Below are positions 1-38,866 of a DNA stretch of 38,866 bases, piece by piece. This DNA is from Candidatus Poribacteria bacterium (GTDB lineage Bacteria; Poribacteria; WGA-4E; WGA-3G): assembly GCA_022827885.1 (NCBI GenBank), contig JAJEIP010000072.1:80508-119373 (forward strand). Reading direction: 5' to 3'. A program made the translations under genes and the position numbers. The notes beneath the pieces are model-generated. The model was not told the DNA's origin. It saw only the letters and a list, made by a program, of their open reading frames with translations, and did no database searches. Positions within the stretch are counted from its first letter, which is position 1; each line of letters opens with the position of its first letter.

Positions 1-1
1 G

Positions 2-2695
2 CCGAACGCAGAATTAGAGCGGGTGTCCTATGCGCGATATCTTGACGAAGAACGGACACAAGCCGCAACAGATGGACTGCGTGAAGTCGTGGAACGTCTC
101 CTCCAAAAACTGCCTGTCAATGAACGTTCTGTGATGGTGTTACACTACTACAAAGGTTTGACGTGTGAAGAGGTGAGTGTGCTTTTAGATGTATCGCTGA
201 ATACGATAAAAAGTAGGTTGTATCGCGCTCGGAAACGATTAGAAACGGAGGAATCAATGCTTCGCGAAACCTTAGACACAAATATCTTAAAAAGCGAACC
301 GCGTTGCGTTGATTTTCAAGCGACTGCTGCAACGGAAACCGGAAAACATTTAGCGGAAGGTGATTTCAATTTCAACCGGACCGATAAGGTTTTCACATCG
401 TCTGGTTTCCACACAAGCGGACGTAGCGATGCGGATCCGTCGCCGATGTATATGTTGCTGCACTACTTTAACCACGGTGGGATTGACCTCTTTAGATTTC
501 CTTTAGTTGTCGGGAGTTCTTGGGAGCAGGAGGGGGCTTGGAAATCACAAGCAACGGCAACCTTGGAGGGGTGTGAAACAGTAAGTGTCTCCGCAGGAAC
601 TTTCTCGGCGTGCCTGAAGCATAAAACTGTTTTCACGGACGCTGACGTTGAGATTGTTGAGGATGCCGATGCCGAATTGCGAGATGCCCTTGTAAACGGC
701 ACACGTTACCTGTGGTTCGCGAAGGGTGTCGGACTCGTGAAGATGCGTTATGAGCACTTGAATGGTGTTGTCACGGAAGCCGAATTGATTAAGCATGAAA
801 TTCCGCTTCAAGATGAGGCATATTTCCCGGCACAGATAGGCACGCAGTGGACATATAAATGGCATAACACGTATCGCGACGAGGCCGTTATTGAGGAATG
901 GCGTGTCATCAGGAATTTCCGTCGGTTGGAAAATCTTGAGAACCCCATGGAACTTGCGTCGGCAAGGTATGCGGTTAAAATTGATGCTGATAATCCACGT
1001 CTGGCGACTGTTGAATGTGTGCTAACGCCGAAAGCCAGTCACGACACGAAAGGGGAGCGAAAACCGTTGCTGTTATCCATGAGTCGTTTCGGAACTGAAT
1101 GGCTGGACGGTGGATATGGTCATTATCTACGAGATTTGACTGTTACCGATGCGAATGGGAAGTCACTGGTCATCGAGGAGATTGACAAAACGCAGTGGGC
1201 AGTTGAAACACAAGATGCGTCGCCTGTGACGCTCCACTACAAAGTATTGCTGAATCATGATGAGCGGGAATGGCATTGGGGTAGGGATGAAGCCCCGTAT
1301 GCCCAAGACGACTGTGTTTTCTGGCCCGGATATGCACTATTTGTAGTTGGTGAAGTAGACGATGTTGAACTGTGTGTTGATGTGCCTGATAATTGGTCGG
1401 TCTCAACACCTTGGGAACGGATTGAACCGAATCGACATCGCTTCGTTTGCAAAGATCAGAACGACCTGATGTATGCATATCTTTTGCTCGGTGAACATGC
1501 TGAACGTCTGGTAGAAACCGGAACAGCAAAGATTGTGCTTGCTCTCGGTGGAGGCTTTAAAGGGACTATGGATGAAATGGAGCGGGTTGTTGCTGCACTT
1601 CTCCGCATGTATTCCGGGATTTTCGGTGGCACGCCAAAAGATCAACTCCTATGTGTCGCGAACCCTTACAGTAAAAAAGGATATAGGAGCGGTGGTGTCT
1701 CCGGACGCAGCATCAGTATGCTGATAGGTGAGACCTTAGATGAAACCAACAGAGATTTTTGGTTACCCGTTGTAGCACGCCTGGTTTGCTATCTCTGGAA
1801 TGGAAGTTATATTGATATCCTGGATGGAACAGGTGCCATCGGTTTTAAGGAACAGGAATACTGGTTTTGTGCTGGTTTTACGCAATACTATTCAGAGATC
1901 GTCTCTGTTCGCCTTGGACTTACCTCTGAAACCGATTTTCTCAGGAATCTTGAACGGACGTGGGAGGCGTATCTCTCTCGACAGGGTGAGCTTTCGATCC
2001 GTGAAGCAGGGGAAGACAAGTCCGCCAACCGCGAACTTGTCTATGACGGTGGGAGCCTGATTGCTGCAGCTTTGGACCTACAGATTCGCTCGCTTACAGG
2101 AAATCGAAGCAGCTTGGACGATGTGATGAGACAGATGTATCGCGAGTTTGGTCTCACCAGTATCCCTTATACAATGAACAGTGTCATCAGAATTGTGAAT
2201 CGAATGACGGGTGAGAATTTTAAACCGTTCTTCCGAAAATATGTGACAGGGACAGAACAATTGCCCTTAGAAGAATACCTTAAAGACGCAGGTGTGGATG
2301 TTGAGATAGAATTTGGCGAAAGACTTCCGCGTCTGCACTACATCTTGCGGATGCTCCGCATTAGTGCAATCGGAGGACCCCCAGGTGGAGGCATGTTCAT
2401 CGACAGTTCACCGCAGTATCAAGATAACGACCAACTAATAGACATCAATGGCACACCGGTGAAAACGTTTGATGACATCAGAAAGGTTGCCGTGGATTGG
2501 GAATCTGGTGACGTAGTGGAGTTAACGCTTAGGAGAGAGGGTAAGGAAATTGTCCTGCCTGTCACGTTAGGAGGTGACGTGTCTAAGAATTTTCAGTTGG
2601 AGGTGGATACTGTTGATGTTACGATCACGAAGAGAGTGGACGCGACGGAATCACAGCGCGCCGTTTTGGCTGGTATTTTAGGCGAGAACGAGTGA
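2..2695 (+). CDS. ECF sigma factor fused to a dead M61-peptidase-like and PDZ extension (5' partial)
   Basis: The reading frame is open to the left edge, so the N-terminus (sigma region 2) lies outside the window; a GTG at 23 is only the first possible start inside it. Counting from that GTG, residues about 15-75 are sigma-70 region 4 with a helix-turn-helix (LTCEEVSVLLDVSLNTIKSR). Residues about 140-270 resemble the secreted proteins at 2749 and 10923 (GTFSACLK, then LWFAKGVGLVK). Residues about 520-760 align with M61 glycyl-aminopeptidase-like proteins, but the HExxH positions read R586, L587 and Y590, and the distal ligand in the EGFT motif is A617, so zinc chemistry is probably lost. Residues about 790-870 form a PDZ-like domain (DNDQLIDINGTPVKTFDDI). 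I see no membrane segment, so the protein is probably cytoplasmic. I infer a regulator carrying its own sensing or protein-binding domain. The ECF assignment is firm; the function of the extension is not. Confidence 0.8.
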   Translation, partial: PNAELERVSYARYLDEERTQAATDGLREVVERLLQKLPVNERSVMVLHYYKGLTCEEVSVLLDVSLNTIKSRLYRARKRLETEESMLRETLDTNILKSEPRCVDFQATAATETGKHLAEGDFNFNRTDKVFTSSGFHTSGRSDADPSPMYMLLHYFNHGGIDLFRFPLVVGSSWEQEGAWKSQATATLEGCETVSVSAGTFSACLKHKTVFTDADVEIVEDADAELRDALVNGTRYLWFAKGVGLVKMRYEHLNGVVTEAELIKHEIPLQDEAYFPAQIGTQWTYKWHNTYRDEAVIEEWRVIRNFRRLENLENPMELASARYAVKIDADNPRLATVECVLTPKASHDTKGERKPLLLSMSRFGTEWLDGGYGHYLRDLTVTDANGKSLVIEEIDKTQWAVETQDASPVTLHYKVLLNHDEREWHWGRDEAPYAQDDCVFWPGYALFVVGEVDDVELCVDVPDNWSVSTPWERIEPNRHRFVCKDQNDLMYAYLLLGEHAERLVETGTAKIVLALGGGFKGTMDEMERVVAALLRMYSGIFGGTPKDQLLCVANPYSKKGYRSGGVSGRSISMLIGETLDETNRDFWLPVVARLVCYLWNGSYIDILDGTGAIGFKEQEYWFCAGFTQYYSEIVSVRLGLTSETDFLRNLERTWEAYLSRQGELSIREAGEDKSANRELVYDGGSLIAAALDLQIRSLTGNRSSLDDVMRQMYREFGLTSIPYTMNSVIRIVNRMTGENFKPFFRKYVTGTEQLPLEEYLKDAGVDVEIEFGERLPRLHYILRMLRISAIGGPPGGGMFIDSSPQYQDNDQLIDINGTPVKTFDDIRKVAVDWESGDVVELTLRREGKEIVLPVTLGGDVSKNFQLEVDTVDVTITKRVDATESQRAVLAGILGENE

Positions 2696-2748
2696 TGTGG
2701 CTGTACCGAAGTTGAAAATAGAGAAACGGGAAATAGGAGGAATTTATT

Positions 2749-3624
2749 ATGTTGAAAAGATTTCAGATAGTTTTGAGTCTATTGCTCATCTTGTGCCTCA
2801 ATGCAACACTGATGGGGAAGGAAGAAATGGATTCTTATTTTCCTCATACGCCTGGAAATTTCTGGGTTTACGTGGATCAGGATGGAAACGAATTAACCCG
2901 CCGTGTCGTAGAGGAGAAAATGATTGAGGGTGAGACGTACCATGCTTTTAACTATGAACCTACCTTGGAGAATTTAGATTATGACTATCATATCCATCTA
3001 AATTTCTACCAAGTGGGTAAAGAGTGGATTACATTCTTAGTCGCCGATGATGTAAAGGAAGCGGTCAAGGCACGCCTTGCAAAAGAGGTGGGAATTTTTC
3101 GCACGGCATTCTTGATAATGATGGCATCGTCCGAAGCGAATTTAGATCTGCTCTATGAGGTCAAAGTAGAGGCACAAGACCTGTTCTATGTGTCTCCAAC
3201 GTCTGTCGCCTTCAATGAAAAGTGGGACGCAATGCGAATAGACATCAAAATCTCGATGATACCTGAACCGCTAATAGATCCTGGAGAAATCATACTTGAG
3301 TTCACTATTGTTGAAACAGGCAAGGTTCTGGGCACGGAAAACGTTGAAACACCCGTTGGCACTTTTGAAGACTGTTTGAAGGTTGAATACCGGACAGAGA
3401 CAAAAGTTGAAACGTCTCCGCCTGACCAAACAGTAAATCCGCCCGGCGAATCCGTTACAACACTGTGGATAGCACCCAACGTTGGCATCGTCAAGTTGCA
3501 CCAAGAGGCTGAAGATGTTCTTCTGAGAACTATACCGCTCCCTCTCCTTAATGCTTCAACCACGGTCAAAACCCTTGAACTAAAAAAGTATGAAGTCAAA
3601 TCTACTGGTTCAGGAGGCGAATAA
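2749..3624 (+). CDS. Secreted protein A1, paralogue of the protein at 10923
   Basis: This is a 291-residue protein of unknown function. The start is supported by AGGAGG at 2735-2740, eight bases before the ATG. Residues 1-23 form a signal peptide (LSLLLILCLNATLMG); the Cys inside it is not in a proper lipobox, so a freely exported protein is more likely than a lipoprotein. The mature part opens with an SYFPHTPGNFWVY segment. Near residues 190-250 it has the block GTENVETPVGTFEDCLK, later followed by TTLWIAPNVGIVKL. The same two blocks occur in the paralogue at 10923 and, weaker, in the middle of the sigma-fusion protein just upstream. It lies 53 bases after that gene, so co-transcription is plausible. 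The repeated association with ABC-2 permeases suggests a periplasmic or surface partner of that system, which is inference only. Confidence 0.8.
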   Translation: MLKRFQIVLSLLLILCLNATLMGKEEMDSYFPHTPGNFWVYVDQDGNELTRRVVEEKMIEGETYHAFNYEPTLENLDYDYHIHLNFYQVGKEWITFLVADDVKEAVKARLAKEVGIFRTAFLIMMASSEANLDLLYEVKVEAQDLFYVSPTSVAFNEKWDAMRIDIKISMIPEPLIDPGEIILEFTIVETGKVLGTENVETPVGTFEDCLKVEYRTETKVETSPPDQTVNPPGESVTTLWIAPNVGIVKLHQEAEDVLLRTIPLPLLNASTTVKTLELKKYEVKSTGSGGE

Positions 3625-3802
3625 ATACCACAGGTGAGAAACGGGTCCTAAAGGTACATTTTATGCAACCTTTCCTTAAAACGCGACTTAAGGTCGTAAG
3701 GTAGTCTGACTTGGAAGATAAGGATGAAAACGATGAATTACAATACCAATTTTGCTGGTGATAGGCAAGATTAATCTTTCTCTTACATTTAACGTTCATG
3801 TT

Positions 3803-3834
3803 CCCCGATGATTTTCAAGCCATCGGGGGGGAGG
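3803..3834 (+). promoter_or_regulatory. Hairpin overlapping the ribosome binding site of the DUF4097-like gene
   Basis: CCCCGATG (3803-3810) pairs perfectly with CATCGGGG (3821-3828) across a 10-base loop. The 3' arm runs directly into the G-rich Shine-Dalgarno GGGGAGG (3828-3834), eight bases before the ATG at 3843. Folding could restrict ribosome access. There is no T-run, so it is not a standard terminator. The rest of 3625-3802 holds no gene; the only other structure seen there is a small palindrome around CTTAAG near 3687. Confidence 0.5.
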
Positions 3835-3842
3835 TCGAAAAG

Positions 3843-5279
3843 ATGAAAAATCAGAACAGTCTTTTAATGGGAATTACCGCTTTGATAATTAACCTGAGTT
3901 GCGGAATAACTGCGGCTTTTGCCCATGATACCCCGCAGGACATCAAGGGAAATTTTCATGTCAAACCGGGTGGCACATTAACCGTTGATTCGGAAATTGG
4001 CACAATTAACGTGCAAACTGCAGACAAGAATGAGATTGAGGTTGTCGTCACAAGGGAAGTTGAAGGAAAACTGGATAGTATCGCGCAAAAAGCACTTACC
4101 GATTTTGAAGTGGCGTTTGAACAGAACAATTCCGATATCCGTATTGAAGGAAAGTTCAAACGCGATCGTCAATACTGGATGAAAAACGGGCACCCATTGC
4201 GGTTTCATTTTCAAGTGACAGTGCCGTCCCAATCTAATGTTGATCTGAAAACTGCAGCTGCCGGAGCTATTCACGTTGATAACCTTGATGGGACTGTGAG
4301 AGCGAAGACTTCTATTGGCAACATACATCTTGGTAAGATTCAAGGTGCTGTCTGGGGAAAAACGGGGGGTCCTGGGAAAATCACCTTAAAAGGGTGTCAG
4401 AGTGATGTAGATTTAGAATCTGGCGTTGGGAATATTGAGTTGGTTACTGTTGCTGGAAAAGTAATCGCCAAGACGGGGGGTCCTGGGAAAATCACCTTAA
4501 AAGGGTGTCAGAGTGATGTGGATTTAGAATCTGGCGTTGGGAATATTGAGTTGGGTTCGATAATAGGAGAGGTAATTGCTAAGACGGGTGGACCTGGTAA
4601 GGTTGTGCTAAAAGAGTGTCAGAGTGATATAAATGTAGAGTCTGGTGTTGGGAATATTGAGTTAGGCTCGATAACAGGAGAGGTAATCGCTAAGACGGGT
4701 GGACCTGGCAAGGTTGTGCTAAAAGAGTGTCAGAGTGGTATAAATGTAGAGTCTGGTGTTGGGAATATTGAGTTAGGTTCAATAACAGGAGAGGTAATTG
4801 CCAAGACGGGTGGACCTGGCAAGGTTGTGCTAAAAGAGTGTCAGAGTGATATAAATGTAGAGTCTGGTGTTGGGAATATTGAGTTAGGTTTGATAACAGG
4901 AAAAGTGATTGCCAAGACGGGTGGTCCTGGTAAGGTTGTGCTAAGAGAGTGTCAAAGGGGTGTAGATGCAGCGTCTGGCATTGGGAACATCCACGCTGAA
5001 ATCCCAACACAACTGATGCATCCATGGACTTTACGGACATCGGGTCCTGGAAAGATAGAAGTCGTGCTCAATTCCAGCACCGCTGTAAACATAGATGCCG
5101 AAACGAGTGGCACCATTTCAAGCGACATTCCCATTCAAGTTCACAGTCTTTTGACAGAAGATAAGTTGAAGGGAACGCTCAATGGTGGTGGACCGTTACT
5201 GAAACTTCGAGCCTCTCTGGGGGAGATACGCCTAAAGAAGAAAAGCGTGGAAAATAGACATGAAAAAGGACGACGCTGA
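3843..5279 (+). CDS. Secreted DUF4097-like putative adhesin with tandem repeats
   Basis: The protein has 478 residues. The ATG at 3843 is chosen over an in-frame upstream start at 3798 because GGGGAGG stands eight bases before it and a clean signal peptide follows (cleavage expected after AAFA, about residue 27). The N-terminal part (VDSEIGTINVQTADKNEIEV, then VTREVEG) and the following repeated short beta strands of the type SGVGNIEL and GPGKVVLK match the beta-helical, DUF4097 or putative auto-transporter-adhesin fold. Residues about 173-394 consist of a 37-residue unit repeated five times almost perfectly plus a sixth degenerate copy. Each unit contains a conserved Cys (LKGCQSD or LKECQSD). 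No membrane anchor is visible at the C-terminus, which ends basic (NRHEKGRR). I infer an exported surface protein; the ligand is unknown. Confidence 0.78.
   Translation: MKNQNSLLMGITALIINLSCGITAAFAHDTPQDIKGNFHVKPGGTLTVDSEIGTINVQTADKNEIEVVVTREVEGKLDSIAQKALTDFEVAFEQNNSDIRIEGKFKRDRQYWMKNGHPLRFHFQVTVPSQSNVDLKTAAAGAIHVDNLDGTVRAKTSIGNIHLGKIQGAVWGKTGGPGKITLKGCQSDVDLESGVGNIELVTVAGKVIAKTGGPGKITLKGCQSDVDLESGVGNIELGSIIGEVIAKTGGPGKVVLKECQSDINVESGVGNIELGSITGEVIAKTGGPGKVVLKECQSGINVESGVGNIELGSITGEVIAKTGGPGKVVLKECQSDINVESGVGNIELGLITGKVIAKTGGPGKVVLRECQRGVDAASGIGNIHAEIPTQLMHPWTLRTSGPGKIEVVLNSSTAVNIDAETSGTISSDIPIQVHSLLTEDKLKGTLNGGGPLLKLRASLGEIRLKKKSVENRHEKGRR
4359..5024 (+). repeat. 111-bp tandem repeats inside the adhesin-like gene
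   Basis: Units begin at 4359, 4470, 4581, 4692 and 4803, each exactly 111 bases (37 codons), and a diverged sixth unit starts at 4914. Each begins with a Lys-Thr-Gly-Gly-Pro-Gly block. Units 1 and 2 share long identical stretches and units 3-5 are nearly identical to each other, which indicates recent expansion by slippage or recombination. Copy number probably varies between strains. Confidence 0.9.
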
Positions 5280-5362
5280 TCTAATTAGGCACATTGGGGG
5301 GAGATTAGGCGAAGGGTAATTGCTAACTAATTGGATTTTGAAATTTTTTGGAGGAAGTATCA

Positions 5363-6199
5363 GTGAAATGGATAGTATTTCTTTTCATCGCTCTACTGTT
5401 CACAACAAGCCAAGGGACTGCTGAACTGCAAGATGACCTTGTCGTTTATTTTACCTTTGACAACGTGGAAGGCAGGAAGATTCTTGATGATTCCGACAAC
5501 GGTCTTGATGCCGAAGTCATTGCAAATATAGATTTTGTCAAGGGCAAATATGGGAATGCTATGCATATTGCCGCTGCAGCGAAAGACGAGGATTGTGCCC
5601 ATGTCTCGGCGAATGATCTTCTGAAAATTGAAGGCGAAATAACCATGATGGCATGGGTATATCATGAAGATTGGGACACAGCTTTGGGACAGTTGTTTGA
5701 TAATGGGAGCCATATCTTGGATGAGCAGGAGAAGTCTTACGGCTTAGGGCTATTTCCTGATCCTGAACATTTCGGGTTTCTGAGGAATTTTGATGATCCA
5801 AATATCGTAATGCACTTGGGTGGATTTGATGGAGATAGAGACGGTACGTGGCGCTTCTGGTCCGGGGGACGGATGGTGGATAAAGAGTGGCACCACATCG
5901 CCGGGACTTACGATGGGAGGACCAAGAGAATTTATCTGGATGGCGAAATTATTTCTGATTACAAAGTCAAGGACTTTGAATTCATAGGTACGAATGACTC
6001 AGATTTGCGCATCGGGTGTGCCAAGAACCATCCACAATATATCTTCAAGAACGGCTCAATTGACGGAGTAGGCTTATGGCGACGCGCCCTGACGCAATCT
6101 GAAATCAGGAAAGTAATGGGCGGTGCTTTAGCGGTCTCACCTGAAGGTAAGGTTGCCACCACTTGGGGGGATATCAAACGTTCGATATGGAAGAATTGA
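5363..6199 (+). CDS. Secreted LamG/concanavalin-fold protein with the shared C-terminal motif
   Basis: The product has 278 residues. The GTG at 5363 is preferred over a TTG at 5348 because GGAGGA (5350-5355) lies seven bases upstream and the protein then starts directly with a signal peptide (KWIVFLFIALLFTTSQGTA). The mature part is a LamG-like jelly roll: it opens with LVVYFTFDNVEG, then DSDNGLDAEV, KGKYGNAMHI, a central MMAWVYHEDW strand, EWHHIAGTYDGRTKRIYLDG, and ends with the typical IDGVGLWRRALTQSEI. The last 24 residues carry LAVSPEGKVATTWGDIKR, which recurs in three other secreted proteins of the window. LamG domains usually bind carbohydrate or protein ligands; no catalytic residues are evident. 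It sits between two other exported proteins on the same strand and may share their transcript. Confidence 0.85.
   Translation: MKWIVFLFIALLFTTSQGTAELQDDLVVYFTFDNVEGRKILDDSDNGLDAEVIANIDFVKGKYGNAMHIAAAAKDEDCAHVSANDLLKIEGEITMMAWVYHEDWDTALGQLFDNGSHILDEQEKSYGLGLFPDPEHFGFLRNFDDPNIVMHLGGFDGDRDGTWRFWSGGRMVDKEWHHIAGTYDGRTKRIYLDGEIISDYKVKDFEFIGTNDSDLRIGCAKNHPQYIFKNGSIDGVGLWRRALTQSEIRKVMGGALAVSPEGKVATTWGDIKRSIWKN
6128..6181 (+). other. C-terminal shared motif, copy 1
   Basis: Encodes LAVSPEGKVATTWGDIKR near the extreme C-terminus of the LamG protein. It matches copies at 25972, 37315 and 38310 (minus). The invariant residues in all four are Leu, Pro, Lys, Thr, Trp and a Lys two or three residues past the Trp. 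Confidence 0.75.
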
Positions 6200-6230
6200 T
6201 ACTAAAATCTTTCAAGGGAAGGAAACGATC

Positions 6231-7565
6231 ATGGAATTTCAAAACTTCAGACACCCGCTTGTAGTTCTCATTGGGATTTGGGCACTTTTGCTCGCAGCCC
6301 CGTTGTCCAGTCGTGCCGAGGAAGAGACGAGCATCCTTTCTGGGCGCGTCGTTGATATGGAGGAACAGCCCGTTTCCGATCTCACATTAGCAGTTCAACC
6401 GATTGACATGATTGAAGGTGAGATGTGGCAGATGCCCACACCCATGCAACAATCGCGGACCAACTCAACTGGAAATTTCCGTATCGACGGCATCGTTCCC
6501 GGACACGCGAAATTAGTGGTGGTTCCAAAAACAGGAACCTTTGAACCCGATACAGAAATTCGCTCCATTGAAGTTGGAGACTTGAGTTTCTTACCAATTG
6601 ACAGTCCGAATTTCAAAATATCGCATGAGCAGCGTATTAGGTTCCTTAGTACTTTTGAAGTCGAACCGAAGAAAGTGTCAACTGTAGGTAGCATGCCCCT
6701 TTACATAAAGTCAGGGGTGGATATCAAAGACATAAAGGTAACGGTGCGGCCTCGAATGCGCATCCGCTGTCAGGTCCTTTTGGCGGATGGATCACCCTTA
6801 ACCGACGCAGCCGTAAAGTTGCACCTACACTATCGGAGTTTAGATGGTGTTAATAGCGGGAAGGGCAGCAGGAGTCCAACCTATACAGATTCGGATGGCT
6901 ACATTGTGATGTATGTGAATTTGCCAGCGTTTTGCACAGTGTCTGTAGAATATAAAGGGGACACGGCAATGGGGGAAACGTTTAAGATCGGGGAGGAACA
7001 ACGCCGTCATGATTTGGTTTTTCGGTTGAGCAAGGCTTCGATGCCGCCTGTTCCGGATGCACCAACGCCGCCTCTGGAGGATTTCCAAGTACCGCCACCG
7101 GTCCCACCGGAACCAAAACAGGTTCAAGCCCCACCAGTCCCATGGATGCCGAACCCAATAGGAGCATGGGTGGTGAATCCTACCAATGGACACGCTTACA
7201 AACGGATTCAGTGTAAGACTTGGAAAGAAGCCGGCGCTAAAGCGATGGCTGGAGGGGCGTATCTGGTGTCGATTAACGACGAAGCGGAACAAGAGTGGCT
7301 TGTAGAAATATTCGGGCGGGATCCGTTTTTGATCGGGTTGACGCGTCCAGCAGGTCAAACCGAATGGCAGTGGACAAGTGGCGAACCGGTTGCTTATACC
7401 AACTGGGCACTTCGCGGATTGACAATGGATCGGGATGCGCGCGTGTTTGTGAGTATGATAGATGGAAAATGGCGTATCGGGACACCTGAAACCTTACAAC
7501 ATATCGGCATTGCACTTCTCGAAAAAGAGGTTGAGCCTCTCGATAAATCTCTGGAAAACAGATAG
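6231..7565 (+). CDS. Secreted carboxypeptidase-regulatory-like and C-type-lectin-like protein
   Basis: The protein has 444 residues. The ATG at 6231 is chosen over one at 6153 because it follows an AGGGAAGGAAA stretch and gives a signal peptide (VVLIGIWALLLAAPLSSRAE, ending near residue 30). Residues about 35-105 look like a carboxypeptidase regulatory-like domain (ILSGRVVDMEEQPVSDLTL). A second similar domain lies around residues 180-260 (LADGSPLTDAAVKLHLHY). Residues 272-303 are a proline-rich linker. Residues about 310-430 are a C-type-lectin fold: NGHAYKRI, KTWKEAGAKAMAGGAYLVSI, FLIGLTRPAG and WQWTSGEPVAYTNW are the usual landmarks. The EPN/WND calcium motifs are not clearly preserved, so sugar binding is uncertain. 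Genes on both sides encode exported or membrane proteins. Confidence 0.82.
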   Translation: MEFQNFRHPLVVLIGIWALLLAAPLSSRAEEETSILSGRVVDMEEQPVSDLTLAVQPIDMIEGEMWQMPTPMQQSRTNSTGNFRIDGIVPGHAKLVVVPKTGTFEPDTEIRSIEVGDLSFLPIDSPNFKISHEQRIRFLSTFEVEPKKVSTVGSMPLYIKSGVDIKDIKVTVRPRMRIRCQVLLADGSPLTDAAVKLHLHYRSLDGVNSGKGSRSPTYTDSDGYIVMYVNLPAFCTVSVEYKGDTAMGETFKIGEEQRRHDLVFRLSKASMPPVPDAPTPPLEDFQVPPPVPPEPKQVQAPPVPWMPNPIGAWVVNPTNGHAYKRIQCKTWKEAGAKAMAGGAYLVSINDEAEQEWLVEIFGRDPFLIGLTRPAGQTEWQWTSGEPVAYTNWALRGLTMDRDARVFVSMIDGKWRIGTPETLQHIGIALLEKEVEPLDKSLENR

Positions 7566-7583
7566 AAGGGGCAACATTGTTAC

Positions 7584-7601
7584 GGCACGACGGAGCGTGC
7601 C
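7584..7601. repeat. Short intergenic palindrome (REP-like)
   Basis: GGCACG pairs with CGTGCC across the loop ACGGAG, in the 61-base gap between the lectin-like gene and permease 1a. Read on the minus strand it is preceded by GTAGTA. Two other palindromes in the window (18759 and 37400) also follow GTA. This could be a dispersed extragenic palindrome or a small mRNA-stabilising hairpin. Confidence 0.5.
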
Positions 7602-7626
7602 TACTACTCCGAGATAAGGTGAATTC

Positions 7627-9150
7627 ATGCAGACACTTTGGCTTGTTATCCAACGAGAATTCGTCTCGAATGTGTTGACATCCCGCTTCATGATTGGGTT
7701 TGTTGTATGTGTGCTTTCAACCGCTGTTGCCGTTTTCGTTCAGGTGGACGATTACGAGAAGCGTTTGTCGGGGTATAACACCGCTGTCCGGGAGGCAGAG
7801 GCGGAAGCACAGGAATGGGATCTCTATGTTGACATCAAACCGAAAGCACACCGGAAACCGAATCCGTTGGGTATCTTTAACGTCGGGACGGAAAATGAGG
7901 GGGCAAATACCGTTACGATTGAGTTGGGAAAGCCGATCTTTGTATTTTCTTCCCCTATGTGGGGAGCACCGACGCAGAAGCGCGGTTCAGACAACCCCTT
8001 CCTTGCGATGTTTCTGACCGTTGATGTGATTTTTATCTTTAAAATCGTGCTGAGCGCGTTGGCGATTCTGTTTGCTTACAATACCGTTTCAGGAGAGAGA
8101 GAAGACGGCACGCTGAAGCTTGTGTTATCCAATTCGATACCGAGGGATACAGTCATTTTGGGAAAATATCTCGGCGGAATGCTGTCACTGTTCCCGATCG
8201 TTTTGGTGAGTTTAATTGTGGCACTCCTCATCGCTGGCTCTTCCCCGGTTACCGGCTTTGATGGAAACGACATTGCCCATATTGTCCTGATATTCGGTGT
8301 TTCGTTGTTATATGTATCAACGTGGTATCTTCTGGGATTGCTCCTGTCAGTTTGGACGAAGACAGCTGCAACCACCTTAATCCTTTCCATGTTTATTTGG
8401 GTGGTTCTGACGAGTGTGCATGCGAATGTCGTAACGTTCGCAGTGGATAAATTCTCGCCTTATCAGTCGCAACCTGAAGGCGCATTTCTTCAACCTGCCT
8501 TCGATGTCTGGGACGAGTACAAAAGAGAACGGGATGCCTACTTCAAACAGAGAGGCTATGACGATTTACAAGCGTCAATTATTTGGGAACCTGAGACGAG
8601 TTCAACGGGGTTAGGCTCGAATTCCTATACTGGCGGCTATTTTAGAATAAGGCGTTATAGCGTCACAAATGTTAGCAAAGCGGATACCACGATCTTCCAA
8701 GAACTTTTAGGGTACCAAGAGCGGCTTCGGAGCGAATATGCGGATAAGGCGGAGGAAATTCTCAACAGACCTGCGGCAGAACAAGAGCGGAATGCCAAGC
8801 TTGCAGACGGACTCTCCCGTATCTCGTTCGCAGAGGTATATCACTTTGCTGTCGGGACAATAGCGGGGACCGACCGGCAGGGTTATAATGATTTTATTGA
8901 GGGTTCCAGAGCCTATAAACGTGAGATTGTTGAATATCTAAAAGATAAAGAAGCGTTTTCTTCGCGGGCGTGGTTCTCTACTGACAAGGGGACTGCGGAT
9001 TTAGCAGACCTGCCTGTTTTTAAACATAAAAGACTCTCTGTCTCAGAAAGTTTCGCACGTGCCTCGGTGGATATTCTGATTTTATTCGCATGGAATATTG
9101 TTCTATTCATGACGGCTTATGTGTCCTTCCTTCGATATGATATGAGTTGA
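7627..9150 (+). CDS. ABC-2 type transporter permease 1a
   Basis: The protein has 507 residues, with AAGGTG about six bases before the ATG. Membrane segments lie at about 22-42, 130-155, 185-208, 220-245 and 250-275, with a last one near 480-502. The signature SGEREDGTLKLVLSNS followed by a basic IPRDTVILGKYLGG loop is typical of ABC-2/NosY-like permeases. Large soluble segments sit between TM1 and TM2 and between TM5 and TM6 (about 200 residues), which suggests a substantial periplasmic part. It is followed with short spacing by a second permease; the pair probably forms a heterodimer. A close paralogue starts at 11893: the first 42 residues differ at only two positions. No ATP-binding subunit is encoded nearby, so the energising ATPase must lie elsewhere. 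The substrate is unknown. Confidence 0.88.
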   Translation: MQTLWLVIQREFVSNVLTSRFMIGFVVCVLSTAVAVFVQVDDYEKRLSGYNTAVREAEAEAQEWDLYVDIKPKAHRKPNPLGIFNVGTENEGANTVTIELGKPIFVFSSPMWGAPTQKRGSDNPFLAMFLTVDVIFIFKIVLSALAILFAYNTVSGEREDGTLKLVLSNSIPRDTVILGKYLGGMLSLFPIVLVSLIVALLIAGSSPVTGFDGNDIAHIVLIFGVSLLYVSTWYLLGLLLSVWTKTAATTLILSMFIWVVLTSVHANVVTFAVDKFSPYQSQPEGAFLQPAFDVWDEYKRERDAYFKQRGYDDLQASIIWEPETSSTGLGSNSYTGGYFRIRRYSVTNVSKADTTIFQELLGYQERLRSEYADKAEEILNRPAAEQERNAKLADGLSRISFAEVYHFAVGTIAGTDRQGYNDFIEGSRAYKREIVEYLKDKEAFSSRAWFSTDKGTADLADLPVFKHKRLSVSESFARASVDILILFAWNIVLFMTAYVSFLRYDMS

Positions 9151-9164
9151 AAAGGGGCAAACAG

Positions 9165-10610
9165 ATGATATGGCACATTGCAAGAAAAGAGATTCATCAC
9201 AATCTCACGACACTTCGGTTTGCTTTAATGATAATTCTTCTACCTGTTTTGTTTGGGGCGAATGCGTTGATCTATAGCCTCGGTGATAATGGGTATACTA
9301 CGCAGATTAATGCCTATAACGAACGAGTGAGACAAAATAGGAAACATATTAGGGAGCAAGCGGACGTAAGCTTAGCGGAGTTAGCACTTAGGGGACCTGG
9401 GGATATTCCGAAACGTCCGAGTCGTCTGATGTTCTGTGCCGGTGGTGTTAATGAAGTCGTATCGCGTTCTATTAAATTGAGAAGCGATTACAATTTTAGT
9501 CGAAGTAGCGGTATTGAGGATGAGGACTACGCGTGGCGACATCCATTGAGATTAGAGTATGAGGTTGTAAGTTCCGGCAGCAATTCGACAGGACGTGTGA
9601 AAATTAACTGGATCTTCATCGGTGTTTTAATGAGTTTCTTTGCGATCCTATTCACGTTTGATGCTATTGCTGGGGAACGGGCGCGCGGCACACTCAGTCT
9701 AATACTGTCGAACACGGTCTCCCGCGGACAGGTATTGGTAGGGAAATATCTCGGGGCATTTGTGACCCTCATGGTGCCGCTTGTTATGGGGATCCTACTG
9801 AACCTCTTGATTATTCTCCTCATTGGCAGCATTCCATTTGGTTCGGCGGACTGGCTGAGAATTTTGGGTATAGTCGGACTTTTTGCGTTGCACATCTCTG
9901 TCTTTATTTTTCTCGGATTGTTCTTTTCAAGTCGCGTTTCAAATGCCATTACGAGTTTAGTGTGGCTTCTATTAACTTGGGTCTGTTTGGCATTTGTTTT
10001 CCCAAGTTTACTTGGCACCTTTGTCAGTAACCTGAATCCGATCCCATCCGTTGATGAAATCTCTATGCAAAGACGAGCGCAATTAGACCAGATCGAGGAT
10101 GAATGGCAACGGGGTTCCCCAAAGAAATTAAAAAAATCGCCTTCCGTTGAAAGAATTTCCGTGACACGTCTCTGGGCGGAATACTTCACAGCAATCAACA
10201 GGACGGACACACAAATTGCCGATGGACACATCGACCAGCAGCTTCAGCAGGTGCAACTCGCCCGCGATCTCACCCAAATCTCTCCGATAGCGACTTTCCA
10301 GTATGCGATGGAGGGACTCGCAAACACGAGTATCGTCGGTTATATAAATTTTGTCAAACAGGCGCGCCGCTATCGACAGACATTCATAGACTTCGTTAAA
10401 GCAGAAGACCAGAGCGACCCAGAAAGCCTCCATATCTATCCTGTGAGGGAAGGATTGTCCCAAAAACCTGTGGATCCGGATGCTGTCCCAGTATTTTCGG
10501 AGCATATTTCCTATCGGGGTGTGTTACCCCAAGTCGGTTTGCTGGTGCTCTTTAACCTACTCTTCTTCATTATGGCACAGGTCTCGTTTTTGATGAGCGA
10601 AGTTAAGTAA
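9165..10610 (+). CDS. ABC-2 type transporter permease 2a
   Basis: The protein has 481 residues. The ATG at 9165 is preferred over a TTG at 9147: it has AAGGGG at 9152-9157 and matches the start of the paralogue at 13445. It opens MIWHIARKEIHHNLTTLRFA, a cytosolic amphipathic start leading to TM1 at about 18-38. The ABC-2 signature AGERARGTLSLILSNTVSRG precedes a GKYLGAF loop, then three or four hydrophobic segments to about residue 290. A long soluble region and a last membrane segment (VLFNLLFFIMAQVSFLM) end the protein. The stop of permease 1a is 14 bases upstream, so the two are almost certainly co-translated. Confidence 0.88.
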   Translation: MIWHIARKEIHHNLTTLRFALMIILLPVLFGANALIYSLGDNGYTTQINAYNERVRQNRKHIREQADVSLAELALRGPGDIPKRPSRLMFCAGGVNEVVSRSIKLRSDYNFSRSSGIEDEDYAWRHPLRLEYEVVSSGSNSTGRVKINWIFIGVLMSFFAILFTFDAIAGERARGTLSLILSNTVSRGQVLVGKYLGAFVTLMVPLVMGILLNLLIILLIGSIPFGSADWLRILGIVGLFALHISVFIFLGLFFSSRVSNAITSLVWLLLTWVCLAFVFPSLLGTFVSNLNPIPSVDEISMQRRAQLDQIEDEWQRGSPKKLKKSPSVERISVTRLWAEYFTAINRTDTQIADGHIDQQLQQVQLARDLTQISPIATFQYAMEGLANTSIVGYINFVKQARRYRQTFIDFVKAEDQSDPESLHIYPVREGLSQKPVDPDAVPVFSEHISYRGVLPQVGLLVLFNLLFFIMAQVSFLMSEVK

Positions 10611-10922
10611 CATGGCGGGATTCAGTTCTATCTATCAACTGAGGGGCCTTGACATTTGATTTTGATAGGACTCACGCATTTCCTCTTAAGGTCCCCTGAT
10701 AAGAGTAAAGAAAAATCTCTCCTTCTAACCGAAAATTCCCCAATAGTACTATCCAAACCCCTCTGAAAATTTAAAAATAAAATGCAACTTTTTTGAAACT
10801 CGTTTGTAGTAACGACAACCTCAAAATGCGCGGACGGGATAGAAACAATTCATTTCAGGGAGCACTATTGGAGATCGCTCCTATAGGTTAGGTTAAAAAA
10901 CGAAAAGTTCGAGGAATCTATC
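10611..10922. other. 312-base intergenic region between the duplicated transporter blocks
   Basis: No gene is seen. AGGGGCCTT (10642-10650) can pair with AAGGTCCCCT (10688-10697) with one bulged base, enclosing the phrase ATAGGACTCACGCA, which resembles short IS-end or intergenic repeat sequences. A second hairpin joins CTATTGGAG and CTCCTATAG (10865-10886, one mismatch, loop ATCG) and lies 36 bases before the next ATG. GAGGAA at 10911-10916 is the ribosome binding site. There is a TTGACA at 10649 but no -10 box at a proper distance. The region marks the junction between the two copies of the A-permease-permease set. Confidence 0.45.
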
Positions 10923-11786
10923 ATGTTGAAAAAATATCATGTCGTTTTGAGTTTGTTACTCGTTTTTGGCTTTAGTGCAACGTTGGTCGGGAAAGAAAAG
11001 GCAGACACCTATTTCCCACACGGGATAGGAAGTTACTGGGTTTACGAAGACCAAGATGGAAACGAATTAACACGTCGTGCTGTAGAGGCAAAAACGATTG
11101 AGGGTGAGACGTATCACGTCTTCAGTTATGAGCCGACTTTTGAAGATTGGGCGGATTATGACTATCATATCCACCCCCATCTCTATCAAGTTGGTGAAGA
11201 GCGGGTTACGTTCTGGGTCGGTGATAATGTAGAAAAAGCGGTCAAAGCGCGTTTTACCAAAGAGGTAGAAACCTTTGGCAAAATACATGAGGCGAATTTC
11301 AATCTCCTCTACGATATTGAGGTAGAGGCACAAGACCCGTTTTATGTGCTTCCAACGTCTGTTACCTTCAAGGAAAAGTGGGACGCAGCGCAGATAAAAG
11401 CCAAAGTCACGATGACACCTGATCCGCCGCAAGATCCTGAAGAAACGATATGTGAGTTCACTATTGTTGAAACAGGCAAAGTCTTGGGCACGGAAAACGT
11501 TGAGACACCCGTTGGCACTTTTGAAGACTGTTTGAAAATTGAGTATCGGACAGCAACAGAAGTCGCAATATTCGCGCCCGGCGCGAGTGGGGAATCGAAT
11601 CCACCCGGTGAATCCGTTACGACGCTGTGGGTAGCACCTAAGGTCGGTATTGTCAAGTTTCACCAAAAAGCTGAGGATATTCTTCTGACGGTTATAACTC
11701 ACTCTCAAGTTAAGGCTTCAACCACGGTTAAAACCCTTCAATTAAAGAAGTATGAAGTCAAATCTACTGATTCTAAAGGCGAATAG
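10923..11786 (+). CDS. Secreted protein A2, paralogue of the protein at 2749
   Basis: The protein has 287 residues, with a signal peptide of about 23 residues (VVLSLLLVFGFSATLVG). It matches A1 along its length: both share DQDGNELTRR, EGETYH, YDYHIH, GTENVETPVGTFEDCLK, ESVTTLW, VGIVK and the end LKKYEVKST. Differences are spread out, so the duplication is not very recent. Function is unknown. It precedes the second pair of permeases as A1 precedes, more distantly, the first pair, which suggests a conserved functional link such as a substrate-binding or surface-exposed partner. The link is inferred from context only. Confidence 0.8.
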   Translation: MLKKYHVVLSLLLVFGFSATLVGKEKADTYFPHGIGSYWVYEDQDGNELTRRAVEAKTIEGETYHVFSYEPTFEDWADYDYHIHPHLYQVGEERVTFWVGDNVEKAVKARFTKEVETFGKIHEANFNLLYDIEVEAQDPFYVLPTSVTFKEKWDAAQIKAKVTMTPDPPQDPEETICEFTIVETGKVLGTENVETPVGTFEDCLKIEYRTATEVAIFAPGASGESNPPGESVTTLWVAPKVGIVKFHQKAEDILLTVITHSQVKASTTVKTLQLKKYEVKSTDSKGE

Positions 11787-11892
11787 ATAACTTTCCAGCT
11801 ATCGCCAATCAAGCATCAGAATAGCAATATTTCATCATGCGCTGTCTTTAGGAAATCGCTGCAGATGTTATTCTGCTAATGAGGTGTATTAA

Positions 11893-13431
11893 ATGCAGAC
11901 ACTTTGGCTTGTTATCCAACGAGAATTCGTCTCAAATGTGCTAACATCCCGCTTCATGATTGGGTTTATCGTGTGTCTGCTTTCAACGGCTGTCGCCGTT
12001 TTCGTCCAAGTGGATGATCACGAAAAGCGTTTAGTCGGATATAACACGGCTATCCGGGAATCCCAAGCAGAAGCGAAGAATTGGAAACTCTACACTGATA
12101 TTAGCACAAAGGTACACAGAAAACCGAATCCGCTCGGCATTTTTAACATCGGGATGGAAACCTCTGGTGTAAATACGGTCGTTGTTGAACCTGACAAGCC
12201 GATTTGGAGACGGGATAGCAGTTCCCCCGGTTGGGGCGAAACGACTCGGAAGATAGGGGCAGACAACCCTTTTCTCGCAATGTTTCTCTCCGTTGATGTG
12301 GTTTTCATCTTCAAAATCGTACTCAGTGCATTAGCAATTCTGTTTGCTTACAACACAATTTCAGGCGAGAGAGAGGACGGCACACTGAAACTCGTGTTAT
12401 CTAATTCGATACCGAGGGACACGGTGGTTTTGGGGAAATACCTTGGCGGTATGTTGTCGCTGTTCCCGATTGTTGTGGTGAGTTTGATTGTGGCACTGTT
12501 AATTGCAATCTCTTCACCTGATGTCGCCTTTGATGGAAACGACATTGCACATGTTGTCCTGATATTCGCCATTTCGCTGTTGTACGTGTCAGCGTGGTAT
12601 CTTTTAGGACTGCTCTTATCTGTTTGGACGAAGGAAGCAACGACGACATTAATTCTTTCTATGTTTCTTTGGGTGATTCTGACAAGTGTTCATGCGAACG
12701 TGGCGACATTTGCGGTGACCAAATTTTCGCGACATAAACCGGACTCGGAGGAGAAGGTTTTTCAACAGACGATTCAACTCTGGAGCGATTTCAAAAAGGA
12801 ACGCGACGATTACCTCAAAAAGAGGGGGTACGATAGTCCAACGGAGACGGTCTCTTGGCACCGCGATGAAAAAGGTAGAAAACGTGGGTCTGCTAGCACT
12901 TTCTCTATGTCTGCACAGTGGTTTCTGACAGAGAGTTATCAGATCAGAAACCTTAAGGATGCCGATGTGTCTGTCCTCCAAGAATTTTTAAGTTATCAGG
13001 AACCACTTCGAATTGCGTATACGGATAGGGCTGAAGAAATTCTCAGAAAACCTGCGGACGACCGAGAGCGGAACGCGAAGTTCGCAGATTTTCTCTCCCG
13101 TATCTCCTTCGCAGACGTGTACCGCTCTGCTGTTGGGGCAATAGCGGGGACCAACCGGCAGGGTTATAACGCTTTTCTTGAAAGTTCCAGGACCTATAAG
13201 CGTGAGATCGTTGAATATTTGAAAGATAAAAAAGCATTTTCTTCGCGCGCCTGGTTTTCCGATGACCAGGGTGCTGCGGATTTGGCGGATCTGCCGGTTT
13301 ATCGACATCAGCGGTTCTCCCTCTCCGAAAGTTTCTCACGCGCTTCTGTGGATATTCTGATCTTGTTAGCATGGAATATCGTTCTATTTATGTTGGCGTA
13401 CGTGTCTTTTCTGAGATATGAGATGAGTTGA
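11893..13431 (+). CDS. ABC-2 type transporter permease 1b
   Basis: The protein has 512 residues and is a clear paralogue of the protein at 7627, with the same opening MQTLWLVIQREFVSNVLTSR and the same SGEREDGTLKLVLSNS signature and topology. GAGGTG at 11881-11886 is the likely ribosome binding site. The copies diverge most in the large soluble segment (about residues 280-400), where loop sequences and lengths differ; this is what would be expected if that part contacts a different substrate or partner. It is followed after 13 bases by permease 2b. Confidence 0.88.
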   Translation: MQTLWLVIQREFVSNVLTSRFMIGFIVCLLSTAVAVFVQVDDHEKRLVGYNTAIRESQAEAKNWKLYTDISTKVHRKPNPLGIFNIGMETSGVNTVVVEPDKPIWRRDSSSPGWGETTRKIGADNPFLAMFLSVDVVFIFKIVLSALAILFAYNTISGEREDGTLKLVLSNSIPRDTVVLGKYLGGMLSLFPIVVVSLIVALLIAISSPDVAFDGNDIAHVVLIFAISLLYVSAWYLLGLLLSVWTKEATTTLILSMFLWVILTSVHANVATFAVTKFSRHKPDSEEKVFQQTIQLWSDFKKERDDYLKKRGYDSPTETVSWHRDEKGRKRGSASTFSMSAQWFLTESYQIRNLKDADVSVLQEFLSYQEPLRIAYTDRAEEILRKPADDRERNAKFADFLSRISFADVYRSAVGAIAGTNRQGYNAFLESSRTYKREIVEYLKDKKAFSSRAWFSDDQGAADLADLPVYRHQRFSLSESFSRASVDILILLAWNIVLFMLAYVSFLRYEMS

Positions 13432-13444
13432 AAAGGAGAAACAG

Positions 13445-14929
13445 ATGATTTTGCACATTGCGAAGAAAGAGATTCATCACAATCTCACGACACTCCGATT
13501 CGCTTTGATGGTGCTTCTGCTACCCCTTCTAATGATAGCGAACGCATTGATATACGGTTATGGTGATGATGGATACATAACACAAGTCAATGCTTACAAT
13601 AAGCAAGTAGAAAAAAAGTTATCCCATGTTGAAACGTATGCCGCCCAAGGTTTAGGGGAGTTGGCGGTGATAGGCCCCGGGGATATTCCGAAACGTCCGA
13701 GTCCTCTGCAATTCTCCGCCAATGGGGCTGATGAAGTGATACCGCGTTATGTCATCATGCAGGAGTACGGCACTGCCAGTCGCAGTGCTAAGTCTGGTAA
13801 ATTTGAAGCTTATGCATGGAAGGGACCCTGGACGTTAAGGTATCCGTTGAATAGTTTTGATGAAGGGAGTGCAACCCGTCGTATCAAAATAGACTGGGTT
13901 TTCATCGGTGTGCTGATGAGTTTTTTCGCCATCTTGTTCACTTTCGATGCCGTTGCTGGGGAACGATCGAGCGGCACCCTCAGTTTGATGATGTCCAACA
14001 CGGTCTCGCGCAGCCAAGTATTGTTGGGAAAGTCCATCGGCGCATTTCTGACGCTCATGGTGCCACTCGTAATTGGCATTCTAATGAATCTATTGGTTAT
14101 CCAACTTTCTGGGAGTCTTTCCTTTGATTCGGGAACCTCTCTCAGAATTCTGGGGATGGTCGGACTGTTTGGGCTGCTCATTTCTGCTTTTATTTTCATC
14201 GGTTTGTTTTTTTCAAGTCGCGTCTCAAACGCTATTACAAGTTTAGTATGGCTCTTACTCACTTGGGTTTTCCTCGCCTTTGTCTTTCCGAACCTACTCG
14301 GGATCTTTGTCGGTAACCTGAATCCAATTCCGTCGGTTGACGAGGTCTCATTACGAAGAGAAGCGCAATTGAAGCAAATTATGGATCAATTTCAGCCTTG
14401 GGGCGCATACGGACCTTGGGCCGTGTCCGGTGAAACATCGAGTAAGTTGAACCAAGCACCCTCCACCGAAAATCCATCAGCGACGCGACAGTGGGCAGCA
14501 TACTTTACAACGCAGAAAGGAATAGAAACAAAAAGTCTTGATGAACACATTGATCAGCAGTTTAAGCAGGTGCAGCTCGCCCTCGATCTCACCCAAATCT
14601 CTCCAATAGCGACTTTCCAATATGCGATGGAAGGGCTTGCGAATACAGGTGTCGTCAGTTATATGAATTTTGTGAAACAGGCGCGCCGCTATCGTCAGAC
14701 GTTCATAGACTTCATTAAAACCGAGGATCGGAACGACCCGGAAAGCCTCCATATCTATCCTGTGAAAGAGGGATTATCTCAGAAATCTGTGGATCCGAAT
14801 GCTGTGCCGGTATTTTCGGAGCATATTTCCTACCGGAGTGTGTTATCCCAAGTGGGTTTGCTGGTGCTCTTTAACATACTCTTCTTTGTAATGGCGCAGA
14901 TCTCGTTTCTAATGAGCGAAGTAAAGTAA
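13445..14929 (+). CDS. ABC-2 type transporter permease 2b
   Basis: The protein has 494 residues, with AAGGAG at 13433-13438 before the ATG. It is a paralogue of the protein at 9165, with near-identical blocks KEIHHNLTTLRFALM, the ABC-2 region around AGERSSGTLSLMMSNTVS, QISPIATFQYAMEGLANT and the C-terminal membrane segment. It is about 13 residues longer, mostly through an insertion near residue 320 (a Gln/Trp/Gly-rich stretch). It is the second member of the second permease pair. As with the first pair, no ATPase gene is adjacent. Confidence 0.88.
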   Translation: MILHIAKKEIHHNLTTLRFALMVLLLPLLMIANALIYGYGDDGYITQVNAYNKQVEKKLSHVETYAAQGLGELAVIGPGDIPKRPSPLQFSANGADEVIPRYVIMQEYGTASRSAKSGKFEAYAWKGPWTLRYPLNSFDEGSATRRIKIDWVFIGVLMSFFAILFTFDAVAGERSSGTLSLMMSNTVSRSQVLLGKSIGAFLTLMVPLVIGILMNLLVIQLSGSLSFDSGTSLRILGMVGLFGLLISAFIFIGLFFSSRVSNAITSLVWLLLTWVFLAFVFPNLLGIFVGNLNPIPSVDEVSLRREAQLKQIMDQFQPWGAYGPWAVSGETSSKLNQAPSTENPSATRQWAAYFTTQKGIETKSLDEHIDQQFKQVQLALDLTQISPIATFQYAMEGLANTGVVSYMNFVKQARRYRQTFIDFIKTEDRNDPESLHIYPVKEGLSQKSVDPNAVPVFSEHISYRSVLSQVGLLVLFNILFFVMAQISFLMSEVK

Positions 14930-14963
14930 CCCGTAGAAGTCAGAACCAGGATTTTTATGATTT

Positions 14964-15067
14964 TATGGTGAATTATAAAAATAAGTTTACATTTCGTCGG
15001 GGACTCGGTAGGCAGAGTTCCTAACCGTGTCAGTTATAGTGTCAAAGTAATTCTAAAATCTATCATA
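14964..15067. mobile_element. Probable TA-flanked MITE related to the IS630 element at the right edge
   Basis: The right end (15045-15067) is identical at 22 of 23 positions to the terminal sequence beside the IS630-type transposase stop at 38730-38752. The left end, TATGGTGAATTATAAAAATA from 14964, aligns without gaps to the inverted right end at about two thirds of positions over 27 bases. Both ends finish in TA, the target used by IS630/mariner elements. The 104-base interior has no coding capacity and contains a bulged hairpin (CGGTAGG 15006-15012 with CCTAACCG 15020-15027). It sits in the leader of the TonB receptor gene. The left inverted repeat is the weaker part of the case. Confidence 0.5.
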
Positions 15068-15098
15068 ATGCACAAACCGGAGGTCAAAAAACCCCTAA

Positions 15099-17549
15099 AT
15101 GAAGTTAAAATTCGTTGTAGTCCTTTTTATTTTATTCATTATTCCCTTCTCTGTTTTAGCCCAAACCGGTGATATTCAAGGAACTGTTTACCAACAAAGC
15201 ACAGGGAAATCCCTCGTAGGCGCTGATGTCCATATCCTCGAAACCAACCAACGCCAAAAAACCGATGAGAACGGAGCCTTCCGATTCACAGAACTGCCCG
15301 CAGGCTCCTATACCTTTGTTGTAACACACCCTCTGGAAGCGGCACTCACAAAAGTTTCCGTGGAAATTAGTAGCGGCGATACCACTGAAGTCAAAATACA
15401 CCTCGGGGCAGTTTTTAAACTTGAAACAGTTGTGGTGGAGGGAAAACGCCTGCCACCGACGATCAGCCGCACGGAAATCCAGGGCAGTGAACTCTTACGT
15501 ATCCCCGGCAGCTTCAATGACACCCTTAAAGGACTCATGACCCTTCCCAGTATCGGTATCCCAAACGATTACTTCGGGGCCCTCTATATCCGAGGCAGTG
15601 AACCAGGCGCAAACCTTTATTATCTCGACAGGACACCACTCGGCTATCCATTTCACTGGGGCGGTTTATTGTCAACCATCAGTTCAGAGACCATTGAGAC
15701 AATCGACATCTACGCCGGAGGTTACGGTGCCGAATTCGGACTGGATTCGCAGGCGGTGCTTGACATCCATGCACGTGACAGCATTAACGAACGGTTAGAT
15801 GGGAAATTTAACTTGAATATCCTCTACTCCGAAGGGCTACTCGAAGCGAAAATCGGTGAGAAGGGATATATCTCCGCCTCTGGCCGGCGGAGCTACTTAG
15901 ACCTCATCGCTGGACCGATCGTTGCACAGCAGACAGGACAGAAGCAGCAACTCCCCTACTTTTCAGATTATCAACTCAAATGTGCCTATCCACTCGGTGA
16001 AAAACATCACCTCACGCTCAACGCTTTCGCTGCAACCGATCATTTTAAAATTGTGGAACAGTCTACTGAATTTACCATTGAAGACGAAACAGGAGTTGAG
16101 ACGATTGTAGATGGGCTTGCCTCTATCCTTTTCAAAAATGGTTTTGATGGACAAGGTATTCATCTCCGTTCGGACTTCACCGAAAATCTTACCTCACATC
16201 TGTCACTGACCCGTTCTGTCAATTTTCTCACAATTGGGGCTGAAATCCCTTTCAGCGAACAGGTCTCTCAGCATCCCGCCAGCGAGTCGGTACATTCCGT
16301 TGACTATGGCTACTACGATGTAAAGATTAACGTCCCGCTCTATACACTCCGCGAGGACATATCTTATCAGTTAACGCCGAAATTTCAATTTGAACCGGGT
16401 TTCCTCCTCTCATTTAGCCCTGCCAACAGTTTTGAAGATGGCAGATTTCCAGAATACGAAACAAGTGAGGTGGAGGATCCAGCGGAACTGCCGGAGGTCC
16501 TTGAATATGCACAGGAAAATGAAGATTCAGTCACAGTGATGAGACGGAGTGATGGAACGCATAAGGTGAGAGAGCGCAGTTTTGAAGAAATACACGATGA
16601 ATTTGGGCACGATTTTTATCGGACTGAAGGATACTTACAAGGACGCTATGACCCGCTTTCGTTTCTGTCTGTAGCACTCGGTGTTCGAGTTGACTACCTG
16701 AATGTGACACAGCAGGTTTCCATTCAACCGCGAGGTAGTGTGAGTTTGATGCTGCCAAATGGTTCTAATCTCCGCTTCGCATATGGACATTACGAACAGA
16801 GTCCACAACCCTCTCAACTGTTGGCAGAAGATGGCAATCGTGCCTTGGCATCAAGTCTCACACGGCACTATATCATGGAATTGGAACACGAACTCTCATC
16901 GCGGACCGAACTCAAACTTGCCACTTATTACAAGGATGCACAGAAATTGGTAACACCCGATGAAGTCGCGAACTATCTCAATCAGGGGACGGCATACGTC
17001 GGGGGTGCAGAGGTATTCTTACGGCATCGGATCCCAGATAAGTTCTTCGGTTGGATTTCCTATGCTTATACACACGCGGAGCGACGCGAGAATTCAGACG
17101 CTGCTTACCAACCCTATCTTTTCGATAATACGCACATCGTCAGTGTAGTCGCCAACTATAACTTTACACCAAATTTTGAGGTCGGTGCGAAATGGCAGTA
17201 TCTCAGCGGCACCTCTGAAGCCCCTATCAGTTCCATCGTTCTCATCCAAGACCCCGTAACGCGTGGACTGAACCCGCTTTTGGCGAGTGCTGACGAACAA
17301 TTAAGCACTGAACTCGCACCGTATCATAAGTTGGATTTTCGGGTGAGTTACAAATGGAATCTCTGGGGAGTGCGTGTGGGTGGATTCTTGGATATTCTGA
17401 ATGTATACAACCGAAAAAATAAGATAAAGTTCATTTTTGAGGAGGCAACCCTTGATGTCCAAGGTCAGGAGGTCGGTATTGAGCGTGAGACCTTTGATGC
17501 ACCACAACTGTCTCGAATCATTTATTTTGGATTGACGCTTGAATTTTGA
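15099..17549 (+). CDS. TonB-dependent receptor with N-terminal carboxypeptidase-regulatory-like domain
   Basis: The protein has 816 residues and lies in the outer membrane. Residues 1-21 are a signal peptide (FILFIIPFSVLAQ). Residues about 23-112 are a CarboxypepD_reg-like domain (GDIQGTVYQQSTGKSLVGAD, later TDENGAFRFTELPAGSYTF). The plug follows at about 115-240 (LKTVVVEGKR-like VVVEGKRLPP, then ALYIRGSEPGANLYYLD, IDIYAGGYGAEFG), and the rest is a beta barrel ending in an aromatic residue (IIYFGLTLEF). Such proteins import large substrates such as glycans, siderophores or vitamins using TonB. The start has CGGAGGT at 15077-15083, about 15 bases upstream, which is a long spacing. It follows two pairs of ABC-2 permeases, and a deacetylase-like gene comes next. 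Substrate cannot be read from sequence. Confidence 0.9.
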   Translation: MKLKFVVVLFILFIIPFSVLAQTGDIQGTVYQQSTGKSLVGADVHILETNQRQKTDENGAFRFTELPAGSYTFVVTHPLEAALTKVSVEISSGDTTEVKIHLGAVFKLETVVVEGKRLPPTISRTEIQGSELLRIPGSFNDTLKGLMTLPSIGIPNDYFGALYIRGSEPGANLYYLDRTPLGYPFHWGGLLSTISSETIETIDIYAGGYGAEFGLDSQAVLDIHARDSINERLDGKFNLNILYSEGLLEAKIGEKGYISASGRRSYLDLIAGPIVAQQTGQKQQLPYFSDYQLKCAYPLGEKHHLTLNAFAATDHFKIVEQSTEFTIEDETGVETIVDGLASILFKNGFDGQGIHLRSDFTENLTSHLSLTRSVNFLTIGAEIPFSEQVSQHPASESVHSVDYGYYDVKINVPLYTLREDISYQLTPKFQFEPGFLLSFSPANSFEDGRFPEYETSEVEDPAELPEVLEYAQENEDSVTVMRRSDGTHKVRERSFEEIHDEFGHDFYRTEGYLQGRYDPLSFLSVALGVRVDYLNVTQQVSIQPRGSVSLMLPNGSNLRFAYGHYEQSPQPSQLLAEDGNRALASSLTRHYIMELEHELSSRTELKLATYYKDAQKLVTPDEVANYLNQGTAYVGGAEVFLRHRIPDKFFGWISYAYTHAERRENSDAAYQPYLFDNTHIVSVVANYNFTPNFEVGAKWQYLSGTSEAPISSIVLIQDPVTRGLNPLLASADEQLSTELAPYHKLDFRVSYKWNLWGVRVGGFLDILNVYNRKNKIKFIFEEATLDVQGQEVGIERETFDAPQLSRIIYFGLTLEF

Positions 17550-17616
17550 AGACAAGCGGATTTTCAGCGTGACTTCCAATAATCTTCCTTGCTATTTTGC
17601 TGAGGATGTGCTAAAG

Positions 17617-17646
17617 TTGGACTAGGATCCTTATGGTTACCATAAT
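17617..17646 (+). promoter_or_regulatory. Possible promoter with overlapping palindromic operator
   Basis: TTGGAC (17617-17622) and CATAAT (17641-17646) are 18 bases apart, a weak sigma-70-like pair. TTATGGT-T-ACCATAA (17631-17645) is a perfect inverted repeat with one central base and overlaps the -10 position, as repressor operators often do. It lies 60 bases before the ATG at 17709. The promoter call is tentative; the palindrome is certain. Confidence 0.35.
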
Positions 17647-17708
17647 GATAAAACCTCCGACAATCATAGTAAATCATTGAATCACATAAATCATAGTTCG
17701 GACTTCTT

Positions 17709-18995
17709 ATGAATATTACTGTCTGCAACCCATTGTTAAGGACCCCTTTATCGCTTATCGTTGACGATTCGTGTCCGGTGGTTAATCTCACCTACTACTG
17801 GATACACCAACGACACGCGTGGAAAGCACGACATCAGCCGAATATCCCTCCAGAACGTTGGGAAGGCAACGCCACGCAACTGAAAAGTATCCCCCCCACA
17901 ATCCCTTCGGATTTCGCTTATGAGTGGGCAGAATGGTGCTGGGAAAACGGTGTGAAAGGCAAATTTAGCCTCATTCCTTATCCGGCAGGGGTCGGACGCA
18001 TTGACGAAGGATTTCCAGAGTTTTCGACGCGTGAATATCAGGCGTGGCTGCGAATCTATAGGGAACTGATTTGGCCGAGTTTCGACCTGACACCGGAGAT
18101 GCTCACGCATACCGCTGTCGTTGATCTCGACACATTCAGCCTCACTGAAGAATGGGAACAGGTCGAATGGGTCGATCCGCCCGTTGATAATAGACTCACG
18201 GATTACATCATCACAGCGATGGAAATGCTGGATAATGTTGGCATCCCATGTGAGGGCGTGACGAGTCCCGGCGCCTTTGGAAAACGTCAGGAAGCAGCGT
18301 ATGCGAAAGCCGTGCTAACCGCTTCTCAACATGTCAATAACAACCCACGTCCGTTCTATTTCCTCTGGCTCAAGCATGATGAACTGCCGGATGTTCCCAT
18401 TTGGTATCCTGAAAAAGAGGCAGGGATTGCGATTGCCAGTATTGTCTCGTGTGCGGGGGACTGGTTCGGTGGCTGGACAGGCTACGATTTGGGGGATGCC
18501 GATCGGTTCATTACAGAAGATTTACAAGGGGGTCGCTTACCACCGATTCTCGAAAAGGAACTGCCGTGTGTCCTCGTTGGACATTGGCCCGGGTTCTATT
18601 TCAACGGCGAAAAATCTGGGTTTGATATACTAAAAACCGTCAAGGCACGGCTCGACAATTATGACCCGGATGGCACGAAAACGCTCTGGATGAAAAATTC
18701 GGAGATTGGGCACTACTATATGGCACGTGAACTTACCGAGATTATTGTGCTTCCGGTAGGTGCGGTTTCTAACCGCACCGAGCAAATTCGCCTCTCCACC
18801 CAATTCCCAACAGCAAATTTTACACTGGCTCTTGATACACCGATCCGGCATGTTCAGGTTAACGGGTGGGATCTGCGCGAAGTCCATTCCCGACGCGATT
18901 TTCAGAGAGATACGTTTCTCATTGAAGGAAAGCAGACTTTCATTGCGTTCGATTTGGAGGTTGGTGAGACAAAACTTGCGTTGATTGTAGCATAG
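17709..18995 (+). CDS. Polysaccharide-deacetylase-like (NodB-fold) protein
   Basis: The protein has 428 residues without a signal peptide. The N-terminus LSLIVDDSCPVVNLTYYW has the Asp-Asp pair typical of the first motif of NodB-type carbohydrate esterases. Later segments resembling the barrel strands are GVKGKFSLIPYPAGVGRIDE, FDLTPEMLTHTAVVDLDT and GIPCEGVTSPGAFG. The second-motif histidine pair is not obvious, so activity is uncertain; a glycoside hydrolase/deacetylase (beta/alpha) barrel relative is a safe description. A perfect 9-bp palindrome is embedded near the C-terminus (18759-18779) and encodes part of VGAVSNRTEQ. It converges with the SDR gene. Confidence 0.6.
   Translation: MNITVCNPLLRTPLSLIVDDSCPVVNLTYYWIHQRHAWKARHQPNIPPERWEGNATQLKSIPPTIPSDFAYEWAEWCWENGVKGKFSLIPYPAGVGRIDEGFPEFSTREYQAWLRIYRELIWPSFDLTPEMLTHTAVVDLDTFSLTEEWEQVEWVDPPVDNRLTDYIITAMEMLDNVGIPCEGVTSPGAFGKRQEAAYAKAVLTASQHVNNNPRPFYFLWLKHDELPDVPIWYPEKEAGIAIASIVSCAGDWFGGWTGYDLGDADRFITEDLQGGRLPPILEKELPCVLVGHWPGFYFNGEKSGFDILKTVKARLDNYDPDGTKTLWMKNSEIGHYYMARELTEIIVLPVGAVSNRTEQIRLSTQFPTANFTLALDTPIRHVQVNGWDLREVHSRRDFQRDTFLIEGKQTFIAFDLEVGETKLALIVA
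18759..18779. repeat. Perfect palindrome inside a coding region
   Basis: GGTGCGGTT pairs perfectly with AACCGCACC across the loop TCT. It lies in frame within the deacetylase-like gene and follows GTA, as do the palindromes at 7584 (minus) and 37400. It looks like a REP-type element that entered the gene without breaking the frame, or chance codon use; the 9-bp perfect stem favours the former. Confidence 0.5.
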
Positions 18996-19006
18996 CCTGT
19001 CAGGCT
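18994..19006. terminator. Possible shared terminator between convergent genes
   Basis: AGCCTG-T-CAGGCT is a perfect inverted repeat directly at the stop of the deacetylase-like gene and 14 bases before the stop of the SDR gene on the other strand. No clear T-run follows on either side, so termination strength is doubtful. Confidence 0.3.
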
Positions 19007-19019
19007 GTGTCTCTTTCCC

Positions 19020-19769
19020 TTACGGAATAAGAATTCTGCCACCACTCGCGATAACAGTTGAACCTGTCATATAACTCGATTCCTCGCTCAGAAGGAACGC
19101 TATTACATCTGCCATCTCTTCCGGTTCACCGAGCCTGCCGAGCGGTGTCGTAGACCGAAGTTGTTCCACCATCTCTGTTGAGACTTCCCCTAACATATCT
19201 GTCGCGATTGCCCCGGGGGCAACCGAATTGATGCGTATGTTATGCGGGGCAAGCGGTCCGCAGCACGATTTCGTCAAGGCAATGACGCCGGCTTTCGCTG
19301 CTGCATAAGGCAATTGGTTTGGACGGACTGCCAACGCGGCGATTGAGGATACATTGACGATACGTCCAAACTGCCTCTCAATCATCTCGGGTTTGACTGC
19401 CCATAACACGTTGAAGGGACCTGTCAGATTAATCGCGATAATCCTGTCCCAATGTTCGGGCGCGAGTTCGTCAAACGCCACATCACCGACATCGCCAGCG
19501 TTGTTTACCAACAGTTCAATTGCACCGAGTTCTTCCGTCACCGTGGCGACCATTCTGTTTACGGCATCTCTATCAGCAATATCGGCTTGGACAGGTATTG
19601 CTTTTTGTCCCAAGTTACGAATCTGCTCACAGACGGCTTCTGCTTTCGCAGCTGCGCGGGAATAGTGGACAGCAACAGTTGCACCTTCACTGGCGAGTTT
19701 GCGTGCGGTTGCTTGTCCTATCCCACGACTTGCACCGGTTACCAATGCAACCCTTCCCTTGAATTTCAT
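19020..19769 (-). CDS. Short-chain dehydrogenase/reductase (FabG-like)
   Basis: The protein has 249 residues, the usual SDR length. The start at 19769 is chosen over 19844 because MKFKGRVALVTGASRGIG is the standard SDR N-terminus, GGGAGG stands upstream, and the longer form would overlap the preceding gene. The Rossmann motif TGASRGIG is at residues 11-18, NNAG at 89-92, Asn114 in IAINLTG, and the catalytic triad is Ser142, Tyr155 and Lys159 (YAAAK). The C-terminal GxxxxPGAIATDM loop is present. It is an NAD(P)-dependent oxidoreductase; the fatty-acid reductase FabG and sugar dehydrogenases cannot be separated by sequence alone. It follows an aldo-keto reductase by 43 bases on the same strand, in an apparent carbohydrate-processing operon, so a sugar substrate is favoured. 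Confidence 0.88.
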   Translation of the reverse strand: MKFKGRVALVTGASRGIGQATARKLASEGATVAVHYSRAAAKAEAVCEQIRNLGQKAIPVQADIADRDAVNRMVATVTEELGAIELLVNNAGDVGDVAFDELAPEHWDRIIAINLTGPFNVLWAVKPEMIERQFGRIVNVSSIAALAVRPNQLPYAAAKAGVIALTKSCCGPLAPHNIRINSVAPGAIATDMLGEVSTEMVEQLRSTTPLGRLGEPEEMADVIAFLLSEESSYMTGSTVIASGGRILIP

Positions 19770-19812
19770 CAATGTCAACGAACCTCCCGATATAGGGCTT
19801 TGATCTGGTTTT

Positions 19813-20715
19813 CTATAAAAGTGCCTGTAGGTGTTCCCATACATCGTCGGGAACGGCGGTTGTGGCGGCGGCGAAATTCTGCTCTACTTCTGCTGCATTC
19901 TTAGAACCGGTCAGACTCATGGCGATGCGGGGTTGACGGAAACAGAATTGAATGGCGAGATTCAAGACGTTCAGGTTGTTGTCGGTTGTCCACCGCCAGA
20001 GTCGATGCGCTTTTTCGGCATCAGATGTATCTAAGTGCATCCTTTCGGCGGATACATCTGGCTCAATTCCTGAAAGCAATCCCATCGCAATGGGGCTCCC
20101 GTTGATAATCCCGATGTCGTTTTCGGTGGCGAGTGGTAACAACCAATCGTTTGCGGTCTGACTCAGGAGCGTGTAATCCAAATACGTTAGAATCACATCG
20201 ACAACACCGGTTTCGATGGCGATTTTGTGAAATTCGTGTTGTCGAACCCCAAGTCCGATAAACTTAAGCAGTCCTTCCTCGCGCATGCGTTGGAGTTCGT
20301 CGAATGCCCCGTCTTTCGCCACAACGGGGTCCATACTGTCTGGATCATGCACTAAGCAGACATCGAGACAATCGATGCCGAGTAGACGCAGGCTATTTTC
20401 GACACTTCGACGCGTCCCCGATGCACTAAAATCGCCGCGCCATTCAGGATGCGTTCCTATCTTCGTGGCGAGGTAAATCTTCTCACGCCAACCGTCGGCG
20501 AGTGCAAGCCCTACCCGTCTTTCGCTTTCACCGTAGAGCGGTGCGGTGTCAAGATAGTTTATCCCTAAGTCAATGGCTCGGTGAACGGCTTCAATCGCTT
20601 CATCGTCGGTAACATCACCTCTACCAACGCCCGCGCCTCCCATACCGAGGCATGTAACCTCTAATTCTGTTCGTCCTAAGCGTCGCAATGGCAACGGATT
20701 TTCTTGTATTGACAT
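19813..20715 (-). CDS. Aldo/keto reductase
   Basis: The protein has 300 residues, with AGAAAGG before the ATG. The AKR tetrad is visible: Asp56 and Tyr61 (LDTAPLYGESE), Lys85 (LATKIG) and His123 (LVHDPDS). The opening LRRLGRTELEVTCLGMGG is typical of the family. The C-terminal NADPH-binding region is less clear, with the segment SLTGSKNAAEVEQNFAA. It is most like the L-fucose or D-threo-aldose dehydrogenase-type AKRs, judged only by general pattern. It sits between HepT and the SDR gene on the minus strand; SDR, cupin and TIM-barrel genes nearby suggest oxidation or reduction of a sugar or polyol. Confidence 0.88.
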   Translation of the reverse strand: MSIQENPLPLRRLGRTELEVTCLGMGGAGVGRGDVTDDEAIEAVHRAIDLGINYLDTAPLYGESERRVGLALADGWREKIYLATKIGTHPEWRGDFSASGTRRSVENSLRLLGIDCLDVCLVHDPDSMDPVVAKDGAFDELQRMREEGLLKFIGLGVRQHEFHKIAIETGVVDVILTYLDYTLLSQTANDWLLPLATENDIGIINGSPIAMGLLSGIEPDVSAERMHLDTSDAEKAHRLWRWTTDNNLNVLNLAIQFCFRQPRIAMSLTGSKNAAEVEQNFAAATTAVPDDVWEHLQALL

Positions 20716-20753
20716 AATCTTGCCTTTCTTAATAAGTATGTGCTATAGAATTA

Positions 20754-21095
20754 TTAGCTTGTCTCCTTAAGGATCTGTTGGATGTCTGTCTTCAAAATTG
20801 GAATATTTGATTGCACCACGTCCCAGACAATCTCAAGATTGACATCAAAATATTTGTGAATGAGAATGTCTCTCAACCCAGCAATCTTCCGCCATGCAAC
20901 ATTTGGATACTTTTCTCGAACGGAATCAGGCACTTGTTTAACGGCTTCACCAATGACTTCAAGGTTTCGGATGACTGCGTCAATCCGCATCCGATCCCTT
21001 TCAAAGGTCTCGCGTGTAACATCCTGTACGTATTCTTGGATCCTATCTATTGCCTCTAATATATCGTCAAGATAGATGTCAAAGTCCTGCGACAT
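20754..21095 (-). CDS. hepT: HepT-like toxin (DUF86)
   Basis: The protein has 113 residues. The start at 21095 is chosen because it gives MSQDFDIYLDDILEAIDRI, the usual HepT length, and makes the common overlap with the upstream antitoxin (17 bases). The HEPN-domain catalytic motif R-x4-H-x-Y is present as Arg75, His80 and Tyr82 (RDILIHKY). The helix with IRNLEVIGEA is also characteristic. HEPN toxins of this type cut RNA and are silenced when the partner nucleotidyltransferase adds AMP to the tyrosine of the motif. The intact motif suggests a working toxin. Confidence 0.9.
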   Translation of the reverse strand: MSQDFDIYLDDILEAIDRIQEYVQDVTRETFERDRMRIDAVIRNLEVIGEAVKQVPDSVREKYPNVAWRKIAGLRDILIHKYFDVNLEIVWDVVQSNIPILKTDIQQILKETS

Positions 21096-21396
21096 ACTCA
21101 ATTTCCTTTTCGATGCGTGGTCGCAAGCGGGGTTTGAGCGAATCAGCGATGACGAGGTCAATTTTCTTCTGAAATAGGTCTTCGAGGAAAATACGGAGTT
21201 CCATATACCGGTCAAATGACAATTCCTCGAGTTCTACAAGCAGATCAATATCGCTCTCGCTATGAGCAGTGTCTTTAACATAGGATCCGAAAAGTCCAAG
21301 GCGTTTCACACCATAGGTTCTCAGTGTGTTTTGGTGACTGAGAAGCGTTTGTTTAATATCGCTTTTGGTAAGGATTGCTGTGTTCATATTGTGCAT
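21079..21396 (-). CDS. mntA: MntA-like nucleotidyltransferase antitoxin
   Basis: The protein has 105 residues. The minimal nucleotidyltransferase motif is intact: Gly37-Ser38, ten residues, then Asp49 and Asp51 (LGLFGSY, SESDIDLLVE), with a third acidic residue at about Asp80 in KKIDLVIAD. In the known MntA-HepT systems this enzyme AMPylates the toxin tyrosine. Start may be the ATG at 21396 or one three codons later; neither has a strong Shine-Dalgarno. It overlaps hepT, as expected for a coupled pair, and lies 27 bases after the cupin gene. Confidence 0.9.
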   Translation of the reverse strand: MHNMNTAILTKSDIKQTLLSHQNTLRTYGVKRLGLFGSYVKDTAHSESDIDLLVELEELSFDRYMELRIFLEDLFQKKIDLVIADSLKPRLRPRIEKEIEYVAGL

Positions 21397-21423
21397 TTCT
21401 TGCTACGGCACAACCAGATATGC

Positions 21424-21789
21424 CTATAATTTTCTATGTAAATGTCCGCGGCGGGCATCAGGGGGAATCACACTTACCCACTGCACCCCTTTAACGATAT
21501 CGTCTGGGGTATGACCGTGCTCAACACCTTTAGGCGTAACAACTAAATCCCCAGGACCAATGCGATAGGATTCGGACTGTCCATCAGCGTTTCGGAGTGT
21601 CACTGTCGTCGTGCCTTCTGTGAAATACCAGTACTCATCGAAATCGTGATAGTGAAGTTCGGTGGGGTTTTCTTTGGAAACCGCGAAAGCCCCAATCGTC
21701 GTCATGTCTGGAGTGCCTAAAACTTTCCCGAGCGCATCACCGATACGCTCACCCTCACTCAGTCGGATAACACAAAGATTCGTATCCAT
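21424..21789 (-). CDS. Cupin-domain protein
   Basis: The protein has 121 residues and is a single small beta barrel. The first cupin motif provides His46, His48 and Glu52 (LHYHDFDEYWYFTEG) and the second provides His91 or His93 (PKGVEHGH), giving a complete metal site. Small cupins next to sugar isomerases and reductases often act on sugars or keto acids, or bind a ligand for regulation; the reaction cannot be read here. It starts 19 bases after the stop of the TIM-barrel gene, so the two are likely co-transcribed. Confidence 0.85.
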   Translation of the reverse strand: MDTNLCVIRLSEGERIGDALGKVLGTPDMTTIGAFAVSKENPTELHYHDFDEYWYFTEGTTTVTLRNADGQSESYRIGPGDLVVTPKGVEHGHTPDDIVKGVQWVSVIPPDARRGHLHRKL

Positions 21790-21808
21790 TTCGATGCTCC
21801 TGTGTCTC

Positions 21809-22570
21809 TTAAATTACGCTAATATCTTTCAGGTGTTGCAGCGAGCTCGCCACCCGTGCCTTAGCACCTGCCTCGTCGAGGTTTTCACCCTCGATCCCTT
21901 CCAATTCCATCGTGAAGGGTCCGTAGAAACCCGCGTCGTTCAACGTCTGAAATACCGCTTTAAAATCGACAACACCCTCACCGAGTGCTGGGAAATTCCA
22001 GGTTCGATAGCCACCGTTTGTATCCTTGAGGTGGACGGCACCAACGTGTTCAATGACCTTCTGGACTTCCGTAACAGCCGTTACATTGTGGTTGTAGTAA
22101 TAAACATTCCCCGTGTCGAAATTGACGCAAATATTTGGATGATTCACGGCTTGCATCGTTTTAAGTGCGATATCGCCATTATGCACCAGATCAGGATGTG
22201 TTTCCAGACAGACCTTAATGCCTGCAGGTGCAGCGTTTTCGCCGATGGCACGGAGCCGATCATAGACGGCGTTAATATCTGCTTCACCGGCGTGCACGCT
22301 GACAAAAATAATCTTTACACCCATCTGATCAGCGATGTCCAGTGTCGTCTGAAAATCTGAGACGACCGTTTCAGATTGAACATCACAACTGCCAAGCAGA
22401 CTTGTGGCAGTGAGTCCGTGCGCGTCCAATTCCGCACGGAGGGCATCGACAGATTCAGGTGCAGGCACACCGATCTCCACATTCGTCAAACCGATTTCTG
22501 CTAAGTGGGTGTATGCCCCGTTTCGAAACTGTCGGTAGCTTCCTAAATTACAGGCAATAATATTTTCCAT
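21809..22570 (-). CDS. Sugar phosphate isomerase/epimerase-like TIM-barrel protein
   Basis: The protein has 253 residues and is of the xylose-isomerase-like AP endonuclease family 2 fold. Metal-ligand candidates fall in the expected strands: Glu123 (CLETHPD), Asp152 (NFDTGN), His180 (AVHLKDT) and Glu222 (TMELEG). The family includes hydroxypyruvate isomerase, inosose dehydratase and several sugar epimerases. It probably heads a minus-strand group with a cupin, the MntA-HepT pair, an aldo-keto reductase and an SDR, which points to degradation of a sugar or inositol-type compound. The 84-base gap before it (22571-22654) shows nothing. Confidence 0.85.
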   Translation of the reverse strand: MENIIACNLGSYRQFRNGAYTHLAEIGLTNVEIGVPAPESVDALRAELDAHGLTATSLLGSCDVQSETVVSDFQTTLDIADQMGVKIIFVSVHAGEADINAVYDRLRAIGENAAPAGIKVCLETHPDLVHNGDIALKTMQAVNHPNICVNFDTGNVYYYNHNVTAVTEVQKVIEHVGAVHLKDTNGGYRTWNFPALGEGVVDFKAVFQTLNDAGFYGPFTMELEGIEGENLDEAGAKARVASSLQHLKDISVI

Positions 22571-22654
22571 TTTTTAATTTTACCTTGCGGTTCGTTCAGG
22601 TGAATTGGTTTGGTAACGCTTCTGTCCGTAATGGTGCAAACAGTCATAGAAAAA

Positions 22655-23707
22655 TTAAGGGATTTTCCGTAGAACTGTGTTGCTCAATAAAATCTCGGTT
22701 CCCAGCAAGAGCACTGCGGGTATTAGAAAATATGCCGTCAGCTCCTTGTGGGCAACGATGTTGACTGTCTCAAATTTCGTTTTTTCAAAGCGATCAATTT
22801 CTGCATAGATGTGTTTTAACGATTGCGTGTCTGTAGCGCGAAAATAACGACCTTCTGTTATGTTGGCAATCTGTTTTAGGGTCTCCTCGTCGAGATAGGT
22901 TAGCACCTCACGATAGCGTTTGCCAAAGGTCGTATCGGCGTAGGGAATGCGGGCACCTCCCTCTTTTCCCATGCCGATCGTGTAAACCTTAATCCCGAAG
23001 GATTGTGCGAGAGAAGCTGCGACTCCCGGTTCAATGCTGCCCGCGTTGTTTTCACCGTCGGTCAGAAGGATGACAATCTTCGTTTGGGATTTCGAGGTGC
23101 GTAACCGATGGGCGGCGGTTGCAAGCGCGTCCCCTATAGCCGTGCCATCCTCGAGTTGTCCGATCTCTACATCTCGGAGCAATTCTACTAATACCGAGTA
23201 GTCCGACGTTAGCGGGCAGAGCGTGAAACTTTCACCCGCAAAAACGACTAAACCGATACGATCGTTTTGGCGGTGCGTGAGAAAATCGTTAACGACGGAT
23301 TTAGCGATTTGGATGCGATTGGATCCTTCAAAATCTTCCGCTCGCATGCTCTCCGAAATATCAAGTACTAAGAAGATATCAATGCCTTCAGCGAATTGAT
23401 GCTCACGGCTTTGGGACAGCTGTGGGCGGGCAAGGGAGAAAATGAGGAGCGCAAAAACAATAAATCTGATGATTCTCAGTATCGGAAGTGCTTTAACTGA
23501 AGACGTATGTCGCATCTGCTGAATACTCGCTGCAAACCCATGTTTGAAATCAGAAAAACGGGCGACCGAGGCGGTTGTCGGTTTCCGACGTAACCGGGGT
23601 TCCTGCCTGTGTACGGGCGAGGTCACCTCACCCCTACGCCGCAAAGCGAATATCAGTAGCGGAATTACAATGAACAAGCTAAGAAAGAACGGGGATGCTA
23701 ACTGCAT
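22655..23707 (-). CDS. BatA-like membrane protein with VWA domain
   Basis: The protein has 350 residues. The start at 23707 gives an N-terminal membrane segment at once (SPFFLSLFIVIPLLIFALRR); further membrane segments are near 78-93 and 313-331. Between the last two is a von Willebrand A domain with an intact MIDAS: Asp116, Ser118 and Ser120 (DISES), Thr179 and Asp207 (LLTDGEN). This is the BatA/BatB architecture (aerotolerance-type, often with MoxR ATPases and DUF58 proteins), though those partners are not in this window. Its start is five bases from the stop of the preceding gene, so translational coupling is likely. Confidence 0.82.
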   Translation of the reverse strand: MQLASPFFLSLFIVIPLLIFALRRRGEVTSPVHRQEPRLRRKPTTASVARFSDFKHGFAASIQQMRHTSSVKALPILRIIRFIVFALLIFSLARPQLSQSREHQFAEGIDIFLVLDISESMRAEDFEGSNRIQIAKSVVNDFLTHRQNDRIGLVVFAGESFTLCPLTSDYSVLVELLRDVEIGQLEDGTAIGDALATAAHRLRTSKSQTKIVILLTDGENNAGSIEPGVAASLAQSFGIKVYTIGMGKEGGARIPYADTTFGKRYREVLTYLDEETLKQIANITEGRYFRATDTQSLKHIYAEIDRFEKTKFETVNIVAHKELTAYFLIPAVLLLGTEILLSNTVLRKIP

Positions 23708-23712
23708 GCTGA

Positions 23713-24798
23713 CTACACTCTTTCCGACCGGGGTCCCCACCCGTTACTGGGAAGGGGGGAAATGTTTCTACGAGGTTCTTGCGAACGTATCATACTGATG
23801 CCGCTTAGCAGGCAGAGTCCAATAGCGATACTATTGACAATGAGAAACGTTACCCAGTCGATATACGGCACGGATGTTGCCATGTAATAGAGGATATAAC
23901 CAAATATGACTGCGAGTGGTCTCCACCGCCCTGAAAAAAGGGTACTCCCAAGCGTCAGGAAAATCGCTGCTTTCCCACAGATGGCAAAGGGAACTAAAAG
24001 CGAAAGGGACAGTAGCATGAATGGCACACCAATGATTGACAGCGTCAACACCGCGAGGAAGACAGGTATTATAACTAACATCAGGATACCAAATAATATA
24101 CTGCTGATCGGTCGCCTCGCGAAAAGTTCGCTTATCTCGTTTATCGGCTTTGAAAGCACGGCTGCTATCAACAGATACATCAAGAGGGAGAATCCGATTT
24201 TGATGAGGGTCAGGCGAAAATTCGCTTGCTTACTGATACCCCAGAGAGTATGTGGATGCATAGCAAGATGGACCGCAGCAGGTACCAGATGCCAGTCATT
24301 GCTTACTTGAAGGTTAGCGATGCCTTGTGTATTTCCAGTAATTTGCCCGCCGATAATGTGTAAAGTTCCATTCACTTGTGCCGCTGACGACAAGTGAACA
24401 TCCCCGCCGATAACTAATACGTTGCCGGCCACCTGCCCTTGTAATCTTGCGTCTGCCGCGATTATAACGAGCGTTGTGAGGACCTCACCTTCTGCTAACT
24501 GGTAGTTGTTAATGATCTTAAATATCCGTCGCGTTTCTTTTCGCTGTAGGTGCCCTTCATCCGTGATTTTTCCGTTCTCCGGATCAGGAACATCACTTTG
24601 CTTCGTGGACGCATCAGGAGCCTCTTCCAAATTCTGTGCCATTAAGCCTTGCGCAATAAGAACACCTCTCGCTTGTTTTTTGTGCTTGAAGTTGGTGTTT
24701 TGTGCGTCTAAAACTTGCAGGCTGCTATTTGAAGGCTGTCCAAATACGGGCAGGATCCCAAAGACCAAAAGTAAAGAGATAAATCCTATCGGTTTCAT
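23713..24798 (-). CDS. Exported bactofilin-like polymer-forming membrane protein
   Basis: The protein has 361 residues. The start at 24798 has AGGAAAT upstream and gives a signal peptide (ISLLLVFGILPVFG); an upstream start at 24918 would cover the promoter. Residues about 100-160 are short repeated beta strands of the bactofilin/polymer-forming type (DARLQGQVAGNVLVIGGDVH, NGTLHIIGGQITG). Residues about 196-345 hold five or six hydrophobic segments, with a Gly/Leu/Ile-rich core (IGVPFMLLSLSLLVPF). This combination is seen in envelope proteins of unknown function. It is followed within five bases by the BatA-like gene, probably as one unit from the promoter at 24868-24896. Confidence 0.75.
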   Translation of the reverse strand: MKPIGFISLLLVFGILPVFGQPSNSSLQVLDAQNTNFKHKKQARGVLIAQGLMAQNLEEAPDASTKQSDVPDPENGKITDEGHLQRKETRRIFKIINNYQLAEGEVLTTLVIIAADARLQGQVAGNVLVIGGDVHLSSAAQVNGTLHIIGGQITGNTQGIANLQVSNDWHLVPAAVHLAMHPHTLWGISKQANFRLTLIKIGFSLLMYLLIAAVLSKPINEISELFARRPISSILFGILMLVIIPVFLAVLTLSIIGVPFMLLSLSLLVPFAICGKAAIFLTLGSTLFSGRWRPLAVIFGYILYYMATSVPYIDWVTFLIVNSIAIGLCLLSGISMIRSQEPRRNISPLPSNGWGPRSERV

Positions 24799-24867
24799 AT
24801 TTCCTATGGGAGAGGTTTCTGGGGAAACACCCCGAATTCCTCTATATTGAGATAAGTGTATGAAAAC

Positions 24868-24896
24868 ATTATAGATGAAAATTCCTGTTGTGTCAA
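24868..24896 (-). promoter_or_regulatory. Consensus sigma-70 promoter, minus strand
   Basis: Read on the minus strand: TTGACA (24891-24896), 17 bases, TATAAT (24868-24873). Both boxes are full consensus and the spacing is optimal. Transcription would begin near 24861 and give a leader of about 60 bases before the ATG at 24798. It probably drives the bactofilin-like and BatA-like genes. Confidence 0.85.
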
Positions 24897-25063
24897 TGGT
24901 TTTTTTAATATAGGACACCGCGTTCGTGAGTCGATGTGCCTTCTTTGAATCGGTGTATTCTGCGTAAGTTTTTGCGTTCGGATTGCGTTCTTAATTTTCG
25001 GATGGTAAGGAGAGTTGAGACGTGTTGACATCAAAGTGTGCGTAGAACCTTTTCATTTTTTTC

Positions 25064-25092
25064 TTGACATGTACCTGTGAATCTGATATGAT
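25064..25092 (+). promoter_or_regulatory. Near-consensus sigma-70 promoter, plus strand
   Basis: TTGACA (25064-25069), 17 bases, TATGAT (25087-25092). Start of transcription is expected near 25099, giving a 5' leader of about 110 bases for the LamG gene at 25210. Strong expression is implied. Confidence 0.82.
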
Positions 25093-25114
25093 AAATGTAT
25101 GTGGTATTTTAGCA

Positions 25115-25157
25115 GCGATTTATGCTTTCGCACGATCGTTGTATCCGTGTAAATCGC
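25115..25157 (+). promoter_or_regulatory. Structured 5' leader of the LamG gene
   Basis: GCGATTTA (25115-25122) pairs perfectly with TAAATCGC (25150-25157); three more pairs (two wobble) extend the stem inward. The 21-base loop contains the palindrome ACGATCGT. It lies just after the predicted transcription start and before AGGAGG. It could be a stabilising 5' hairpin or a binding site for a regulator; no known riboswitch class is recognised. Confidence 0.45.
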
Positions 25158-25209
25158 ACAGATATATGTGCAAAGTCCTTGAATTTGTAATATTGAGCAG
25201 GAGGTCAAA

Positions 25210-26034
25210 ATGAATTTCGGTATTATTTTTGGCGGCAAGTTTTTGCTTGTGAGTTTAGTCCTCGTGTGTTTCAGTCTTTTTGGCGTTGGTGTTTTGTGCG
25301 TCTCCACCGTTTCTGCCGAGATCGACCCTGGTACTATTGTCGGGATGTGGCTGTTTGATGAAGGTAAAGGAAATCTCGCAACCGATGATTCCGGCAATGG
25401 ACTGGATGGCGAATTTGAAGGTAAGCCGAAATGGGTTAAGGGTCAGTTTGGGCAGGCCCTTGAATTTGATGGTAAAGGTGCTTTCGTTCGGATCGCTGAT
25501 CATGACAACCCAACGAAAGCGATCACGGTCTCAGCGTGGGCGAAGAGCGCAGGTGATACTTGGAACCAACACGGCTGGATGGTTGAAAAGCGGAACGCCT
25601 ATATCATTCATCCCAACCAAGGGACGAAAAATATTGCCTGGCCCATCTGCAACGGAGGCTGCTGGAATCAACCTGGCGGTTGGAATGACGGTAATGTTGG
25701 CACCAAAGATATTACGCAGTGGCACATGTACACCACCACTTTTGATAGCAAGACCGGTAAATGGGCGATCTATATTGATGCGGAAGAGGCAAGCACAATG
25801 GATATCGCCAAGAATCCTATTGATGCCGATAACGGTCCCGTCAATATCGGATTTGATGACTGCTGCGGTGGGGCGCGCTTTGGCGCGGCGACTATCGACG
25901 AGGTTGTAATCTTTGATGTCGCTTTGGAGCAAGCGGACATTGAAACAATGTTGGACGGGATGCTTTCAGCCTTAGCGATTGATCCTACTGACAAGATGGC
26001 AACCACTTGGGCAGATGTTAAGATCAGGTACTAA
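25210..26034 (+). CDS. Secreted LamG-domain protein with the shared C-terminal motif
   Basis: The protein has 274 residues, with AGGAGG six bases before the ATG. The signal peptide is long (about 36 residues, ending CVSTVSAE). The LamG fold follows: GMWLFDEGKGNLATDDSGNG, GQFGQALEFDGKGAFVRI, ITVSAWAKS, TGKWAIYIDAEE, then ATIDEVVIFDVALEQADIE. Cysteine residues are clustered at ICNGGCW and FDDCCGG, perhaps as disulfides. The C-terminus carries LAIDPTDKMATTWADVK, the shared motif, three residues before the end. It is preceded by a near-consensus promoter and a hairpin leader, so it may be an abundant surface or matrix protein. The ligand is unknown. Confidence 0.88.
   Translation: MNFGIIFGGKFLLVSLVLVCFSLFGVGVLCVSTVSAEIDPGTIVGMWLFDEGKGNLATDDSGNGLDGEFEGKPKWVKGQFGQALEFDGKGAFVRIADHDNPTKAITVSAWAKSAGDTWNQHGWMVEKRNAYIIHPNQGTKNIAWPICNGGCWNQPGGWNDGNVGTKDITQWHMYTTTFDSKTGKWAIYIDAEEASTMDIAKNPIDADNGPVNIGFDDCCGGARFGAATIDEVVIFDVALEQADIETMLDGMLSALAIDPTDKMATTWADVKIRY
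25972..26022 (+). other. C-terminal shared motif, copy 2
   Basis: Encodes LAIDPTDKMATTWADVK, ending three residues before the stop. It matches the copies at 6128, 37315 and 38310 (minus), although the LamG and jelly-roll domains preceding them differ widely. Confidence 0.75.
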
Positions 26035-26211
26035 GTGCTGGCTCTCAGCGAATAGGCTGTCAGCAGTCGGTAGTCCGCTTTCAGCGGCTAACTTATCGGT
26101 TTTTGTAACCACTCGTCTTGCAAAGAAGCCGATGGTTGTTAGAAAACACTATTTACTGATTGCTGACCGCTGATTGCTATTTCTAAAAGAAACAGAAACG
26201 TGGAGGAACAA
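26035..26211. repeat. GCTGA/TCAGC-rich intergenic repeat tract
   Basis: This 177-base gap is made of irregular short words such as CTCAGCGA, CTGTCAGCAGTCGG, TTTCAGCGG and GATTGCTGACCGCTGATTGCT, with a small hairpin CCGCT-TTC-AGCGG. Similar words occur at 26929-27049 and 34756-34800. It looks like degenerate intergenic repeat DNA. GGAGG at 26202-26206 serves the next gene. Confidence 0.5.
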
Positions 26212-26928
26212 ATGATATTTAGTTTTGAAGAAACAGACGATTTTGAAGAATCAGATAATTTTGATGATGAACCAGAAGATTCCTATCTGGATGAAGAGGA
26301 TGCCGATGTTATTGATTTGGAAGAGGACTTAGATGATGCAGCGACTGCACTCTCTCATGCCTTTCGTGAAGCCGCAGCAGCTGAGGTGGTGGAAGAGGAT
26401 GAAGAGGAAGAGGAAGAGACAGTAGAAGAACCTGAAGATGAAAAGGTAGTAGAAGAGCCGAAAGACGAAAAGGAAAACACTACCGAAGAAACATATGACG
26501 CGGACACTGCGGCATACGAACAACGACTTGCTGAAGCAATAGATGCATTGCCGGAGGAAGAAGATTTAGAAGTGGACATCCCACCGTTGGAATTACCGCC
26601 GTTGGAGGTTGAGTTTTTCCAACCACGGGAGCAAGACAATCTCGCTTATGCAGATGCTATGAAAGCCTACTATGAAGAGAAAGATTATCAACGCGCAATC
26701 GAAAAATTTAAAGAGGCTATAGAAAATGAAGCCCAAGATACGGACGGAAATGTGACAGATTCCAATTCGATTGTAGCGAAGGCGATGTATTGGCAGGCGG
26801 AAGCGTACGTCAAAATGCAAGACATTCCACAAGCCGTTGTGACTTTTGAGAATCTCAGCCAGACGTATCGAGAACATTACCTTTCGTTAGCCGCACGGCG
26901 AAGAGCGGCTCAATTGAACCCAGAATAA
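26212..26928 (+). CDS. Acidic N-terminus plus TPR-like protein
   Basis: The protein has 238 residues. The ATG at 26212 follows GGAGGA by about five bases; a GTG at 26200 overlaps that site and is less likely. Residues 1-145 are extremely acidic, with runs of Asp and Glu and no hydrophobic segment. Residues about 148-238 hold tetratricopeptide-like helices (AYADAMKAYYEEKDYQRAIE, AKAMYWQAEAYVKMQDIPQA, LSLAARRRAAQLNPE), close to YbgF/outer-membrane assembly-type TPRs. There is no signal peptide, so it is cytoplasmic. The acidic half is probably disordered and may bind basic or metal partners. Function is unknown. Confidence 0.8.
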   Translation: MIFSFEETDDFEESDNFDDEPEDSYLDEEDADVIDLEEDLDDAATALSHAFREAAAAEVVEEDEEEEEETVEEPEDEKVVEEPKDEKENTTEETYDADTAAYEQRLAEAIDALPEEEDLEVDIPPLELPPLEVEFFQPREQDNLAYADAMKAYYEEKDYQRAIEKFKEAIENEAQDTDGNVTDSNSIVAKAMYWQAEAYVKMQDIPQAVVTFENLSQTYREHYLSLAARRRAAQLNPE

Positions 26929-27049
26929 CTGTCGGCCATCGGTTTCCGTTAGCAATCAGCAAGGGGGATCCCTTGACAGGACCCTTCTTCACTGATGGTT
27001 TTCGATAGCCAATGTGCTGATAGTCATAAAAAAAGGATTAACAGAATTT
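26929..27049. repeat. Intergenic repeat tract with small hairpin
   Basis: The gap before transketolase carries the words CTGTCGGCCATCGG, AGCAATCAGCA and GTGCTGATAG, akin to the tract at 26035. AAGGG-GGAT-CCCTT (26961-26974) is a short hairpin that could act as a weak terminator of the acidic TPR gene. AAGGA at 27033-27037 is the likely ribosome binding site for the next gene. Confidence 0.4.
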
Positions 27050-28894
27050 GTGGAAACCTTAAAAGAATTTCTCAAACAAAAAGCGACTAACCTACGCATT
27101 CATTCCGTTATCTCCACATCGGAGGCAGGTTCAGGACATCCAACCACGTGTCTCTCGGCTGCGGATCTCGTCTCCGCGCTCTTTTTTCACGCGATGCGTT
27201 ATGATACAACCGATGCTCAGAACCCGAACAACGATAGATTCATCTTGTCCAAAGGACATGCGGCACCCCTACTTTACGCGGCTTATGCGGAAGCGGGGAT
27301 TATCCCAACCGAAAAACTGCGCACGCTGCGACAAATTGATAGTATCTTAGAGGGACATCCGACGCCTCGGTTTGAATGGACAGAGGTCGCAACGGGGTCC
27401 CTTGGACAGGGCTTATCGCTTGGACTCGGCATGGCTCTCAATAGCAAATACTTAGACGACGCTGACTACCGTGTCTATGTCCTCCTCGGCGATGGTGAGA
27501 CTGCCGAAGGTGGGGTCTGGGAGGCGGCTGCTTTAGCATCACACTACAAACTTAACAATTTGATTGGAATTGTGGATGTTAATGCCATTGGACAGAGCCA
27601 GCGGACTATGTACGCCTTCGATATTGATACGTATTGTCAGCGTTTTGAGGCGTTTGGTTGGCAAACCATCGGTATTGATGGTCACGATTTTGATGAAATC
27701 CTTCCCGCACTCGACCGAGCGAAGGTTTCAGACGAGAAACCGACGATGATAGTCGCCAAAACTTTTAAGGGGAAAGGGATTTCGTTCCTTGAAAACGCTG
27801 ACAATTGGCACGGAAAAGCGCTTGCTCAGGGTGAGGAGCTTGATAAGGCTTTAGCCGAACTCGGTCCGTTGCACTCGGGTGTTCCGGTTCGGATTGAAAC
27901 CCCGAATCCTATAAATGGGAGTGCTGATCGTTCAGCCGTAACCGAATGCGAACCGCCTGACTATCCAGCGGACGAAGAAGTCGCAACGCGGAGTGGGTAC
28001 GGGGCAGGACTTGCAAAACTCGGCACCGCGAACCCGAATGTCGTCGCCTTGGATGGAGATACTAAAAATTCCACGTATGCCGAGCAATTTATGGCACTCC
28101 ATCCGAACCGTTATTTTGAGATGTTCATCGCGGAACAGAATTTAGTGGGTGCTGGCATCGGTTTGGCAAAACGTGGGAAGATTCCATTTGTCTCGACGTT
28201 TGCTGCGTTTTTATCACGTGCCTATGATCAAATTCGGATGTCTGCGATCTCACAAGCGAATATTAAATATGCAGGTTCACACTGTGGGGTCTCAATCGGT
28301 GAAGACGGTCCCTCACAGATGGGTTTAGAGGACATCGCGATGTTCCGTGCGATTCCGGGAGCAGCCGTGCTGTATCCAAGCGATGCAGTCGCCGCTGAAC
28401 GGCTCGTCGCAGAAGCAGCGGCTCATGAAGGTATTGTTTACCTCCGCACCTCGCGTCCAAAAACCGCCATTCTTTACGATGTTGATGAGAGTTTCCGAAT
28501 TGGTGGGTGTAAAGTTATTCGGGAAAGCAGGGAAGATAAGGTGACCATTGTTGCTGCAGGTGTTGCGCTTCATGAAGCGTTGGAAGCACACGACATACTC
28601 GCTAAAGAGGCGATCGCTGTCCGAATTATAGATTTGTATTCCGTCAAGCCGGTTGATAAGGATGCGCTACAAAAGGCGGCATCTGAGACGAACAACACCC
28701 TCATCACTGTTGAAGACCATTATCCTGAAGGCGGTCTGGGTGATGCTGTCCTTGATGCTGTGGCAACTGAAGGGATTTGCGTCCACAAACTTGCTGTTAC
28801 AGGAGTGCCGAGGTCCGGGAAACCGGAGGAGCTTTTGGAACATCACGGCATTAGCGCAAATGCTATTGTTCAGCAGGTGAAGCGCGTCGTTTGA
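27050..28894 (+). CDS. tkt: Transketolase
   Basis: The protein has about 614 residues from the GTG at 27050; an in-frame GTG at 27014 would add 12 residues but has no Shine-Dalgarno. It transfers a two-carbon ketol unit in the pentose phosphate and Calvin-type pathways, using thiamine diphosphate and a divalent metal. Landmarks are SEAGSGHPTTCLSAADLVSA near the N-terminus, the cofactor motif GDGETAEGGVWEAAALA leading to IVDVNAIGQSQ, the pyrimidine-domain FVSTFAAFLSRAYDQIR, and GEDGPSQMGLEDIAMFR. The overall length and the GSGHPTTC form resemble the shorter, eukaryote-like transketolases rather than the longer E. coli type. All domains appear complete. It stands alone, without other pentose phosphate genes nearby. 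Confidence 0.93.
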   Translation: METLKEFLKQKATNLRIHSVISTSEAGSGHPTTCLSAADLVSALFFHAMRYDTTDAQNPNNDRFILSKGHAAPLLYAAYAEAGIIPTEKLRTLRQIDSILEGHPTPRFEWTEVATGSLGQGLSLGLGMALNSKYLDDADYRVYVLLGDGETAEGGVWEAAALASHYKLNNLIGIVDVNAIGQSQRTMYAFDIDTYCQRFEAFGWQTIGIDGHDFDEILPALDRAKVSDEKPTMIVAKTFKGKGISFLENADNWHGKALAQGEELDKALAELGPLHSGVPVRIETPNPINGSADRSAVTECEPPDYPADEEVATRSGYGAGLAKLGTANPNVVALDGDTKNSTYAEQFMALHPNRYFEMFIAEQNLVGAGIGLAKRGKIPFVSTFAAFLSRAYDQIRMSAISQANIKYAGSHCGVSIGEDGPSQMGLEDIAMFRAIPGAAVLYPSDAVAAERLVAEAAAHEGIVYLRTSRPKTAILYDVDESFRIGGCKVIRESREDKVTIVAAGVALHEALEAHDILAKEAIAVRIIDLYSVKPVDKDALQKAASETNNTLITVEDHYPEGGLGDAVLDAVATEGICVHKLAVTGVPRSGKPEELLEHHGISANAIVQQVKRVV

Positions 28895-28934
28895 GGCCTC
28901 AGGTGGTGTTTCGAGGATCTAAGTTCATTAACAA

Positions 28935-29303
28935 ATGAAACAACCTATTGTTTGGATGACTGTCTTGGGTGTTATTCTCCTCGTTGGGATTGGGATGATT
29001 TATGCCTTACGCGTCCCGCAGGCAACCCTTAAAACCTATCCCGCTGATAAGGGACCCAATTTTATTGATGTTACCGCCTATTCACCTAAGATGCAGGAGA
29101 CTTACGAACTTTTTACCCGTAAATGTAGCCGGTGCCATACCGTTGCACGTCCCATTAATTCTACTTTCACGCCAGAAGAATGGCGCAAATATGTCTATAA
29201 GATGATGCGGAAACCGGGTTCAGGGCTTACGCCTAAGACCGCGGAAGAGATCATTAAATTTCTGATCTACGATTCAGAACATCGAAAGAAAAAGACACAA
29301 TGA
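28935..29303 (+). CDS. Membrane-anchored single-haem cytochrome c
   Basis: The protein has 122 residues. A hydrophobic stretch at residues 6-24 (VWMTVLGVILLVGIGMIYA) is an uncleaved anchor or signal. One haem-binding motif is visible, Cys64-Ser-Arg-Cys67-His68, and Met90 or Met91 (KYVYKMMRKPGSG) could be the distal ligand. The remaining sequence is short and helical, as in small periplasmic electron carriers. Its stop overlaps the start of the following thioredoxin-like gene (ATGA at 29300-29303), which implies a common redox function and translational coupling. Confidence 0.88.
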   Translation: MKQPIVWMTVLGVILLVGIGMIYALRVPQATLKTYPADKGPNFIDVTAYSPKMQETYELFTRKCSRCHTVARPINSTFTPEEWRKYVYKMMRKPGSGLTPKTAEEIIKFLIYDSEHRKKKTQ

Positions 29304-30469
29304 TTATTGCAATATTGGCTTCCAAGTTGCGCTCTATAACAGCGTTCGTGATGTTAGTTGTAGGGTTGTCCTGTGCAGTAGGTTTACAGGTAGGGGTGAC
29401 GGAAGAGGAAAATATGAACAAAAAGGATTTTCAGATTTCGATAGATGCCCAACCTGTCACATTTGCCGCGCCTCCTATTCTTAAAGATGATAACTGGTTC
29501 GTGCCTTTGGAGCCTTTTGCCAAGCAGCTTGGCTTAAAGGTCGAGTACCCAGAAGGTGCGAAAATGGTGGTTCTCTGCGGTGGTGTAGCATCGGAAATAT
29601 GTGTGCCCCTCGAATTCCAAGATATTGCCCTACAAGCTTCTATAGGCTTGCACAAGGGTGTCGTTGATATTGGTGGCGTAACGTATGTCCAACCGGCGCG
29701 TGCCGCGGAACCCTTTGGCTTTGAAGTCTACGAAGTATCAGCAAACCGGTTAGAGGTTATTCAACCCATGCATCTTGCTCCCGAATTCACGCTTCCCGAC
29801 CTTGAACGGACCCCAAAACGCTTACGAGATTTCAGAGGGAAAAAGACACTCCTTTATGTTTGGGGATCATGGTGAGGGTGTCGTGAACAACTGCCAGGCT
29901 GGCAGCAGTTTTACGCCAAACACCGCGAGAAATTAAACCTTGTCTCCGTTGCTCTCGATGCGCAAGGCGCATCCGTCGTGCGTCCTTGGCATGATGCCGC
30001 AAACGCTGATTTTGTCACTCTCGTTGATTCACAAAATACATTCGGGAACCGCTATGACCTCAAAGCTATCCCCTACGGTGTTATGGTCGATGAAGCCGGA
30101 CGATTGGTAAAAGCACCGTTCAACATCAATGTTGCAGATCAAAAAACCCTCGCGATGCTTGAAAAGTGGTTGTCGGACCCCGATTATAATGTGAAGTTAC
30201 TCCATGATGTGATGCCTTTAGATGAACGAAACGCTCAGGTTACCACCGAAGCCGCTGCGCGTTTCCAACTTGGTCTGGTCCTATTAGAGGTCGGTAAAAA
30301 GGATGAGGCGATGGCAGAATGGCGGAAGGCTTTGGCATTAGACCCGCAGAACTGGATTATCCGCAAGCAAATTTGGGCAGTGGAACATCCGGACAAATTT
30401 TATGACGGCGGTGTCGATTACAGTTGGCAGAAGGCACAGTTAGAGAAAGAAAAAAGTAAAGGAGAGTAG
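29300..30469 (+). CDS. TlpA/redoxin-like protein, candidate selenoprotein (in-frame TGA as Sec192)
   Basis: The frame runs from ATG 29300 to TAG 30469 with one internal TGA at 29873, giving 389 residues if that codon is read through. Residues 1-32 form a signal or anchor. Residues about 45-155 resemble the copper-amine-oxidase N-terminal (stalk) domain (ISIDAQPVTF, DDNWFVPLEPFAKQLGLKVE). Residues about 158-290 form a TlpA-like thioredoxin fold: APEFTLPDLE, LLYVWGSW, then TGA-Gly-Cys-Arg-Glu-Gln-Leu-Pro, and the cis-Pro loop at P258 (LKAIPYG). The TGA takes the place of the first redox cysteine. Residues about 310-345 form a TPR (FQLGLVLLEVGKKDEAMAEW). Homology resumes seamlessly after the TGA in the same frame, and a hairpin fitting a bacterial SECIS follows. 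The alternative is a nonsense mutation or base-call error in a Cys codon. Confidence 0.82.
29873..29910 (+). promoter_or_regulatory. In-frame TGA and candidate bacterial SECIS hairpin
   Basis: The TGA is at 29873-29875. After 15 bases, CTGCCA (29891-29896) pairs perfectly with TGGCAG (29900-29905) across the loop GGC. An alternative fold pairs AACTGC (29889-29894) with GCAGTT (29905-29910). The apical loop starts with GG and lies 21 bases after the TGA; bacterial SECIS elements need a G at the start of the loop at roughly this distance, as in E. coli fdhF. This supports insertion of selenocysteine. Confidence 0.75.
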
Positions 30470-30547
30470 GTGTCAAAAGAATAGTTAGAAGATTTCGTTA
30501 AATCAGCTTCCTCTTTAATCGATAATCCCTACTACAGGAGTGAAATC

Positions 30548-31231
30548 ATGAAAGAGAGTTTGCAAAACATTGGGGACCTCATTGCTGAACCGAGTGCCGC
30601 ATTTTCGCGTCTCAAATCCGAGCCGAGATCGGGGATCGCCTTTTGTGTTTTCTTTCTGGTTTCTGTTCTTCTCGGCTGGGCTCTTCTTCCTTATTCTGAA
30701 GGACTTATTTCCGAACAGTTTTCCAACAGTGCTATGGAACCTGAACAACGTGAAGTTGCGGAAAATATCTCTGGTATTCTGAGGAGTGTCGGTATTTTCC
30801 TTGGACCTATCTTTGCGATTCTATGGTTCATTGTTGGCAGTGTCCTCCTCAAGTTAGCCTCTCGTTTTTTTGTGGAGGGTGATACCTTAAAGTTTCGGCA
30901 CATCTATGCTGCTGTTATCCATATCTCGCTGATTGGTTGCATTATACAATTGGTGAATACTGCGCTTTTGCTTGTATTTAGAGATGTGGGAGACATAAAA
31001 ACTGTAGTAGATTTCAAAATGATTCCGGGACTGCATCTGCTGTTGGGAAGTGGCGCAAATCCTAAATTGATGATGTTTCTCAGTCATATCAATCCGTTGA
31101 GTTTGTGGTTAATTGCGGTGATAGCAATAGCAGTCGCGGTCTTTGCTGATATGGAGAAACCCAAAGCTCGCGTCGCTGCGGTAATTCTGTGGGTCATCAG
31201 TATTCTACCTGAAGTCGTATTTGCCACCTGA
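30548..31231 (+). CDS. YIP1-family-like membrane protein
   Basis: The protein has 227 residues, with CAGGAG seven bases upstream of the ATG. It begins with an amphipathic cytosolic stretch containing IAEPSAAFSRLKSEPR, the typical start of bacterial YIP1 proteins, followed by about five membrane segments (near 32-50, 78-105, 118-145, 178-200, 207-225). The role of this family in bacteria is unknown. It is followed 34 bases later by the giant DUF4175-like gene and may be co-expressed with it. Confidence 0.78.
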   Translation: MKESLQNIGDLIAEPSAAFSRLKSEPRSGIAFCVFFLVSVLLGWALLPYSEGLISEQFSNSAMEPEQREVAENISGILRSVGIFLGPIFAILWFIVGSVLLKLASRFFVEGDTLKFRHIYAAVIHISLIGCIIQLVNTALLLVFRDVGDIKTVVDFKMIPGLHLLLGSGANPKLMMFLSHINPLSLWLIAVIAIAVAVFADMEKPKARVAAVILWVISILPEVVFAT

Positions 31232-31265
31232 GCATCGGAATTGAGAAGCATCAAGGAGGAAAATA

Positions 31266-34200
31266 GTGAATACAAGAGAAGGTTATGCGGAACTACAAGC
31301 GAGAATTTCAGGCGCACGGCGGGTCTGGAAACGGAGTCTCTTCTGGACCGGGTTTGCTATTGTTCTGACGGGTGTTATCGCTTTACTTGTCGGAGAAGCC
31401 ATGGTTGATTGGCTGATGCCGCTTCCAAGTGCTATACGCCTCGCTTTATTAATCGTCGGTGCAGGTGTTATCGGTTACCTGTTGTATAAGTATCTCGTTC
31501 AACCGCTTCGAGCATCACTCACGCTCCGTGATGTTGCCCTCAACGTTGAACGAAATCATCCGGATCTCGAGGATAGACTGGTGAGTGCCATCGAATTCGG
31601 AAACCGAGAATCGGCGGATCCGATTGAAGCACACATGCTTCAACGCTTACTTGAGGATACCGTTGAACGCGTAAAAGGCATCAATTTCAAAGCAACGATC
31701 GATCACAGTCAGACCCGTAAACATGTCGGTATTGCGGCTTTGGTTGTTGTTGGTTGTGTTATCCTTTCATTGTTGTTTCCAACAGAAATCCATACGAGCC
31801 TGCTCCGTGTATTGGTCCCTTGGGAGAAAACGGACCCGATTTTAACAACCAGACTCGCTGTGGAGCCGGGAAATGCGCGTATCCTCCGCGGTAAAAGCTT
31901 ACCAATTCATGTCACTGTCACTGGTAAATCAGCTGAAAAGGTCGTCTTGACGTATGGAGATATTGGCGCGCAGCAACGCTCTACATCCGAGGTTGAGAAA
32001 AACCAGCAACAGCCCGAAACTATAATTAACATGCTGCGAAATCCGGACGATAAACGCGGATTTGCATACGAAATTTTCAACATTGATGCTGATATGGAAT
32101 ACTCTGTCGTTGCAAACGAGACGACTTCAGAACGCTACACTGTTGAAGTTTTTGAAATGCCGAAGGTGACTGAAATTTCGGTCGCTTATACCTATCCTGA
32201 CTACACCGGTCTTAAACCTGTTGTGCAAACGGGGACCGGGGATATTCGTGCTGTCGTCGGCACGCAAGCAGCAATAAGGCTTACGACGAACAAAGCGATT
32301 CAAACTGCGTCAATAGCCATCAGTCAAGAGACTGTCAGTCATCAGCAATCTGAGTTGACTGTTGAACCCTATTCCGCCGATAGCCAAATGGTTATTTCTA
32401 ATGGAAATACGCTTACAACCCCTATAGATGTTGTTGAGGATGGAAGCTATGCTATTCAACTGCTCTGTATTGATGGATTCAACAACGAAATACCCATCGA
32501 ATACACGATCAAAGCCATTCCGGATGCTGTTCCAGAGGTCGTTATCAAAGAGCCCGGTCGGGATGTGAAAGTTACGAAGTTAGATGAGGTGGAAGTCGTC
32601 GCTGAAGCAACCGATGACTACGGCATTGGGGAATTAAAACTCATGTATCGCATCGGATCCGATGAATTACGGGAATTTGTGATGGAACCCTCTATTTCCT
32701 CCCCGATTGTAGGATCGGGCTCTGGGGCAGATGCCGGGCACATGGCAGAGGGTGCCTATGCCTTCTATCTGGAGGAGTTTGACGTTGAACCGGGTGATAT
32801 TATCTCCTACTACGCGCATGCGACCGATAATAACACCAACACCGGTCCCGGCGAAGCGAGTAGCGAGATTTACTTCATTGAAATTCGTCCCTTTAATGAG
32901 GATTTCCACGAAGGCGAAAGCGAAGGCGAGCCGGGTGAGGCTGAGCCGAATCCACTTTCGGATATAATTAGTTCGCAGAAGGAGATTATCCGAGAGACAT
33001 CGAAGCATAGTCGGACGAAACCTGCAGCGGTTACCGAGACATATGAGGCTGCAGTCAGGAAAACGGGCGAAAGACAAACCGAGCTAAAGGAGAAGACGCA
33101 GCGCGTTGTAGATGAATTTAGTGCTGCGATGCAAGGGGAATCAGCCGTCACGCCCGAAATTCTGATGAACTTGGAGGACGCAATAGACAGGATGGGTGAG
33201 GCGAGTGATAATCTGAACGCTGTCCGTCCTGATGAAGCGATTCCACCGGAACAGGAAGCACTTGAATTGCTCATAAAGGTTAGTCTTGAAATTCCCAAAA
33301 TACTGATGCAGATGCGGGACAGTAATCCGCAACTCGCTGAGAACCTTGAACTTGAAATGGAGGAGCTGCAGAACGAACTTGAGAATCAGCAGAACGAACT
33401 CGACGCGGAAATGCAGGAGCAGACGCAGGAGATGTTGGATCAGGCGCGTCAAATGTTAGGGGAACAGCAGCAACTGAGTCAACAAAGCCAACAATTAGGG
33501 CGTGAAGATCAACCCTCGCCGAGTGAGATGCAGCAAAACAGTCAACAACAGGAACAGTTGGCGCAACAGGCACAACAGATGGCACAGCAGCTCGATGCCA
33601 TGCAGCAGAACGGACAAGGCACCCAGGGGCAACGCCTAAACCAAGCCGGACAGGCGATGCAACAGGCGGGTGAGCAGATGGAGCAGGCCGCGCAGGGCAT
33701 GCAACAGGAAGAACCGCAATTGAGTGCCGCCAAAGGTGAAAAAGCGGAAGAAAGACTTCAGGAAGCCGTTGAACAGTTGGAAAAGGTTGCTGCGGAATAC
33801 ACGGACGCTGCACTTGATAGAGCCTCTCAGCAACTTCAGGAGTTGACAGAAGCGCAATCTGATGTTCAGCAGCAGACACAAGAACTCAGAGACCGTTCTG
33901 AGCAATCGGAGATGCGTCCTGAAGATTTCCGAAAAGCGTCTGAGCTTGCCAATCAACAGCGTGAACTTCAACGCAATTTGGAGGCACTTGAGCGTTCGCT
34001 GAGAAATATCCAAGAACAGCTCGCTCCAGACAATCCAGAGGCAGCTCAAAGTGTAGCGGATGCGACAAGGCGTCTCGCTGAAGAACAGACTACAGGGGAT
34101 ATGGCGACTGCCCAACGCGCCTTGCAATGGCGTAGTTTCCGAGCCGCTGACCAGAATCAGCAAGATGTCTTAGATGCATTGGAACAGACACAGGGGGATC

Positions 34201-34745
34201 TGCAGCAGGCGCAAGCCAACATGGCGGCTACCGAAGAAGAGCAACTTGAAGCTGCACTGGAACAACTCCAACGAGCGCGAGAACGGATGCAGGACATCCA
34301 ACGCGAACTTCAAGCCATGGAAGGTCAGGAGGAGACGGAGGAGCAACAGCGTCGGCGGGAACAGCTCGCGGAGCAACAGCAGCAAATTCAAGAGCAGATG
34401 CAACGCGCACAAGCGTCGATGCAACGGGAACCGAGTGGGGACCAACCTGGTTCCGATGAACCCGCAGGTCAGGAAGCTCGTGTAGGGGGTAGAGAGTCAA
34501 ACAGGGAGATTGATAGACTCTGGCTCGGTATGCTTGATACAATGGATTATCGACCCGGAAATCGTTCAAGTCCGTTCCCTAACTATGAGTTCGTTATCCG
34601 GGACCTTGGTAAATTGGAATCCGCGCTCGAAGAACGACTTAACACGCTGCAGGAGAAAAAACGGCTCGCTCAGGTCGTAAAGGAAGATGTCCCGCCTGAG
34701 TACCGTAGACTTGTTGATGATTACTACGAGTCTTTGTCGCAATAA
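31266..34745 (+). CDS. DUF4175-like giant membrane protein with Gln-rich coiled coil
   Basis: The protein has 1159 residues. The GTG start has AAGGAGG seven bases before it. There are three membrane segments in the first 180 residues (about 25-44, 52-72, 158-178), then extracytoplasmic immunoglobulin-like beta domains to about residue 560 (VSVAYTYPDYTGLKPVV-type segments with tandem DDYGIGELKLMYRI). Residues about 600-1090 are a very long helical coiled coil rich in Gln, Glu and Met, and the C-terminus is a folded tail (REIDRLWLGMLDTMDYRPGN). This matches the architecture of DUF4175/TIGR02302-type proteins. Function is unknown; such genes often lie near BatA-like and MoxR genes. The low-complexity segment creates long antisense open frames, which are shadows. 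Confidence 0.82.
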   Translation: MNTREGYAELQARISGARRVWKRSLFWTGFAIVLTGVIALLVGEAMVDWLMPLPSAIRLALLIVGAGVIGYLLYKYLVQPLRASLTLRDVALNVERNHPDLEDRLVSAIEFGNRESADPIEAHMLQRLLEDTVERVKGINFKATIDHSQTRKHVGIAALVVVGCVILSLLFPTEIHTSLLRVLVPWEKTDPILTTRLAVEPGNARILRGKSLPIHVTVTGKSAEKVVLTYGDIGAQQRSTSEVEKNQQQPETIINMLRNPDDKRGFAYEIFNIDADMEYSVVANETTSERYTVEVFEMPKVTEISVAYTYPDYTGLKPVVQTGTGDIRAVVGTQAAIRLTTNKAIQTASIAISQETVSHQQSELTVEPYSADSQMVISNGNTLTTPIDVVEDGSYAIQLLCIDGFNNEIPIEYTIKAIPDAVPEVVIKEPGRDVKVTKLDEVEVVAEATDDYGIGELKLMYRIGSDELREFVMEPSISSPIVGSGSGADAGHMAEGAYAFYLEEFDVEPGDIISYYAHATDNNTNTGPGEASSEIYFIEIRPFNEDFHEGESEGEPGEAEPNPLSDIISSQKEIIRETSKHSRTKPAAVTETYEAAVRKTGERQTELKEKTQRVVDEFSAAMQGESAVTPEILMNLEDAIDRMGEASDNLNAVRPDEAIPPEQEALELLIKVSLEIPKILMQMRDSNPQLAENLELEMEELQNELENQQNELDAEMQEQTQEMLDQARQMLGEQQQLSQQSQQLGREDQPSPSEMQQNSQQQEQLAQQAQQMAQQLDAMQQNGQGTQGQRLNQAGQAMQQAGEQMEQAAQGMQQEEPQLSAAKGEKAEERLQEAVEQLEKVAAEYTDAALDRASQQLQELTEAQSDVQQQTQELRDRSEQSEMRPEDFRKASELANQQRELQRNLEALERSLRNIQEQLAPDNPEAAQSVADATRRLAEEQTTGDMATAQRALQWRSFRAADQNQQDVLDALEQTQGDLQQAQANMAATEEEQLEAALEQLQRARERMQDIQRELQAMEGQEETEEQQRRREQLAEQQQQIQEQMQRAQASMQREPSGDQPGSDEPAGQEARVGGRESNREIDRLWLGMLDTMDYRPGNRSSPFPNYEFVIRDLGKLESALEERLNTLQEKKRLAQVVKEDVPPEYRRLVDDYYESLSQ

Positions 34746-34988
34746 TTGGCGGTTTTAATGGCTATCAGCCATCGGCTGTTGGTAAACAGGGTTCAGATGT
34801 TCTAAAGTTGCGGGTTGCCTAAAATTATTGTGGCGGAAGACCGCTTTTGCAACCTTGGAGACTTTACAGATTTTCGTATACTTTAAAACTTCTGTCCTGA
34901 TGCCTATTCATGACCCAGACGCGGTTAACTTTAACGGAGACCACCGTGAAACGTAGTGGAGCGGTGACCAGATTTAATAATTTTAAAA
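34746..34988. other. 243-base intergenic region with nested hairpin
   Basis: The region starts with the GCTATCAGCCATCGGCTG repeat-type words (34758-34780). GGTTGC (34813-34818) pairs with GCAACC (34849-34854) around an inner hairpin GCGG-AAGA-CCGC (34833-34844) that is followed by TTTT. This may be a terminator for the giant gene. Close to the next ATG the DNA is A/T-rich (TAATAAT at 34975-34981) and lacks a Shine-Dalgarno. Confidence 0.4.
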
Positions 34989-35801
34989 ATGGAACTTGAA
35001 ACGAAGAATATCATTAAACCCGGTGAGTTCGTCAATCTGAACGATTATGCCCCCGATTTCACGGGGAATTATGAAAAAAAAGGTCAAACCAAGCGTAGGC
35101 TGAAGAAACTCCATAAGGAACTCCTGAAACTTCAGGAACTGCTTTACGCTGGAAGTCAGCATGCACTTCTCATCATCCTGCAAGGCATGGATACATGTGG
35201 CAAGGATGGCACCATTCGGCGGGTAATGGCTGGGATCAACGTTCAGGGGTGCGATGTCGTTAGTTTCAAAGTCCCTTCTGCGGATGAACTTTCCCGTGAT
35301 TTCTTATGGCGTGCCCATAGAGCCGTTCCATCGAAAGGGAAAATCGGTATCTTTAACCGTTCACATTATGAAGATGTCCTCGTTGTGCGGGTACACAATC
35401 TGGTGTCAGAGGCGGTTTGGTCGCAGCGCTATCAGCAGATCAACGATTTTGAAAAGATGCTCGTTGAAAGTGGAACGGTTGTCCTGAAATTTTACCTTCA
35501 CATCTCAAAAGATGAACAGAAGGCGCGGCTTGAATCTCGGATTAGCGATCCGACAAAACATTGGAAGGTCGAAGAATCTGATGTGCGGGAACGTGCGTAT
35601 TGGGACGATTATATGCGGGCTTACGAAGTGATGCTCCAGAAGTGCAGTACTGACTGGGCACCGTGGCACGTAATTCCCGCAAATAAGAAGTGGTATCGGA
35701 ACCTTGTTATCACGGAGTGTATCGTTGAGACGCTCGGGAAACTTGACATGCAGTATCCAGAGCCTTCTGTTGATATTACCAAATTCATGATCGAGGACTG
35801 A
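34989..35801 (+). CDS. ppk2: Polyphosphate kinase 2 family protein
   Basis: The protein has 270 residues. It moves phosphate between polyphosphate and nucleoside mono- or diphosphates. The Walker A motif is at residues 66-75 (GMDTCGKDGT, with Cys where Ala or Ser is usual), the Walker B/lid region includes NRSHYEDVLVVRVHN, and the second lid arginines lie in KARLESRISDPTKHWK. The length and order are those of the PPK2 class I/III short form; which direction and nucleotide are preferred cannot be told. No Shine-Dalgarno precedes the ATG; TAATAAT ending eight bases before it raises the possibility of a leaderless transcript. The next gene follows after 18 bases. Confidence 0.92.
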   Translation: MELETKNIIKPGEFVNLNDYAPDFTGNYEKKGQTKRRLKKLHKELLKLQELLYAGSQHALLIILQGMDTCGKDGTIRRVMAGINVQGCDVVSFKVPSADELSRDFLWRAHRAVPSKGKIGIFNRSHYEDVLVVRVHNLVSEAVWSQRYQQINDFEKMLVESGTVVLKFYLHISKDEQKARLESRISDPTKHWKVEESDVRERAYWDDYMRAYEVMLQKCSTDWAPWHVIPANKKWYRNLVITECIVETLGKLDMQYPEPSVDITKFMIED

Positions 35802-35819
35802 TACGATAAGGAGTGTTCG

Positions 35820-36602
35820 ATGCTTTCAAAGCAACAATTAACACAATTTGAGGAAGAAGGTTATCTACTCCTTTCCGGATTGATTCCGCAGGAGACTGTC
35901 ACAAAGGCAGAGGCAGCGATGTGGAAGATGATGGGCATGGACGCGGATAACCCGGATTCATGGGGACATTTCAAGCGTCCACCGCTCGCCGGTTTTTATA
36001 TGGAGAAAATGTCAGATGGAAGACGGATTGAACTTTACGGCGTTACCCATCTGGATGTCTTAGCGTGTTTTACACCTGAGTATCTCGCTATTATTAAGCA
36101 ACTCGCCTCCGGATATCCAGAGATTCCACATTGTAAGAGTCAACATCCGGATGGCATCTGGGCACTCAATCAATTTCCTGTTTCAGATTCCGAGTGGAAA
36201 TGGCCGTCTCCTCACTTGGATGGTGGCTTTCGGGATTTACGGTTGGATCCTGGGACATTCCGAGTAACCAGTTTAACGTATCTTACCGAGGCAAAGGCAC
36301 ACGGCGGGGCAACTGTGATATGGCCCGAAGGTGCCCAACGGATTCGAGAATTTCGTGAGAAAAACCCAGAATTTTCAAACCATGTTCGCGATGTTGGTGC
36401 CCACTTTCCAAAGATGGATTTAGGCGAACCGATGGAAGTCGTTGCCAAACAGGGAGATGTCTTGTTTTTCCACCACCTATTGCCGCATTGTGGCGCAATG
36501 AATGTCGGTTCTGCACCGCGTTTCGCAATCCGATCTATGTGCTTATGCCTCGCATGTCGCAAATGGGAAAAAAAAGGGGAGTGGAATCTCTGGATGCCGT
36601 GA
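35820..36602 (+). CDS. Phytanoyl-CoA dioxygenase (PhyH) family protein, intact iron site
   Basis: The protein has 260 residues, with AAGGAG at 35808-35813. It is an Fe(II)/2-oxoglutarate oxygenase: His132 and Asp134 (SPHLDGGF) form the HxD, the distal His is probably His223 (LLPHCGAMN), and Arg234 (APRFAIR) would bind 2-oxoglutarate. The N-terminal LTQFEEEGYLLLSGLIP is typical. The substrate is unknown; the family acts on many small molecules. It lies directly after ppk2 and before a secreted protein, and serves here as a control for the altered homologue at 37458. Confidence 0.88.
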   Translation: MLSKQQLTQFEEEGYLLLSGLIPQETVTKAEAAMWKMMGMDADNPDSWGHFKRPPLAGFYMEKMSDGRRIELYGVTHLDVLACFTPEYLAIIKQLASGYPEIPHCKSQHPDGIWALNQFPVSDSEWKWPSPHLDGGFRDLRLDPGTFRVTSLTYLTEAKAHGGATVIWPEGAQRIREFREKNPEFSNHVRDVGAHFPKMDLGEPMEVVAKQGDVLFFHHLLPHCGAMNVGSAPRFAIRSMCLCLACRKWEKKGEWNLWMP

Positions 36603-36624
36603 TGAAGATTTGATGGAGGCGTGA

Positions 36625-37377
36625 ATGATGATCCAAGATAAACGTGTTGGTTTTGGCTACTGTTTTTTGTTGACTGCTGTTATCGTTTTGAGTCTTGCTA
36701 TCGTAAAAACTGCTATTTCCCAAGAGGTGTACCTACAAACCGGGTTTGAGGAATTCGCTGGCGGCAATCCGCCCAAAGATTGGGAGGTAATTGGCGGGGA
36801 CTTTGAAATTTCTGGCGACACTGTCAAAACCGATAAAAAAGCACTCGCTATTTTGGGGGGTGGAGACGGAGATGGACTCGGTGTGCCGATAGAAACCGAA
36901 AACCCTATTATTTCGGTCGAATTCTGGGTTTATATTGAGGGCGGTGGTCGGTCTTTCAATCTCAAAGTCGCTACTGCTGATGGCATCGGCGAAAATACCG
37001 GGTGTACCTACATTAACTGGGACGCTGGCATTGTTCGATTTTACGATGGCGCGGCGTGGCAACTTATTGGTGATTTTGAAACCGATACATGGAAATACGT
37101 CCGCGTTATCGCTGATGTCGAGAAAAGTGAATTCGATTTCTACGCAGGGGACGACAGGAACGACGCGTTGGATGCCAAGCCGGAGAAAGGACTTCCTTTT
37201 CGGAATGCTGCGCTCGGGCCCGTTGCCAAATGGGTCGCTTTCTATACGTGGGGAATAACTGCCCCCGGTTATGTTGATGATTTGCTCATCTATGAAGGGG
37301 CAGATCCACTTGACCTTGCCGTTGATCCTAACGAGAAACTCACGACCCTCTGGGGACAGGTCAAGCACGGGTTATAA
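36625..37377 (+). CDS. Secreted concanavalin-like jelly-roll protein with the shared C-terminal motif
   Basis: The protein has 250 residues; the ATG at 36625 or the next codon may be used (GGAGG just upstream). The signal peptide covers about 34 residues (VIVLSLAIVKTAISQ). The mature domain opens VYLQTGFEEFAGGNPPKDW and continues with ISVEFWVYIEGGG, TDTWKYVRVIADVEK and GYVDDLLIYEG, a sandwich fold close to LamG/DUF1080-type domains. The C-terminus has LAVDPNEKLTTLWGQVK plus three residues, the shared motif. It lies 22 bases after one PhyH gene and 80 bases before another. Confidence 0.82.
   Translation: MMIQDKRVGFGYCFLLTAVIVLSLAIVKTAISQEVYLQTGFEEFAGGNPPKDWEVIGGDFEISGDTVKTDKKALAILGGGDGDGLGVPIETENPIISVEFWVYIEGGGRSFNLKVATADGIGENTGCTYINWDAGIVRFYDGAAWQLIGDFETDTWKYVRVIADVEKSEFDFYAGDDRNDALDAKPEKGLPFRNAALGPVAKWVAFYTWGITAPGYVDDLLIYEGADPLDLAVDPNEKLTTLWGQVKHGL
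37315..37365 (+). other. C-terminal shared motif, copy 3
   Basis: Encodes LAVDPNEKLTTLWGQVK at the end of the jelly-roll protein. Leu, Pro, Lys, Thr, Trp and the final Lys are conserved with the other copies; the residue after the double Thr is Leu here instead of Thr. Confidence 0.72.
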
Positions 37378-37399
37378 GAAAACATAGGTTCGGTATTTG

Positions 37400-37424
37400 T
37401 AGCGTAAACTGTTAGTTTGCGCTA
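37400..37424. repeat. 10-bp stem palindrome in the gap before the HxG PhyH gene
   Basis: TAGCGTAAAC pairs with GTTTGCGCTA (one G-T wobble) around the loop TGTTA. It is preceded by G, so it reads GTAG at its start, like the palindrome at 18759 and the reverse of that at 7584. It could be a REP-like unit or a processing hairpin. Confidence 0.5.
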
Positions 37425-37457
37425 GGTGGGGAATATCTCTTAGTTTTGGAGAAAGAA

Positions 37458-38276
37458 ATGAAAAACAGTGAAACAGTTTGCCTAACGCCAGCACAACGAC
37501 TCCACTTCGACATCTACGGTTTTGTCTTGTTAGAGAACGTCCTAAACGACGATGAAATTGAGCGAATGAAAGGCGCGCTCTACAGGATGAAAGCCGACAC
37601 GGATCTGGATGCCAAGCGGGTCTATGCCCGTGGAAAAAGCGAACACCATGTGCTTTTCGGCAACCTTGTTGCGTATGATCCGGCTCTCTTGGAATACGCG
37701 GCGCATCCGCAATTGGTGCCTCTCGTTGAAGAAGTGGTGGGTGGCACAGTTCGTCTTGAGGAAACCGAAGCGATCATTAATAGTCGGAATCCAGAAATAG
37801 AATTAGACGAGCTCCATAAACGTCGCTATAACCCGACGGGGTTCCATCGTGGCACGCAACACGGGTGGGGCACTTATGTGGAACAGAACAAGTTCCACTG
37901 TATCTTCGTGAAGACGCTCGCCTACCTCACCGATATTGGACCTGATGATGGTGGAACGTGCGTTATACCCGGAAGCCATCGCCTAACGTGGGATCACAAA
38001 GAGATGATCGAAGCAGCACTCTCTGACGATAAACTCATCTACCAAGTCGAAGCATCAGCGGGATCCGTGCTGCTTTTCGCCGAGGCGTTGATTCACAGCA
38101 CCACTGCCATCCGTAGCGATAAAGAGCGTGTCATCCTTATATCCGGCTATACACCGCCAATGGTGCGCGAATGGCCCGGCAACGAAGTCAGTCCTGAGTT
38201 TATTGAGACATTGCCGGAAGACATCCGTCCACTCATTTCGGGCAGTGACAGTTGGCACTGGCGACGGCGGTATTGA
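37458..38276 (+). CDS. PhyH-family protein with H-x-G in place of H-x-D
   Basis: The protein has 272 residues. The ATG at 37458 is preferred to a TTG at 37446 that overlaps the ribosome binding site (GGAGAAAG). The fold is clear: LTPAQRLHFDIYGFVLLENV at the start, VKTLAYLTDIGPDDGGTCVI-type core, PGSHRLTW, and the distal His213 with Arg224 (ALIHSTTAIRSDKERV). The expected HxD appears as His130-Arg131-Gly132 (GFHRGTQHGWG), so the carboxylate ligand is missing. Fe/2-oxoglutarate halogenases carry an HxA or HxG at this place, where halide binds; many family members may equally be non-catalytic or use another ligand. Both possibilities are open. Confidence 0.85.
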   Translation: MKNSETVCLTPAQRLHFDIYGFVLLENVLNDDEIERMKGALYRMKADTDLDAKRVYARGKSEHHVLFGNLVAYDPALLEYAAHPQLVPLVEEVVGGTVRLEETEAIINSRNPEIELDELHKRRYNPTGFHRGTQHGWGTYVEQNKFHCIFVKTLAYLTDIGPDDGGTCVIPGSHRLTWDHKEMIEAALSDDKLIYQVEASAGSVLLFAEALIHSTTAIRSDKERVILISGYTPPMVREWPGNEVSPEFIETLPEDIRPLISGSDSWHWRRRY

Positions 38277-38294
38277 TTTACCAGATTCAAGAGA

Positions 38295-38729
38295 TTAAAA
38301 ATACTGACGCTTGAGCGTTCCCCATGTAGTGGTGAGTTTACGACTCGGTTCTACCGAAAGCGTTCCGGGACCCCCGTTCGGAACATTATTTCCTGTGATT
38401 TCAATATCATCAAACCGAGCTTGTGCACCTGAGACTTTGAGTCCAGGTTTTCCGCTTTTTATCGGATTTGGGTCAACGGTGCTGAATACCTCTTTGCCAA
38501 TTTGAAATTTTAGTTTCCCTTGACTGTCAATAGAGGCAGTGAGGGCATACCATCTATTAAGTTTCGCTGCGAAATCGAACTCGCCAAGTGTAGTTGCCCC
38601 ATTTTTGTCTTGCTTTGTAATATGAACGATCTTCCAGGGATAGAGAATTTGGAATACATAAAGGGCAGGTTCCTCCCATCTCTGGTGCAGGATCAGTCCC
38701 AAGGTGGCTGGTTCGTTCTTAGTTTTAAC
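38295..38729 (-). pseudogene. 5'-truncated secreted jelly-roll protein gene, cut by an IS630-type element
   Basis: The minus-strand frame has no signal peptide and no plausible start; it is open up to the mobile element and only a TTG at 38702 could be used. The remaining 135 residues are the C-terminal half of a LamG/DUF1080-like domain (LNRWYALTASIDSQGKLKF, SGKPGLKVSGAQARFDDIEI) and end LSVEPSRKLTTTWGTLK plus four residues, the shared motif. The break coincides with the transposon end at 38730, so insertion removed the 5' part. The missing half may lie beyond the window. Confidence 0.7.
38310..38360 (-). other. C-terminal shared motif, copy 4
   Basis: Encodes LSVEPSRKLTTTWGTLK on the minus strand, four residues from the end of the truncated protein. 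It is preceded by a Gly/Pro-rich linker (NNVPNGGPGT), which suggests the motif is a separate tail rather than part of the folded domain. Confidence 0.75.
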
Positions 38730-38752
38730 TATGGTAGATTTTAGAATTACTT
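38730..38752 (-). repeat. Terminal sequence of the IS630-type element
   Basis: These 23 bases, which include the transposase stop codon, match 15045-15067 at 22 positions. The sequence ends in TA (38730-38731), the dinucleotide duplicated by IS630 elements on insertion. The other terminus is outside the window, so the inverted-repeat status here is inferred. Confidence 0.65.
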
Positions 38753-38866
38753 ATACATGTGAATAATATCCTCAATGGACTTTTCTGGGTGATATTCACG
38801 CTTTCGTTTAATATTGGCGAAATCATGTTCAACCGGATTATAATCAGGTGAATAAGGGGGTAAAAA
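38747..38866 (-). CDS. IS630-type transposase, 3' end only
   Basis: The last 39 residues of a transposase run in from the right edge. The segment FLPPYSPDYNPVEHDFANIK is the hallmark of the DDE domain of IS630-family transposases, where the Glu of PVEH is the last catalytic residue. The frame ends at TAA (38747-38749), inside the element's terminal sequence. It is on the same strand as the truncated gene at 38295. Confidence 0.85.
   Translation of the reverse strand, partial: FLPPYSPDYNPVEHDFANIKRKREYHPEKSIEDIIHMYK

Follow-up and report, generated by a model that had tools for sequence, protein, structure and literature searches.

An in-frame TGA in a thioredoxin-like gene

Does the TGA codon that interrupts a thioredoxin-like gene of a genome from the sponge-associated phylum Poribacteria (Candidatus) end one protein, or does it encode selenocysteine (Sec, U) within a longer one? 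We addressed this question in a stretch of 38,866 nucleotides (hereafter the window) from a genome of 5.1 Mb that was 96.7% complete and whose near relatives by sequence were Poribacteria MAGs. The open reading frame at 29300–29875 closes at the TGA, and the same frame then continues through 197 sense codons to a TAG stop at 30467–30469; the predicted in-frame TGA in a TlpA-like thioredoxin gene was thus borne out at base level. The features of the locus are as follows.

27014–28894, + strand: transketolase gene, a conserved upstream neighbour in family f1 (domain search, locus comparison)
28935–29303, + strand: cytochrome c-like gene with a single-haem CxxCH motif (CSRCH), sharing an ATGA overlap with the candidate selenoprotein gene (domain search, locus comparison)
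29300–30469, + strand: candidate selenoprotein gene, 389 residues with TGA read as Sec at residue 192 (frame, domain matches, orthologues)
29576–29602, + strand: N-terminal domain codons for Cys93 (29576–29578) and Cys101 (29600–29602), present in 33/33 poribacterial sequences
29873–29875, + strand: in-frame TGA (U192), at the first active-site Cys position of the redoxin domain (TGA in 50/50 distinct poribacterial sequences; aligned CxxC paralogues)
29879–29881, + strand: codon for Cys194, second redox residue of U-G-C (invariant in 33 aligned sequences)
29891–29905, + strand: putative SECIS apical stem-loop, 6 bp with a GGC loop, CUGCCA-GGC-UGGCAG (folding, covariation)

With TGA translated as U, the product reads LLYVWGSWUGCREQLPGW around the site. 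It consists, in order, of a signal-like N terminus, a Cu_amine_oxidN1-like domain (residues 48–149; 31.3 bits against a cut-off of 24.2), a TlpA/ResA-type thioredoxin domain (AhpC-TSA at residues 159–270, the top Pfam match, 55.8 bits against a cut-off of 26) and a TPR-like C terminus with a single repeat at 318–351 (26.4 bits, slightly below the cut-off of 27). These matches agree with the copper-amine-oxidase-like, thioredoxin and TPR make-up originally proposed, the TPR falling marginally under its cut-off.

Conservation of the TGA

With a profile built on an initial eight orthologues, 60 of 85 Poribacteria genomes gave a match at E ≤ 1e-20. In every genome whose match spanned the site (59/59) there was exactly one in-frame TGA, and none had Cys there (0/59); the sixtieth match, in G039, is a fragment whose contig ends before the site. 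The site was read directly in 50 of the 59. Orthologues holding the TGA ranged from 29% to 84% identity and included those of five single-contig genomes (G047, G080, G082, G083 and G084), so retention of the codon in related genomes, one of the checks proposed for this locus, was confirmed. Pairwise dN/dS was mostly 0.13–0.26 before the TGA and 0.07–0.27 after it, so both sides are under purifying selection and the part downstream of the TGA is functional protein.

Searches for a Cys orthologue at E 1e-20 to 1e-25 turned up none, either in 85 poribacterial and 95 other-phylum genomes or in 387 genomes including about 300 sampled domain-wide. The Cys-bearing matches that we read (L105, L119–L123, L125 and L126) were CxxC proteins. 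It had been supposed that a Cys normally stands at the TGA position: this is true of the TlpA/ResA CxxC paralogues, and direct orthologues always have TGA.

The residue following the TGA is Gly, or Ala in several genus g4 members and in L083 and L093. The motif reads WGSWUGC in the window, WASWUGC in distant poribacterial members and WGSWUAC in several members of genus g4. The change from U-G-C to U-A-C was seen in L074, L075, L076, L078, L079, L083 and L093, with Sec and Cys constant. In the G035 orthologue (L085, G035:C1:4107-5181) the TGA is followed by two overlapping frames, probably reflecting one frameshift, either real or from assembly.

A SECIS-like hairpin and the Sec machinery

A perfect 6-bp hairpin with a GGC loop, predicted to begin 15 bases beyond the TGA, was recovered at 29891–29905; its loop begins 21 nt past the TGA. 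The published bacterial SECIS model allows a loop of 3–9 nt with a G among its two leading nucleotides, a stem of 4–16 bp, a UGA-to-loop distance of 16–37 nt and MFE ≤ -7.5 (PMC13188914). The GGC loop, 6-bp stem and 21-nt spacing of the window hairpin lie within these limits. The 69-nt region reaches the energy limit in 50/50 sequences, and the 15-nt hairpin alone, at -4.4 to -7.3 kcal/mol, falls slightly short of -7.5.

The stem paired in all 50 distinct sequences through silent changes: the Leu and Gln codons were CTG with CAG in 47 and TTG with CAA in three (L082, L084 and L086, each from a different family), with zero mismatched combinations. Elsewhere the same genes use CTG for 14% of their Leu and CAG for 41% of their Gln residues, and synonymous codon redraws kept the first five pairs in about 25% of draws, against the observed 50/50. 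Among 25 sequences the outer pair was CG in 22 and UA in three without a break, and the covariation score was reached by 0/500 shuffles, a count not usable as a probability because the sequences are related. The innermost pair was absent in 7/25 sequences. A 67-nt fold of the window sequence gave z = -2.36, with 4/200 shuffles folding equally well. A matching apical hairpin, its loop carrying G at position one or two, was present in the other-phylum relatives. The extended lower stem of the window's minimum-energy fold was rejected as a general feature, being absent from some orthologues. An Rfam scan of the window returned nothing at gathering scores.

The Sec machinery, whose presence in the same genome had been put forward as a check, was complete: selA (on contig C33), selB, selD and tRNA-Sec(UCA) are all encoded, the tRNA gene (selC; anticodon TCA) directly following selB. 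The selD gene also contains an in-frame TGA (CAGUASK; L072 near 3014, G000:C144), so SelD is probably itself a selenoprotein, an independent sign of UGA recoding in this genome. Phylum-wide, selB was found in 55/56 good genomes and selA in 53/56; G004, the sole good genome lacking selB, also lacked selA and the UGC selenoprotein gene.

These results bear on two simpler accounts of the TGA. If it were a true stop, the locus would hold a 191-residue N-terminal protein followed by a separate gene or decayed remnant. ORF calling with genetic code table 11 does give two ORFs (29300–29875 and 29978–30469), and TGA does serve this genome as a normal stop, ending 12 of 29 window genes. Such a stop would, however, cut a single thioredoxin fold at its active site, and it would have to persist in 59 genomes of several families under purifying selection on both sides, beside a silently covarying hairpin and in a genome with Sec machinery; we consider it very unlikely. 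More improbable still is an artefact of sequencing or assembly, or a nonsense mutation that arose recently in a single genome: nothing was found in its favour, and the same TGA stands in orthologues of 29–84% identity, those of the five single-contig genomes among them. Two further candidates were rejected: reassignment of TGA in the genetic code, since TGA ends those 12 window genes, including the overlapping cytochrome gene, and a pseudogene, given the conservation of the TGA in 59 genomes and the selection on both sides. From comparative sequence evidence, the gene almost certainly encodes a selenoprotein.

Fold and redox residues

An AlphaFold2 model (mean pLDDT 79.9) placed U192 between strand 182–189 and helix 193–208 of a thioredoxin fold. 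ResA structures were among the best Foldseek matches, the first by Z scoring 18.0 (rmsd 2.1 Å over 133 residues; PDB 1st9). When the sequence was aligned to CxxC proteins encoded in the same genome, U192 fell opposite their first Cys, with a one-residue gap ahead of the second. The protein thus has U-G-C, one residue shorter, in place of the CxxC of ResA/TlpA oxidoreductases. ResA of Bacillus subtilis (PDB 1st9) is like the window protein in fold and active-site position; unlike it, ResA has no fused N-terminal domain or TPR.

Across 33 poribacterial sequences, down to 29% identity, the only columns that were always Cys or Sec were 93, 101, 192 and 194. In the model, Cys93 closes strand 89–93 and Cys101 opens strand 101–106 of the N-terminal domain, and they could plausibly form a disulfide or relay pair. 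The 25 other-phylum loci that we read (L127–L151) share U-G-C with the window protein, and 23 of them also have the N-terminal pair (L135 is incomplete and L151 lacks both). L117 and L151, both of the other phylum, lack the two cysteines together, and this joint loss is consistent with their acting as a pair. Judged from sequence conservation, the N-terminal pair is a possible, still tentative, redox partner of the Sec-Cys centre.

A diverged member of a known family

Proteins of this type have been named 'UGC-containing TlpA disulfide reductase family protein' (PMC13188914), 'UGC-containing Prx-like protein' (PMC9312934) and, in the GOS survey, 'Prx-like (UGC-containing)' (PMC2398784). As described there, they carry UGC in an AhpC-TSA/TlpA-type domain, and the window protein likewise combines TlpA/ResA matches (NCBIfam models, fold) with U192-G193-C194. 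The suggestion that its U-G-C arrangement would fit related redoxins therefore proved sound, UGC being a described family feature (PMC13188914, PMC2398784; NF041054). Nearly all selenoproteins are reported to have Cys counterparts (PMC13188914), and in the GOS survey Cys homologues of the UGC type (855) far outnumbered Sec forms (46) (PMC2398784); in contrast, we saw no Cys orthologue in two phyla. The sections of these papers that describe the class make no mention of Poribacteria or of a fused N-terminal domain, and a literature search returned nothing matching Poribacteria together with selenoprotein, nor 'WAxxUGC', and two papers that pair Poribacteria with selenocysteine.

The nearest curated model was NCBIfam NF041054.1 (WAxxUGC_long, 'ResA-like WAxxUGC motif-containing protein'). 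It shares with the window protein the W[AG]SWUGCR motif with TGA-coded Sec, the domain order, the N-terminal Cys pair and the apical hairpin (CUGCC...UGGCAG). The window protein scored 151.3 bits, below the 300-bit cut-off, which 0/85 poribacterial genomes passed. In the other phylum (that of G168), 13/95 genomes passed it and 46/95 had a TGA-bearing protein of the UGC type; redoxin-domain identity between the other-phylum members and the window protein was about 35%. In a FastTree of redoxin domains, 76 UGC proteins, NF041054 members included, grouped as a clade (support 0.98) to the exclusion of nine CxxC proteins, and the other-phylum group (support 1.0) was nested among poribacterial proteins in this single quick tree, whose rooting is uncertain. 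Because of the NF041054 match, the tree grouping and the published UGC classes, we assign the window protein to an already known kind of enzyme, of which it represents a diverged, apparently exported poribacterial subfamily.

Other TlpA-like proteins with a TGA were noted. A second putative poribacterial selenoprotein (L106:2212-3666, G015:C19; 485 aa, with TPRs) has WASWUAGC, a UxxC motif, and a further Cys pair (YVCEDINGVC) in its C-terminal domain. In another phylum, L118 (G115:C245:6220-6639) has TGA at the first Cys of a CxxC motif (WATWUPSC).

Export, genomic neighbourhood and activity

Poribacterial N termini are hydrophobic and signal-like (helix 2–28 in the model; in genus g4, ends resembling 'LYAS' or 'LQAAP'), so export is likely, and on this sequence character the product is probably periplasmic. 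By comparison, the other-phylum L128, L130 and L132 are too short upstream for a signal peptide.

The overlap with a cytochrome c gene noted in the original prediction is real, an ATGA shared with 28935–29303. In the family f1 loci that we read, transketolase lies upstream and the CSRCH cytochrome c gene overlaps in the same way; L082 (f3) has a similar cytochrome gene nearby without overlap. No such neighbour was seen in the other, more distant poribacterial clades among the loci compared, so the cytochrome cannot be the general substrate. The f1 neighbourhood hints at a role with c-type cytochromes; cytochrome c maturation in particular is doubtful. Downstream, at 31266–34745, the window encodes a 1159-aa protein with weak DUF4175 similarity, a neighbour that recurs on this side of the selenoprotein gene in genus g1.

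The closest folds and the NCBIfam models are ResA/TlpA/StoA/CcmG-type disulfide reductases, and thiol-disulfide oxidoreductase activity is likely. Its main rival is a selenium-dependent peroxidase (Prx/GPx-like), in which Sec192 would attack peroxides and Cys194 would resolve the product. Sec suits peroxide chemistry, the top Pfam match is AhpC-TSA, and the UGC type has been termed Prx-like (PMC2398784). We nevertheless think a peroxidase unlikely, as the nearest folds and models are those of disulfide reductases and the Sec occupies the TlpA CxxC site with a Cys after it. As a special case of oxidoreductase activity, the enzyme might be a ResA/CcmG-like reductase that serves the apo form of the overlapping cytochrome c alone. 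ResA is a reductant of apocytochrome c; it is also the top fold match here, and the ATGA overlap with the CSRCH protein recurs in family f1. Against such dedication, the gene is kept in clades without the cytochrome neighbour, and some other-phylum relatives have open frames that cannot accommodate a signal peptide; we rate it as improbable as the peroxidase.

Taken as a whole, the locus is very probably best explained by a Sec-decoded TGA in a TlpA/ResA-type oxidoreductase with a U-G-C centre. SelB and tRNA-Sec(UCA) would decode the UGA at 29873–29875 under the direction of the in-frame hairpin (29891–29905). In the predicted fold, Sec192 would sit where the first helix of the thioredoxin fold starts, with Cys194 as its partner. 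Its selenolate would attack a substrate disulfide or oxidised thiol, and Cys194 would resolve the mixed bond to give a selenenylsulfide, with which the Cys93/Cys101 pair, to go by its conservation, may exchange electrons. In family f1, the CxxCH of apocytochrome c could be one natural substrate. A bolder reading, in which Sec is irreplaceable by Cys and the in-chain C93/C101 partner makes the protein a self-contained two-domain relay, exported and cytochrome-coupled in Poribacteria, is speculative and on balance unlikely.

The new points are these. Poribacteria have a distinct subfamily of this enzyme, apparently exported, whose gene often shows translational coupling to that of a cytochrome c; the searches of two phyla turned up no Cys version; and two N-terminal cysteines are among the four invariant Cys/Sec positions. 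That pair offers a concrete hypothesis for how the UGC centre may be reduced. About 105 genomes in the two phyla keep Sec, and among them we saw no UGC-type Cys version, which makes the family well suited to studying why an enzyme should require selenium. Since standard gene calling cuts these genes at the active site, annotation of Poribacteria needs to allow for TGA as Sec.
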